NCBI GenBank assembly: GCA_035516255.1
Contig: DATJAL010000046.1
Coordinates: 1 to 52,209, forward strand
Source: Chitinivibrionales bacterium
GTDB lineage: Bacteria; Fibrobacterota; Chitinivibrionia; Chitinivibrionales; FEN-1185
Reading direction: 5' to 3'
Length of the DNA stretch: 52,209 nucleotides
A program made the position numbers and the translations under genes. Below the pieces are notes generated by a model that was not told the origin of the DNA, ran no database searches, and worked only from the letters and a program-made list of their open reading frames with translations. Numbering within the stretch: position 1 is the first letter of the stretch; each line of letters opens with the position of its first letter. Below, piece after piece: positions 1 through 52,209 of the stretch.

Positions 1-77
1 TTCTTTCCTGAGGTTGCCAACAACTGGACTGCTTCCCGTTTGAACGCATCGTCATACTTCTTACGTGACGTAGACAT
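1..77 (-). CDS. IS3-family transposase OrfA, N-terminal fragment cut by window edge
   Basis: Reading the reverse strand from an ATG at 77 gives 25 codons beginning MSTSRKKYDDAFKREAVQLL, the typical start of an IS3-family OrfA helix-turn-helix protein, which binds the element's ends. A strong ribosome site (GGAGGTG, just upstream on the reverse strand) supports the start. The rest lies outside the window, so it cannot be said whether the element is intact. Confidence 0.75.
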   Translation of the reverse strand, partial: MSTSRKKYDDAFKREAVQLLATSGK

Positions 78-136
78 ACACACCTCCAAGAACAAAGATA
101 AATTTGGTTCTCGGAGTGTCCAAATTCAGGAGTACA
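1..136 (-). mobile_element. End of an IS3-family (IS150-like) insertion sequence
   Basis: Upstream of the OrfA start the reverse strand ends in TGTACTCCTGAATTTGGACA, reading inward from position 136. IS3 elements, especially the IS150 group, begin TG and often have TTGGACA inside the terminal inverted repeat. The left part of the element is outside the window. The boundary at 136 is inferred from this terminal sequence; no target duplication can be tested. Confidence 0.6.
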
Positions 137-288
137 CCTCATAAAGCCTGATTTGTCGCTCCCCCTATAAATGGGGAGTATTATCTTGCCGAGATTTTCT
201 GCCCGAAAACACTTTCTTTATTGCAGCCTTCCTTTTTGGTTTGATTTACCTTATATTATGGGGAAACAGACAAATAAAGGAGGAAACA

Positions 289-834
289 ATGAGAATCAAG
301 TTTATGGTCGTTTTGGCGGGCTTGGCATGGCAATGCTGCGCGATTCAGATCAGCCCTGATACGGTTTTTACTGAAGGTTCAGGAGTAAGTACAAATGGAC
401 GATTTGTTATCAGAAACACAAATCTGTTTGACACAGTTTTTATCGATACAATATATACAGTAGATACCGTACAAAGCCCATTAGTTCAAACCGTAATATT
501 ATTCAGAGATACTACACACCAATACACGTTTTTAGTATATGGCAGTCAAGCCGCCCCCATAATGCCGAGGTTGTTACTTCCTCCTAACGATTCACAAGTT
601 TTAATGAATGCGACACTAAGTTCAACGATTCGTGTTGTTAGCTCCAAAGCAAAAGCAACAGTTGCCCCATGCATTGTCAAAGCAATATTTGTCCCGAGCA
701 TTGGAACAAAGGACACTGTTGTTTTTATCGGACCTTGCAATCTTACAGGAACGAGATTTGGGACAGTCCAATCGAAATTACCTGTTCTCAATAAAGGCAC
801 ATGCACGCGTCCGGCCGAAGCATTGACAATATGA
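289..834 (+). CDS. Secreted protein of unknown function
   Basis: A 181-residue protein with a basic start and hydrophobic stretch (MRIKFMVVLAGLAWQCCA) that looks like a signal peptide, so it is probably exported. The mature part is rich in Thr, Val and Asp with repeated DTVF/DTIYTVDTV-like strands, suggesting a beta-rich fold, but no family is recognised. The ATG at 289 is chosen because AAGGAGG lies 6-8 bases upstream; a longer reading from 241 lacks a ribosome site. It stands alone between the IS end and the convergent HIT remnant. Its base composition is more AT-rich than the neighbouring housekeeping genes, which could reflect later arrival. Confidence 0.6.
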   Translation: MRIKFMVVLAGLAWQCCAIQISPDTVFTEGSGVSTNGRFVIRNTNLFDTVFIDTIYTVDTVQSPLVQTVILFRDTTHQYTFLVYGSQAAPIMPRLLLPPNDSQVLMNATLSSTIRVVSSKAKATVAPCIVKAIFVPSIGTKDTVVFIGPCNLTGTRFGTVQSKLPVLNKGTCTRPAEALTI

Positions 835-936
835 CACTCAGAAAAACCGGCGTGTATATTGCAACCTACGGACGTCAGGGAACTTTAATCAAAAAGTTGA
901 TGATGCGTGATTGACAGGCAAGCGGTTGCTCTCTTG

Positions 937-1280
937 CTATCCCGGCGGCCAGCCAAACTCCCGCTCTACAATGATGTGCGCGTGCAGGTGCGGCACGAGC
1001 TGGCCCGCGTGCTCGCCTGAGTTGATCACGAGCCGGTAGCCGTTTGCCGAAAGGTTCTGCTGCTTCACCATTTTTCCCACCGCCTCGAACAGTTTCTTCA
1101 GCACATCCGCTTTCTTCTGCGGCACGTCCTGAATGGTCTCGAAATGCTCCTTGGGGACCGCGACAAGGTGCGTGGGTGCCACGGGTTGATGTCTTTGAAG
1201 ATGAGGGTACTTTCATCCTCAAAGACTTTGCTGGATGGAATTTGTCCGGCGACGATTTTACAGAAGATGCAATCTGCCAC
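937..1280 (-). pseudogene. HIT-family nucleotide hydrolase gene with a one-base frameshift
   Basis: The reverse strand encodes a histidine-triad (HIT) protein in two frames. The first frame, from a GTG at 1280 preceded by AAAGGAG, reads MADCIFCKIVAGQIPSS and reaches the conserved DINP near 1182. The second frame then continues APTHLVAVPKEH and ends with the catalytic triad HLHAHII and a stop at 937. Adding one G after AACCCG would restore a normal 114-residue protein with DINPVAPTHL. HIT proteins hydrolyse phosphoramidates and dinucleotides. Everything else in the family pattern is intact, so this is either a very recent inactivation or a sequencing error. Confidence 0.8.
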
Positions 1281-1364
1281 AAGAGAATCTCCTTTTTATT
1301 AAATGTAAAAACTGCCACCCTATCCGCCTTTTATCCAATCTCATATTATAGTATTTTCTATCAA

Positions 1365-1850
1365 ATGAAAAACAAAACCAACGAACCCCCGCGGGAAATA
1401 AAACCGATCGCGCAGAACAAAAAGGCGTTCCACGACTTCGAGGTCCTTGAAAAAATCGAGGCGGGAGTGGCGCTGCTCGGCGCTGAGGTGAAATCGGTGC
1501 GTCAGGGCGGCCTGTCGCTCGCCGACAGCTTCGCCACGTGCGACAGCGGCGAGATGTTCGTGCACCATATGCACATAAGCCCTTACCAGAACAAGGGCTA
1601 TTCGATCGCCGAACCATACCGGAAAAGAAAGCTCCTGCTCCATAAAAATCAGATACTGCGGCTCTGTTCCGAAGTGGAAAGAAAACACCTTACGATAATA
1701 CCGCTTAAGGTATATTTTGATAAACATTGGGTGAAAATGGAACTGGGACTGTGCCGCGGCATGAAAAAGTATGACAAGCGGGACAAAATAGCCTCGGAGG
1801 AGACAAAGAGGCGCCTCGCGCAGATAATGAGGGAACGCGGAAAGCGATGA
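1365..1850 (+). CDS. smpB: SsrA-binding protein SmpB
   Basis: A 161-residue SmpB, the partner of tmRNA in trans-translation that rescues stalled ribosomes. The family core is clear: KKAFHDFEVLEKIEAGVALL, then GAEVKSVRQGG, the HISPY motif and the basic tail KRDKIASEETKRRLAQIMRE that enters the decoding centre. Length is normal for the family. The ATG at 1365 is the first in-frame start that leaves only a short N-terminal extension; the site upstream has no good Shine-Dalgarno sequence. The stop overlaps the start of the amidase gene (ATGA), so the two are probably co-transcribed. No ssrA gene was seen in this window. Confidence 0.93.
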   Translation: MKNKTNEPPREIKPIAQNKKAFHDFEVLEKIEAGVALLGAEVKSVRQGGLSLADSFATCDSGEMFVHHMHISPYQNKGYSIAEPYRKRKLLLHKNQILRLCSEVERKHLTIIPLKVYFDKHWVKMELGLCRGMKKYDKRDKIASEETKRRLAQIMRERGKR

Positions 1851-3100
1851 CACGCCTTTGGCACGGAAAAATCCTCGGCGCCGGCGGCGCTTTTCTGGCC
1901 GCGGCCGCGGTCATTGCCGCGCTGCTGTGCCGGCCTGCCTGTTCTGAAATCCGGGTGAAAAACGAAGCGACGGGCAAGGAACAGTCCTGCGCATCGTCCG
2001 TCATCGCGGGCATTGCACAGGTCTCGGTGAGCGACGTGTGCGAGGCGGCCGGGTTCACCTGGAAATGGGATTTCGGTTCGCAGAAACTTTCGTGCGTGAA
2101 AAAAAACGCGCGGCTGACCCTGGTGCAAGGGATGCCGTTCTATCTTGTCAATGATACCCTCCGGCAGATGGCGTGCGGCCCGGTGCGCGAGGGCGGCATG
2201 CTCTTTCTGCCGCCGGCCTTGTGCCGGGAAATGCTGGCCGCGACGCTCAAGGACTCCATAGCGTGGCGCGAGGAGGATTCGCTGTTGGTGATCGCCCCGC
2301 GCGCCGCTGCGGCAAAAGCCGCGGCGGCCGCGCCCGACACGGCGGCGCGCAGGCCCGCCGATACGGTATCGCAAATAAAACAGCCGCGCCAGGAGGTGGT
2401 CAAGACCGTCGTGCTGGATCCCGGCCACGGCGGCATGGATCCGGGCGCCATCGGCCCGGGCGGGGTGGAAGAAAAAAAGGTGACCCTCGACATCGCGCTC
2501 GCGCTGCGCGACCTCATCAAAAAGAAAACCAAGCTCGCGGTGTACTGCACGCGCGAGACCGACCGGTTCATCCCGCTTGTCAACCGTACGAAATTCGCGA
2601 ACGAGAAGAAGGCCGACATCTTCGTGAGCATCCATGCCAACAGCATCGAGGGCGACAAGAAGAAGAAGGACGGTACGCGGGGATATAAGGTCTATTTTCT
2701 GTCGCAGGCGAAAAACGAGGAGGACAAGCTCGTCGCCATGCGCGAAAACGCGGTTATCAAGCTGGAAGACAACTCCCGCACCTACGACAACCTGCAGGAC
2801 ATCCTGATTGACATGGCGGGAAACGAGTACCTCCGCGAGAGCCAGGACCTTTCCATCATGATCACCGAAACGTTCACGTCGTCGCTCAAGGACATCCCGC
2901 GGCTTCACCTTGGCGTGGGCCAGGCCAACTTCTGGGTGCTCAACGGCACCTACATGCCCTCGGTGCTCATCGAGGTGGGGTTCATCTCCAACACGCAGGA
3001 GGAGAAAAACCTCGCCGACGCGGCCGAACAGAAATCGATCGCGGCCGCGGTGTTCGCGGCGATCATGAGCTTCAAGAAGAAATACGAGGAAGGCCAATGA
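1847..3100 (+). CDS. N-acetylmuramoyl-L-alanine amidase (Amidase_3)
   Basis: A 417-residue exported amidase that cleaves the amide bond between muramic acid and the peptide in peptidoglycan. Residues 1-33 form a signal peptide or anchor. Residues about 35-150 resemble the copper-amine-oxidase-like N-terminal domain often found on these enzymes. A short Ala-rich linker follows. The zinc amidase domain runs from about 184, with TVVLDPGHGGMDPGA (first His), GVEEKKV (Glu), DIFVSIHAN (second His) and LIEVGFISN (catalytic Glu). It overlaps smpB upstream and murI downstream by four bases each, forming a tight operon with a cell-wall theme. Confidence 0.92.
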   Translation: MTRLWHGKILGAGGAFLAAAAVIAALLCRPACSEIRVKNEATGKEQSCASSVIAGIAQVSVSDVCEAAGFTWKWDFGSQKLSCVKKNARLTLVQGMPFYLVNDTLRQMACGPVREGGMLFLPPALCREMLAATLKDSIAWREEDSLLVIAPRAAAAKAAAAAPDTAARRPADTVSQIKQPRQEVVKTVVLDPGHGGMDPGAIGPGGVEEKKVTLDIALALRDLIKKKTKLAVYCTRETDRFIPLVNRTKFANEKKADIFVSIHANSIEGDKKKKDGTRGYKVYFLSQAKNEEDKLVAMRENAVIKLEDNSRTYDNLQDILIDMAGNEYLRESQDLSIMITETFTSSLKDIPRLHLGVGQANFWVLNGTYMPSVLIEVGFISNTQEEKNLADAAEQKSIAAAVFAAIMSFKKKYEEGQ

Positions 3101-3927
3101 GCGACCCGCGGCCCATCGGCATGTTCGATTCGGGCATGGGCGGCCTCACGGTGGCGCGCGAGGTGTTCCGCTGCATGCCGGGCGAGACTATTGCATACCT
3201 CGGCGACACGGCCCGCTGCCCCTACGGCGGCCGCTCCGGGGAGACGATACGCACCTTCGGCATGCAGGACGCGCGCTTTCTGATGGAGCAGGACATCAAG
3301 ATGCTCGTGGTGGCGTGCAACACCGTGTCGTCGGTGGCGCTCGATTTCATCCGGAGCGAGATCAACGAAATCCCCGTGGTGGGCGTGGTGCTGCCCGGCG
3401 CGCGCGCGGCCGTGAAGCGGACACTGCGGAAAAAAATCGGCGTGATCGGCACCTTGGCCACGATACGCACGGGATCGTATGAAAAGGCGATTCACGACAT
3501 TGATCCGGCGATCAAGACCTATGCGAAACCGTGCCCGCTCTTTGTGCCGCTGGTCGAAGAAGGTTTGCTCGACACCGATATAACGAGGCTTGCGGTGCAG
3601 CGGTACCTGTCTGAGCTGCTGGCGGTCGGGATCGACTGCCTCATCCTCGGCTGCACGCATTACCCGCTGCTTTTGGAGACCATCCAGAGCACCGTGGGCG
3701 GCGGTATACAATTGCTTGACAGCGCGCTGTGGGCCGCGCGCGAGGCCGCCGACATCCTGTACGCGCTCAACGCCATGGCGCCGGAAAAAGCGGGCGGCAT
3801 GGAGAAAAGCGTATTTTATGTCACGGACATGACGCCGCAGTTCGCGGAGAACGCGGAGCGGTTCCTTGGCAGCCCGCTATCGAATGTAAAGAAGATAGAA
3901 CTTGAGCAGCTGGCAAAGGCGATATAA
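3097..3927 (+). CDS. murI: Glutamate racemase
   Basis: A 276-residue cytoplasmic racemase that makes D-glutamate for peptidoglycan. The N-terminal substrate loop IGMFDSGMGGLTVA and the two catalytic cysteines, in VVACNTVSS and LILGCTHYPLL, are all present, as is YLGDTARCPYGGRS. Length is standard. The ATG overlaps the amidase stop. It is the last gene of the smpB-amidase-murI run; the following 148 bases hold an inverted repeat and then yebC with its own ribosome site. Confidence 0.95.
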   Translation: MSDPRPIGMFDSGMGGLTVAREVFRCMPGETIAYLGDTARCPYGGRSGETIRTFGMQDARFLMEQDIKMLVVACNTVSSVALDFIRSEINEIPVVGVVLPGARAAVKRTLRKKIGVIGTLATIRTGSYEKAIHDIDPAIKTYAKPCPLFVPLVEEGLLDTDITRLAVQRYLSELLAVGIDCLILGCTHYPLLLETIQSTVGGGIQLLDSALWAAREAADILYALNAMAPEKAGGMEKSVFYVTDMTPQFAENAERFLGSPLSNVKKIELEQLAKAI

Positions 3928-4008
3928 AACAAGTTGGAAGTTGAAGGTTAAAAGCAATATCATCCATTAAAAATCGCCTCCAACTTTAAACTTTAAACTT
4001 TAAACTAT
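3928..4008. repeat. GTTGAAG-type inverted repeat after murI
   Basis: Left arm (3933-3955) is a run of GTTGGAAGTTGAAGGTTAAAA-like heptads; right arm (3978-4006) is TCCAACTTTAAACTTTAAAC-like, so the two arms can pair imperfectly. The same heptad sequence recurs inside the nested repeat at 20531-20688. It lies directly after murI and before the yebC ribosome site. Confidence 0.6.
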
Positions 4009-4075
4009 TTTTAATTCTTGCGGCATAGATTAATATTTGCAAATAAGTTATGATAAACCATCAAAAGGAGGATCC

Positions 4076-4828
4076 ATGTCAGGTCATTCCAAATGGGCCA
4101 AAATAAAGAGGTCCAAGGGAAACGCAGACGCTGCAAGAGGGAGAGTCTTCAGCCGTCTGATACGCGAGATTACCATTGCAGCGCGCATGGGTGGCGGCAA
4201 CCCGGACGGAAACCCGCGTCTCCGTTCGGCGATCGCCTCGGCCCGCACCGCAAACATGCCCAACAAGAACGTCGAGAACGCCATTGCCAAGGGCACCGGA
4301 ACGCTCGAAGGGTCGACGTACGAGGAGTTCGTGCTCGAGGGATACGCGCCGGGCGGCGTTGCCGTACTTGTCGAGTGCATGTCGGACAACCGCAACCGCA
4401 CCATTTCGGAGGTGCGCCACGCCATGACCAAGGGCGGCGGCAATCTTGCGGCGGTCAACTCGGTGGCATGGATGTTCAAGGCAAAGGGCCTCATCAGGGT
4501 CGACAAAAACGCAAAGGACGAGGACGCGCTCATGGAGGTGGTGCTTAACGCGGGCGCCGACGACATGGCGCTCGATGGCGACGAATTCGAAATCTCCACG
4601 TCGCCCGAGGCGTTCGAAGACGTGCGCGCCGCGCTGGAAAAGGCGGGCGTGAAGCCCGTGAGCGCCGAGCTCGCCAAAGTTCCTGAGAACTACGTTAAAC
4701 TCGACGGCGACAGCGCCGTTAAGGTGTTGCGGCTCATCGACGAGCTCGACGAGCTCGACGACGCGCAGCACGTGTACAACAACCTTGACGTGAGCGACGA
4801 GGTGCTGGAGAAATACGCGAAGAGTTAA
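4076..4828 (+). CDS. yebC: YebC/TACO1-family protein
   Basis: A 250-residue YebC protein beginning MSGHSKWAKIKRSKGNADAA, the family hallmark. Family members bind DNA or assist translation of difficult (for example proline-rich) stretches; older annotation as a transcriptional regulator is less secure. Conserved stretches NPRLRSAIASART, MPNKNVENAIAKGTG, YEEFVLEGYAPGG and NSVAWMF are visible. The ATG at 4076 follows AAAGGAGG. It lies upstream of ruvCAB, a common arrangement, although a 314-base gap with a family A repeat separates it from ruvC here. Confidence 0.93.
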   Translation: MSGHSKWAKIKRSKGNADAARGRVFSRLIREITIAARMGGGNPDGNPRLRSAIASARTANMPNKNVENAIAKGTGTLEGSTYEEFVLEGYAPGGVAVLVECMSDNRNRTISEVRHAMTKGGGNLAAVNSVAWMFKAKGLIRVDKNAKDEDALMEVVLNAGADDMALDGDEFEISTSPEAFEDVRAALEKAGVKPVSAELAKVPENYVKLDGDSAVKVLRLIDELDELDDAQHVYNNLDVSDEVLEKYAKS

Positions 4829-4841
4829 TAATTTTTTTGAT

Positions 4842-4972
4842 GGAGGAGGTATCCCCCTCGCTGTGGCCTCCTCGTCCCGCCAAAAGCGGGACTGCGGAGT
4901 CCTTCGCTACCCCCTCCTGGGTGTGGCCGGGTACCGGTAGCTCCAAGCCCAATCCTTCAGTTGGGCGCGCCC
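4842..4972 (+). repeat. Dispersed repeat family A, copy A1
   Basis: It begins GGAGGAGGTATCCCCCTCGC, has an internal hairpin GTCCCGC-CAAAA-GCGGGAC, then the constant block CTACCCCCTCCTGGGTGTGG and GGCCGGGTACCGG, and ends GTTGGGCGCGCCC. The outer parts match copies at 26470, 38265, 42813 and 46979, while the inside differs. It fills most of the yebC-ruvC gap (4829-5142); nothing else is seen there apart from short GCTGACTGC-like repeats near 5105-5135. Confidence 0.75.
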
Positions 4973-5142
4973 TTGAAGCCGCAGTTGCTTGGATAAAGAA
5001 GTTGGTTCTGATTTCGCTGACCGCTGTCCAGTGACTGCCGAAAACTGTATTTTCGGGCGCACCCACGAGCGGCTGTTGGTACGGTAAAAATAGTTCTTAT
5101 TGATTTGCTAACTGGTGACCGCTGACTGCTGAGGGCTGTTCT

Positions 5143-5643
5143 ATGATCATTTTCGGCATTGATCCTGGCACCTCAATCACTGGTTATGGTGTCATCAATG
5201 TAAACGGCAACAGCGTCTGCTTCGTTGATTTTGGCGTCATAAAAACGAACGACAAACTTGACATGCCGGAAAAGCTCGCTTGCATTTACGACGGTCTGGT
5301 TGAAAAAATGCGGCGCCATTGTCCCGACCGGGTGAGCATCGAGGAGGCGTTTTACGACAAGAACGTGCGCACGACCATGGTGCTGGGACAGGCGCGTGGC
5401 GTGGCGCTGTTGGCCGCGAAAAAATGCGGGGCAATGATCGCGGAATATTCTGCAAAGGAAATAAAAAAAACGGTGGTGGGGAACGGCAACGCGAAAAAAG
5501 GCCAGGTTGAATACATGGTGAAAATGCTCCTAAGGGTTCCCGCTGAAAAATTTCCCGCCGACGCCTTTGACGCGCTGGCCGCCGCGCTGTGCGATTTCAG
5601 GTACCAGGCGTTCGCCGGCAGGGTGTTTGCGGCAAAAGGATAG
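5143..5643 (+). CDS. ruvC: Holliday junction endonuclease RuvC
   Basis: A 166-residue RuvC, the dimeric resolvase that nicks Holliday junctions symmetrically. The acidic active site is seen in FGIDPGTSITGYGVI (first Asp), RVSIEEAFY (Glu) and FPADAFDALAAALC (terminal Asps). QARGVALLAA and YSAKEIKKTVVGNGNA are further family motifs. The ATG at 5143 follows GAGGG. The gene is three bases from ruvA, so ruvC and ruvA are co-transcribed. Confidence 0.95.
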   Translation: MIIFGIDPGTSITGYGVINVNGNSVCFVDFGVIKTNDKLDMPEKLACIYDGLVEKMRRHCPDRVSIEEAFYDKNVRTTMVLGQARGVALLAAKKCGAMIAEYSAKEIKKTVVGNGNAKKGQVEYMVKMLLRVPAEKFPADAFDALAAALCDFRYQAFAGRVFAAKG

Positions 5644-5646
5644 GGA

Positions 5647-6252
5647 ATGTTCGATTACATTAAAGGAACGCTTGCCGAGAAGGGCCCCTCGGTCGCGGTC
5701 ATCGACGCGGCAGGCGTGGGGTATGAGCTTGTTATTCCTTTGTCAACTTTCGAGGCGCTGCCAGCCGAGGGCGGCCCGGCAAAACTGTTCACCCACCACT
5801 ACGTGCGGGAGGACATGCAGAAGCTGTACGGATTTTCGTCGCGGTCCGAGCGCGAGCTGTTCCGGCAGCTCATTTCCATCAGCAACATCGGGCCGAAAAC
5901 CGCGCTCAACATCCTGTCCGGCGTGTCGCCGCAGGACCTCGTGGCGTGCGTCGCACGCGGCGACGCGACGCGGCTGCGCAAGATCCCGGGCGTGGGCGAC
6001 AAGACCGCGCAACGGCTCATCGTCGAGCTCAAAGGCAAACCGGGCCTTGCCGGGGGAGGGGAGCCGCGGGGCGGAGGCGGCGCGTCCGCGGCGGGCAAGG
6101 GCGGAGCGGAGCGGTCGCAGGCTTTTGACGCCATGCTCTCGCTTGGCTACAGCGAAAAGCAGGTACAAGCCGCGCTTTCGCGCGTCGACGGCGTTATAGA
6201 GCAGGGCGCGCCGGTGGAGGAGTGGATCAAGAAAGCCCTTCAGGTGATTTAA
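5647..6252 (+). CDS. ruvA: Holliday junction branch-migration subunit RuvA
   Basis: A 201-residue RuvA, the tetrameric junction-binding subunit. Domain I starts MFDYIKGTLAEKG; the helix-hairpin-helix pair is seen as ISNIGPKTALNILSG and RKIPGVGDKTAQRLIVELKG; the C-terminal domain III (AFDAMLSLGYSEKQVQAAL) contacts RuvB. The linker before domain III is unusually Gly/Ala-rich. The ribosome site AAGGATAGGGA sits in the ruvC-ruvA junction. A hairpin repeat separates it from ruvB. Confidence 0.95.
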   Translation: MFDYIKGTLAEKGPSVAVIDAAGVGYELVIPLSTFEALPAEGGPAKLFTHHYVREDMQKLYGFSSRSERELFRQLISISNIGPKTALNILSGVSPQDLVACVARGDATRLRKIPGVGDKTAQRLIVELKGKPGLAGGGEPRGGGGASAAGKGGAERSQAFDAMLSLGYSEKQVQAALSRVDGVIEQGAPVEEWIKKALQVI

Positions 6253-6384
6253 CTCTCAAAGAAATCATCGCAAAGGCGCAAAGATCGCAAAGAACAATCA
6301 AATAATAATTTTTGCCATTTACTTTCCAGTTCCATTTTTTATTATTCTCTTCTTTGCGTCCTTCGCGTCTTTGGGGTGAGTTTA
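6253..6384. repeat. CGCAAAG-type inverted repeat in the ruvA-ruvB gap
   Basis: Left arm (6253-6294) contains TCGCAAAGGCGCAAAGATCG; right arm (6347-6383) contains TTCTTTGCGTCCTTCGCGTC and TTTGGGGTGAG. The arms are imperfectly complementary and could form a long hairpin in RNA between two genes normally co-expressed. A second copy is at 36876-36980 and a degenerate one at 25218-25290. Confidence 0.65.
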
Positions 6385-6402
6385 TTTTATACGAAAAGGC
6401 AT

Positions 6403-7452
6403 ATGGATAAGGTACCGGAGAATAACCGCATTGTAAGCGCAAAGTCCCGCGACGACGACGAGTCGGGCGACGTGTCGTTGCGGCCGCAGAAGTTTTCCGA
6501 TTTCATCGGCCAGGAAAAGGAAAAGGAAAACATCGCGCTTTTCGTTGCGGCCGCCAAAAAGCGCGGCGAGGCGCTCGACCACATTCTTTTTACGGGCCCG
6601 CCCGGGCTCGGCAAAACGACCCTGTGCCGCATCCTTGCAAACGAGCTCGGCGTGAAGATACTCACCACGTCCGGCCCGGTGCTCGAAAAGCCCGGCGACC
6701 TCGCCACCAACCTCACCAATCTCGAGGCGCGCGATATCCTGTTCATTGACGAGATACACAGGCTGTCCCGCGTTGTCGAGGAATTTTTATATCCTGCCAT
6801 GGAAGACTTCGTGTTCGACATCATGCTGGGCGAAGGACCGTCGGCGCAAAGCGTGCGGCTCGACCTCAAGCACTTCACGCTGGTGGGCGCCACCACGCGC
6901 CAGGGAATGCTCACCTCGCCCATGCTCGGCAGGTTCGGCTACGTGTGCCACCTCGGCTATTACAGCGCAAAGGAGCTGCAGACCATCGCGCTGCGGTCGG
7001 CCGGCATCCTCGGCCTCGCCTGCGACCAGGACGCGGCCATGGAGCTGGGCCGCAGGGCACGCGGAACGCCCCGCATCGTGAACCGGCTGCTGCGCCGCTG
7101 CCGAGATGTCGCGGAAGTAAAGGGCAGCGGCCACATTACGAAGGAAGTGGTGGCAAAGACGCTGTCCATGCTCGGCATCGACGCCGAGGGCCTTGACGAG
7201 ATCGACCGGAAGATACTCCTCTCCATCGTGGAGCATTACGCCGGCGGGCCGGTCGGCCTCAATACGGTCGCCGTGGTGGTGGGCGAGGAGCCGGAGACCA
7301 TCGAGGAGGTTTACGAGCCGTTCCTCATCCAGAACGGGTTTCTCAAGCGCACGCCGCGCGGCAGGGAAATCACGGCGAGGGTGTACAAGTATTTCAACCT
7401 TGACCCGAAAAAATATTCAAGCCGGCAGGGAAACCTGTTTCAAGGAGAATAA
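6403..7452 (+). CDS. ruvB: Holliday junction branch-migration helicase RuvB
   Basis: A 349-residue AAA+ motor that drives branch migration with RuvA. It shows LRPQKFSDFIGQ, Walker A GPPGLGKTT, Walker B DILFIDEIHRL, sensor 1 LVGATTRQGMLTSP with the arginine finger in GRFG, sensor 2 GTPRIVNRLLRR, and the winged-helix tail ending in TPRGREITARVYKYF. The first ATG of the longer open frame (6376) lies in the repeat arm; ATG 6403 after AAAAGG gives the standard N terminus. Confidence 0.95.
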   Translation: MDKVPENNRIVSAKSRDDDESGDVSLRPQKFSDFIGQEKEKENIALFVAAAKKRGEALDHILFTGPPGLGKTTLCRILANELGVKILTTSGPVLEKPGDLATNLTNLEARDILFIDEIHRLSRVVEEFLYPAMEDFVFDIMLGEGPSAQSVRLDLKHFTLVGATTRQGMLTSPMLGRFGYVCHLGYYSAKELQTIALRSAGILGLACDQDAAMELGRRARGTPRIVNRLLRRCRDVAEVKGSGHITKEVVAKTLSMLGIDAEGLDEIDRKILLSIVEHYAGGPVGLNTVAVVVGEEPETIEEVYEPFLIQNGFLKRTPRGREITARVYKYFNLDPKKYSSRQGNLFQGE

Positions 7453-7556
7453 AGGTTTAGGAGTGATAAGTGAAGAGAAAAAAATGATTTATCTTGGATT
7501 TTTGATCTTTAATCTTTAATTTTTAATCAATAATAACCGCTCAAAGGGGCATAGAG

Positions 7557-7775
7557 GTGAATTGGATCGACGTGGGGCGCTTTCTCGTGATCGCCGGCGT
7601 GGTGATCGTCGTTGTGGGCGTTCTGTTCCTGGTCGCGGACAAGTTCCCCATCGGCAGGCTGCCCGGCGACTTCCATTTCGGCACGGGAAAGGTGCGCATT
7701 TACATCCCCATCGCCACCTGCATCCTGCTCAGCATCCTCATCACCCTTATTGTCAATTTTTTCTCCCGGAAGTAA
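7557..7775 (+). CDS. DUF2905 small membrane protein
   Basis: A 72-residue protein with two predicted membrane segments, at about 8-26 and 48-68, separated by the family motif PIGRLPGDFHFGTGKVRIYI. This matches DUF2905, whose function is unknown. The start is a GTG at 7557 with AAAGGGG upstream. It lies between ruvB and acyP in the same direction and is probably part of the same transcription unit. Confidence 0.85.
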   Translation: MNWIDVGRFLVIAGVVIVVVGVLFLVADKFPIGRLPGDFHFGTGKVRIYIPIATCILLSILITLIVNFFSRK

Positions 7776-7782
7776 ACTTCCC

Positions 7783-8064
7783 GTGGCCGTGAAACGACTG
7801 ACGATCACCGTGACCGGCCGCGTGCAGGGAGTGGGCTTCCGGTATTTTGTAAAAGACGCGGCGGATTCTCTCGGTATTTCGGGCTGGGTGCGGAACACCG
7901 ATGATCGCGCCGTGGAGTGCGAGGCGCAGGCTGAGGAAAAAGACCTGGAGGAGTTTATAGGCAAGCTGAGGGAAGGGCCGCCGATATCGAGGGTGAAGGA
8001 GGTGGCGGTGAATGAGATACCGATTGATCAAATGACAGAACAGGAATTTGAAATTACGTATTAA
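7783..8064 (+). CDS. acyP: Acylphosphatase
   Basis: A 93-residue acylphosphatase that hydrolyses carboxyl-phosphate bonds. The signature GRVQGVGFRYFVKDAA, with the catalytic Arg, and GWVRNTDDRAVE, with the catalytic Asn, are both present, followed by the usual short C-terminal strand ending in FEITY. The start is a GTG at 7783 or a second GTG at 7789; no ATG fits. It is eight bases from the DUF2905 stop. The longer open frame extending upstream is only read-through of the preceding gene. Confidence 0.92.
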   Translation: MAVKRLTITVTGRVQGVGFRYFVKDAADSLGISGWVRNTDDRAVECEAQAEEKDLEEFIGKLREGPPISRVKEVAVNEIPIDQMTEQEFEITY

Positions 8065-8104
8065 TTTTCTTGCCGCTCGTTTTATTCTGTAATGGTAGTT
8101 TTGC

Positions 8105-8217
8105 GGGGGAAGTCTCCCCCTAGGGTGCGGCTTAGGACGGACCGGCAATGAGGCCGAAGGCCGAGCCTGGAAGGAGGGCCGCCGCGGCAAAGCCGCGGAA
8201 CGCCCAGCTTTTTATTT
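8105..8217 (+). repeat. Truncated family A joined to family B repeat (A6-B1)
   Basis: It starts with the family A palindrome GGGGGAAGTCTCCCCC, identical to the one in copy A5, then a shortened GC-rich segment with GGACGGACCGG. It ends in family B: hairpin GCCGCGGC-AAA-GCCGCGG (8181-8198), the constant GGAACGCCCAG and a T-rich tail. It lies between the convergent acyP and the 8234 gene and could work as a bidirectional terminator. Confidence 0.7.
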
Positions 8218-8233
8218 TTTAGAAATAATATTA

Positions 8234-8779
8234 TCACTGAGTAACAATAAAGCACCGTTCCGCCGGATTCCACAAAAACTTCCCCTCATACGGTTTCAGT
8301 ATCACCTCGGCGGCCTTGCGGATGCCCTTCCGTCCGCAGCGCTTGACCAGCGAAGCCCATGATTTCCATCCGGGCTGGTTCTGGTCCGCGCTGCCCACGA
8401 TCGCGAAGAGCCCCGGGTCGGGGAGCGTGGCCGCCATGTGGCTGTCGGTGAAGAAGTCGTACAAGATGAACCACGCCACGTCGCCCACGCGCACCCTGGG
8501 CCAGTCGTCGAGCACCTTGCCGCGGATCACCGTCGAGTCCTCAAGCTTTACGAGGAGGAAGGGGATGGCGTCTGCCCCATGAGCGATGAGCGAATCCACG
8601 ACCGGCAGGCTGGGGTTCTTGTCCTTGTCCTGCACCCGGCCCTCTTTTGAAATATGCCCGATTTTGCGCAGGTCGATGGAAAGTTTCTGGGCAAAGGCGG
8701 GGGTGGCGACGAGCACCATGATTAAAACAATAATGATACCCCAGCTTGGAAACATGCGTTGACAATGAGGATTCCTCAT
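8234..8779 (-). CDS. Secreted protein of unknown function
   Basis: A 181-residue protein with a signal peptide (MFPSWGIIIVLIMVLVATPA, then FAQ at the cleavage region). The mature part contains PSLPVVDSLIAHGADAIPFL, suggestive of a helical repeat, then VGDVAWFILYDFF, which recalls proteins annotated only as hypothetical in related phyla, and a Cys pair near the C terminus. No enzyme motif is visible. The ATG at 8779 is used; 8755 is an equally possible start directly before the hydrophobic stretch, as neither has a strong ribosome site. It converges on acyP across the A6-B1 repeat. Confidence 0.6.
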   Translation of the reverse strand: MRNPHCQRMFPSWGIIIVLIMVLVATPAFAQKLSIDLRKIGHISKEGRVQDKDKNPSLPVVDSLIAHGADAIPFLLVKLEDSTVIRGKVLDDWPRVRVGDVAWFILYDFFTDSHMAATLPDPGLFAIVGSADQNQPGWKSWASLVKRCGRKGIRKAAEVILKPYEGKFLWNPAERCFIVTQ

Positions 8780-8927
8780 GGCCGTCTTACCTTGACATGA
8801 AGAGAAATATGAAATAACGCTGCCGCACATCCAGGAATTTATTTTGCGACTGAAAAAATACAACTCCCTGAAAATATTGTCAAATAAACCCCGCAGATCA
8901 AGCGCCAGAAATGAAAGCCCCGTTTTT

Positions 8928-9113
8928 TCAGACCACCAGTCTTTTGATGTCCTCCATCTGGATTTTCCTGTGCCACTTTTCCAGCACCTCCTTTTCATGT
9001 TCCGCGGCATACGGATCGTCCGGATATTTCCTTTGGTTTTCGGGCAAAGAAAAAGAGTCCTCAAATCTGCATCCCCTCACCGGTTTTTCTTCTTCTGAAA
9101 TGACATGATTCAT
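8928..9113 (-). CDS. Small charged cytoplasmic protein, function unknown
   Basis: A 61-residue acidic/basic protein (starts MNHVISEEEKPVRG, contains RKYPDDPYAAEHEKEV and ends KIQMEDIKRLVV). It has no signal peptide or membrane segment. The main support that it is a gene is an excellent ribosome site, AAGGAGGGAGCAT directly before the ATG at 9113. The helical, charged C-terminal half could mediate binding. It lies 148 bases upstream of the secreted 8234 gene on the same strand. No family recognised. Confidence 0.5.
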   Translation of the reverse strand: MNHVISEEEKPVRGCRFEDSFSLPENQRKYPDDPYAAEHEKEVLEKWHRKIQMEDIKRLVV

Positions 9114-9448
9114 ATGCTCCCTCCTTTTTAAGCGGTTCAAAGAGAGCCATACCTCTTACATCTTTTATATACGGACAATCGGGGGGATTATGCGGAAAAA
9201 ATGAGGAAAAATGGAATGGCCCAACTGTGCGATTCAAATCAGGATTATCCCGTGCCTGTTTGATTCCACGGCGCCGCCATCAAATATACTTGACAAAGAT
9301 GCATTCATTTTTCTTGGTTGCAATATCGAGTTCGCTTCTGTAAAGATAATGGATGCCAACGTGTAACGCGGGGTCAAGAGCGTGAGGGTCGAAAGCCGCA
9401 GAGAATGACGGGCGGGCTAAGGAAAAAGTTGTCACGCGTCCTCCGCGT
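9114..9448. other. Intergenic stretch, nothing recognised
   Basis: 335 bases between the 61-residue gene and the GH16 stop. No convincing open frame, RNA gene or repeat seen; presumably contains the promoter of the 9113 gene. Confidence 0.5.
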
Positions 9449-10681
9449 TCATCGGACACGCAGGAACATGCCCTTCTGGACCGTCCCGGCGCATTCCGCC
9501 GCGTAGAGGTACAATCCGGGCTTTACGCGGATGCTGTGCGCGTCTGCTCCGTCCCACCTCGGATTCCCGCCGGACAGGCGTCGGACAAGGCGTCCGCGGT
9601 CGTCGTAAATGTTCACGGCGTCCAAGCGCCGCGCGCCATTCTTGACAAAAAAGACCGTTCCTCCGTCATCCTGGCGGCATGAAATGCTCATGGACTCGTC
9701 GGCGCCGGGGGCGATCCTTTCACGCGCGCCGGACTGGGTGGTTCCCTGCCACACGCGCACGTAGTCGATGTCGAAGGTGTCGGTGGCGCCGGCGGTCTGC
9801 AGGGTACAGGCCGCCGCCCTGCACCAGTCGTTTTCCACCATCTGCTGGATCAGGATATACCCGGGGGTGCGCGCGATGTTCGAGTTGTTTGCCCCTGGAG
9901 AGGGGAAGGTGCCGGCGGCGGTGCCGTCCAGGTAAAAGGTGAGGTGGTCGGGCTCCCAATCGACGCCGATGGTATGGAACACCTTGGAAAAATCCATCGC
10001 GGGTCCGGTGCCGTTGTTTCCGACGCCCGTGTTCGGGGTCCAGCTCTTATTGCGGGACACGTCCGTGGTCAGGCCGTCGCTCCAGCTGTAGTGCATCCAC
10101 ATGGTGCGCGGGTCGTTGCCCAGCACTTCCAGAATGTCAATCTCCCATTCATAGGTGTAATTTTTCTTGCAGGGGAGCATCCAGAACGCCCCGAAAAAAC
10201 CGGACACGTCAACGATCTTCAGCCGCGCTTCGATATAGCCGTAGAGAAACGAAAATTTGTACGGCGTGTTGTCATTGGTGTTGGCGCGCGCGGAAATCAA
10301 TTCGCCGGACTTGTACGAGTTCGAGAAGGTCGTGACGCCGGGATTCGGTTGCGCCACCAGGTGGCAGACGCCGCTGTTCACCTGGATTTGCGAGGGATAA
10401 TAATTCTCACGCCCGTTGTTGAACGAGCCCACCCCGCCCCAATCGGCGTACGGGTTCCAGCGCGAGGTGTCGTAGGAAGTACTGTCGAAATTTTCATTGA
10501 GGATGAGCTTCCAGGAATTCATGCCGGCCGGCAGCGGGACGGTGCCAGGCGGCTGGGGATCGGCGGCAAAGATGTAATGAGGACAAAGGATGATAAGAAG
10601 TACAACACAGCAGGTGAGGGTTAACGCCGCAGCCCAATTACCGCAAACGGGGCCCTGATTTTTTCCTGTCCGCGATTTCAT
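9449..10681 (-). CDS. Secreted GH16 beta-glucanase (laminarinase type)
   Basis: A 410-residue exported glycoside hydrolase of family 16. A signal peptide spans about residues 1-40 (hydrophobic ALTLTCCVVLLIILC). The jelly-roll catalytic domain covers about 50-300: WKLILNENFD, RENYYPSQIQV, FLYGYIEARLKI, the catalytic motif WEIDILEVLG (both Glu present near 176-181) and HTIGVDWEPDHLTFYLDG. The extra residue between the Glu pair, EIDIxE rather than EIDIE, is the laminarinase/agarase type rather than the lichenase type. Residues about 335-410 form a sorting-type C-terminal module (VNIYDDRGRLVRRL, VKPGLYLYAAEC). The start is ATG 10681, after GGGAGGTT. Probable substrate is a beta-1,3-glucan (inference). 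It is 26 bases after the His-rich peptide gene, likely one operon. Confidence 0.9.
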   Translation of the reverse strand: MKSRTGKNQGPVCGNWAAALTLTCCVVLLIILCPHYIFAADPQPPGTVPLPAGMNSWKLILNENFDSTSYDTSRWNPYADWGGVGSFNNGRENYYPSQIQVNSGVCHLVAQPNPGVTTFSNSYKSGELISARANTNDNTPYKFSFLYGYIEARLKIVDVSGFFGAFWMLPCKKNYTYEWEIDILEVLGNDPRTMWMHYSWSDGLTTDVSRNKSWTPNTGVGNNGTGPAMDFSKVFHTIGVDWEPDHLTFYLDGTAAGTFPSPGANNSNIARTPGYILIQQMVENDWCRAAACTLQTAGATDTFDIDYVRVWQGTTQSGARERIAPGADESMSISCRQDDGGTVFFVKNGARRLDAVNIYDDRGRLVRRLSGGNPRWDGADAHSIRVKPGLYLYAAECAGTVQKGMFLRVR

Positions 10682-10707
10682 CTGAACCTCCCTGCGAAAA
10701 GAATGGA

Positions 10708-10992
10708 TCATCTGTATCGCTTTTTAGGAGCCGCTTTCCGGTGCAACGCCCTGGCATGGTGGGAAGAATGAGCATGCGGGGATTTTTTCAGGGTCCAAAT
10801 GCGTTGCGATTTGGTGGATTGAGATTTGGGCGATCGGTGTGACTTATGGGAACGGTGCGCTTTTTGGTTGTTCTTCGCAAGATGAGAATGTCGGGAATGG
10901 TGCGAAGATGAATTGCCGGACGCGGATGCCGGGGAGGGCATCAGCAGACACACCGCTACCGCCGCCGCGAAAAAGATTGAAGAAAGCTTCAT
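10708..10992 (-). CDS. Exported His/Ser/Lys-rich basic peptide
   Basis: A 94-residue protein with a clear signal peptide (MKLSSIFFAAAVAVCLLMPS then PASASG). The mature part is about 70 residues made almost only of His, Ser, Lys, Arg, Ala and Gln (for example KAHRSHKSHRSPKSQ), with 12 histidines and no acidic residue. It is probably unstructured and could bind metals, nucleic acid or acidic polymers; no function is assigned. The start is supported by AAGAAGGTATTCT before the ATG. It is the gene before the GH16 enzyme, same strand. Confidence 0.6.
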   Translation of the reverse strand: MKLSSIFFAAAVAVCLLMPSPASASGNSSSHHSRHSHLAKNNQKAHRSHKSHRSPKSQSTKSQRIWTLKKSPHAHSSHHARALHRKAAPKKRYR

Positions 10993-11130
10993 AGAATACC
11001 TTCTTAAATTATAACCTTTTTTATCGAAGATTTACAGGTCAAAGTGGAAAAAACGGATCATCCGCAAACCTATTGTTTTTTATGGATATTTTTTTACGTA
11101 ATGTATTTTAAAATCCACAAAATCTTCCAT

Positions 11131-11171
11131 GCCCCAGTAGCTCAGTTGGATAGAGCACAGGTTTCATAAAC
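11131..11171 (+). repeat. Left attachment repeat: 5' half of tRNA-Arg
   Basis: Identical to the first 41 bases of the intact tRNA-Arg at 17802 except one base in the anticodon loop (A at 11166 instead of C at 17837). The matching stops just after the loop, so the crossover lies in or beside the anticodon loop. What follows (TAATTATCGG) has no tRNA 3' half. Confidence 0.8.
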
Positions 11172-11192
11172 TAATTATCGGCCTGTTTTTCC

Positions 11193-12058
11193 CTATGAAA
11201 ACTTCGCGTGGGGCTTAAAAAGTGCTACGGCAGGTGCTACAAATCCGGTGTCCGTCAAAGCCCTGAGGGCATTCTTCTTCCAATAAACTTCCTTGATCAT
11301 CTTCTCAGTAAACTGAATTCCGAGCGCCAGGATTCGTTCGGCGGTAAACCCCTCGATTTCAATCATGGTTGTCATTGCTATATGGTTGAAATCGTGAATA
11401 TGTAGGTTGGTGATCTCAGCCTCTCTGCACATTGTCAAAAAATGACGTCTGGGCTTTCCCATCGGGTACCAAGCGGCGTTACGCATGCCTTCAAAGTCGT
11501 TTACATGCTCAATTTCACCTTCCAACCGTGGAAAGAGAAGCGGACAATCCTTGGGTCTCCCGAACGTTAAATATTGAAGAATGTCATCGAGGCCTTTCAG
11601 CGGGATAAACGTTTCTTTTTCTTTCGTTCTCCTTTCAGTTTTTTTCTGTTTGGAGTGCAAATATGGAACTCCCGTTCCGACTAAAACAAGGTTCTTGTCG
11701 GTGAGCCGCCATAAATCGGACCTTGCGCGAAGCGGCCTGCGTTCCAGCAGTCGCATCGACCAGTAAAGATGCGACCGGTGGGTGACAAGAGTATTGAAAA
11801 ACCGATCACGCTCTTCAGGGCTGTTCCAAACGCGCTCGCGGTTCGTCCGGGTTATCTCAAAATCTTTTTATTGGAACGGAAGAAATTTTTCTCTTTTTTT
11901 TCCGCATGTTTAAGCGTGGTCTGTATCGCACTTTTGTGATTTGCGATCGTGTTCAACGCTCGTCCTTCATCCTCCAATTCCTCGAGGTACTCCTCATACT
12001 CATCAATAAAAGACTCTCTCTGGAGGAGTTCGATCTGCATGCTGCGCTGGCAGCCCAT
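11193..12058 (-). pseudogene. Tyrosine recombinase (phage-type integrase), frameshifted
   Basis: Two reverse-strand frames make one integrase. From ATG 12058 the N-terminal core-binding domain reads EEYLEELEDEGRALNTIANH and KSAIQTTLKHAEKK, ending near 11860. A different frame continues through FEITRTNRERVWNSPEER and RSHLYWSMRLLERRPLRARS (region of the first catalytic Arg) to LHIHDFNHIAMTTMIEIEG and MIKEVYWKK with the likely catalytic Tyr, stopping at 11193. The box II pattern HxxR appears as HDFNH, so the second Arg is replaced by Asn, and the LGH motif reads LGI. With the frameshift this is almost certainly dead. Its 3' end lies 22 bases from the tRNA-Arg half. Confidence 0.75.
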
Positions 12059-12270
12059 GACCTGAATCATCAAGCTAAAGACATCCTGAAAGGCAAGAAT
12101 CCCTGTCAGGTGTTTCACGAAGAAACCCGCCGAATACGATTTACAATACCGGAAAGGAAGGTTGTCTATGACTGGATAAACAAAGCTCAGGAAAGTATAT
12201 TGAAAGAGGCCCACCCAATTTTCGGGCTAAAAAGGGACATTATCTGTTGGCAGCACAGCAGGGTCTTTTA
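12037..12270 (+). pseudogene. Possible C-terminal relic of a DDE transposase
   Basis: A forward frame reads AALAAHDLNHQAKDILKG, NPCQVFHEETRRIRFTIPER and KVVYDWINKAQESILKEA. The pattern of an NH-rich helix, a PCxVF motif and a basic RxRF segment resembles the end of integrase-core (rve) transposases, from memory of such sequences. The coding sense may continue after a shift into a helix-turn-helix-like stretch (LLTVGELCKQLGVGQTTCYR) at about 12262-12325. It overlaps the integrase 5' end in antisense. There is no start and no complete domain. Confidence 0.3.
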
Positions 12271-12354
12271 ACAGTCGGGGAATTGTGCAAACAGCTTGGA
12301 GTCGGGCAGACGACCTGCTATCGATATGAGGGCGCGTGCGGCCTCGGCAAAAAG

Positions 12355-12368
12355 GTTGACCCGTCAAC
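12355..12368. promoter_or_regulatory. Palindromic operator upstream of marR
   Basis: GTTGACCCGTCAAC: arms GTTGA/TCAAC separated by four bases. The same arms and spacing occur at 12903-12920 in front of the exporter gene. It is 26 bases before the chosen MarR start, suitable for autorepression. Function is inferred from placement and symmetry. Confidence 0.6.
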
Positions 12369-12393
12369 TGCACGACGTATTTTGAGCCATGGT

Positions 12394-12885
12394 ATGAATG
12401 AACTGCATCGGTATCAAAATCTGACAATATCAAGACTCAGGCGGTTGGTGAGGTACGCCACCGAACTCATCAACCGGCGAAGGGTTCTGAACACATCGGC
12501 GCTTTCGTACGAGCAATTTCCACTGCTTAAGATCGCCATTCATCATGAAGGATCCTCAATGCAGGAAATCGCACGCCTGACAAACCAGGACAAGTCAGGC
12601 ATCCTTCGCGGCCTTCGTTCTCTTGAAAGACGGGGATTCATCATGTTTAGGAACGATCCCAGCGACATGCGGAAGCGGCTTGTCTTTCCGACGAGGAAGG
12701 CCCGGGAGCTGTCGAGGAGAATCGTGGACGATGTGGAGGCTCTTGAAAAGGAGCTCCTTCACGGAGTCTCTGCGGGTGAGATGCGCATTTTCCTTGAGGT
12801 CATGCGGAAATTAACCGACAGATGCGTCGAACTGGGCGCTACGAAATTCCAGCGATATCGTCTCAAGGGCGCCAAGCGAGGATGA
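12394..12885 (+). CDS. MarR-family transcriptional regulator
   Basis: A 163-residue MarR-type winged-helix protein, probably a dimeric repressor of the exporter gene downstream. The DNA-binding part is visible as SSMQEIARLTNQDKSGILRG (helix-turn-helix) and LRSLERRGFIMFRNDPSDMR (recognition helix end and wing), with KRLVFPTRKARELSRRIVDD in the usual following helix. The open frame extends 49 codons further upstream through a relic sequence and the palindrome; ATG 12394 is preferred because it gives a normal MarR length and places the operator upstream. The ribosome site is weak. Operators of the same sequence lie on both sides of the gene. Confidence 0.8.
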   Translation: MNELHRYQNLTISRLRRLVRYATELINRRRVLNTSALSYEQFPLLKIAIHHEGSSMQEIARLTNQDKSGILRGLRSLERRGFIMFRNDPSDMRKRLVFPTRKARELSRRIVDDVEALEKELLHGVSAGEMRIFLEVMRKLTDRCVELGATKFQRYRLKGAKRG

Positions 12886-12902
12886 TCCTTTTTTTGCAAA
12901 AA

Positions 12903-12920
12903 AAGTTGATGGGTCAACTT
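12903..12920. promoter_or_regulatory. Palindromic operator before the exporter gene
   Basis: AAGTTGATGGGTCAACTT: seven-base perfect arms around four central bases, sharing GTTGA-N4-TCAAC with the site before marR. It sits between marR and the exporter gene, 115 bases before the exporter start. Confidence 0.6.
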
Positions 12921-13035
12921 AAATGCCCGAGGTCGTCAGGCTGCCAATAGAGAGAACCCTGTATTCCATATTGCCGGTACGTACTCTACTGCAGTGATTC
13001 GGCGCTGGTGGCTGTTGCCCTTGGAAGGCCGTCGT

Positions 13036-14625
13036 ATGCATGACCGTTTTGCAAAAGCCTTTCCCTCCCTGCACCATCAGCACGAGTTCTACAAGTGGTG
13101 GGTACTGGTCAACATCATGATCGGTACGTTTGTAATCGTGCTCAACAATACAATCGTCAACACCGCGCTGCCGAAAATGATGGCGTCTCTGGGCATCACG
13201 GTGGACCAGGCTCAGTGGATCATCACGGTATTCATGCTCGCGTTTGCGATCATGCTTCCCACGTCCGGATGGCTCGCCGACCACTTCGGTTACAAGCGTA
13301 CGTACGCGGCAGGTATGGTCGTCTTCACGGTATTCTCTTTTCTGTGTGCGCTGTCGCGCGACGAAAAGACCCTTATCCTCATGCGCATTGGTCAAGGTCT
13401 AGGCGGGGGCCTCATTCAACCGCTCGGCATGGCCATTCTCATGCGCGAATTTCCTCCGCACCAGCGCGGAATGGCCATGGGTTTCTGGACCATCTCCTCA
13501 GCAGCTTCCGTGTCTTTGGGACCGCTGCTCGGTGGGCTACTGTCGGACAACTTCGACTGGCACCTGATCTTCACGATCAATGTTCCGGTCGGAATCTTCT
13601 GTTTCTTCGCAACCTGGATCATTCAGCGTGAGTACAGGAAGCAGCAGGAGCACTCTTTCGACATAGTCGGCTTCGTGTCCATGGCGGTGTTCTTGGGATT
13701 TCTCCTCGTAGCCCTGAGTAGCGGCAACGCCGGTTGGAACGCTGGCGGCTGGACCTCGGATTTCATGATGGTCTGCTATCTGTTCTCGGCCGTCGGCTTC
13801 GTGGCGTTCCTGATCACCGAGCTGAATGTAAAATATCCTATTGTAAAGATACAGCTTCTCGGCACCTACAACTTCGGACTCTCGAATGTCGCAATGTTCA
13901 TATTCGGCGTCGGCATGTTTGGAAGCACGTTTCTCCTGCCACTGTACCTGCAGAATGCGCTTGGCTATACCGCGTTTCAATCCGGCATGGTGTTGCTGCC
14001 GGTGGGAATCCTGCAGGCCTTCTTCGGGGCGTTTGCGGGATACATTTCCGACAGGATAAATCCGAAGATCCCCATCATTCTCGGAATTGTGCTTTTTTCA
14101 CTCAGCTTTTTCCTCAATTCGAACCTTTCCCTTTTCTCGGAGAATTTCCAGATCATGGTTCCCATGTATCTGCGTGGAGTCGCGATGGGAGTCCTCTTCT
14201 CTCCCCTGAGCACACTGATCATAGCGCACATTCCTCACAAGGACATGGCGCAGGCGTCCGGGCTCATGAATGCGGTGAGGCAGGTGGGAGGAAGTTTTGG
14301 TGTGGCGATTATGCAAACGCTGCTAACGCAACGTATCACCTTTCACACGGCAATTGCGGGCACCAGGATCGATCCCTCGTCTCCGGTGTTCCAACACAGC
14401 TTGAGGCTGTTGCGGACTCACGCGATTTGCGATGCCGGATCGTGCTCGCATGATGCTGCTGCCCAGAGCACCGCGATATTCGCGTCTCATTTCTTTCAGC
14501 AGATGTTCGTGTGGGGAATCGACGACGCGTTCCTGTTTTCGAGTATTTGTACGGCGCTTTGCATCATCCCAGTTCTCGTTTTAAAAGGGAAAAGGAATAT
14601 GCGGGAACCCCGCCAGGGAAGGTGA
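13036..14625 (+). CDS. DHA2-family (EmrB/QacA) drug:H+ antiporter
   Basis: A 529-residue major-facilitator transporter with about 14 membrane segments. Diagnostic stretches are NIMIGTFVIVLNNTIVNTAL (DHA2 motif D1, in TM1), SGWLADHFGYKRTYAAGMVV (motif A), LMRIGQGLGGGLIQPLGMAI (motif B) and a TM5 motif C-like GPLLGGLL. Such proteins expel hydrophobic drugs using the proton gradient; in many bacteria they work with an HlyD-type adaptor and TolC, neither of which is found here. ATG 13036 has GGAAGG upstream; an earlier GTG (12994) is possible. Regulation by the adjacent MarR protein is strongly suggested by the paired operators. Confidence 0.9.
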   Translation: MHDRFAKAFPSLHHQHEFYKWWVLVNIMIGTFVIVLNNTIVNTALPKMMASLGITVDQAQWIITVFMLAFAIMLPTSGWLADHFGYKRTYAAGMVVFTVFSFLCALSRDEKTLILMRIGQGLGGGLIQPLGMAILMREFPPHQRGMAMGFWTISSAASVSLGPLLGGLLSDNFDWHLIFTINVPVGIFCFFATWIIQREYRKQQEHSFDIVGFVSMAVFLGFLLVALSSGNAGWNAGGWTSDFMMVCYLFSAVGFVAFLITELNVKYPIVKIQLLGTYNFGLSNVAMFIFGVGMFGSTFLLPLYLQNALGYTAFQSGMVLLPVGILQAFFGAFAGYISDRINPKIPIILGIVLFSLSFFLNSNLSLFSENFQIMVPMYLRGVAMGVLFSPLSTLIIAHIPHKDMAQASGLMNAVRQVGGSFGVAIMQTLLTQRITFHTAIAGTRIDPSSPVFQHSLRLLRTHAICDAGSCSHDAAAQSTAIFASHFFQQMFVWGIDDAFLFSSICTALCIIPVLVLKGKRNMREPRQGR

Positions 14626-15166
14626 ATGGCGCTGTCGGCGGGCAGCATCATCGCAAAGATCCGAGCTCTCCTGAAAATGGTGTCGAACATATACAACACG
14701 AGGAATAATTTTGGAAAAGCCTGATGGTCCTGCTGCTACCGAGAAAGACAGGCCCCCAGAGAGGACCCGGAAAATGCCGGGGTTGAGAATTGATTCTGTG
14801 GAGATCACCTTCAAATCCATGACCTCCAGGGCAAACATACTTTAGACATCCATCATATGGGTGATGAAACCATTGCAACCGACCACTCTGGTCATACAGA
14901 TTGGACCGCGACAGATTCTTATATCTTCAAAAGGTTGTGGGCAGGAGATCGTTTAAATTAAGAGATGGCCCAAATCACGCCGTCATCGAATGTTCTGTGG
15001 TAACTATTTTGGTAACTACTCCCATCGCGTCTATGGCGAATATGGCGCTTCCGCAGGCCGATTGACAGCCGTGACAACTTGTGACCTGTTTTTATAGCGC
15101 ATTTAACCCGAGAGAAACGGACAATTGCGCAACGTTTCTGTCGTCTGTCTGTGCGAAGTAAAATCC
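14626..15166. other. Intergenic stretch in the island
   Basis: About 540 bases with no convincing gene. It contains the left copy of the direct repeat (14997-15067). Short frames here give no recognisable protein. Confidence 0.5.
14997..15067 (+). repeat. Left copy of direct repeat flanking the propeller gene
   Basis: About 71 bases, roughly 85% identical to 17500-17571. Shared core: CCCATCGCGTC-ATGGCGAATATGG-GCTTCCGCA-GCCGAT-TTGACA. Both copies begin with GTGGTAACT/GTGGTGACT-like tandem pieces. Confidence 0.75.
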
Positions 15167-15196
15167 TTGTTTCTTAGCAATGAGCCATGGTACAAT
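15167..15196 (+). promoter_or_regulatory. Candidate sigma70-type promoter for the propeller gene
   Basis: TTGTTT at 15167-15172 and TACAAT at 15191-15196 with an 18-base spacer, 80 bases before the start codon. Confidence 0.4.
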
Positions 15197-15275
15197 TATA
15201 CTCTGATTCAATCCATCAATCTTTGTTTCTAAGGAAATCGGTTGATCAGGAAACACCCTAGAAAGGGAGGCTCAA

Positions 15276-17429
15276 ATGAAACATCTTGCAGTACAGCTTG
15301 TTGCAGGGATGGGATTGCTGGTTTTTCTTTCACAAACGGCGAGTGCACAATGGAAACAAACCAACGGGCCGCTGGGTGGGCAAATTATAGCACTTGCGGT
15401 GAGCGGTAACAACATCTTTGCCAGCAGTGTCCCGCAGAATAGCCGTAGTAAATCTGCTTATACTTGGCCCGGCAGTGTTTTCCTCTCCACAGATAACGGT
15501 ACAAGCTGGACTACGGTCAATTCCGGTTTCACGAATACCGATATTCAGGCTTTCGCCGTGAGCGGCGGCAATATCTTTGCTGGGACGTGGGGCGGCGGTG
15601 TTTATCTCTCTAAAAATAACGGTACAAGTTGGACACCGGTCGATTCTGGCCTAACAAATAAGTATGTTATTTCTTTTGCTGTGACCACCAACGCAATTTT
15701 TGCCGGAACTATGGGTGGCGGCGTTTTCCTTTCCACTAATAATGGGACAAGCTGGACGGCGGTCAATTCCGGCATCACAAATGATACGATCTCGTCTCTC
15801 GCGGTGATCGGTGGCACTCTCTTTGCCGGAACCACAAGTGGCATTTTCTTATCAACCAATAACGGTACAAGCTGGACCGCTAGTAATTCCGGCCTCACGG
15901 ATAGTAATGTCACCAGTTTTGCCGTCAGCGGCAGCGACATCTTTGCTGGAACTCATAATGGTGTTTTCCTTTCCACCAATAATGGTACAAGTTGGACTGG
16001 TGTCAGTTCCGGCCTCACCGATGGTGACATAAGTTCTCTTGCGGTAAGCGGCAACAATATTCTTGCCGGAGCTCATAATGGCGTTTCAATTTCCAGCAAC
16101 AATGGTACAAGTTGGACCGCAGTCAATTCCGGCCTCACGAATGGCCAAGTTACTTCGCTTGCGGTTATCGGCAACAATATTTTTGCCGGTACAAACGGTA
16201 GTGGCGTCTTCCTTTCCACAAACAATGGAACAAGCTGGACCGCAGTCAATTCCGGCATTGTGTGCAGCATGCTTTCCACTCTTGCGGTGATCGGCGGTAA
16301 TGTTTTCGCTGGCACTTATCAGGGCGGGATTTTCCTTTCCAGCAACAATGGAACTAGTTGGACTGCCGTTGCTCCTAGCCTTTCGAGTACTGAGGTCAAT
16401 TCTTTTGCAGTGAACGGCAGCAATATCTTTGCTGGGACCAGAGATTCCGGCGTATTCCTCTCCACGAACAATGGTGCAAGCTGGTCCGCCGTCAATTCCG
16501 GCCTTGCGAATTTAAGTGTTTACTCTCTTGCAGTGAGTGGTGGCAACCTCTTTGCCGCAACTCTGGGCGGCGGTGTTTTCCTTTCCAGCAATAATGGCAC
16601 AGGTTGGACTGCGGTGAATTCCGGCCTCACAGATGATTCGGTATTGTCTCTCGCAGTTATCGGCGGTAATCTTTTTGCTGGAACCGCAAATGGTGTCTTT
16701 CTGTCCACTAATAATGGTACAAGCTGGACCGCAGTCAATTCCGGCATCACAAATCAAATTGTTTACTCCCTTGCGGTGAGCGGCAGCAATCTCTTTGCCG
16801 GGATAATGGCGGTTAATGGTGGTAGTAGTGCTGGCGGCGGCATCTTCCTTTCTACTGATAGCGGAACAAGCTGGACTGCGGCTGATTCTGGCTTCACTTA
16901 TGAAGGTTATACTCCGTCTGTCCAGTGTTTTACAGTGAGCGGCAGTACTATCTTTGCCGGGACTCAGGGGCTTGGTGTTTACGTTTCCACCAATAATGGT
17001 ACAAGCTGGACAATGATTGATTCCGGACTAGTGACTATGGGTGAGGATATGATCACTGGTCTTGCGGTGAGTGGCAGTAATATTTTTGCCGGGACTGAAG
17101 GCAATGGAGTATGGAGCAGGCCGCTTTCAGAAATTACGGGGGTAATCAATCGTAACATCCATCAGGCGACGTTAAGGCCATATGCCAGTGGATTCAAAGT
17201 CAACGTCAACAACAAAGGTATTGCCCTGCTGTTGCCGGAAACGATGAATAAGGGTACACTATCCGTTGGATTGTATACCATTGCCGGAAAAAGAATATAC
17301 TCAGCCACACATCTGGCTTATGGAGAAATAGTGAATGTCCCGATCACGGGATTATCAACAGGTACATATCTGATGTCAATACGAGGCAGCAATACTGAGC
17401 TGTCTTCACGGTGTGTGGTGACGAAATGA
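15276..17429 (+). CDS. Secreted 13-repeat Asp-box beta-propeller protein with sorting domain
   Basis: A 717-residue protein with a signal peptide (residues 1-24, ending SQTASAQ) and 13 tandem repeats of about 38-50 residues. The typical unit reads SLAVSGNNIFAGT, GGGVFLSTNNGTSWTAVNSG. The STNNGTSW part is an Asp-box (BNR) motif, so the repeats should form beta-propeller blades like sialidase- or sortilin-type folds; no catalytic residues are apparent, and a binding or surface role is more likely. Repeats are also similar at the DNA level. The last 90 residues (LSVGLYTIAGKRIYSATH, GLSTGTYLMSIRG) form a type IX-like sorting module. AAAGGGAGG precedes the ATG. It is enclosed by 71-base direct repeats within the island. 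Confidence 0.85.
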   Translation: MKHLAVQLVAGMGLLVFLSQTASAQWKQTNGPLGGQIIALAVSGNNIFASSVPQNSRSKSAYTWPGSVFLSTDNGTSWTTVNSGFTNTDIQAFAVSGGNIFAGTWGGGVYLSKNNGTSWTPVDSGLTNKYVISFAVTTNAIFAGTMGGGVFLSTNNGTSWTAVNSGITNDTISSLAVIGGTLFAGTTSGIFLSTNNGTSWTASNSGLTDSNVTSFAVSGSDIFAGTHNGVFLSTNNGTSWTGVSSGLTDGDISSLAVSGNNILAGAHNGVSISSNNGTSWTAVNSGLTNGQVTSLAVIGNNIFAGTNGSGVFLSTNNGTSWTAVNSGIVCSMLSTLAVIGGNVFAGTYQGGIFLSSNNGTSWTAVAPSLSSTEVNSFAVNGSNIFAGTRDSGVFLSTNNGASWSAVNSGLANLSVYSLAVSGGNLFAATLGGGVFLSSNNGTGWTAVNSGLTDDSVLSLAVIGGNLFAGTANGVFLSTNNGTSWTAVNSGITNQIVYSLAVSGSNLFAGIMAVNGGSSAGGGIFLSTDSGTSWTAADSGFTYEGYTPSVQCFTVSGSTIFAGTQGLGVYVSTNNGTSWTMIDSGLVTMGEDMITGLAVSGSNIFAGTEGNGVWSRPLSEITGVINRNIHQATLRPYASGFKVNVNNKGIALLLPETMNKGTLSVGLYTIAGKRIYSATHLAYGEIVNVPITGLSTGTYLMSIRGSNTELSSRCVVTK

Positions 17430-17499
17430 ACAGGACGAAGATTTTTAAGGACTCCAGCCCGGTTCTCTGGAAATAGCAGAAAATATGGGAGAAAGAATC

Positions 17500-17571
17500 G
17501 TGGTGACTAAAGTGGTAACTCTTCCCATCGCGTCCATGGCGAATATGGTGCTTCCGCATGCCGATTTGACA
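17500..17571 (+). repeat. Right copy of direct repeat flanking the propeller gene
   Basis: Partner of 14997-15067; begins 70 bases after the propeller stop codon. Together the two copies enclose a 2.4 kb cassette containing only that gene and its promoter. Confidence 0.75.
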
Positions 17572-17600
17572 ACATATTCGCCATATTCAATTTGAAAATA

Positions 17601-17648
17601 GGGCTCATAACCCGAAGGTCGCTCGTTCAAATCGAGCCCCCGCTACCA
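17601..17648 (+). other. 3' half of a tRNA-Met gene (attachment-site relic)
   Basis: GGGCTCATAACCC is an anticodon arm with loop CTCATAA (anticodon CAT). It is followed by the variable loop, a perfect T arm GCTCG-TTCAAAT-CGAGC and CCCCGCTACCA, a tRNA 3' end with encoded CCA. No 5' half precedes it. Such partial tRNA copies mark attachment sites of integrative elements. Confidence 0.8.
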
Positions 17649-17750
17649 ATAAAAACAAGAACGGAGAAAAGTGAGGCTCTCCCGTGGTTAATAAAAAAAA
17701 GTGCTATAAATAGTGCTACAAATACCCCTCGGAAACAACTATTTTTTGAA
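17649..17750 (-). pseudogene. Possible C-terminal scrap of a second tyrosine integrase
   Basis: On the reverse strand a frame reads RGVFVALFIALFFINHGRAS, with spaced GTAGCAC/ATAGCAC bases that match the 3' end of the left integrase (coding FVAPAVALFKPH). Its position right beside the tRNA-Met half is where an integrase 3' end would be. The similarity is short, so this is tentative. Confidence 0.3.
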
Positions 17751-17801
17751 AATCGGGCATCCGATATGCCCAAGAACCTCGAATTTTGCTGAAAAATCAA
17801 C

Positions 17802-17878
17802 GCCCCAGTAGCTCAGTTGGATAGAGCACAGGTTTCCTAAACCTGGGGTCACTGGTTCAACTCCGGTCTGGGGTACCA
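17802..17878 (+). tRNA. tRNA-Arg (anticodon CCT)
   Basis: The 77-base cloverleaf is complete: acceptor GCCCCAG/CTGGGGT (G-U at the first pair), D arm GCTC-AGTTGGATA-GAGC, anticodon arm CAGGT-TTCCTAA-ACCTG, T arm ACTGG-TTCAACT-CCGGT, and encoded CCA. Anticodon CCT reads AGG. It forms the right border of the island, and its 5' half is repeated at 11131. Confidence 0.95.
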
Positions 17879-17924
17879 TAAAGGCGCTAAAATAAGCAGT
17901 ATTTAGCTGTTTTAGCGCCTTTAT
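17878..17924 (+). terminator. Long hairpin directly after tRNA-Arg
   Basis: Arms 17878-17892 (ATAAAGGCGCTAAAA) and 17910-17924 are perfectly complementary over 15 bases around a 17-base loop, starting at the last base of the tRNA. Probably the tRNA terminator. The rest of the gap to 18272 shows nothing further. Confidence 0.7.
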
Positions 17925-18272
17925 CCTTAAAATTTCAACCCGCGAAATAATTAGGTTGTCACGAGTTGACTTTCGGGAAGACCGGGGAATCATGAGAAAA
18001 TCTCCTTGATTCGGATACCACTCTTCCGCAGCATTAGAACGCAAACGTGCGAGCCATTCCCAAGGTTCGGAAAAAAAAGTAGTATATTTAATATAGCACA
18101 TCCCGCGAACACGGGTGAATGGCGTTCCCTAACTATTCAAAACGGAGTAATGATATTTTATCGTAAGAGAAGGTTAAGCCCTGAATTAGAGAAAGAAAAA
18201 TCTATGATATCGTTATCCCTTATAACGCGGTCATGCGTCCTCCGTTTTATATTACACAGCAGGTATCTTTCC

Positions 18273-18830
18273 ATGGACAAAATCTTAACAGCCGCATTTC
18301 TTCTTTTCTTGAGTTCTTCAAGTTATCCGCAAACTTATTCAAAAGGCTTCCCCATCGACTTCTGGGTCGCTAAGGCCAATGCGAGAATAAACATGAAGAA
18401 CCTTGAAAACAAAACCTATCACAAACTTATGCCGGACATTGATTCTACCAATATCAAAGTAGTTTACCAAAAAAACGCCAAGACCCTGCTGTGCTTCGTT
18501 TCGATTTTTCACAACCATGGGCACCGGTACAACGTTCAGGCGTTCTCCGCCAAAGACCTGAAGGCGGAAAACGAAATGTTGCTCCCGGATCTTTTGTGGG
18601 AAGGTGTCTTGAACAATTCCACCAAGACCTATGTCGGACTCAACGAAGTCAGGCAGGTCATCGTTGCCTTTCCAAATGAGAAACAGGAAAAAAGCGCTAA
18701 GGAAAACGTGGTTAAATGGGAGTACTACAGGTATACGCTTTCGTATGACAGTGCCGGGAATAATATCCCTAATATCAAGGGAATACTCATCTGGGGAAAG
18801 CCCGTGATTGTTGATACGGTGTCCCAATAG
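18273..18830 (+). CDS. Secreted protein of unknown function
   Basis: A 185-residue protein starting MDKILTAAFLLFLSSSSYPQ, a signal peptide with likely cleavage near residue 21. The mature part contains KGFPIDFWVAKANARINM and IFHNHGHRYNVQAFSAKDLK and ends with a strand-rich segment. No family is recognised. The open frame runs 89 codons further upstream through unlikely sequence over the tRNA-flanking DNA; the ATG at 18273 with AGGT upstream is preferred. It is the first gene outside the island on the right. Confidence 0.55.
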   Translation: MDKILTAAFLLFLSSSSYPQTYSKGFPIDFWVAKANARINMKNLENKTYHKLMPDIDSTNIKVVYQKNAKTLLCFVSIFHNHGHRYNVQAFSAKDLKAENEMLLPDLLWEGVLNNSTKTYVGLNEVRQVIVAFPNEKQEKSAKENVVKWEYYRYTLSYDSAGNNIPNIKGILIWGKPVIVDTVSQ

Positions 18831-19138
18831 GCAAGGGTTTCCAGGAATCCAAACGAGAAATCTGGTATTTTTATCCCATCCCACGCGAACGTTCCCGCCA
18901 ATGCCCAAACGTTCCTTCTATTATTGAAAATATAGCGGCTCATGAAAATACGCTTTAACCGTAAAACGCTCAAACCGTCATGATGGAGTATGCTGAATGG
19001 GCTGGAAAATAGCCTGATCCCAAGGAAGCGGATTTTGAGAGGTTTATGCAGATGAAGCAGACAGAGAATCTGGTTGAGTGAACCTTTCTGTCTTGATCAG
19101 CGACTAATATTCATGGAGTCACTTTTCAGGAGGTTACA
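18831..19138. other. Intergenic stretch, nothing recognised
   Basis: 308 bases without a supported gene; contains only the ribosome site AGGAGG (19127-19132) of the next gene. Confidence 0.5.
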
Positions 19139-19738
19139 GTGAAGCATCATTTCTTCCTTTACTTTTGCATGATTGCCCTGGTCGCAATGACATCGAAAAC
19201 CGCTTGCGCAAGTTCAATTGACTCAATCGTTATTCAGCCTACTAATCCTACAACCAACGATTCAATTATAATTGAATTCCTAATATATTCAGGACCATGT
19301 ACTTCTTGTGACCTTCATAGGGATACTGTGTGTATGCTTGGAGACACGGCCATATTCTATTACAGTAGAATTGTTGCATGGTGCAATTTAGTTCGCTGTC
19401 CTATAGGATGGGATACGATGCAACCTGTGTTAACAATAGCGGGTCTTCTTAAGATAGGTCCCTTGTCAGCGGGAAAATATGGGGTTTATTTTGGGATGGT
19501 TTTTCCAGTTGATTCGGCGGAGAAAGTTGCCGACTTTACCGTAACAAATCCAGCTAATATCAGCCATCCTATTATTTCCAATAATATGAATTTAAGTGTA
19601 AAGAATAAACCACTTGCAGCTTACAGCATTCGTGGAGAATTACTTAATGAAAGAGCTAGTCGTTTGACTAAAGGCATTTGCATTGTCAAAACAGATGGTG
19701 GCCGCTTTGAAATCAGCAATTTTATAAATTCACGATAG
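19139..19738 (+). CDS. Secreted protein of unknown function
   Basis: A 199-residue protein, GTG start at 19139 with AGGAGG six bases upstream. A signal peptide covers about residues 1-25 (FFLYFCMIALVAMTSKTACA). The mature N-terminal part (SIVIQPTNPTTNDSIIIEFL) looks like an immunoglobulin- or fibronectin-like strand pattern. It contains CTSCDL and several other cysteines, then a short Ser/Asn region and a C-terminal piece (LAAYSIRGELLNERASRLTK, GICIVKTDGGRFEIS) resembling a reduced sorting module. AT-rich compared with the housekeeping genes. Function unknown. Confidence 0.6.
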   Translation: MKHHFFLYFCMIALVAMTSKTACASSIDSIVIQPTNPTTNDSIIIEFLIYSGPCTSCDLHRDTVCMLGDTAIFYYSRIVAWCNLVRCPIGWDTMQPVLTIAGLLKIGPLSAGKYGVYFGMVFPVDSAEKVADFTVTNPANISHPIISNNMNLSVKNKPLAAYSIRGELLNERASRLTKGICIVKTDGGRFEISNFINSR

Positions 19739-20247
19739 GCTGCCTAGTCTTAATTCTCTTGCACATCCAGTCTTCTCTATTGTAAACTATTTACAGCTAA
19801 GATCGTCTTTCTTTGCGGCAAGGTGGCTTAAAAATGAATAAAGGAATTATATTTTGGAATAGAATCGATTCTCTTCGTGTAATGGCTTCTTTTTTTGGAG
19901 CACCTGGAAGAAAACGATGAAATGCTTTACGAAAACGTGTGTTTGGAGCCTATTTTGGATTGGCGATATTTCTGGGTATTTCTGAAATTTGTCCGTATGT
20001 ACCCATTCCAATATCCAGCGATTATGCAGGAACGCATTCACCGTTTCAAATAGGTTTAAAAACTGTCTTAACTATCCAAAAGGGAAATCCGGCACGGCGG
20101 TGAATACCATAGGCGTGTCTTTTTCTTCGCACAAGCGGGTTTTCGTAAGGAAAACGCTTTTTAGCCAGCACACTTGATTTACCGTCCCATTGCCTGTATA
20201 TTTAGGAGTGAGGGGCAGAACGCGGAAGGGCATATCCGGAGGCATTG
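19739..20247. other. Intergenic stretch, nothing recognised
   Basis: About 500 bases with only short frames. No RNA gene or repeat of the window's families seen. AT-rich on the left half. Confidence 0.5.
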
Positions 20248-20511
20248 ATGACTCTCAGATCGGCAATACTCGCGGTGACGATATGCATCGCTGCGGCTTT
20301 TGGCCAGCCCGCAACCACGGCTGCGGCCAAAACTCCTCCTGCGTCCGCCAATACGAACTGGCCTCCCCAGCCGTTTCCAACAGGCATCACCACTATAACC
20401 GTTGATTCTGGATACCAGAAAAAGTCAGGTAAAGACAGCGGCGCGACCAACATTATCGTGAGGAGGGTGACCATTTCGGGGCTTGACAGGTTTCTCGATA
20501 TGTTCCGTTAA
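20248..20511 (+). CDS. Small exported protein of unknown function
   Basis: An 87-residue protein with a signal peptide (MTLRSAILAVTICIAAAFGQ), an Ala/Pro-rich linker (PATTAAAKTPPASANTNWPP) and a C-terminal half with TITVDSGYQKKSG and a basic, hydrophobic tail (NIIVRRVTISGLDRFLDMFR). GGAGG lies seven bases upstream of the ATG. It converges on the rhomboid gene across a nested inverted repeat. No family recognised. Confidence 0.5.
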   Translation: MTLRSAILAVTICIAAAFGQPATTAAAKTPPASANTNWPPQPFPTGITTITVDSGYQKKSGKDSGATNIIVRRVTISGLDRFLDMFR

Positions 20512-20530
20512 AAAAGGGTAAATAAGATTT

Positions 20531-20688
20531 GCCGCCGAGACACAGAGAGCACAGAGAAAAATAAAATGGAGTTGGAAGTTGAAGGTTGAAAGTTGAAAGC
20601 AACGAAAAGCACAAAACACATTTAACTTTTAACTTCAAACTTCCAAGCTTAAACTGTTTGTTATCTCTGTGTTCGTGCCTGGGCGGCC
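20531..20688. repeat. Nested inverted repeat built from two repeat families
   Basis: The outer arms are CACAGAG-type: GCCGCCGAGACACAGAGAGC at the left and CTCTGTGTTCGTGCCTGGGC at the right. The inner arms are GTTGAAAG-type: 20571-20600 and 20624-20646, with heptads GTTGGAAGTTGAAGGTTGAA against AACTTTTAACTTCAAACTTC. The whole 158 bases can fold as one long hairpin between two convergent genes. Confidence 0.65.
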
Positions 20689-20693
20689 ATTCT

Positions 20694-21446
20694 TCACCTA
20701 TACCGCCAGCCTCTCCACCGCAATGCGCGTTTTTCCCTGACCCGGTCCATTCTCCTGAAGAAAAAAATCAGGATCACGCCCGCCAGAAACCCTCCAACGT
20801 GCGCGCCCACCGCGACGCCGCCGCTGCTCCCGCCGAGCGCGGGCAAAAGTCCAACGACCTGCAGAAGGAACCAGTATCCGAGCATGAAATACGCGGGGAC
20901 AATGATGCGCGTGATGAAAAAGCCGAGGAACACGAGCATATGGATGGGCGCGCGCGGGTACAGAATGACATACGCGCCCATGACCCCGCCGATGGCCCCG
21001 GACGCGCCCACCATGGGAACCGCGCTGTGCGGGTCGAGTCCCATCTGCGTAGCGGCCGCTGCGAGACCGCACAGCAGGTAGAAAAAAACAAACCGTATCG
21101 AGCCCATGGAGTCCTCGACGTTGTCGCCGAATATCGCGAGAAACCACATGTTGCCGATGATGTGGAACCAGCCGCCGTGCATGAACATGTGCGTGATCAT
21201 GGTGTACCAGTGGTGCGTGTTCTCAACAACGCAGGCAAGCCCGCCGCCGAGGGGCACTGCAGTGCCGGGCCGAACAAGCCCGAGCAGTTCGCCGGGCACC
21301 AGCCCGTACACGCACAAAGATTTTGCCAGCGTGGGGTTGAAGCCCGCGCCCTGGACAAATATCCATACCGCCACGTTTATCAGGATGATGAGGAACGTGA
21401 CAACGGATTTATGCAGCGTGGGGTTATCGTCGCGGATTGGAAACAT
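20694..21446 (-). CDS. Rhomboid-family intramembrane serine protease
   Basis: A 250-residue membrane protease with six or so membrane segments that cleaves other membrane proteins within the bilayer. Key motifs: MFMHGGWFHIIGNMWFLAIF (loop L1 and TM2), GASGAIGGVMGAY with the catalytic Ser near 148, and GAHVGGFLAGV with the catalytic His near 214. TMs after the Ser show the usual small-residue packing. The start is ATG 21446. It is followed (in its own direction) by a nested inverted repeat and preceded by a family B repeat. Substrate unknown. Confidence 0.92.
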   Translation of the reverse strand: MFPIRDDNPTLHKSVVTFLIILINVAVWIFVQGAGFNPTLAKSLCVYGLVPGELLGLVRPGTAVPLGGGLACVVENTHHWYTMITHMFMHGGWFHIIGNMWFLAIFGDNVEDSMGSIRFVFFYLLCGLAAAATQMGLDPHSAVPMVGASGAIGGVMGAYVILYPRAPIHMLVFLGFFITRIIVPAYFMLGYWFLLQVVGLLPALGGSSGGVAVGAHVGGFLAGVILIFFFRRMDRVREKRALRWRGWRYR

Positions 21447-21493
21447 GGATCAGGATTCCTGGAATAAGATTTGCGAATTTTAAAAATATACAT

Positions 21494-21560
21494 GGCGCCC
21501 CGCCGCTTCGCGCCGGAGGCCGACCCGACCCGAACTTTGTGAGGGGAGGGGAACGCCAGG
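21494..21560 (+). repeat. Dispersed repeat family B, copy B2
   Basis: GC-rich hairpin-prone stretch (GCGCCCCGCCGCTTCGCGCC), then GGAGGCCGACCCG, GAGGGGAGGGGAACGCCAGG and ATTTTTAATTTTT. It lies between the rhomboid and permease genes. Confidence 0.6.
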
Positions 21561-21564
21561 ATTT

Positions 21565-22884
21565 TTAATTTTTAGACAATGCAAAATCTACCGCAAACAG
21601 CACCGCAATGATATACATCGCCGGGTGCACCTCGCGCCATTTTCCGGTGCACGCCTTGATCACCACGTAGGCGATGAATCCGCACCCGATGCCGCGGGAA
21701 ATGCTGAAGGTGAGTGGGATGGTGAGGATGGTGAGGAACGACGGAAACGCCTCGGTGATGTCGTCCCAGATTATTTCGCGGACAATGCCGATCATGAGAA
21801 ACCCGACGATGATGAGGGCCGGTGCGGTAGCGGCGGCGGGCACCGCCGCGATGACCGGCCAGAAAATAATGGAAAGAAAGAAAAGAACGCCGGTGACGAT
21901 CGAGGTGAGGCCGCTTCGGCCGCCCTCCGACACTCCCGACGCGCTTTCGATGTAGCAGGTGACCGAGCTGCAGCCGAACGCGCCGCCCACCATGGCGGCG
22001 AAGCCGTCAACGAGAAGCACGCCGCGCAGGCGCGGCAGTTTTCCTGATTTGTCAAGGAATCCCGCCTTGCCGCCGACGGCGACCACCGTGCCCATGGTGT
22101 CGAAAAAATCGCTCAGGATGAGCGCGAACACCACCGAGACAAGGCCCGCCTTGAATGCCTGCGAGAGAAAAGCGGGTGACAGCGGCGCGAGGAGCGTTGT
22201 GAAATGCGATGCGGCCGGCAGGGCGACAACGGCCTTCGGCAGGCGCGCGACGCCGGTGACGGACGCGGCAGCCGCGGTCACCGCGATGCCGATGAGGATT
22301 GATCCCTTTACATGGCGCGACATGAGCAGCGCGGTGAACAGGAGTCCGAACGACGAGAGGAGCGCGGGCGCTCCGAAACTGCCGAACGTCACCATGGTGG
22401 CGTCGCTTTTCACCACCAGGCCGGCCGACTGCAGCCCGATAAAGGCGATGAACAGGCCGATGCCCACGCCGATGGCGCGCTTCATGTTGAGCGGGATGGC
22501 GTTCATGATCCACTCGCGCACCCGCGTCACCACGAGGATGCAAATGATGGCGCCCTCGAAAAAGACCAGGTCCATGGCGACCTGCCAGGGTAGTTTCATG
22601 GCGATGACTACGCCGTAGGTGATGAACGCGTTGAGCCCCATGCCGGGCGCGAGCGCGAAAGGATAATTGGTGGCCACGCCCATGAGCACCGTGGTGAAGC
22701 CCGCGGCAAGACAGGTGGCGATGATGAGCGCGTCCTTGGGAATGCCGGCGGCCGACAGGATGGCGGGATTGACAAAGATGATATAGGCCATGGTCATGAA
22801 GGTCACGGCGCCCGCGATGATTTCGGTGGGGACGTCGGTGCTGAGTTCCTTGAGCCGGAATATTTTATCGAGGGTGTTTTTCAT
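21565..22884 (-). CDS. AzgA-type purine permease (NCS2/NAT superfamily)
   Basis: A 439-residue membrane transporter with about 13-14 segments. AzgA-like features are MTMAYIIFVNPAILSAAGIP near the N terminus, ALAPGMGLNAFITYGVV in TM3, FFEGAIICILV, ILSDFFDTMGTVVAVG and GCSSVTCYIESASGVSEGGR. Members import adenine, guanine or hypoxanthine with protons; which purine cannot be told here. No purine riboswitch was recognised upstream. It starts at ATG 22884 and is a stand-alone reverse gene back to back with uppS. Confidence 0.9.
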   Translation of the reverse strand: MKNTLDKIFRLKELSTDVPTEIIAGAVTFMTMAYIIFVNPAILSAAGIPKDALIIATCLAAGFTTVLMGVATNYPFALAPGMGLNAFITYGVVIAMKLPWQVAMDLVFFEGAIICILVVTRVREWIMNAIPLNMKRAIGVGIGLFIAFIGLQSAGLVVKSDATMVTFGSFGAPALLSSFGLLFTALLMSRHVKGSILIGIAVTAAAASVTGVARLPKAVVALPAASHFTTLLAPLSPAFLSQAFKAGLVSVVFALILSDFFDTMGTVVAVGGKAGFLDKSGKLPRLRGVLLVDGFAAMVGGAFGCSSVTCYIESASGVSEGGRSGLTSIVTGVLFFLSIIFWPVIAAVPAAATAPALIIVGFLMIGIVREIIWDDITEAFPSFLTILTIPLTFSISRGIGCGFIAYVVIKACTGKWREVHPAMYIIAVLFAVDFALSKN

Positions 22885-23145
22885 GATCCGTCATCCGTAT
22901 TAAGTTGTAATGTTTTTTCACCGGCGCCTTTATTTCCCATTCGCAATCAAGCCCCTTTGGAAACCGCACGAAATCTTCTTTGCCGAACGGATCCAGTTGA
23001 AATATAAATATTTTTTGCCCCGGTATTCCTCGTTTTATCAACGGCATTACGGAGATTTTTGGTTTTTTAAAAAAATCAGGATGTATATTTTGAACGGTAA
23101 AATCCGCCCGGTATTTCTTGAAAAGCAAGTGATCTTGAATTAGAT

Positions 23146-23853
23146 ATGAATATCCCCGCGCATATCGGCATCATTCTGGACGGCAACGGCCGCTGGGCAA
23201 AGGCGCGCGGCCTGCCCCGGGCGGCAGGCCACCGCGCCGGCACCGACGCAACGCGAAAAATCGTTCGTTCGTGCGGAGAGTTGGGCGTAAAATACCTCAC
23301 CATCTATGTTTTTTCGGCGGAGAACTGGGGAAGGCCGCGCCAGGAAGTGGCGCTGCTCATGGACCTTCTGGTGGAAATGACGCGGCGCGAGATCCGCGAG
23401 CTCAACAAGAACAACGTGCGGCTCCACGCCATCGGCGACCTTTCGAAGCTCCCGCCTAAGACGCGCAAGGAGGTGCTCGACGGCATTGACGCGACTAAGG
23501 GAAACACAGGCCTCAACCTCGTGCTCGCGGTGAGCTACGGCGGCCGCGCGGAAATCGTGGAAGGCGTCAAGAAGTTCGCCCGCGACGCGTGTGCTAATCC
23601 CTCGGTGATAGACGGGCTCACCGAGCAATCGTTCTCGCGGTTGCTCTACACCGCCGATTTTCCCGACCCCGACCTGATCATCCGTCCCGGCGGGGAGAAA
23701 CGGACCAGCAATTTCCTGCTGTGGCAGTCGGCGTATGCCGAATGGTATTTCACCGACGTGCTCTGGCCCGATTTCGACAAGGCCTGCCTCGAACAGGCCA
23801 TCGCCGATTTTAACAAACGGGAACGCAGGTTCGGGAAAGTGAAGGAATCCTGA
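23146..23853 (+). CDS. uppS: Isoprenyl transferase (undecaprenyl diphosphate synthase)
   Basis: A 235-residue cis-prenyltransferase that extends farnesyl diphosphate to the undecaprenyl carrier used for peptidoglycan. IPAHIGIILDGNGRWAKARG holds the catalytic Asp; YVFSAENWGRP, LVLAVSYGGRAEIV, DPDLIIRPGGEKRTSNFLLW and AYAEWYFTDVLWPDF are the other family blocks. The usual RTSGE appears as RPGGE, a mild variation. The stop overlaps the next start (TGATG), so uppS and cdsA are translationally coupled. No strong ribosome site is seen. Confidence 0.94.
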   Translation: MNIPAHIGIILDGNGRWAKARGLPRAAGHRAGTDATRKIVRSCGELGVKYLTIYVFSAENWGRPRQEVALLMDLLVEMTRREIRELNKNNVRLHAIGDLSKLPPKTRKEVLDGIDATKGNTGLNLVLAVSYGGRAEIVEGVKKFARDACANPSVIDGLTEQSFSRLLYTADFPDPDLIIRPGGEKRTSNFLLWQSAYAEWYFTDVLWPDFDKACLEQAIADFNKRERRFGKVKES

Positions 23854-25145
23854 TGCTGAACGCTGTCAACCTGCGGCGCCGCCTTCTGTTCGCCGTGCCG
23901 GCCATTCCGATAGGGTGGTGGGGCATCAACTCCAACTTTTCGCTGCTTCCCGGCACGCCGTACCACATCGTGCCGGGCATGGTGATCACCATCGCGCTCG
24001 TCATCATGGGCGGGTTCGAATACAACAGGATGCTCTCGGTGTTCTTCCCGAGAAACGCATTCTGGCTCGGACTCACATGGCTCACCGCCGAGCTTGTCCT
24101 GGACATGTTCAATTTGTCGATCCCGTTACGGTTTTCGATATTCATCCTGCTCCTCATCGTTGCGTTTGAGGCGATTGTGTGGGGAAAAAGGAACTCGGGC
24201 CGCTGGCGACGGGCGAGCCTTTCGTTTTCCGCCATGGTGTTCCTTTACATAGCGGGAGTATCGATCCTGTACCTGTTCGATCCCGCCTTCCAATCGTTCT
24301 TCCGGCCCTATGGGTCCGAAATGCTTTCCCGGGTGGGGTTCGCCCTGGTGATCGGCTCCATTCTTATGTGCGACACCATTGCCTATTTCGCGGGAAGCAT
24401 CTGGGGCAGACACCATTACAGCAACATCAGCCCGAATAAAACCATCGAGGGCAGCATTGCCGGTTTTTCCACCGCGTTCATCCTCTTCTCGGTGCTGTGG
24501 GTGTTCCTCGGGAGCCCGGCCTATCCCTGGTATCTTGGGATTTTCATGGGGCTCATCGTGGGCGTGTTCGCGCAGGTGGGAGACCTGCTGGTGTCGCTGA
24601 TGAAGCGGTATTTCAAGCAGAAAAACGCCTCCGAATACCTGCCGGGTCACGGCGGCGTGCTCGACCGCTTCGGCAGCATATTCGTGGCCGTGCCCACGCT
24701 CGGACTTTTTCTGCTGGCCTTCGCCACCAACGAATACGTGCAGACCCTCGACGAATACCTCCGTCTCGTGCGCGACAAGCGGTACGAAGAAGCATACGCG
24801 ATGACCGGCAGGGTCAATATCGAATGCAAAGACCAGGCCGGCGCGGCCGTTTTCTTGCAGCGGGGCGACCGCGCGGACTGGACCAAACAGCAGGCGCACC
24901 TCGAATTGAAAAAAATCGGGAAAATCCAAAGATTCAACTATTGGGAAAAGGACTCTACACAGAAATGGGAATGCCAGTCGGCACTGGGACTGCATTGCTT
25001 TAAAATCAAGGCGCTTTACAAACTCAACGAGACAAGTGCCGATAAAACCGGCGAACGGGAAGAGTGGCAGACAAGGCTTGTGTGGCTGGGCAAGGGCGCA
25101 GACTCGAAGATAAGGATTTTGAGTGAATCGGGCGAGAGCCAATAA
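23853..25145 (+). CDS. cdsA: CdsA-like phosphatidate cytidylyltransferase with altered signature and C-terminal extension
   Basis: 430 residues. Residues 1-292 are a polytopic domain matching CdsA, which makes CDP-diacylglycerol from phosphatidic acid and CTP. It has CDTIAYFAGSIWGRHHYSNI, SPNKTIEGSIAG and the signature region KRYFKQKNASEYLPGHGGVL then DRFGS. In the usual signature the KD and DRxD aspartates are conserved; here they are N258 and G274. Residues about 293-430 are a soluble domain not found in standard CdsA (LDEYLRLVRDKRYEEAYAMT, HLELKKIGKIQRFNYWEKDS), recalling small NTF2/DUF-type folds. Position between uppS and dxr is canonical. Activity is uncertain because of the two substitutions. 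Confidence 0.82.
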   Translation: MLNAVNLRRRLLFAVPAIPIGWWGINSNFSLLPGTPYHIVPGMVITIALVIMGGFEYNRMLSVFFPRNAFWLGLTWLTAELVLDMFNLSIPLRFSIFILLLIVAFEAIVWGKRNSGRWRRASLSFSAMVFLYIAGVSILYLFDPAFQSFFRPYGSEMLSRVGFALVIGSILMCDTIAYFAGSIWGRHHYSNISPNKTIEGSIAGFSTAFILFSVLWVFLGSPAYPWYLGIFMGLIVGVFAQVGDLLVSLMKRYFKQKNASEYLPGHGGVLDRFGSIFVAVPTLGLFLLAFATNEYVQTLDEYLRLVRDKRYEEAYAMTGRVNIECKDQAGAAVFLQRGDRADWTKQQAHLELKKIGKIQRFNYWEKDSTQKWECQSALGLHCFKIKALYKLNETSADKTGEREEWQTRLVWLGKGADSKIRILSESGESQ

Positions 25146-25217
25146 GATCCAACGATTAATAATTATAAAATCATCGCGAAGCGGCAAGATCACATTCTGA
25201 AACGAAAGCGTTTTGGA

Positions 25218-25290
25218 TCTAAATCGTTATTGAATCTTCTCTGCGGCCTCCGCGTACTTCGACAAGCTCAATACAGGTCTCTGCGGTGAA
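25218..25290. repeat. Degenerate CTCTGCGG repeat with an embedded TTCGACAAGCTCA block
   Basis: CTTCTCTGCGGCCTCCGCG, then ACTTCGACAAGCTCAATACA, then CTCTGCGGTGAATTTTT. It looks like an arm of the CGCAAAG/TTTGCGG-type repeat interrupted by a second short repeat. It lies just before dxr. Confidence 0.45.
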
Positions 25291-25302
25291 TTTTTAAATT
25301 AT

Positions 25303-26457
25303 ATGGGCCAAGCAAAAATAATCATCCTCGGCGCCACCGGCTCCATCGGCATGAGCGCCTGCGCCTGCATCAGGCGCTTTCCGGACCGCTTCCGCGTCGC
25401 GGCCATGTCGGCCAACAATAACATTGACAAACTGGCAGCGCTTGTAAAGGAATTCAGGCCCGCGGCGGTGTGTTTCGGCGCGTCTGAAAAAGCTGCTGCC
25501 CTAAAAGGCATAATGCCTAAAGAGGTCCGCGTGTTTACGGGGGTAAAAGGCCTTGAGGAGCTTGTCGAGCAGGCCGACTTCGACATCCTGTGCAACGCGC
25601 TGGTGGGCGCGGTGGGGCTCAGGCCCACGGTCGCGGCGCTCAAAAGGAACAAGCGCGTCGCGCTTGCCAATAAGGAAAGCCTCGTGATCGGCGGCGATTA
25701 CATCACCTCGCTGCTGCATCAGAAAAAAGGCGAGCTGGTTCCGGTAGACAGCGAGCACAGCGCCATCCTGCAATGCCTTGCGGGATCGGAGCGCGACGGC
25801 GTGGAATCCGTCATCCTCACCGCGTCGGGCGGGCCGTTCCGGGAGCAGCCGCTTGACACATTCAAAGACATCACGCCCAAGGACGCGCTCAACCATCCCA
25901 CGTGGAACATGGGAAAGAAAATCACCATCGACGCGGCGACGCTCGTCAACAAGGGGTTCGAGCTCATTGAGGCGCACCACCTGTTCGCCATGCCCTACGA
26001 AAAACTGCGCGTGGTGATCCACCCGCAGTCGGTGGTCCATTCGATGGTGGAGTTCCACGACGGCGCCATCATCGCGCAAATGGGCGTGCCCGACATGGAG
26101 CTGCCCATCCAGCTCGCGCTGTCGTATCCGGAGCGGCTGCCGCTTGCCGGCAAGCGGCTCGACCTTGCCAAGCTGCGCGCGCTCACGTTTTTCGAGCCCG
26201 ATTTCACGCGCTTCCCGTGCCTCAAGCTGTGCATCGACGCGGGAAAGACCGGCGGCACCATGCCGGCCGCGCTCAACGCGGCAAACGAAGTCGCGGTGCA
26301 GGCGTTCCTAGACAATAAAATAGGGTTCAATAGGATCGCCGAACTGATACAGGGCGCATGTGACGACCACAAGCCGGTGCCTGTTGACGGAGTGGAAACG
26401 GTGGAGAAGGTGGATCGGGAGACGAGAGAGAAGACGAGGGCGAGGATAAGAGAATAA
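25303..26457 (+). CDS. dxr: 1-deoxy-D-xylulose 5-phosphate reductoisomerase
   Basis: A 384-residue enzyme of the MEP isoprenoid pathway, converting DXP to MEP with NADPH. NADPH site: IIILGATGSIGMSAC. Catalytic and metal region: ALANKESLVIGGD, VPVDSEHSAILQCLAG, then LTASGGPFREQPLD (flexible loop) and HPTWNMGKKITIDAATLVNK, GFELIEAHHLF with NKGxE, HPQSVVHSMVEF. The C-terminal helical domain contains AALNAANEVAVQAFL. Length and order are normal. It sits between cdsA and rseP, as in many bacteria, separated from rseP by an A+B repeat pair. Confidence 0.96.
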   Translation: MGQAKIIILGATGSIGMSACACIRRFPDRFRVAAMSANNNIDKLAALVKEFRPAAVCFGASEKAAALKGIMPKEVRVFTGVKGLEELVEQADFDILCNALVGAVGLRPTVAALKRNKRVALANKESLVIGGDYITSLLHQKKGELVPVDSEHSAILQCLAGSERDGVESVILTASGGPFREQPLDTFKDITPKDALNHPTWNMGKKITIDAATLVNKGFELIEAHHLFAMPYEKLRVVIHPQSVVHSMVEFHDGAIIAQMGVPDMELPIQLALSYPERLPLAGKRLDLAKLRALTFFEPDFTRFPCLKLCIDAGKTGGTMPAALNAANEVAVQAFLDNKIGFNRIAELIQGACDDHKPVPVDGVETVEKVDRETREKTRARIRE

Positions 26458-26469
26458 TAAAATTCCAGT

Positions 26470-26626
26470 GGGGGAGGTTTCCCCCTGGGGTGCAGCTTCC
26501 GCCGCCTCCTTGACGAAAACAGAAAGAAGGAAGGCGGCGGTGATCTGCACCCACACCCCCTCCGGGGTGGCCCCGGTGTGCCATTGGTTGCAAGATTCAC
26601 ACTGCATTGACAAGGGGCACCCGCGG
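26470..26626 (+). repeat. Dispersed repeat family A, copy A3
   Basis: Opens GGGGGAGGTTTCCCCC, closes GGGGCACCCGCGG. The variable interior forms a hairpin, CCGCCGCCTCCTT against AAGGAAGGCGGCGG, itself flanked by GGTGCAG/CTGCACC. Followed 94 bases later by B3 on the same strand. Confidence 0.75.
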
Positions 26627-26719
26627 AGAACGGTTGTAAAGTAAAAGTAATTTGAGCTTCCGCTTCGCCCCCGATTGGAGAATCAAAATTTTCTTTTGAG
26701 AACTAAATGCTTGCCGACG

Positions 26720-26790
26720 CGTTAGGCCGACCCGTGTTGGGGCACGGAATGCCGCGCCCCAACACGGGGAACGCCCAGACTTATATTTTA
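26720..26790 (+). repeat. Dispersed repeat family B, copy B3
   Basis: GCGTTAGGCCGA, then a perfect 13-base stem (26731-26743 with 26756-26768, CCCGTGTTGGGGC), overlapping the constant GGGGAACGCCCAG and an AT-rich tail. It ends about 40 bases before the rseP start, so its hairpin would be in the rseP leader if transcribed from dxr. Confidence 0.75.
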
Positions 26791-26827
26791 AATTAAAAGA
26801 ATACACCTTTTAACAAAAAAGGATTCA

Positions 26828-28195
26828 ATGCTACCGCTCCTCCAAAGCACCCTCGGCGTCACGCTCCTCGCCATCGTCGGCGTTATCATCCTCGGCATCC
26901 TGGTTCTGGTCCACGAGCTCGGCCATTTCATCGCCGCGAAATCGTGCGGGATACGGGTGCTCGCGTTCTCCATCGGATTCGGAAGGGCGCTATTGAAAAA
27001 AACAATCGGCGGGACCGAATACCGCCTGAGCGCCGTGCCGTTCGGCGGGTTCATCACCATGGCGGGCGAGCACCCGGAGGAAAAGCCCCTGCGGGAGCCG
27101 GGCGATTTCACCACAAAGCCGATCTGGCAGCGCGCCGTGGTGGCGATCGCCGGGCCGCTGGCGAATTACCTTTTCGCAATGGTATGCCTGTACTTTGTTT
27201 TCATCCTGGGCGTCAAGACGCCCGTATACCTGATGAAACCGGTGGTGGGCGACGTTGCCGACAGTTCGAGCGCGCAGCGGGCGGGGTTTCTGCCCGGCGA
27301 CAGTATCGTCTTCATCAACGGCAAAAAGGTTTCCAACTGGGAAGACATCCAGCGGGTCCTGTCGCTGCAGGAGCAGCGCAACGAAATCGTGTTCTGCCGC
27401 GGCAGCGAGACAAAAACGCTTTTTCTGGTCCTCGCCCGGCCAAAAACAAGCAGGCTTCCCAAGGAGCCGACCGGCGGCCTGCTTCCAGGCTTGCCGCCGG
27501 TGATCGGGAAGGCCATTGACACCATGCCTGCGGCCATGGCAGGGATCAGTGCGGGCGACACGGTGGTGTCGATCAACGGCCGCACGGTGCGCTCGTGGGA
27601 CCAGCTTACCTCCAGCGTGGTGCATTTCGACAGCGCAAAAGGCCCGCTGGCCTTCACGGTGCGGCGCGGTACGAGCCTGGTTTCAATTGCGGTGGTGCCG
27701 CGCTACAACAAGACCGACAAGCGGTACCAGATCGGCGTTTTGGGAGCGCAGCCCGCAAAGGTGCAGGTGCGTTACGGCGCGGCGGCGTCGGTGGGAAAAA
27801 TGCTTGACAAAACGTGGGAATACACCACCATGATTTACGACGTGCTCGCCAAGCTGCTTTCCAAGCAGGTATCGCCCAAGCAGCTTGCCGGTCCCGTGGG
27901 CATCGTACAGATGACCGGCATCGTGGCGCTCGGCGGCCCGGTGGAGCTGATGAACCTGATGGGGCTCATCGGCATCAACCTGGCGGTGCTCAATCTGCTG
28001 CCGCTCATCATCACCGACGGCGGACTGCTGCTGTTTCTGCTGATCGAAGCGATCCGCAGGAAGCCGCTGCCGGTGAGGTACCAGCTGCTTATCAACCGGA
28101 TCGCCATCACCTTTTTCATCCTGCTGTTCGCCTATGTCACCTACAACGACATGGCGAGGCTGCCCGACCTTTTCAGGCTCATGACGGGAAGGTAG
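26828..28195 (+). CDS. rseP: Site-2 intramembrane metalloprotease RseP
   Basis: A 455-residue membrane zinc protease that cuts anti-sigma factors and other membrane proteins after site-1 cleavage. TM1 carries LVLVHELGHFIAAK (H29, E30, H33 zinc site). GGFITMAGE follows. Two PDZ domains are visible (AQRAGFLPGDSIVFINGKKV and AMAGISAGDTVVSINGRTVR). The C-terminal membrane part has NLAVLNLLPLIITDGG, matching the NxxPxxxxDG zinc-ligand motif though the usual LDG reads TDG. AAAGGATTCA precedes the ATG. It is one base from the following thioredoxin-like gene. Confidence 0.94.
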   Translation: MLPLLQSTLGVTLLAIVGVIILGILVLVHELGHFIAAKSCGIRVLAFSIGFGRALLKKTIGGTEYRLSAVPFGGFITMAGEHPEEKPLREPGDFTTKPIWQRAVVAIAGPLANYLFAMVCLYFVFILGVKTPVYLMKPVVGDVADSSSAQRAGFLPGDSIVFINGKKVSNWEDIQRVLSLQEQRNEIVFCRGSETKTLFLVLARPKTSRLPKEPTGGLLPGLPPVIGKAIDTMPAAMAGISAGDTVVSINGRTVRSWDQLTSSVVHFDSAKGPLAFTVRRGTSLVSIAVVPRYNKTDKRYQIGVLGAQPAKVQVRYGAAASVGKMLDKTWEYTTMIYDVLAKLLSKQVSPKQLAGPVGIVQMTGIVALGGPVELMNLMGLIGINLAVLNLLPLIITDGGLLLFLLIEAIRRKPLPVRYQLLINRIAITFFILLFAYVTYNDMARLPDLFRLMTGR

Positions 28196-28196
28196 C

Positions 28197-29033
28197 ATGA
28201 AATATTTTTTACCGGTGTTGCTGGCCGGCGCACTCCTGTTCGCCCAGCGGGCAAACGCTTTCGACCAGAAAATAACGGTTCCCGATACCTTGACTGTCCA
28301 GCAGGTTCACCAGCTTGATTCGCTGGAGAACGTGATCAAGGTCGAGCAGTGCTGCAACGCCACGCTCGCGGCCTGCCTCAAGAAAAAAAATCCGTGCGAG
28401 CTCGCGGCGCGTCTCCATGCTTTCGTGAAATGGCTCGTGGCGCGCAGGACAGAATCGGCCAGGATCACTGACGAGGCCTCCAAGCGGTATGTCAGTCTTA
28501 CCTCGACGATAAAAGGCACGGTTGACACCACGGTGTTCACCATCGCGGGCGACCCGAAAGCGCCCGTCCTCATTTCCGGATACGTGAGCGCCGTTTGTCC
28601 CATTTGCCACTTTGTCACCCACGAGCTGTACGACGCGGTGACGGCGGGGGAGCTCAAGGGCAAGGCAAGGCTCATGGTGAAACCGGTGGGCGAGGGTTTC
28701 GCCAACAAGTCGCTTGCCGCCGCTTGCATCATGGGAAGGTTCTGGGATTATTTCGTCGCCATCTCGATGGTCAAGAGCAGGATCGAAAAGGAGACCATTT
28801 ACAACATCGCCGACAGCCTCAAGTTGGACGTGGCGAAATTCAAAAGCCTCGTCAACGGGCCGCAGGCGGACTCGCTTGTCAAGGCGAGCTCCGCCGAGGC
28901 CGGGATGAATGCGGTCACGGTCACGCCCATCTATTTTATCAACCGCGTGCGTTACGCGAGCTACAAGGACCCGGCATGGCTCGTTGACGCGGTTGAGTGC
29001 ATTTATGATGAAGGTTTGAAGAAAAAGAAATAA
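28197..29033 (+). CDS. Periplasmic thioredoxin-fold protein (DsbA/DsbG-like)
   Basis: A 278-residue exported protein: signal peptide at 1-21 (VLLAGALLFAQRANA), a helical N-terminal region with a cysteine-rich stretch (VEQCCNATLAACLKKKNPC), and a thioredoxin-like domain from about 115 starting AGDPKAPVLISGYVSAVCPI. The active site is CPIC (C134, C137), and VTPIYFINRVRY contains the cis-Pro-like TP. It probably acts in disulfide exchange in the periplasm; whether oxidase or isomerase cannot be told. It is spaced by a single base from rseP, suggesting coupling with envelope quality control. Confidence 0.8.
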   Translation: MKYFLPVLLAGALLFAQRANAFDQKITVPDTLTVQQVHQLDSLENVIKVEQCCNATLAACLKKKNPCELAARLHAFVKWLVARRTESARITDEASKRYVSLTSTIKGTVDTTVFTIAGDPKAPVLISGYVSAVCPICHFVTHELYDAVTAGELKGKARLMVKPVGEGFANKSLAAACIMGRFWDYFVAISMVKSRIEKETIYNIADSLKLDVAKFKSLVNGPQADSLVKASSAEAGMNAVTVTPIYFINRVRYASYKDPAWLVDAVECIYDEGLKKKK

Positions 29034-29232
29034 TACCGCCTTCTCGATTCCGCATTTTCCATCTTTCAAAGCAGTAAGAAAACAGTTTACAACTGGGTGT
29101 TTCTTTTTTGTATTTTACCAAATGGGTGGTGATGAGTATGTCCAACAGATAAAATTCTGCTCGATGAAATTAAAAGATATATTCAACGAAAAATAGTTGT
29201 TTTCATTTTGATTGTTTAGACCTCACCCCCAG

Positions 29233-29255
29233 CCCCTCTCCGAATCGGAGAGGGG
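29233..29255. terminator. Perfect GC-rich hairpin after the thioredoxin-like gene
   Basis: CCCCTCTCCG-AAT-CGGAGAGGGG, ten perfect pairs, preceded by CCTCACCCCCAG. Could end the rseP unit. The CCTCACCCCCAGCCCCTCTC form is also a widely dispersed intergenic palindrome in many bacteria, as I recall it. Confidence 0.5.
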
Positions 29256-29295
29256 AGCGTCCAAATTTATTTATTAGAAAAAAGAGTTAGGGATA

Positions 29296-30813
29296 ATGAA
29301 CATTGCAAACATCCTCCTCGTCAGCATTGACCTGCCGCAATTGAGCAGCCAGCTCGAGGAGCACGGCTACAACCCGCTCGTGGTCGCCGACATCCCCTCC
29401 ATCATCGACATCGACGTGCCGTTCGCCGTGGTGCTCATCCATCAAAACGCCATCGGCGAGGCGCTCGCCGAGGACATGGAGCGCCTGTATTTCGTGAGCA
29501 AGGGCGCGCCCATCGGTGTTCTCATCAGCGACCACACGCACCTGTCCGACGGGCTCACGCGCGCGCTCGACCAGGGCACGCTCGAGCGCGTGTACCTCCA
29601 CGAAGTGGAAAGCGGGCTTGCCACGAGCAGGATCGACCGCATGTACCTGGGTGCCGGACTCGACACCATTGCGCGCGCCTACCAACAGGCCGAGGACGAC
29701 AAGGAGCTCCTGAGCAAGGAGATCAGCCTGCGCAACCGCCTCCACGAGCACGAGCGCGAGCTCAACATCATGGGGTCCATCACTTCGGGGCTCGTGGTGG
29801 TGGACATGACGGATAAAATCTTTCTGATGAACGAGTATGCCCGGCGGTTGTTGCGGATCGCAAAGAACGACGTGGTCGGCCTTGCGTTCAGGGAAGTGCT
29901 GCCCGACAAGGTGTCGCGTCTCGCCGAGAACGCGCTTAAAAGAATTTCCGGCGAATGGAAGCACCACGAAATCAAGAAAATCACGTTCGACGAGACCGTG
30001 CTAGAGATCGCCGCCTACCGGATGAACGATTACGAGCACCGCCCGGTGGGCCTGCTCATGCTCATCAACGACATCACCGAGCAGGAGAACACCACGGTGC
30101 AGCTTTACAGATCGGAAAAGCTCGCCACCCTCGGCACCATGCTGTCGGGCATGGCGCACGAGCTGCGCAACCCGCTCTCCATCATCAGCGCGCGGTCGCA
30201 GATGGCGCTTCGGAAGGCCGACTGGGACAAGGCGTGGGCTGCAAAGACCTTCGAGTCGATCGACGGCCAGGTGAACCGGTGCGCGGGCATCCTCAACAGC
30301 CTGCTCGAGTACACCCGCTACAAGGCGACGCAGCAGGCGCTGCACAAGTTGGGCGACATCCTCGACGAGACGCTCACCCACGTGGAATACCAGAGCATTT
30401 TCGACGCGATTACGGTGGAGAAGGACTATCAAAACGGACTCGTGGTGTTCGGCGACCGGTCGAGGTTTGTCCAGATATTTCTCAACATCATCCTCAACGC
30501 AGCCGACGCCATGGCGGGAAAGGGCGTGCTGAAGATCAGCGCAAGGGCGGACAAGGACTCGAAGGTGCTGGTGGAAATCCACGACACCGGGAGCGGCGTC
30601 GACGCCGCGGCCAAGGACCGGATCTTCGACCCGTTCTTCACCACCAAGGACCCGGGCAAGGGGACCGGGCTCGGCCTTGCCGTTGCCTATAAGATAATCC
30701 AGGATTCGGGCGGGGAAATATGGTTCACCTCCGAGCCCGGGTCAACGTCGTTTTTCGTGAGGCTCCCCTCGGGGAAGAGAAAGGTATATGAAGGAAAAAC
30801 TGCTTCTGGTTGA
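29296..30813 (+). CDS. Sensor histidine kinase with N-terminal receiver-like and PAS domains
   Basis: A 505-residue kinase without membrane segments, so cytoplasmic. Residues 1-125 look like a degenerate receiver-type alpha/beta domain ([20 protein letters not shown]) lacking the acidic pocket. A coiled-coil linker ([20 protein letters not shown]) leads to a PAS domain (about 155-265, [20 protein letters not shown]). HisKA has H288 in [11 protein letters not shown]. HATPase_c shows the N box [11 protein letters not shown]1 HDTGSGV, F box [11 protein letters not shown] and G2 [12 protein letters not shown]. Its last 26 bases overlap the response regulator start, so they are very probably partners. 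Confidence 0.92.
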
Positions 30814-31696
30814 TGACGAGGCCGATTTCCTCGACGTGCTCTCGGAATTCCTCGGCGGCGAGGGATACCAGTGCGTCACCGCGCGCGACGGCAAGGAGGC
30901 GCTCGAGGTGCTGGCCAAGACGCCCATCGACCTGCTGTTGTCGGATATCAACATGCCGGGCATGAAGGGGTTCGAGCTTATCAAGGAGGCGCGGAGGCTT
31001 TATCCGGCCCTCAAGTGCGCGCTCATCACGGCCTACGACGTGCGGGACTACCTTTTCATGGCGAAAAACTACAACATCGGCAACATCATCACCAAGACCA
31101 CGCCGTTCAATTTCGAGGAGGTGCGGCTGCTGGTGCGGAACATCCTCACCGAGGACGTGTTCGGCCTCGACCGGTACGTGCACGGCGGAGTCAAGAGCAT
31201 CCAGGTGCGGAACACCAACGAAATCGAGGGCGTCATACAGAACATTGTGGGCGGCATGCCCGACCTGCGTCACAAGCGTAAGTTCCGCCAGGCGCTCAAC
31301 GAGATCATCGTGAACGCGGTGTATTACGGCGCCAAGAGGGAACGCGGCGACCGTAAAGATTCCTGGCCGCAGGAGGTGACACTCACGCCCGAGGAGGAGA
31401 TCGTGGTGCAGTGGGGCGCCGACGACGAAAAGGCCGGCGTCGCGGTGCGGGACCAGAAGGGCGTCTTGACAAAAGAAGAAGTGCTGTACTGGCTCGAGCG
31501 CAATGCGTCAAAGGACGAAGAAGGCATCTCCATCGGCCTGCTCGACGAGCACGGCAAGGGCCTTTTCATTTCGCGCGAGACCATCGACCGGTTCATCGTG
31601 AACATCAAGCGCGGGAATACCACGGAGATCGTGATGCTGAATTACAAGGAGGGACTGTACGACGGGTACCGGCCGCTGTGGATACAGGAATTTTAA
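30788..31696 (+). CDS. Response regulator with RsbW-like ATPase output domain
   Basis: 302 residues. The receiver covers 1-122: [12 protein letters not shown] (acidic pair), phosphorylated D53 in LLLSDINMPGMKG, T82 and K103. The output half (about 140-302) is not a DNA-binding domain: it shows FRQALNEIIVNAVYYG (N box, N171-N176) and GISIGLLDEHGKGLF (G box), the pattern of the GHKL fold in RsbW/SpoIIAB anti-sigma kinases. A plausible role is phosphorylation-controlled partner switching. AAAGGTAT lies before the ATG inside the kinase gene. Confidence 0.85.
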   Translation: MKEKLLLVDDEADFLDVLSEFLGGEGYQCVTARDGKEALEVLAKTPIDLLLSDINMPGMKGFELIKEARRLYPALKCALITAYDVRDYLFMAKNYNIGNIITKTTPFNFEEVRLLVRNILTEDVFGLDRYVHGGVKSIQVRNTNEIEGVIQNIVGGMPDLRHKRKFRQALNEIIVNAVYYGAKRERGDRKDSWPQEVTLTPEEEIVVQWGADDEKAGVAVRDQKGVLTKEEVLYWLERNASKDEEGISIGLLDEHGKGLFISRETIDRFIVNIKRGNTTEIVMLNYKEGLYDGYRPLWIQEF

Positions 31697-31764
31697 ATTC
31701 GACTGAAGAATAAATATTGAAGTCGCCTGCAAAACGGGCGCTTAAAAAGATAGGGGGTAGTCAC

Positions 31765-32289
31765 ATGAAGCTGCGCATCGTGATTTACGGATCGGTTCTC
31801 GTCTTGTGCATCGCCGCCGCGCTGGTGGTGGGGTTCAACTTCGGCGACATCATCGCCGGCGACACCTCGGCAAATAAAACGGTTGAGGATTTTGCCAGCA
31901 CGAACGCGGTACGGCTTTCAAAGAACGCCATTCTGCTGGTAAAAATGGACAGCGGATACGGGGCCATCAAACTGCTGAAATCGGGCGGCCGTTCCGCCAA
32001 GGTGAAATGGTGGTACCAGGATGGACTTTGTTCCACCGCCTTCTCCGAAGACGGGATGTGCGGCATCACCAAACTGGTGGACAAAGTCAAGGTGGTGCAC
32101 GGCAGCGCCAAGAACCGCATCGACAACAAGGGGAGCGTTGATGTGGTCAAAATAAACGAGACAAGCGTGAAATGGAGCGCGCCGGACTGGTTTTATTACG
32201 ACACCAGGTACGGGATGATGCTGAAGAACGAGGCCGATATCAAGAGGGTGGTGATCAGCGAGCATGATGATTGGACGTATATAAAGTGA
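31765..32289 (+). CDS. Membrane-anchored periplasmic protein, function unknown
   Basis: A 174-residue protein with an N-terminal anchor or uncleaved signal (KLRIVIYGSVLVLCIAAALV) followed by a soluble domain of beta character (NAILLVKMDSGYGAIKLLKS, AKVKWWYQDGLCSTAFSEDG, WSAPDWFYYDTRYGMML). AGGGGGT precedes ATG 31765; an earlier ATG at 31717 has no such site. It lies 68 bases after the response regulator and may be co-transcribed, but no functional link is evident. No family recognised. Confidence 0.6.
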   Translation: MKLRIVIYGSVLVLCIAAALVVGFNFGDIIAGDTSANKTVEDFASTNAVRLSKNAILLVKMDSGYGAIKLLKSGGRSAKVKWWYQDGLCSTAFSEDGMCGITKLVDKVKVVHGSAKNRIDNKGSVDVVKINETSVKWSAPDWFYYDTRYGMMLKNEADIKRVVISEHDDWTYIK

Positions 32290-32312
32290 TTCAGGCCTCG
32301 CCGTGGCCTGAA
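32290..32312 (+). terminator. Hairpin after the 31765 gene
   Basis: TTCAGGCC-TCGCCGT-GGCCTGAA, eight perfect pairs starting just past the stop codon, with an A-rich stretch some bases later. The remainder of the 317-base gap to 32606 shows nothing recognisable. Confidence 0.5.
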
Positions 32313-32606
32313 GCATGGCTCCCATTTAAAAAAAATAATTCGATTGAGCGCTTTCCGTTGCCGAGGAACAACGCTAAAAAGGTGAGGAGCAGGTACCTTT
32401 ATAAAGTCAATCTCACCATTCGTTGACAATAGATAATCCGCAGTCTTTCCTTATCCGCCAGATATGCTTCTGTCATTTTTCAACCGATTGCACCGGCTTA
32501 TTGAGTTTAAGATACGCTGAAGCGTGATTATAGTTGGATATTTTGATAACGGAAATGTAATATTAAGACAGTTGTTATTCCACAACGTCAACCATGGGGA
32601 AGCGTT

Positions 32607-35237
32607 TTGACACAAGTAAAATTGTTGGCTCTCCTCTATCTCTTTTTTGCGCTTAGCTCCAGCCCCGCCGACGGCCAGGCGCTTAAAGAAGACATGGTTC
32701 AAGTTGTTCTCCCGTTCCATATATTCAGATCGTTACCCGCGGACAATATCAAAACGCAGCAATACTTCGAATACAGGTCGTCTTTTCAAGCGCATATCAT
32801 GGAAATTCTTTCAACAATGAAAATAAGGGCATTGCCGGCGCTTTATGCATCGGCCTTTCAAGCGGCGTATGATCCGCGGAGCATGGAAGATATTGATGAT
32901 TTTCTGAAATATGAGCCCAAGGAACAGCGAAAATACCTCACTCTTATTCCGGTGGTGCACAATAATATACTGGACCTCCAGGGAGACAAATACAAGATTA
33001 AAATCTCGGTAGAGATTTATGCCATGGAAGCCACTGGCAAAATAGGGAAACCGCTCCTTGCGGGAGACCTTGAATGTAATGGAAAATGGCTGGCAGATCA
33101 AAACAAGTCAAACTCCGGCGATGAGGTGTTATCTGAAATAAAAGCCGCGCTTTTCAAACAAAAGCAATGGCCGGCACTCACTGCCTATATTCACGATCAC
33201 GCGAAAGAATTCTTGCCGTTTCCGCAATTTGGAAAGTACCGGTTCCATAAAGAGCAGTCTACGCATTCTTTCGGCCAAGCGTGTAGCATCTTTTTCAACC
33301 AGTTTCCTCTTACCTTGAACCAGGCTTCCACCCGGATAGAGAAATCAAATCTGTATATCGTCAACGCAACCCAAAATACGAACAAGATGACGTTTGATTT
33401 TGATCTTGGCAATGAAGTCCCGGCGCTCGTGTACGGCTATATCATTGCATCGGATCTCAAAGTAAGGGAGTTGACAAATAAGGATGTCCATATTGAAAAA
33501 TCCCCTGAAGCCGTTCCCGACGATGTGTATTCCGGTTTGCGGTATCTTGTCGTTGACCTGCCGGGCATCACAACAGGTTCCGTCGTCAGCTATGCAATCA
33601 AATACTACGATCGGGCGGCGTTCGATTCAACCGCACTCTGCATTCCCGGCTCGAATACCCATGGTAATCCTCTTGCGCGCGATTTGACCCTGAGATTTTC
33701 GAGCGATTCGACGCCGTGGCAACTTCGGGTTTTGCTTCCGTATTCGTCGATGTCCAAAGTCTTCATACAAACCGAAAAGGTGAGCGTGTTGGATTCCTTG
33801 GCCACGGGGTTTGGAAAGAACCCTTTTCGTGATGGACTGTTTAGTCCAAGGAACCCGTACGCGGCGCGGCCGAAGGGGTTCGCAAATCTTATTACTGGCA
33901 GCATGGAAAAGAGAATATCAGCTCTTACACCGCCGCTGTACAACCCAGAATATCTTTTCCAAATGTTCCTGTATGAGGGATTGTCAACGCCTCTGCCGGT
34001 TCCGGCTATGGAACCATTGACGTATATGGAGGTCCCCAGAATTCGCGTCGCAACGGAAACCTCATGGGATTCGTTATACGGGCAGACTCGTGATTCCATA
34101 TTTTCCCTCATTAATCATCGGAAAAAAGCCTCCTTGCTTTCCGGGAAGGCGCCAACACAAGTCGTTATTGACTCAATGGTTGCAAACCTGCAGACATTTT
34201 TTTCAGATAGCCTTCGGTACATGCACGTTTCATTCAGCGGCCACAAGACGATTCCGGAATGCCCGGACACACTCCTGGTCACCCGAATGGGCGATTGCAA
34301 GGATTTCTCCACCCTTTTCATTTCAGAACTTCGTTCGATGGGAATTAACGCCGTTCCCGCGCTGGTGAATGCCTCGTGGCCGACGTCAACATCCATGACG
34401 CTGCCGTCCTACGATGCTTTCGATCACATGATCGTATACGTCCCGCAATTTTCCTGGTGGATCGATCCGGTGTACCATCCGCTGCCGCCGGCAATCGTTC
34501 CGGAATATCTCACGGGGCTCAAGTCGCTCGTCCTTTTCAAGGATTCCGCGAGGATCATGGAGATAAGGTCCAACGAGGATTCGCTCTACCATTCGGTGAT
34601 ATCGTATGAGATTAAAATCGAAGGACAGAACGAAACGGTCGCGAACACGTACGTCGCCTCTTATGAGAAATCGGGCCTTGTTCGAAAGTATCTCCCGCGC
34701 ATCGATACCACCCGTTATCTTGATTTCCTTTTTCCGGCGGATGATAATGCCAAACGATACTCGATTGATGAGCAGAATTTGCAAATCTCGGGCCTGGACC
34801 GACGCAATGGCAGGGTGATCATTCATCGCCGATTCACGGCTCGAAACACGGTCACGATGGCCGGCGGCAACAGATTGCTTAACCTTCCGGAAATGCCGCT
34901 GTTTTGGTTTGTTTCCATTGTGGCTTCAAACACCCGCACCTCAGATTTGTATTTTCCTTATTTCCTTTTCTGCGATGTAAAAATAAAATTGTCTGACGAT
35001 TACACGGCGCTATGGCCAAAAAACACGACGCAGCTTGATTTCGGCGGCGGCCTTCGTGTCGTGCAACTGACAAGCCATGAGATAGATTTTTGTTTTCATG
35101 TTAAAAAGGGGATTATGAATCTTCAGGAATATATGGTGTTCAAGCGTGCAATGGATTTTTACAGGAATTTTTTCTCAAATCCGATTCCAATTAAAAGACA
35201 ATCCGCGAAAACCGCGCAGGGCCGACAGTCGCTTTGA
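32607..35237 (+). CDS. Exported DUF3857 / transglutaminase-like protein
   Basis: 876 residues with a signal peptide (LLALLYLFFALSSSPADGQ). The first 200 residues are an unassigned domain. Residues about 215-420 match DUF3857 in outline (beta-rich, TGSVVSYAIKYYDRAAFDST). A transglutaminase-like papain-fold domain follows, with catalytic Cys in RMGDCKDFSTLFISELR (near 563), His in YDAFDHMIVYVP (near 605) and Asp in SWWIDPVYHPL (near 619). Such proteins are often found in Bacteroidetes and relatives with unclear substrates; crosslinking or peptidase activity are both possible. The start is a TTG at 32607 behind GGGGAAG; no ATG fits the frame nearby. AT-richer than its surroundings. Confidence 0.8.
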   Translation: MTQVKLLALLYLFFALSSSPADGQALKEDMVQVVLPFHIFRSLPADNIKTQQYFEYRSSFQAHIMEILSTMKIRALPALYASAFQAAYDPRSMEDIDDFLKYEPKEQRKYLTLIPVVHNNILDLQGDKYKIKISVEIYAMEATGKIGKPLLAGDLECNGKWLADQNKSNSGDEVLSEIKAALFKQKQWPALTAYIHDHAKEFLPFPQFGKYRFHKEQSTHSFGQACSIFFNQFPLTLNQASTRIEKSNLYIVNATQNTNKMTFDFDLGNEVPALVYGYIIASDLKVRELTNKDVHIEKSPEAVPDDVYSGLRYLVVDLPGITTGSVVSYAIKYYDRAAFDSTALCIPGSNTHGNPLARDLTLRFSSDSTPWQLRVLLPYSSMSKVFIQTEKVSVLDSLATGFGKNPFRDGLFSPRNPYAARPKGFANLITGSMEKRISALTPPLYNPEYLFQMFLYEGLSTPLPVPAMEPLTYMEVPRIRVATETSWDSLYGQTRDSIFSLINHRKKASLLSGKAPTQVVIDSMVANLQTFFSDSLRYMHVSFSGHKTIPECPDTLLVTRMGDCKDFSTLFISELRSMGINAVPALVNASWPTSTSMTLPSYDAFDHMIVYVPQFSWWIDPVYHPLPPAIVPEYLTGLKSLVLFKDSARIMEIRSNEDSLYHSVISYEIKIEGQNETVANTYVASYEKSGLVRKYLPRIDTTRYLDFLFPADDNAKRYSIDEQNLQISGLDRRNGRVIIHRRFTARNTVTMAGGNRLLNLPEMPLFWFVSIVASNTRTSDLYFPYFLFCDVKIKLSDDYTALWPKNTTQLDFGGGLRVVQLTSHEIDFCFHVKKGIMNLQEYMVFKRAMDFYRNFFSNPIPIKRQSAKTAQGRQSL

Positions 35238-35374
35238 GATTTTTAAGAATTGTCTATAATGAAATAGGGGGGACATTCCGAATTCGGCAGCATCTGGAAG
35301 AATGGACGGCAAGCGGCGCTTCCCACCGCCGGCGGTCGGCCACTCATCTTGCATTGATAATCCTCAATTTATCC

Positions 35375-36082
35375 TCATCCCCCCAAATACGCCTCTCTCA
35401 CCTTCGGATTGTCCCTTATCTCCGCCGCCTTCCCGCTCAATACGATGCTTCCCGTTTCCAGCACGTAGGCGGTATGCGCAATTGACAAGGCCTTTGCCGC
35501 GTTCTGCTCCACGAGCAGGATGGTGGTGCCTTCGCGGTTGATCCGCACGATGGTCTCGAACATGTCTTGCACGAGCGCGGGCGCAAGGCCCATGGACGGC
35601 TCGTCGAGAAGAAGCAGTTCGCCGCCGGTGACGAGCGCGCGGCCCACGGCCAGCATCTGCTGCTCTCCACCGGAAAGCGTTCCTGCGATCTGGGCCCTGC
35701 GTTCCTTGAGACGCGGGAACAATTCAAACACGTGGGTGAGTGCCTTGGAAACGGCGGCGGCGCTCTGCCCGGCCGAGGCCGCGACTTCGAGGTTTTCCAT
35801 GACCGTGAGCGGCGCGAAAATGCCGCGTCCTTCAGGCACGTGCGCGATTCCCTTTTTGACAATAAGGTGCGGGGCGATGCCCGTGATGTCCCGGCCTTTG
35901 AAGAAGATGGAACCGGAGGCTGGGCTCTTGAGCCCGGACACGGAGCGAAGGATGGTGGATTTTCCCGCGCCGTTTGCGCCGATGATCGCCACGATGCGGC
36001 CCGCGTCGACCGAAAACGACACGTTGTCCACCGCGATTATGGAGCCGTACGACACGGAAAGGCGGTTCACCTCAAGCAGCAT
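35375..36082 (-). CDS. livF: Branched-chain amino acid ABC transporter ATPase LivF
   Basis: A 235-residue ATPase. It has Walker A IIGANGAGKSTIL, signature LSGGEQQMLAVGRAL, Walker B LLLLDEPSMGLAP and the H-loop region LLVEQNAAKAL. The LivF type is recognised by VNRLSVSYGSIIAVDNVSF and HVPEGRGIFAPLTVMENL. Together with LivG it powers the transporter. ATG 36082 overlaps the LivG stop by 11 bases; the longer frame upstream is read-through. Confidence 0.95.
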   Translation of the reverse strand: MLLEVNRLSVSYGSIIAVDNVSFSVDAGRIVAIIGANGAGKSTILRSVSGLKSPASGSIFFKGRDITGIAPHLIVKKGIAHVPEGRGIFAPLTVMENLEVAASAGQSAAAVSKALTHVFELFPRLKERRAQIAGTLSGGEQQMLAVGRALVTGGELLLLDEPSMGLAPALVQDMFETIVRINREGTTILLVEQNAAKALSIAHTAYVLETGSIVLSGKAAEIRDNPKVREAYLGG

Positions 36083-36848
36083 GGGCGCTGTCCTTTCCGA
36101 GGTACGCCTCGATGACGCGCGGATGGGCCCGGATCTGCTCCGGCGTGCCCGCCGCAATTGTTTCGCCGAAGTCAAGCACGACGATGCGCTGCGACACCTT
36201 CATGATCACGTGCATGTTGTGCTCAATGATGAGGATGGTGAGGCTGAATTTCTCCTTGACCCACAGAATGGTCTCGATGAGTTCGGCGGCCTCTCTGGGG
36301 TTCATGCCGGCGGCGGGTTCGTCGAGCAGCAGCAGCGACGGCCGGGTGGCGATGGCGCGCGCGATTTCGAGGCGGCGCTGCTGGCCGTAGGCCAGCGACG
36401 AGCTGCGCAGTCCCGCCTTTTCCACAAGTCCGAATACGTCAAGCAGCTCGCGGCACCAGGCGTCGAGGTCGTGCTCTTTTGTCCAGAATGAGGGCGGATG
36501 GAACAGCGAAGTGAGCATGCCGTAGTCCGCCTGGTGCCGCGCCGCCACCTTGATGTTGTCGATGATCGACATGTCGTGGAACAGCCTGATGTTCTGGAAC
36601 GTGCGGCCGATGCCTTTGCGGTTGACGAGGTGCGGCGACATGCCGGTGATGTTTTCGTTGTTGAGGGCGATGGCACCGCGTTTGGGTCTGTAAATCCCGG
36701 TTATCAGGTTGAACACGGTGGTCTTGCCCGCGCCGTTCGGGCCGATGAGCCCGACCAGCTCGCCTTTGTCAAGAGTCAGGTTGAACCCGGACACGGCGCA
36801 CAGCCCGCCAAAGTAGTGGGTAAGGTCGTTTATGGTGAACAGGGGCAT
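36072..36848 (-). CDS. livG: Branched-chain amino acid ABC transporter ATPase LivG
   Basis: 258 residues. It has Walker A GLIGPNGAGKTTVFNLITG, IGRTFQNIRLF (Q-loop, typical of LivG), signature LAYGQQRRLEIARAIA, Walker B LLLLDEPAAGMNP and switch HNMHVI. The C terminus EQIRAHPRVIEAYLG is family-typical. It lies between livM and livF on the reverse strand. The 76 bases separating it from livM are occupied by a CGCAAAG-type hairpin repeat. Confidence 0.95.
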   Translation of the reverse strand: MPLFTINDLTHYFGGLCAVSGFNLTLDKGELVGLIGPNGAGKTTVFNLITGIYRPKRGAIALNNENITGMSPHLVNRKGIGRTFQNIRLFHDMSIIDNIKVAARHQADYGMLTSLFHPPSFWTKEHDLDAWCRELLDVFGLVEKAGLRSSSLAYGQQRRLEIARAIATRPSLLLLDEPAAGMNPREAAELIETILWVKEKFSLTILIIEHNMHVIMKVSQRIVVLDFGETIAAGTPEQIRAHPRVIEAYLGKDSAHAA

Positions 36849-36875
36849 TCCTTATTCCTTTATTTGTTACAGAGA

Positions 36876-36980
36876 ATTCACCGCAAAGGCGCAAAGAACG
36901 GAAAGAAATTGAGAGTTTTTATGTTCATAGTGTCCATTTTCTTTTCTTCTTTGCGAACTTTGCGTCTTTGAGGTGAAATT
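36876..36980. repeat. CGCAAAG-type inverted repeat between livG and livM
   Basis: Left arm 36876-36907 (TTCACCGCAAAGGCGCAAAG) and right arm 36942-36980 (CTTTGCGAACTTTGCGTCTT) pair well. Same family as 6253-6384. The right arm overlaps the end of livM on the reverse strand and encodes its last residues. Confidence 0.75.
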
Positions 36981-38007
36981 TATTTTTTCTCTTTTGCACC
37001 ATTTCCTTGAACTTCCACGGCACCAGGAACCCGAACTCCTTTTCCCCCATGATCCCGTCGCGCATGAACCGCATCACCAGAATCAGAATGAGCGGGTAGA
37101 TCACGAGGCGCCAGCTTTCCAAGTTGACAAGCCGGAGCAGCTCGGGCACCACGGTGAACGTTGCCGCGCCCACGATGCTGCCCGCGATGCTATGCGGCCC
37201 GCCGATGTACAGGAAGATGAGGATGTCGAGCGTCTTGAGGAACCCGAAGTTGTCCGGGTTGATGTACCGGCTCATATGCGCGAACAGGCCGCCGGCGATG
37301 CCGGCGAAGAACGCGCCCAGCACGAACGCCCACACCTTCTGGAACGTGGTGTTCACGCCCATGCTCGCGGCCGCTATTTCGTTGTCGCGCACCGCAATGC
37401 ACGCCCTTCCGTAATGCGAGTAGATGAAATTGCGCATCATCCAGAGCGAGAGAAAGAAAAACGCGCCGATGTAAATCGCTCCGGAGAATGCCGGAATGCC
37501 GGGGATGCCGCGCGGCCCTCCCAGAACGTCGAAGAACCGCAGTCCGGCGCGGATCACCTCGCCGGCCGCGAGCGTCACGATGGCAAGGTAGTCGCCGCGC
37601 AGCCGCAAACTCGGGAACCCGATTAAAAGCCCGAAAACGCCGGCAATTGCGCCGCCGGCAATAACCGCAAAAATAAAAATCAGATGTCCCTCAATCGAGG
37701 AGGTTGACAATGCGCTGCCGAACACCGCTTTGGGCGCCACGGTGGTGATGACCGCCGACGTGTAGGCGCCGATGGCCATGAACCCGGCGTGGCCAAGCGA
37801 GAACTGGCCCGTGAACCCGTTGATGAGCGCGAGCGACACGGTGAGGATGATGTTGATTTCTATGATAAAAAAGATGCGGGAATAATACTGGAACTGGCGG
37901 AGCGGGGAGAGAAGTCCGGCAAGGGATTGGAGAATAATAAATATTCCCAGGACGATAATTAATTTGACTAAATGATTCTTTTTTGATTCCATAATATCAA
38001 TCTGCAT
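36925..38007 (-). CDS. livM: Branched-chain amino acid ABC transporter permease LivM
   Basis: 360 residues, inner-membrane permease with about nine segments. Family blocks: ALINGFTGQFSLGHAGFMAI, GAYTSAVITT, IGFPSLRLRGDYLAIVTLAA, GEVIRAGLRF, GRACIAVRDNEIAAASMGVN and GGPHSIAGSIVGAATFTVVP. The last 20 or so residues (KNKFHLKDAKFAKKKRKWTL) are lysine-rich and come from the repeat that follows the gene, whose TGA is the stop. ATG 38007 is used, but 37992 is possible; neither has a clear ribosome site. A family B repeat ends within 10 bases upstream. Confidence 0.93.
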   Translation of the reverse strand: MQIDIMESKKNHLVKLIIVLGIFIILQSLAGLLSPLRQFQYYSRIFFIIEINIILTVSLALINGFTGQFSLGHAGFMAIGAYTSAVITTVAPKAVFGSALSTSSIEGHLIFIFAVIAGGAIAGVFGLLIGFPSLRLRGDYLAIVTLAAGEVIRAGLRFFDVLGGPRGIPGIPAFSGAIYIGAFFFLSLWMMRNFIYSHYGRACIAVRDNEIAAASMGVNTTFQKVWAFVLGAFFAGIAGGLFAHMSRYINPDNFGFLKTLDILIFLYIGGPHSIAGSIVGAATFTVVPELLRLVNLESWRLVIYPLILILVMRFMRDGIMGEKEFGFLVPWKFKEMVQKRKNKFHLKDAKFAKKKRKWTL

Positions 38008-38010
38008 AAA

Positions 38011-38071
38011 ATAATTCTGAATCAGGGCGTTCCCCTCGCCTTCGTCAAGACTCAGGCTCGGGTCGGCCTCC
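38011..38071 (-). repeat. Dispersed repeat family B, copy B6
   Basis: On the reverse strand: GGAGGCCGACCCGAGCC, a weaker hairpin, then GAGGGGAACGCCC and AT-rich DNA leading directly into livM. The DNA just upstream shares a 22-base block (38089-38110) exactly with 42420-42441. Confidence 0.65.
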
Positions 38072-38264
38072 TTGCTGGCTCGGCTGTTCGCCTCGTTGCC
38101 GGACCGCCCGAGTCGCCTTCGGCGAAGGGTCGGCCGGCAATTCGCTCTGGCTCACCCTCCAGTCCGCCTAACGCGGCGGCGGAGTTTTTTTTCGTGAACA
38201 TCTCCTGTGACGCCGAACGCACACATCTTTTCAAAAATGACATTTTAATCTTAACAACTGCTCT

Positions 38265-38419
38265 GCGCGGGTGCGCCCAACGAATGTTTGAAACTTGCCA
38301 CGGTCGGTACCCGGCCGCACCCAGGAGAGGGGAGTGCCGAGGATCGCCGCCGCCTTACTGCGTTTTTGTCTTATCAGGAAGGCGGCGGAAGCCGAGGCCG
38401 AGGGAGATACCTCTCCCCC
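38265..38419 (-). repeat. Dispersed repeat family A, copy A4
   Basis: On the reverse strand it opens GGGGGAGAGGTATCTCCCTC, has an interior hairpin TTCCGCCGCCTT against AAGGCGGCGG, and ends CTGGGTGCGGCCGGGTACCG followed by GTTGGGCGCACCCGCGC. With B6 it fills the 430-base livH-livM gap (38008-38437). Confidence 0.75.
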
Positions 38420-38437
38420 AAAAGAATTTATTATTTA

Positions 38438-39598
38438 TCAAACTTTTTCCTGTTCACTCCTGCCAAGTATGCCAGTGGGCTTGACAAGCAGGATTATAAT
38501 CAAAATTATGAACGCCGCCGCGAATCCTAAATTTGAATCAACAGAATTTGCAAATACTTCGGATATTCCCATGATGAAAGCGCCGATGACCGCGCCCGGC
38601 AGGCTTCCGATTCCGCCAAGCACCGCGGCGATGAAGGCCTTCATGCCGGGAAAAAATCCGAGAAAAGGCGACTGGAGCACGCCGTAGTTCATCGCATAGA
38701 GAATACCTGAAACGCCGGCCAGCGCCGGGCCAATGGCAAAGGTTATCGAGATGATCCTGTTGACGTCAATGCCCATGAGGCTGGCCACGTCATGGTTGTA
38801 CGCGACGGCACGCATCTGTTTCCCCATGAGGGTTTTTTCGACAAGGAACCAGAGCGCGAAAAGCAGGACGGCGCACACCGCCATGTTGAGCGCGAACAGG
38901 TTGGTGACGGCAACATCGAGGCCGGGAATGCGCACGAGGTCGAATTTGCCTATGATGTCGGGAAACGCGCGGTACTTGTTGTCGAACACGATGGGAAGCG
39001 AGCAGAAGTTTTCCAGAAAGTATGAAACGCCGAGCGCGGTGATGAGCGCCAGCAAGCGCCTTTTGCTGCGAAGCGGCCGGTACGCGATGCGTTCCATGGT
39101 CACGCCGAGCACCGCGCACATGACCATGACGTACGCCGCAAGCAGGGGAAAGAAAAAGGGGCCGAGCTTTAAGGAAAAAAGAAACCGCGAGCCCAAATAC
39201 AGGAGCGGCGCAAAGGCGGCGGAAAGCGCGGCCAGAACAAGGAGTTTTAAAACAGCAATCGTTCCCTGGAATACAAGTTTTGTCCTGCGCGACGCGCCTG
39301 GCGCATGCGCCTTCGGAAAGAGTTTACGTACAGGAATCCTATCGAACAGCGCCACCATGGTCAGGTACGCCGTGGCCACGGCCATGAGAACGCAGACCTG
39401 CGGAGGAAATGCCGCCATGCCCGCGTAAAACGACACCAGGAAAAACGCGATGTACGCGCCCACCATGAAAATATCGGCATGCGCGAAGTTGATGAGCTTG
39501 ATCACGCCGTAGATGAGGGTGTAGCCGAGCGCAATGAGCGCGTAGATGGTGCCGAGCTGCACGCCGTTGATGAGCTGCTGGAGGAGGTAGGAGGACAT
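38438..39598 (-). CDS. livH: Branched-chain amino acid ABC transporter permease LivH, enlarged
   Basis: 386 residues. Family motifs are QQLINGVQLGTIYALIALGY, GVIKLINFAHADIFMVGAYI, YRPLRSKRRLLALITALGVS, VAYNHDVASLMGIDVNRIIS and GMKAFIAAVLGGIGSLPGAV. Typical LivH proteins are about 290-310 residues. The extra length lies near residues 65-145, where a basic loop (RIPVRKLFPKAHAPGASRRT) and added hydrophobic segments are inserted between the first membrane helices. The start is ATG 39598. It is the first permease after the binding-protein gene. Confidence 0.93.
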   Translation of the reverse strand: MSSYLLQQLINGVQLGTIYALIALGYTLIYGVIKLINFAHADIFMVGAYIAFFLVSFYAGMAAFPPQVCVLMAVATAYLTMVALFDRIPVRKLFPKAHAPGASRRTKLVFQGTIAVLKLLVLAALSAAFAPLLYLGSRFLFSLKLGPFFFPLLAAYVMVMCAVLGVTMERIAYRPLRSKRRLLALITALGVSYFLENFCSLPIVFDNKYRAFPDIIGKFDLVRIPGLDVAVTNLFALNMAVCAVLLFALWFLVEKTLMGKQMRAVAYNHDVASLMGIDVNRIISITFAIGPALAGVSGILYAMNYGVLQSPFLGFFPGMKAFIAAVLGGIGSLPGAVIGAFIMGISEVFANSVDSNLGFAAAFIILIIILLVKPTGILGRSEQEKV

Positions 39599-39915
39599 GA
39601 GGAGATTTTTATTTTATCTGATAAGATTTGTCCCGATGATTTGGGATGATTTTTGTTCAGAATAAACTTACGATAAAATAAATTTCCCCTGATTTCTTGT
39701 CATTCAATTAAGGAAGTTAGATTGATTGGTCTGTAGGTCCGCGGGTTAGCGGGTAGAATAAATTACCACGGGTTGATCAAGTGTGCCAATTTTTTTGTTG
39801 AAAGCCTCCCGGGGGAGGTTGGCGGGCGACATAATCGCATTTTCCTTGGCGGGTCTAAGGGCCGGCCAGGCCCTTCCATATCTTGAATCTATATTTATTT
39901 TCTTAAACCGAATAA
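39599..39915. other. Intergenic gap in the liv operon
   Basis: 317 bases between livH and the binding-protein stop. It contains two palindromes, CCTCCCGGGGGAGG near 39807 and GGGCCGGCCAGGCCC near 39860, the latter possibly attenuating read-through after the highly expressed binding-protein gene. No gene seen. Confidence 0.5.
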
Positions 39916-41049
39916 TTACGGCGCTACTCGTTCCACAAACACCTGCTTCCCATCCTTTATCTTCAATATCACCGCGGACTTTATCGGATTTCTCTTTTCG
40001 TCAAACGTAATATTGCCGGACACTCCGGCCACCGGGCTCGTTTTAATCGCCTCTTTCAGCGCGTCCGGGTCAAGGCTGCCGGTCTTTTTAATCGCGGACA
40101 TGAGAATGACCGCCGCGTCGTAGGCAAGCGACGCGAGCGCGTCGGGCTTATCGTTGTACTGTTGTTTGTATTTGTCAACGAAATTCCGCACCACGGCGCC
40201 CGTGTCGTCTTTTGAAAAATGGTTTGAGAACACGCAGCCTTCCACGCTGGCGCCGCCGATCTCCACGAGCTTGGGCGAGTCCCAGCCGTCGCCGCCGCCG
40301 GTGGGGACCGAGAGCCCGATTTCCTTTGACTGCTTCATGATCATAGCGTCGGCGGCATAGTAGTTGGGGCAGTAGAGAAAATCCGGCGCGGCCGCCTTGA
40401 TGTTGGTGAGCTGCGCCTTGAAATCGACCGTGTTGGCCTCGTCGGTAAACGCTTCCCTGGCGACGATCGTTCCCCCGTACTCTTCGAATTTTTTTGAAAA
40501 CACCTGGGCGAGCCCCTTGTTGTAGTCGTTGCCGTTATCGTAGATGACGGCCGCCTTTTTCGCCTTGAGGGTGTTGCCCGCGTATTTCGCCATCACCATT
40601 CCCTGGAACGGGTCGATGAAGCACGCGCGGAATATAAAGTCGCCCGCCTCGGTGACTTTCTCGTTTGTCGAGGCGGATGAAATCATGGGCACGCGCGACT
40701 CCTGGCATATGGGCGCGATCGCGAGCGAGTTTTTGGAAGCAACGGCTCCGATGATGGCGATCACACCGTCCTTGCTGATGAGCTTCTGGCAGGCGTTTGC
40801 CGCTTTTTCCGGCTGGCCCTCGTCGTCTTCATACACCGCCCGCACCGGCAGGTCCACGCCCCCCACCATGATGCCGCCCGCCTGGTTAACTTCCGCGACG
40901 GCAAGCTCCATTGCCTGTTTCGACGACTGCCCGAAGGTGGCGGTGCTGCCGGAAAGAGGGAACAATCCTCCAATGACGATTTCCTTTTTTGATTTTGAAC
41001 ATGAGACGAGGAGTAAAGCGAGAATAGTGAGGATGACGATTTTTTTCAT
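39916..41049 (-). CDS. Branched-chain amino acid-binding lipoprotein (LivJ/LivK type)
   Basis: A 377-residue periplasmic binding protein. The lipoprotein signal MKKIVILTILALLLVSC (Cys at 17) means it is membrane-tethered. The Peripla_BP_6 fold begins EIVIGGLFPLSGSTATFGQS, followed by GAVASKNSLAIAPICQESRV, SSASTNEKVTEAGDFIFRAC, YDNGNDYNKGLAQVF and LASLAYDAAVILMSAIKK. AAGGAGCC precedes the ATG. It delivers substrate to LivHM; the ligand could be Leu/Ile/Val or another small amide or amino acid. Confidence 0.94.
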   Translation of the reverse strand: MKKIVILTILALLLVSCSKSKKEIVIGGLFPLSGSTATFGQSSKQAMELAVAEVNQAGGIMVGGVDLPVRAVYEDDEGQPEKAANACQKLISKDGVIAIIGAVASKNSLAIAPICQESRVPMISSASTNEKVTEAGDFIFRACFIDPFQGMVMAKYAGNTLKAKKAAVIYDNGNDYNKGLAQVFSKKFEEYGGTIVAREAFTDEANTVDFKAQLTNIKAAAPDFLYCPNYYAADAMIMKQSKEIGLSVPTGGGDGWDSPKLVEIGGASVEGCVFSNHFSKDDTGAVVRNFVDKYKQQYNDKPDALASLAYDAAVILMSAIKKTGSLDPDALKEAIKTSPVAGVSGNITFDEKRNPIKSAVILKIKDGKQVFVERVAP

Positions 41050-41106
41050 GAAAGGCTCCTTGAAATCAATCACAGAAGAAGTATTTATGGATTATGTTGG
41101 CTCATT

Positions 41107-41136
41107 ATAATGATCAACGGCAATACACTTTGTCAA
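41107..41136 (-). promoter_or_regulatory. Candidate promoter of the liv operon
   Basis: On the reverse strand TTGACA (41136-41131), an 18-base spacer, and CATTAT (41112-41107), overlapping a TATAAT three bases further on. About 57 bases before the binding-protein start. Confidence 0.4.
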
Positions 41137-41207
41137 GTTACCAATACTTCACCAGAGTTCCATCACGAATACTGACTCCGAGCTTGCCGTCGCTGCCCGC
41201 CAGAATG

Positions 41208-41256
41208 CGCTAGGCAGGACTGGAGGGCCACGGGGGAACGCCCGGCCTATTTATGA
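41208..41256 (+). repeat. Dispersed repeat family B, copy B5
   Basis: GCGCTAGGCAGGACTGGAGG, then CCACGGGGGAACGCCCGG and CTATTTATGAG. It lies between the trxB stop and the liv promoter; a small hairpin GAGGCAGATTGTGCCTC follows at 41261-41277. Confidence 0.55.
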
Positions 41257-41299
41257 GTTTGAGGCAGATTGTGCCTCTCCCCCGATATTTTATTATTTA

Positions 41300-42247
41300 T
41301 CAACAATATCCCTTCTCCGTCAGCCACTTCAGCGCATCGAACGCGGCCATGCACCCGCTGCCCGCGGCGGTGATGGCCTGACGGTAGCGGAAGTCCTGCA
41401 CATCGCCGGCCGCGAAAACGCCGTCGAGCGACGTCGTGGCGGTGCCGGGATGGGTGAAAATGTATCCTGATTCGTTCAACAAGAGCTGGCCGTTAAGAAA
41501 ACCCGTGTTGGGCTGATGGCCGATGGCCTCGAACGCGCCGGCGACCTCGATGGAGCTTGTATCGCCGGTTTTCGTGTCTTTGAGCCTCACGCTTCTGAGC
41601 AGGGAATCTCCTGCGAATTCCTCAACGATCTTGTTCCACAGCGGCTGTATTTTCTGGTTGCCCAGCAGGCGCTGCTGCATGATGCTGCTTGCTCTCAGGG
41701 AATCCCTGCGGTGGATGAGATAGACCTTTGAGCCGTATTTCGAAAGGTACATGGCGTCCTCGACCGCAGTGTCGCCGCCTCCGATCACGGCCAGCGGCTT
41801 GTTGCGGAAGATGGGCAGTCCGCCGTCGCACACGGCGCATGCGGAGATGCCGTGCTGAAAGAATTTCTTTTCGGATGCAAGGGAAAGACGCTTGGCAGTG
41901 GCGCCGGTGGCGATGATCAGCGAGCACGTTTCATAGGCGGCGCCGCTGGACGAGGTCATTTGAAACGGGTGCTTGGAAAGATCAATGGATTCGATGTCCT
42001 CGGTGATCATCCTTGTCCCGAACCGTTTGGCCTGCCCGCGTATCTCGGCCATGAGGTCCGGGCCTGCAATGCCTTTTTTAAATCCGGGGAAGTTTTCTAT
42101 GTCCGAGGTTATCATGAGCTGGCCGCCCGGAATCCCGCCCGCCTGGAATCCCTCGAACAGCAGGGGAGCAAGGTTCGCCCGTGCCGCGTAAATCGCGGCG
42201 GTGAGCCCTGCAGGGCCCGAGCCGATGATGATGAGCTTTTCCGACAT
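41300..42247 (-). CDS. trxB: Thioredoxin reductase
   Basis: A 315-residue FAD enzyme that reduces thioredoxin with NADPH. It has the FAD site LIIIGSGPAGLTAAIYAARA, GGQLMITSDIENFPGF, the redox pair in SACAVCDGGLP, NADPH site LAVIGGGDTAVEDAMYL with HRRDSLRAS, and the C-terminal FAD motif GVFAAGDVQDFRYRQAITAA. Length is typical. GGAGGAAGTA precedes the ATG. The gene stands alone. Confidence 0.96.
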   Translation of the reverse strand: MSEKLIIIGSGPAGLTAAIYAARANLAPLLFEGFQAGGIPGGQLMITSDIENFPGFKKGIAGPDLMAEIRGQAKRFGTRMITEDIESIDLSKHPFQMTSSSGAAYETCSLIIATGATAKRLSLASEKKFFQHGISACAVCDGGLPIFRNKPLAVIGGGDTAVEDAMYLSKYGSKVYLIHRRDSLRASSIMQQRLLGNQKIQPLWNKIVEEFAGDSLLRSVRLKDTKTGDTSSIEVAGAFEAIGHQPNTGFLNGQLLLNESGYIFTHPGTATTSLDGVFAAGDVQDFRYRQAITAAGSGCMAAFDALKWLTEKGYC

Positions 42248-42525
42248 TACTTCCTCCGAAAAAGGATTCTATATTTTTTGCGGAATCGTTAATAAAATAA
42301 TATCGATTAATCGTGATAATCGCGCAATATTTTGCCGGGAAGGGCTTGTTTTGTAAATGCATCAATAATCATGGCGCCTGCCGGTCACGGTACCGTGCCT
42401 CCCTACGGGCTCGGCCACTCGCCTCGTTGCCGGACCGCCCGCATCTCGATACGCCACTCTAAAGCGTGGCTACTCCACGACAGGGCTGAATAAGGGGACG
42501 GCATGAGGCAAACGGCTTAATTAAG

Positions 42526-42603
42526 TGCGCGAAGCGCAACTACCTTGCCTCAGGGAACGAAGTGACACAAGGCAAGGGATATGACAATGAAGCACGAAGT
42601 GCT
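42526..42603 (+). other. Cluster of short hairpins with GAA loops
   Basis: TGCGC-GAA-GCGCA (42526-42538), a seven-base stem CCTTGCC (42543-42549) with GGCAAGG (42571-42577), and AGCAC-GAA-GTGCT (42591-42603). Three consecutive stems in 78 bases suggest a folded RNA or a recombination-prone repeat array. Confidence 0.4.
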
Positions 42604-42812
42604 ATCACCACACCTTGTAGAATGCAATGACAATGCGCTCGACCGCACCCTCCGGTCCGCACTGGCGCGGAACATCCTCCTCTACTTTACAAACACAAAT
42701 CGACCTTGGGAATGAGTCCAAATCTTCCGTAAATTGTATATCGTCCATGCTTGCAAGGCGGCTTAAAACAGGCGGATGGACAACAAGTACAGAAAATCCG
42801 ACCAACGGGACT

Positions 42813-42967
42813 CCGCGGGTGCGCCCAGCGGATGTATGAATCTTGCCACGGCAGGTACCCGGCCGCACCCAGGAGGGGTAGCGAAGGACCGGGCGCGCTT
42901 TACGGGTACGAATTAGCTTAAATACGGTGGAGCGCGACCGGGTCTGAGCGAGGGGGAGACTTCCCCC
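42813..42967 (-). repeat. Dispersed repeat family A, copy A5
   Basis: On the reverse strand it opens GGGGGAAGTCTCCCCCTCGC, has an interior unlike the other copies (42867-42945), then CGCTACCCCTCCTGGGTGCG, GCCGGGTACCTGCCGTGGCA and ends GCTGGGCGCACCCGCGG. No B copy follows. Confidence 0.75.
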
Positions 42968-43144
42968 GCCTGAATTAAATTTAATCTATTTTACTTTTTT
43001 CAGCGACTATAATATTTGAACATGTTATTTCACTTTTCCCTTATATTTATCATATAGTAGTCCATATTGACTTGTTCAACTTTAAAGTGTTATACTTTTA
43101 CTAACTATCCACAAGGCGGGGAACCCTATCAAAGGACGGAATCC

Positions 43145-44536
43145 ATGAAACGTATCAAATTGATCATGTCACTGCTGTGTGTCGCGGCGGCAATGAGCAC
43201 CGCGCAGGGCGCGACCATTTTCTCCGACGATTTCTCCGACTCAAACGCGTCAAAGCTCAATTGGATAGAGCTCGGCCAGAACATGACCGTCTCCTATACC
43301 GGCGGCATCCTTACCATCAAGAATGACGATGCAAACTTCACGGGATTCATGATCCATAATTTTTCCGGCACCAAGCCTTCCACGTTTACGCTTTCCGCGC
43401 AGATGACCATTACCGACCCGACTTCCAACGGCGTTGGCATGATGTACTGTCTCAACAGTCAATCTCAGCTGAAGGGCTATTCTCTCCAGTTGGGAATCTC
43501 ACAGTATGTTTACGTGGAAAAATACGACACCGGCAACCCAACGCAGATCGTGCAAAAGTCATCGTCAACGGTGGATCCGACCACTAACGTCATCCAAGTG
43601 AGCAAGAGCGGCGACCTGTTCGCCGTGTCGTGCAACGGAACTTATGTGCAGAAATTCAATGACAACACCTTTCCCAGCGGCGACATCGCGCTCATCGTGC
43701 CCCCCAAGACAACGGCGAAGTTCGACAATGTGCTCATGACCGATGTGTACGTGCCCCCCGTGATGCCCACGTGCTTCGCCGACTCGTTTCCCACCACCGA
43801 CCTTGAGGGATGGAACCTCGGCCTCCAGCAGGGAACCATAACGGTGGGCGCCGGCGCGCTTGTCAACGACAACACCGACACCACGTTTTCGAGCATCATC
43901 TACAACGACGTGGGTGATTATTCCCACGCGTCCATGAGGGCCGTTGTCACCAGCACGAGCGGGACCGGCATGTACGGCGTCACGTTCGTGTCCGACATCC
44001 AGAACGGGGCCAAGACCTTCGCCTTTGTCGTAAGCCCGGACCGCCGCTATGCCATCATATATCCCGACAGCCCGTCGGTGAACACGCGCAATCCTCAGAG
44101 TTACATCAAGGGGTCGCTGGGAAAGGATACGCTTGACGTGATACGCTACGCCACGAGGTACGCGTTCGTCATCAACGGCACCGACGTGGGTGAAAACATT
44201 CCGGTGCCCGCAAGCTACAACATCGAGGGCGCGGGACTGTACACGGGCAAGAAGACATCGATGACCTGCAATTATTTCATCGTTGGCGGGGACAGCACCG
44301 GCGCGAAATGCCTGCCCAGCGCGGTTTCCAACAAGCGTCTCTCGTATCAAGCGGCTGTTCGGCCGGTTCTTGCAAAAGGCTGCCTTATCTACGATATCAT
44401 GGGGCGCAAGGTGGGGGTGTACGACGGCGTCTCGCTTTCCGCAATGAGACTCGGCAGGGGCCTGTACTTCATCATGCCCGCGGGCGACGCCGCGCAAAAC
44501 GCCAAGCCGGTGCGCATGCTGCAGATTAAGAATTAA
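43145..44536 (+). CDS. Secreted protein with two LamG-like domains and a sorting module
   Basis: 463 residues. The signal peptide spans 1-24 (RIKLIMSLLCVAAAMSTAQG). Two successive concanavalin/LamG-like beta-sandwich domains follow: about 27-200 (FSDDFSDSNASKLNWIELGQ) and about 212-385 (FADSFPTTDLEGWNLGLQQG, GMYGVTFVSDIQNGAKTFAF). Residues about 395-463 look like a type IX-like sorting tail (GCLIYDIMGRKVGVYDG, MRLGRGLYFIMPAGDA). No catalytic motif is seen; carbohydrate binding is plausible. AAGGACGG precedes the ATG. A strong terminator separates it from the convergent rpmB. Confidence 0.75.
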   Translation: MKRIKLIMSLLCVAAAMSTAQGATIFSDDFSDSNASKLNWIELGQNMTVSYTGGILTIKNDDANFTGFMIHNFSGTKPSTFTLSAQMTITDPTSNGVGMMYCLNSQSQLKGYSLQLGISQYVYVEKYDTGNPTQIVQKSSSTVDPTTNVIQVSKSGDLFAVSCNGTYVQKFNDNTFPSGDIALIVPPKTTAKFDNVLMTDVYVPPVMPTCFADSFPTTDLEGWNLGLQQGTITVGAGALVNDNTDTTFSSIIYNDVGDYSHASMRAVVTSTSGTGMYGVTFVSDIQNGAKTFAFVVSPDRRYAIIYPDSPSVNTRNPQSYIKGSLGKDTLDVIRYATRYAFVINGTDVGENIPVPASYNIEGAGLYTGKKTSMTCNYFIVGGDSTGAKCLPSAVSNKRLSYQAAVRPVLAKGCLIYDIMGRKVGVYDGVSLSAMRLGRGLYFIMPAGDAAQNAKPVRMLQIKN

Positions 44537-44557
44537 TTCGTTTTGAAGGACAGAAAT

Positions 44558-44592
44558 AAAAAGGCCCCGGTTGTCATTACCGGGGCCTTTTT
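44558..44592. terminator. Bidirectional intrinsic terminator
   Basis: AAAAAGGCCCCGG at 44558-44570 pairs perfectly with 44580-44592 around a nine-base loop, with T-runs on both strands. It serves the 43145 gene and the convergent rpmB. Confidence 0.9.
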
Positions 44593-44638
44593 ATTTGAAT
44601 CCTGCAGGAAGAACCCAATCTTCCCGCATTTTAAATCA

Positions 44639-44821
44639 TTACGCCTTAGCCATTGCCTTAAGGCATTTCATGCAGATTTTTATGCGCTTGGACGTTCCGT
44701 TCACCTTGGTCTTGATGGTGCGCAGGTTGGGAAAGAAAATCCTTTTGTTGACATTGTGCGCGTGCGAGATGGTCGAGCCGGACACCGGGCTTTTCCCGCA
44801 CACTTCGCATGTTTTCGCCAT
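44639..44821 (-). CDS. rpmB: Ribosomal protein bL28
   Basis: A 60-residue large-subunit protein. MAKTCEVCGKSPVSGSTISH, HNVNKRIFFPNLRTIK and RIKICMKCLKAMAKA match L28. Both CxxC pairs are kept (CEVC and CMKC), so this is the zinc-binding form. AGGAGGATAAA precedes the ATG. It is a single-gene unit ended by the shared terminator. Confidence 0.95.
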   Translation of the reverse strand: MAKTCEVCGKSPVSGSTISHAHNVNKRIFFPNLRTIKTKVNGTSKRIKICMKCLKAMAKA

Positions 44822-44988
44822 TTTATCCTCCTGAATTTTATTAGTATTTCATTTTTAACAGGGGATAAATATAGATTATCCTTGGATGATTATTCAAGAG
44901 AATTGGTATGATGGACCTGAATGGACTTATGCCGGAAATTAGCAGGATGTAAATCAACAGTCATTACTTATTTTTTGTCAGTAGCGCT

Positions 44989-45582
44989 ATGATTGAGAAA
45001 TTGAAACCTTTTTATAATTCAGTATTGAATCCTGTCGCAGATTTTTTGATGCGAATTAAAATTCATCCAAACCTGATAACCGCGTTTGGAGTCTTATTGT
45101 CATTAATTGCAGGGTATTTCTGCGCAACAGGGAAATGGTACCTTGCCGCGCTCATTGTTTTTGTCGGTTCGTGCATGGACGGACTCGACGGGCTCGTTGC
45201 CCGGCAGGCCGGAAAAACGACCGCGTTCGGCGCAGTGTTCGATTCCGCCTGCGACAGGATCACCGAAACGGCATGGTTTTTCGGAATACTGTATTTTTAC
45301 CTTCAGCGGCCCGTGTTCGGCCGCGAAGGCGTGTGGCTCTCTTTTCTTGCCATGGCCGGTTCCCTGATGGTAAGCTATGTACGTGCGCGCTGCGAGGCCG
45401 CGGCCATCGCCTGCAAACAGGGCCTGCTCCAGAGGCCCGAAAGAATTATCGTGCTCATCGCATGCCTGCTCGCGGGGCCGCGTATCATGGCGTGGGGACT
45501 TGGATTGCTGGCCCTGCTTTCATACGCCACCGTGGTGCAACGGCTCGTCATCGCCCGGCGGGCCGATAAAAACGCCGATTAA
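44989..45582 (+). CDS. CDP-alcohol phosphatidyltransferase family protein
   Basis: A 197-residue membrane enzyme. The family motif D-G-x2-A-R-x8-G-x3-D-x3-D is complete in CMDGLDGLVARQAGKT, FGAVFDSACDRITE. Such enzymes join a CDP-activated lipid or alcohol with a second alcohol (phosphatidylglycerol phosphate, phosphatidylinositol phosphate or related). Which product cannot be decided, but HPNLITAFGVLLSLIAGYFC and the overall size resemble the PgsA/PIP-synthase branch. About six membrane segments. No clear ribosome site. Sixteen bases before the YihY gene, same direction; it uses the product of CdsA. Confidence 0.88.
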   Translation: MIEKLKPFYNSVLNPVADFLMRIKIHPNLITAFGVLLSLIAGYFCATGKWYLAALIVFVGSCMDGLDGLVARQAGKTTAFGAVFDSACDRITETAWFFGILYFYLQRPVFGREGVWLSFLAMAGSLMVSYVRARCEAAAIACKQGLLQRPERIIVLIACLLAGPRIMAWGLGLLALLSYATVVQRLVIARRADKNAD

Positions 45583-45597
45583 CAAAGAGTAAACCGC

Positions 45598-46938
45598 ATG
45601 CTTTTATTGTCCCGTAAATTCTGGCACGATTACCGCACCAATCCCCAGGAAGCGCTGCTGTCGCTCAGCACCAACCGCCGCAGGATCTCCCACGCGGTGC
45701 TCAAGTTTACCGTGTTCGTGCGGATCACCTTTTCGGAATACTTCATGAACCACTGCGTCACGCGCGCGGGAGCGCTCGCCTTTGCGCTGCTGCTCACGCT
45801 CATACCGCTGCTCGTCTGCGTGTCGTTCATGCTCACCAAGGTCATGGAGGCGCCGCTGCCGCAGCTCGAGAAAATGGTGGCGTTTTTCCTTCCGTTCGCG
45901 CCGGAGGCCATCCTTTCACAGGTCAGCGTGTTTTTCGCGAACGCCCAGAAGGTGAAGGGCCTGGGCATCGGCGTGCTCATCATCGTCACGCTGGGCATGT
46001 TCGGCACGGTCGAGGAGGCGCTCAACACCATCTGGAAAGTCACACGCTCGCGCTCGTTCTTCGTGCGGCTCCGCACCTTCACCATGGTGATGGTGTACAG
46101 CCCCATCCTGTTTTTCGCGTCGTTTCGGGTGCGGCGCTCGGTCATGCTCGATGTCAAGCCGGTGTACATCTTCTCGCTCGACGTACTGTCGTTCGTGCTC
46201 ATCGTGCTGGCCTTTGCCGTGTTCATCTGGGTGGTGCCCAACACGAGGGTGCGGTTCCGCCACGCGCTCGCTGGCGGCATTGTGGCGGGCATACTGTTCC
46301 AGCTGGAGCGCTATTTTTTCTCGTTGTACGTGAGCGTCAATTCCCAGACGTTCACGATCTACGGCGCGTTCGGCCTGTTTTTGTTTTTTCTCATCTCGCT
46401 GTTTCTCGCCTCGTGCTTCGTCCTGTTCGGCGCCGAAACGGCATTCGTGGCGCAGAATTTCAGGCCGCTTTTGCGCGCCAAGAAACGCTGGGAGCGCCGC
46501 ATCAGCGATTACAAGACCTATTTCTGCCTGCGCGTCATGATCGACACGGTGGCCGCGTTCATCCGCAAGAGAAAGCCGCCCACGCTTTCGCAGTTTATGA
46601 AAAAGTACGAGATGACCGAGACCCAGGCGCAGGGCATCGTGAACACGCTGGTGCGCGCGGGCTTTCTCCACGTGCTGGGCGCCAACGGCAAGGAGGCATA
46701 CGTTCCCACCCAGGACTACGCCGGCATACGGCTCCGGGAGATCCTCGACTCCATCGAGGACGAGAACCGGAGGATCCCCACCACGCCCGACGATTTCGCG
46801 AAAAACTACGTGGCCGGCCTTATCGCAGGAGTCAAGGAACGCCTTCCCTCGCAGACCGACGAGCTCACGTTTGAAAAATTGGTGTTTGATATCGAGGACG
46901 GGGAGGCGAGGGCGCAGCGGATTGGATTAGGAATATGA
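45598..46938 (+). CDS. YihY/BrkB family membrane protein
   Basis: 446 residues. The membrane domain (about 55-290) matches YihY/UPF0761: AGALAFALLLTLIPLLVCVS, GMFGTVEEALNTIWKV, NTRVRFRHALAGGIVAGILF and TIYGAFGLFLFFLISLFLAS, then FGAETAF. About 150 C-terminal residues carry a winged-helix-like soluble domain (LSQFMKKYEMTETQAQGIVN, TLVRAGFLHVLGANGKEAYV), common in the longer members. The old name ribonuclease BN is wrong for this family; its function is unknown. Co-directional with the phosphatidyltransferase gene. Confidence 0.9.
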   Translation: MLLLSRKFWHDYRTNPQEALLSLSTNRRRISHAVLKFTVFVRITFSEYFMNHCVTRAGALAFALLLTLIPLLVCVSFMLTKVMEAPLPQLEKMVAFFLPFAPEAILSQVSVFFANAQKVKGLGIGVLIIVTLGMFGTVEEALNTIWKVTRSRSFFVRLRTFTMVMVYSPILFFASFRVRRSVMLDVKPVYIFSLDVLSFVLIVLAFAVFIWVVPNTRVRFRHALAGGIVAGILFQLERYFFSLYVSVNSQTFTIYGAFGLFLFFLISLFLASCFVLFGAETAFVAQNFRPLLRAKKRWERRISDYKTYFCLRVMIDTVAAFIRKRKPPTLSQFMKKYEMTETQAQGIVNTLVRAGFLHVLGANGKEAYVPTQDYAGIRLREILDSIEDENRRIPTTPDDFAKNYVAGLIAGVKERLPSQTDELTFEKLVFDIEDGEARAQRIGLGI

Positions 46939-46978
46939 TTTTGGACTGTTGACCGCGAATTTCAAGAATGCGATTGGT

Positions 46979-47107
46979 GGGGGGAGGCTTCCCCCTCGCT
47001 CGAGCCTCCTCGGCTTTCAGACCTGCGGGGTCTCTCGCTACCCCTCCTGTGTGCAGCCCGGGTGCCGCCGGTCGCAAGCTCCACATTTCCGTTGGGCGCA
47101 CCCGCGA
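46979..47107 (+). repeat. Dispersed repeat family A, copy A2
   Basis: Opens GGGGAGGCTTCCCCCTCGCT, interior GAGCCTCCTCGGC and GACCTGCGGGGTC, then CGCTACCCCTCCTGTGTGCA, GCCCGGGTGCCGCCGGTCGC and ends GTTGGGCGCACCCGCG. B4 follows 98 bases later on the same strand; together they fill the gap 46939-47275. Confidence 0.75.
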
Positions 47108-47204
47108 CCTGCAGTTGAAAGAACAACCTTAGACTCTCGCCTCTGCGCAGAAATCCACAGGAAAAATATCCTTTATAATTTTATCATATGTTAATATTGC
47201 GGAA

Positions 47205-47245
47205 GGCAGACCGACCCCGCGAAGCGGGGAAACGCCCAGGTTTTT
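47205..47245 (+). repeat. Dispersed repeat family B, copy B4
   Basis: GGCAGACCGA, hairpin CCCCGC-GAA-GCGGGG (47215-47229), then GAAACGCCCAGG and TTTTTATG. It has one extra A relative to the usual GGGGAACGCCC. Could also terminate the convergent genes on both sides. Confidence 0.7.
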
Positions 47246-47275
47246 ATGTTCTTCAACTATGAGAAGTAAACAATC

Positions 47276-48958
47276 TTATTTTTCTATCTCAACCGTCAAG
47301 AACTTCTGATCAACCCTCTGGTTTTCAAACGCCAACATTATCCAATCATCTGACCTTGCGATTTTCGAGATGTTGAGTTCATCAATGATACCATTGAAAT
47401 AGCTAGTGCCATCCGATCCGATGGTAAGCGTTGCGGTTGAACTATCCGGCCCTGCCGCCGTAAACGTGTTCGTGGTTCCACAGAGCCCTCCATCAATGTA
47501 AAACGTGGTCGTGGCGGAACCCGATCCATCCAACGTCCGCTTGACAGTGTAGAAATGCCACTGGCTCACCCCCATGTCGCGCTGGGCGACGATGCTGCCG
47601 ATTCCCACGCCCGAAAAAACAGGCCGCAGGCCGGCCGCGCCCGACGCGAGGCTGTCGCCGAAGTAAAACTCCTCGTCGCCGGTGTCGCGCGCCGCGCCGC
47701 TTCGTGTTTTAGAGAAAATAACGCCGCCCGGAGCCGAGAAATTCGCCCACACGCATATGGTCATTGCGCCTGTTGCGAGATCGGTGACCCGGCCGTGCGT
47801 GGGGATGCCGTCTCCGTTTGCAAACGCGCATCCGTTGCCGACATAGCCCTCAAGCGGCGAAGAAGCCACTTGATCATCTCCGTTTGCGCCGTTCGCCGTT
47901 GCGTCTTTGTAAAGGCCGGTCGTCCCCGTGCCTGCCGCATTCTCCTCCAGGTGCCATACGCCGGCAAAGCCCTTGCCCGTGTCGAACACTGCGGCTGCGT
48001 TAGAAGCGCTCTGCGTGCCCGGGTTGCCCCAGAACATGCGCACGAAGTGCGCGGCGTTGTCCGGGAGCACCGTGTCGAGGCCGATCCAGAGCACTGCCTG
48101 GCCGGCGGAAGAGTCCCACATCGCAACTTCGAAGGGCACTGCCTTTCCCGATTCGTCGGCGATCCGCAGGTCGCGGCCCGCCGCCCGGGCTTGCGCAAAC
48201 GGGAAATTCGCGGACGACAACCGAAGCGCCGCGCTGAAATCGGTGACAATCGTGGGGACCAGAATGCCTGATGCGGTCGTGTTGATCCGGATTTTCGCCG
48301 AATGCAGCCAGCCCGGATAGGGGTTGAGGAACGTGGTGTCCGCAGGCCCGATCGGCACGTTTGATCCCAGCAGCAAGGCGGGAGCGCTCGCACTTACCTT
48401 GAATTGTATTTGTTGGAGCGTGCATTGCGGGACCGGACTGAAGGTCACCATTCGCTCGCCGGCATTTTTCGGTTTATAAAAAGTTGTTCCGGATACATAC
48501 ACAGAACCGGAAAGCGGAATCATGCTGTCGGAAAAAATAATGGCCAGTGCCACGGGTTTTTTGAGAGAATCAGGATCAATCGGCATTTTTCCCGCGTTGG
48601 AAAGCACGGTGATGCCGTTATGCAGCAGTTGCTTTTCGGACGACAAATTGACTGCCTCAAGGTTGTAGGTCCCGCTTGAAGCTACATGAAATTGATAGAC
48701 GCCGTTTGAATCTGTCGTGTCGATCAATCCTGCATCGGCAGGATTATCGAAGGCGGGATTGAAACCTGTTGGAATGAACATGACTTTGGTGTAAGGCACG
48801 CCATTGCCGTCCGGCGTTACAATGCGGCCGGAAACTTCGGTGTCTGAACCGCTGCCCGCCAATTGGATGGAACAGGAGATGCACCAGGGGAGAATGGCGG
48901 CAAGCGCAGAGAGCAGAATTGCGGGAAAACCGCGGATTTTTTTATTATAGGGGGACAT
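47276..48958 (-). CDS. Surface lipoprotein-like protein with DUF2341 and LamG domains
   Basis: 560 residues. The N-terminal hydrophobic segment (GFPAILLSALAAILPWCISC) ends in Cys and is probably a lipoprotein signal, though the lipobox is imperfect. Residues about 40-110 form a carboxypeptidase-regulatory-like beta-sandwich (VSGRIVTPDGNGVPYTKVMF). A DUF2341-like region follows (RDLRIADESGKAVPFEVAMW, NAAHFVRMFWGNPGTQSASN), then a LamG jelly roll (FAGVWHLEENAAGTG, GAMTICVWANFSAPGGVIFS, YFNGIIDELNISKIARSDDW). This set suggests surface attachment to polysaccharide. ATG 48958 (GGAACAG upstream) is preferred over 49024. Confidence 0.8.
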   Translation of the reverse strand: MSPYNKKIRGFPAILLSALAAILPWCISCSIQLAGSGSDTEVSGRIVTPDGNGVPYTKVMFIPTGFNPAFDNPADAGLIDTTDSNGVYQFHVASSGTYNLEAVNLSSEKQLLHNGITVLSNAGKMPIDPDSLKKPVALAIIFSDSMIPLSGSVYVSGTTFYKPKNAGERMVTFSPVPQCTLQQIQFKVSASAPALLLGSNVPIGPADTTFLNPYPGWLHSAKIRINTTASGILVPTIVTDFSAALRLSSANFPFAQARAAGRDLRIADESGKAVPFEVAMWDSSAGQAVLWIGLDTVLPDNAAHFVRMFWGNPGTQSASNAAAVFDTGKGFAGVWHLEENAAGTGTTGLYKDATANGANGDDQVASSPLEGYVGNGCAFANGDGIPTHGRVTDLATGAMTICVWANFSAPGGVIFSKTRSGAARDTGDEEFYFGDSLASGAAGLRPVFSGVGIGSIVAQRDMGVSQWHFYTVKRTLDGSGSATTTFYIDGGLCGTTNTFTAAGPDSSTATLTIGSDGTSYFNGIIDELNISKIARSDDWIMLAFENQRVDQKFLTVEIEK

Positions 48959-49309
48959 TATACTGTTCCGGCAAAAATCGTTTGCCGGCCTCGTTTGCGG
49001 ATGCCCCCGAAAATCATTTATCAAACCGCAATGCGGCCGGTAAGATCGCGATTCTTCTTAAATATAAAAGAAAAACCGGAGATTTTCATGAATCATTTTT
49101 AATAAATTATCGCTGATGACAATGGGGAAGCGGTATTCCGCTGATTTGGGAATAGGAATGATAAAATCTGGGGCCGAGAACGGATAAGAGACCATCAAAA
49201 ACCGGTTCCATGCCTGAAACCTCATAAGGATATCTCACGGGATTTCTTGCGGCGACTTAAACATGCACACAGGTTTGATTGTATTTTTCCAATGGAATCT
49301 ATATTTAAA
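48959..49309. other. Divergent intergenic region
   Basis: 351 bases between two outward-facing genes; must contain both promoters. No repeat or RNA recognised. Confidence 0.5.
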
Positions 49310-50293
49310 ATGAAACAGTCATTCCGATATCATTGTTTACCACTGTCAATCATCCTTGTTGCCGTTGCCTCCTTTGCCCAGCACCTCGACTCCTATTCCC
49401 CCTTCTTCGCCGCCTGCTCTCTGTCTTCCGACACCTGCCATTACATCGCGCTGCGCTCGTTCAGGCAAGCGGGCGTCCGCGGGCTCTTTATTGTAAAGCC
49501 CGCCACCCTTGCCACGCAAATCGTGCCTGCCGACAGCGCGTGCTGCGCCCCGGCGGCCCTTGCCGATCTGCGCGGCCTTTTCGCGCAGACGGCGTACGCC
49601 GCTGCTCTTGACAGCTCGGAAAAAAGCGAAAGGCGGGTGCAGGACGCGGGGCTCGTCCGGGGCTCTCCCGGCCGGAAGGGCATCGACCTCACCGCCGACC
49701 TATGCCCGTCCAGGCTGCCGCTCGCCCGGGATTTTTTCACCGGGCTCATCGACCAGTTCCTGCCCACGGAGCGTCCGGTGCCCGTCGCGCTCGCCGTCAC
49801 CGGCGTGTGGATGAACACGCACCAGGACGACCTTGAGTGGCTGGTCGATCTGGGAAAAAAGGGCGATCTTTCCATCACCTGGATCAACCACTCTTACAAT
49901 CACCTGATAAGCGACAGCGTTCCGGTGGAAAAGAATTTTCTTCTCAGGAAAGGCACCAACCTCGAGGCAGAGGTGCTCAAGACCGAGCAGAAAATGATCG
50001 AGTCCGGCATCACGCCGTCGGTGTTTTTCCGTTTTCCCGGCCTCGTGTCGGACAGTCTCGTGTTCGCGAAGGTCACGTCGTTCGGACTCATCCCGGTCGG
50101 GAGCGACGCGTGGCTCGCCAAGAACGAGCTGCCGAAAAACGGCAGCATCGTGCTCGTGCACGCCAACGGCAACGAGCCGTACGGCATCAAGCAATTCTTC
50201 AAGCTCATCCGCCAGGAGCGCGACTCCATCAGCGCGGGGAAATGGATGCTCTATGACCTGCGGGAGAGTGTGGCGGAAAATGAGAAGAAATAG
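49310..50293 (+). CDS. Exported NodB-like polysaccharide deacetylase
   Basis: 327 residues with a signal peptide (LPLSIILVAVASFAQ). The deacetylase fold is suggested by DLTADLCPSR (the Asp of the usual TFDDGP position), INHSYNHLISD (metal-binding His-x3-His), FFRFPGLVSDSLVF (RxPG) and SIVLVHANGNE (catalytic His region). Spacing fits carbohydrate esterase family 4. Compared with classic members the first motif is changed (TADLCPS), so activity is not certain. Residues 20-120 before the domain are Ala-rich and unassigned. Start ATG 49310 or 49292; the former precedes the signal peptide directly. Confidence 0.72.
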   Translation: MKQSFRYHCLPLSIILVAVASFAQHLDSYSPFFAACSLSSDTCHYIALRSFRQAGVRGLFIVKPATLATQIVPADSACCAPAALADLRGLFAQTAYAAALDSSEKSERRVQDAGLVRGSPGRKGIDLTADLCPSRLPLARDFFTGLIDQFLPTERPVPVALAVTGVWMNTHQDDLEWLVDLGKKGDLSITWINHSYNHLISDSVPVEKNFLLRKGTNLEAEVLKTEQKMIESGITPSVFFRFPGLVSDSLVFAKVTSFGLIPVGSDAWLAKNELPKNGSIVLVHANGNEPYGIKQFFKLIRQERDSISAGKWMLYDLRESVAENEKK

Positions 50294-50297
50294 ATGA

Positions 50298-50329
50298 GCC
50301 ACAGAAACACAGAGGACACAGAGAAAAAG
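50298..50329 (+). repeat. CACAGAG-type repeat, left of the 50520 gene
   Basis: GCCACAGAAACACAGAGGAC followed by ACAGAGAAAAA. Nearly identical to 52025-52058, and related to the outer arms of 20531-20688. Confidence 0.65.
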
Positions 50330-50397
50330 TGACGCAGTTCCCGATGGAATTGTATCAATAATAATGGAAATCGGTTCTCAGGCAGCCGATTGAAAAA

Positions 50398-50429
50398 ACA
50401 TCCCCGGAAAACCGTGGGGTGTTTTTTTT
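50398..50429 (+). terminator. Intrinsic terminator after the deacetylase gene
   Basis: ACATCCCCGG-AAAA-CCGTGGGGTGT forms a ten-pair stem with one bulged T and is followed by eight T residues. Confidence 0.8.
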
Positions 50430-50519
50430 ATGGGGAAAACAACTGGCGAAATGGTACCATTGAACAGGGACTGGGCTTTATTGACCAGGTCAGATTCCGG
50501 CATTAAAAGGGGGGATATC

Positions 50520-52019
50520 ATGCTGCCAAAACCTTTTCTTCTTATTACTTTTTCATCAATTTTATTGTCAAGCTATCCCTATGCCCAAACTGTCTCGCTC
50601 TCCGGCACCGTTTTCAACACCGACAACGTGGCGGTCAGGGGAGCCGTCGTTGCATTGCAGAACGGCAAACTGTCGGACACCACGGACGCAAACGGCGTAT
50701 TTTCGATCACCGGCAACGTCGGCGTGGTGTCGGTGCTCCCGAAGGCGGGCGTCGATGAGATATCGGTGTGCGGCGGTTTTGTCAGGTTCTCGTTGGTAAA
50801 TGATGAACAGGTCTTTCTTTCGGTTTTCGACTGCACGGGCAGGATACTCACCTCTCTCAAACAATTCTATAAGGCGGGAAACTATTCGATTGACCTAGGA
50901 AGATATGCCGCGCATGGATTGAAAATCATTCGCGTTGCCATGGGTCAGCCATCGTACAGCTTCAAGATGATTGACATGGAAGGAAGTCCGTCCCGGCCGA
51001 TCACCCAGAATCATGCTCAATATTTGGCTTTGTCAAAAAGGTCGGCGAGCGTGGATTCCCTCAAGGTAAATGCTGTACGCTATTGGCCCTTGTCGCAGGG
51101 AGTCAATTCATACAATCAATCCAATATCAATCTGATCATTGCATCGCTGATCGACACCGGCGTGGGCGCGAGCTTCCACGGCGTGCGGCCTTTCCCGGAT
51201 GACAATCCGTGGAACACGCCGGTTGACAAGGACACCGTGGACCCGCTCTCCGACCGGATCATCGCCGGCATCGGCCTCAACGTGTCGCTGCACCCGGATT
51301 TCTGCGGCCAATATAACGGCGGCGTGTGCGGCATCCCGTACGTGGTGGTGACCGCGAATACGCCGAGGTCAACCGTGACGTTCGATTACGCGGACGAAAG
51401 CGATCCAGGCCCGTACCCCATTCCGGCCAACCCGCCCATTGAAGGCGGGCCGAGCTCAACCGGCGACCGGCACATCCTGATGATCGACCGCGACAGCTGG
51501 ATTCTTTACGAATTGTACTCCGCGTATCCGCCGGGGACCGGCTGGACAGCGGGCTCCGGCGCCATCTTCAAGCTCGATTCCGATTCCCTGCGGCAGGCGG
51601 GCTGGACGTCGGCCGACGCGGCGGGCCTTCCCATTTTTCCCGGCCTCGTGCGCTACGACGAGGTGGTGGAGCAAAAGGCGGTGTTGCACGCGGTGCGGTT
51701 CACGGTTGTCAATTCGCGCCATGCCTATCTTCCGCCGGCCACGCATTACGCAAGCAACAAAACGGCCGACACGCTGCCGCCCATGGGCATGCGGGTGAGG
51801 CTCAAGGCAAGCGTCGACATCTCCGGCTATTCGGCCAACATGCAGGTGATTCTGAAGGCGCTCAAGACCTACGGCATGATCATGGCCGACAACGGGTCCA
51901 ACTGGTACGTTTCCGGCGCGCCCGACAGCAGGTTCGACGACAACGAACTGAACACCCTGAAGCAGATAAAGGGGAGTAATTTCGAGGTGGTGAAGATGAG
52001 GGGGATGGTGACGCAGTAA
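50520..52019 (+). CDS. Secreted protein with internal sorting-like module and a conserved C-terminal domain of unknown function
   Basis: 499 residues. The signal peptide covers 1-23 (LITFSSILLSSYPYAQ). Residues about 25-80 are a carboxypeptidase-regulatory-like domain (VSLSGTVFNTDNVAVRGAVV). Residues about 85-165 (FLSVFDCTGRILTSLKQFY, GRYAAHGLKIIRVAMG) look like the type IX sorting module but are internal. Residues about 220-499 form a domain seen in other phyla without known function, as I recall it: DDNPWNTPVDKDTVDPLSDR, GDRHILMIDRDSWILYELYS, GWTSADAAGLPIFPGLVRYD, LPPMGMRVRLKASVDISGYS, MIMADNGSNWYVSGAPDSRF. AAAGGGGGG precedes ATG 50520. CACAGAG repeats flank the gene on both sides. Confidence 0.75.
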   Translation: MLPKPFLLITFSSILLSSYPYAQTVSLSGTVFNTDNVAVRGAVVALQNGKLSDTTDANGVFSITGNVGVVSVLPKAGVDEISVCGGFVRFSLVNDEQVFLSVFDCTGRILTSLKQFYKAGNYSIDLGRYAAHGLKIIRVAMGQPSYSFKMIDMEGSPSRPITQNHAQYLALSKRSASVDSLKVNAVRYWPLSQGVNSYNQSNINLIIASLIDTGVGASFHGVRPFPDDNPWNTPVDKDTVDPLSDRIIAGIGLNVSLHPDFCGQYNGGVCGIPYVVVTANTPRSTVTFDYADESDPGPYPIPANPPIEGGPSSTGDRHILMIDRDSWILYELYSAYPPGTGWTAGSGAIFKLDSDSLRQAGWTSADAAGLPIFPGLVRYDEVVEQKAVLHAVRFTVVNSRHAYLPPATHYASNKTADTLPPMGMRVRLKASVDISGYSANMQVILKALKTYGMIMADNGSNWYVSGAPDSRFDDNELNTLKQIKGSNFEVVKMRGMVTQ

Positions 52020-52024
52020 AAATT

Positions 52025-52058
52025 GCCACAGAGACACAGAGGACACAGAAAAAAAAAG
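52025..52058 (+). repeat. CACAGAG-type repeat, right of the 50520 gene
   Basis: GCCACAGAGACACAGAGGAC then ACAGAAAAAAAAAG, in the same orientation as 50298-50329, six bases after the stop codon. Confidence 0.65.
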
Positions 52059-52075
52059 AGTAAAGAATAAGGTGA

Positions 52076-52209
52076 TTATAAAGGATCTTGCACCAAATTA
52101 GTGATCATTTTGACAAGTTTTTCAAAGATATTTTCATGACGATGATTGTACCGAAAAGCCATTTCGTTCAGATACCCTGGAAAGTATTCTTTGGAGACGC
52201 CGTGGAACT
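52076..52209 (-). CDS. IS1595-family (ISXO2-like) transposase, C-terminal fragment cut by window edge
   Basis: The reverse strand entering at the window edge reads FHGVSKEYFPGYLNEMAFRY, NHRHENIFEKLVKMITNLVQ, DPL, stop at 52076. The VSKxYxxxYLNEFxFRYNRR pattern is the C-terminal block of ISXO2-like DDE transposases. The upstream part lies outside. No terminal inverted repeat was found between the stop and the CACAGAG repeat, so the element's end is not defined. Confidence 0.75.
   Translation of the reverse strand, partial: FHGVSKEYFPGYLNEMAFRYNHRHENIFEKLVKMITNLVQDPL

Follow-up and report, generated by a model that had tools for sequence, protein, structure and literature searches.

Two structured repeat modules as outward-facing ends of probable small mobile elements in a Chitinivibrionales genome

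Described families of small intergenic repeats

Classic MITEs are bounded by one matching pair of terminal inverted repeats and by target duplications. The REP sequences are single hairpins of 20-40 nt bearing a GTAG or CGTC tag (PMC3116915, PMC3733652); they form homo- and hybrid dimers, and some of their families (CGTC) have no dedicated transposase (PMC3733652). The pneumococcal BOX elements have the build boxA-boxB(n)-boxC, and their terminal repeats are similar to those of ISSpn2 (PMC3049150).

The window analysed here, a stretch of 52,209 nucleotides, is the entire contig C46 of the 4.28-Mb draft genome of a Chitinivibrionales bacterium (G000), and contains two repeat families, A and B. 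The closest named relatives of the RseP protein, at 47-48% identity, come from Chitinispirillia and Fibrobacteria MAGs, which places the host within Fibrobacterota and near Chitinispirillia. With bacterial MITEs such as Correia, ERIC and NEMIS they share the property of being short, non-coding, dispersed and present or absent as a block; unlike classic MITEs, the usual A/B unit has two unlike ends, and a target duplication was not detected. REPIN and REP dimers (PMC3116915, PMC3733652) are resembled in the inverted pairing of modules, the intergenic position, the remnant-like singlets and the occurrence of both homo- and hybrid dimers, but the A and B ends are wholly different from each other, measure 100-170 nt, comprise several helices each and are unlinked to RAYT. 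Modular and intergenic character, ordered modules, strong predicted structure, proximity to gene 3' ends and low recent activity recall the BOX elements (PMC3049150), from whose description the present repeats are set apart by the interchangeability of their ends (A-A, B-B) and by the fact that no parental IS was found. More than 100 copies per genome fill the spacers of this lineage and no described family fits them; the open-access repeat literature on Fibrobacter and Chitinispirillum yielded no description of the family.

Copy number, order and facing of the modules

The A module at 26470 has about 50 matching places in the G000 genome and the B module at 38005-38190 at least 40, while covariance models gave at least 80 A and at least 72 B modules. 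The repeats are not confined to the window; they amount to well over 100 copies per genome, located between genes. Within the window the A start motif was matched 10 times (palindromic double hits counted) against 0.3 expected, and the features recognised are collected in Table 1.

The A module was found to be abundant in G000 and in its sister species of the same genus (G001), weak in G002 and present in G030, which belongs to another family of the same order. Outside G000 and G001, B gave single weak matches in G005, G028 and G035. The exact core GCGTTAGnnnGGACTGGAGG was present in three of 168 genomes of the phylum (G000, G005 and G035), the reversed control pattern in none, and at the G005 and G035 sites the flanking sequence retains, by eye, both the closing helix and the second one. 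As far as tested, the family is restricted to one order of Fibrobacterota, with two species of the genus carrying it and with relatives, less common, in further families of that order. Spread by viruses was rejected: the core has a lone match on a viral contig (L282), a chance match whose sequence reads as a stretch of a long open frame.

Order and facing were determined in 1.2 Mb of G000 (eight contigs, 28% of the genome) containing 64 merged A and 79 B modules; the contigs had been picked partly for containing matches, so that densities are biased upward, while order and facing are expected to be unbiased. The original prediction had deduced from four sites of the window that A always precedes B on the same strand. 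This was confirmed at all four, and among A/B neighbours less than 600 bp apart in the sample the arrangement A>B> was found 24 times, B>A> never and opposite strands once, A thus preceding B in 24 of 24 close same-strand pairs. The same order is kept in the sister species, and at distances of 2-6 kb it is mixed.

The fixed order holds, but as one instance of a wider rule. The outer side was defined as the GGGGGA start of A and the AACGCCC end of B, and for neighbours less than 600 bp apart both outer sides face outward in 27 of 28 pairs of the sample (binomial p ~1e-15) and in 7 of 7 neighbour pairs of G001, so that the relative orientation is not random; the rule was not seen at 2-20 kb. Two neighbouring A modules are without exception A> <A, and two neighbouring B modules within 600 bp of each other <B B>. 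Two A-A units and one B-B unit occur in the sample, four of eight A loci in G030 (by eye) are A> <A and one is A>B>, and five B-B neighbour pairs closer than 900 bp are present in G001, three of them inside sampled stretches. Either module, A or B, can serve as an end, and a unit consists of any two modules facing outward, A-B being the commonest combination. The A-then-B order is the form that an outward pair takes if B is read on the strand conventionally chosen for it. Neither end of the B-B units in G001 has the other as its closest relative, which indicates that ends combine independently.

About half of the modules are solitary by the models, some of them with degenerate partners. Copies with A only or B only had been considered derivatives of a composite A-B element. 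Truncated units do occur; since A-A and B-B units follow the outward rule, however, such copies are not simply halves of that element. One of the two copies in the window taken as B only (21493-21560) is contradicted by an inverted B end, TGGCGCCCCGCCGCTTCGCGCCGG, to its left, and represents a B'-B pair whose interior was lost. The other, near 41207, stands as a B remnant, with the weak exception of the A-start-like remnant close to it on the opposite strand.

Table 1. Modules, remnants and derivatives of the A and B repeats in the window
Feature	Position	Strand	A start	B tail or body	Basis or remark
A end module, solitary, A2 arm at 4917-4978	4842..4978	+	4842+		
Deletion derivative, A start joined directly onto B tail	8104..8207	+	~8105+ (truncated)	8132-8207+	
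Degenerate remnant of a B'-B pair, both B ends facing outward, interior lost	21493..21560	.		21552-21560+	inverted left end at 21493-21516, by eye
A end module comprising hairpin 1 (GGGGGAGGTTTCCCCC) and the long hairpin 2	26470..26562	+	26470+		model R1, 102.8 bits; covariation
B end module, one near-perfect palindrome in place of the interior; ends GGGGAACGCCCAG	26719..26778	+		26719-26778+	
B end module, full length	~38025..38174	-		38174-38023-	at least 40 genomic matches to copy
A right arm, type A2, hairpin GGGTGCG...CGCACCC	38263..38324	-			
A end module, hairpins 1 and 2	38325..38417	-	38417-		
Short B remnant	41207..41245	+		41207-41245+	14-nt A-start-like remnant 40 nt off, 41287-41273, minus strand
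A end module, solitary, A2 arm at 42872-42811	42811..42967	-	42967-		
A end module including A2 arm	46980..47107	+	46980+		
Truncated B end module, partner of A at 46980	47199..47239	+		47199-47239+	

Structure of the end modules

The models of the end modules have 97 and 151 positions. The A module begins with hairpin 1, of the form GGGGGA-n4-TCCCCC, followed by hairpin 2, a long one in which an internal loop (CTT opposite YGAT) is conserved, by CACACCCCCTC and by a third arm of several types, which in G001 is a clean hairpin AGCGGAAACGTGCGCG...CGCACGTTTCCGC preceding AACGC. The B module is closed by a helix GCGTT/AACGC or GCGCC/GGCGC and contains a second covarying helix and several inner hairpins; its last hairpin is a different palindrome in many copies, the arms being exchangeable within a closed multi-branched structure. 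The consensus outer ends are TCTGGn|GGGG on the left and CGCCC|A on the right. They form a weak, short inverted signature (TCTGG.../...CCA) in the A-B units, whereas the A-A and B-B units have full inverted ends.

In both G000 and G001, copies of B often have a long and perfect palindrome as their last hairpin (e.g. C30:47008-47177), and the palindromes GGGGCGGTTCGCGAACCGCCCC and GTAGAGACGC...GCGTCTCTAC recur there, as if palindromes were inserted preferentially at this position. A further repeat (CATTTCATTTGGTCTTGGTA...CTTTTGCCAAG) is nested within hairpin 2 of A at three loci (L018, L022 and L026). The arms of type A1 (e.g. C16:135036-134940) contain TTTACA and TATTAT about 17 nt apart and directed towards B (by eye), a possible built-in promoter judging from these motifs. 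Identity with the attC sites of integrons was rejected, the B module having GTT on the left and AAC on the right, the reverse of attC, and exchanging GTT/AAC freely for GCC/GGC (by eye).

The alignments used for covariation were fitted to the model structures and lean towards them; with this reservation, double changes were found in 35 of 39 pairs among 91 copies of B (437 doubly changed cells, compared to 139 +/- 14 after shuffling and at most 70 after sliding) and in 14 of 25 pairs among 42 copies of A (128 cells, compared to 41 +/- 6 after shuffling). The folding energy of single sequences was strong for the A modules (z from -3.6 to -6.7) and weak for the single B module of the window (z -1.1). 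Stems are replaced en bloc, which suggests that palindromes may be corrected via template switching.

Such strong covariation among dispersed repeats need not denote a functional RNA. Departures from pairing in B were 102 G.T and 66 A.C, and in A 9 and 18, respectively (one invariant column removed), while the acceptor stems of tRNAs in the same sample, taken as control, gave 5 and 0. The near equality of A.C and G.T implies the lack of a strand-specific RNA constraint on individual copies, and fits neutral decay of copies, or selection on the DNA fold, better than maintained RNA genes.

Gain, placement and spread of the units

The comparison of G000 with G001 comprised 85 adjacent orthologous gene pairs (median protein identity 68%), the genes being called by a simple codon-usage script and not by a standard annotator. 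Twelve of these pairs contain an element in G000, and at nine of the twelve none was detected in G001. The dxr-rseP gap measures 370 nt in G000 and 37 nt in G001, the gap at C20:16246-16939 692 and 2 nt, and that at C20:14352-14622 269 and -14 nt, respectively; at C46:1182-1365 the reverse case was observed, with the element in G001 only, and some element loci are common to both species. Units are gained or lost whole, and it is this gain or loss, not transposition directly, that the empty sites show.

The similarity among copies in BLAST comparisons ends sharply at GGGGGA and at AACGCCC. Together with the many copies detected by the profile scans and the empty orthologous sites, these sharp ends bear out the earlier proposal of one composite element. 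For the B copies of the sample the best identity reaches 95.7% (median 91%); no copies more than about 96% identical were present, and thus there is no sign of a very recent burst. A target-site duplication was not found in 16 units, in which the shared flank length was 5.6 compared to 5.2 in swapped pairs. None of the elements tested lies within a called gene. The outer end is 7-127 nt from the 3' end of the facing gene, with medians of 19 (A, n = 21) and 26 (B, n = 34), and the flanks are 82% A+T, compared to 54% for ordinary spacers, the left being A-rich and the right T-rich.

We consider it probable, at roughly 0.7, that A and B are the ends of small, non-autonomous intergenic mobile DNA elements, similar to MITEs and REPINs and provided with large folded ends. 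When single-stranded, the modules fold into several conserved helices; a putative trans-acting enzyme would recognise these folded ends and move or copy the DNA that a pair of outward ends encloses. Solitary modules, like truncated units, would be decayed remnants, as proposed for REP singlets, and insertions would persist chiefly where they are least harmful. As the original prediction had stated, no transposase was found near or between the modules of the window; the genes between distant A and B ends were all ordinary, with no transposase-bearing copy among them.

The inverted, structured and intergenic module pairs, the remnant singlets and the hybrid dimers of different families might also be those of a true REPIN/REP system, with ends that are REP-type palindromes moved by RAYT, the Y1 tyrosine transposase. 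A RAYT-like Y1_Tnp gene is indeed present in G000 as a single copy (C16:69806-70405), and a fragment lies where a contig ends. The intact gene, however, lacks A or B flanks, and its own flanking hairpin, GACCTGAAGGTC, is a different one that occurs only about three times in the 1.2 Mb; the size and multi-helix structure of the modules, in which no GTAG or CGTC tag was seen, are not those of REPs. Moreover, Y1_Tnp is found in 32 of 41 relatives, mostly without A or B. In view of the lack of linkage of the intact gene and of a phyletic match, RAYT is improbable as the mobiliser, and a true REPIN system is unlikely. Maintenance of many copies by selection, the modules being a functional structured ncRNA or mRNA 3'-end element, would agree with the covariation of both modules, the core shared with other families but absent as the reversed control, the tight placement after stop codons and the promoter-like spacing of TTTACA and TATTAT in the A1 arms. 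It is opposed by the frequency of A.C mismatches, the presence or absence of elements between sister species and the exchange of interiors for unrelated palindromes, and Rfam gave no match: covariance searches of the window at the gathering threshold and of eight loci with E up to 5 gave nothing near the gathering score over the elements, so that an Rfam or HEARO-type RNA was discarded and the functional reading appears quite improbable. The short distance of the outer ends from stop codons and the A-rich left and T-rich right flanks would also suit gene-end regulators, such as bidirectional terminators, distributed for their function and not by mobility; but a terminator-like hairpin with a T-run follows just two of the 68 exits from B and two of the 30 from A, terminator-like signals are seen at 5% of the gene ends facing elements compared to 10% of the others, and elements occur in divergent spacers as well, which leaves this explanation very little probability.

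Returning to mobile elements with folded ends, it is tempting to speculate, although we hold it rather doubtful, that they form a lineage-specific class of mobile DNA, whose large multi-helix single-stranded ends would be recognised by shape, would be interchangeable and would be moved by an enzyme outside the well-described mobilisers of MITEs and REPs. The interchangeable ends offer an easy way to test what a mobilising enzyme has to recognise, and bear on the open question of how repeats devoid of a transposase, such as the CGTC REPs, spread.

Further repeats of the window are distinct from A and B. The 5' half of tRNA-Arg(CCT) is present as a 46-nt copy (11126-11171, 93% identity) 6.7 kb from the intact gene (17802-17878), the two being arranged as if bordering an integrated segment; the ORFs scanned between them include a MarR-type regulator, an MFS transporter, a BNR-repeat protein and unknowns, and no integrase was seen among them. 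Ten tandem 123-nt repeats (15428-17110) lie within the ORF 15276-17429, which matches the Sortilin-Vps10/BNR repeat families. A distinct small repeat, GCCACAGAGACACAGAGGACACAGAGAAAAA, occurs at 20523-20561, 50290-50328 and 52017-52055.
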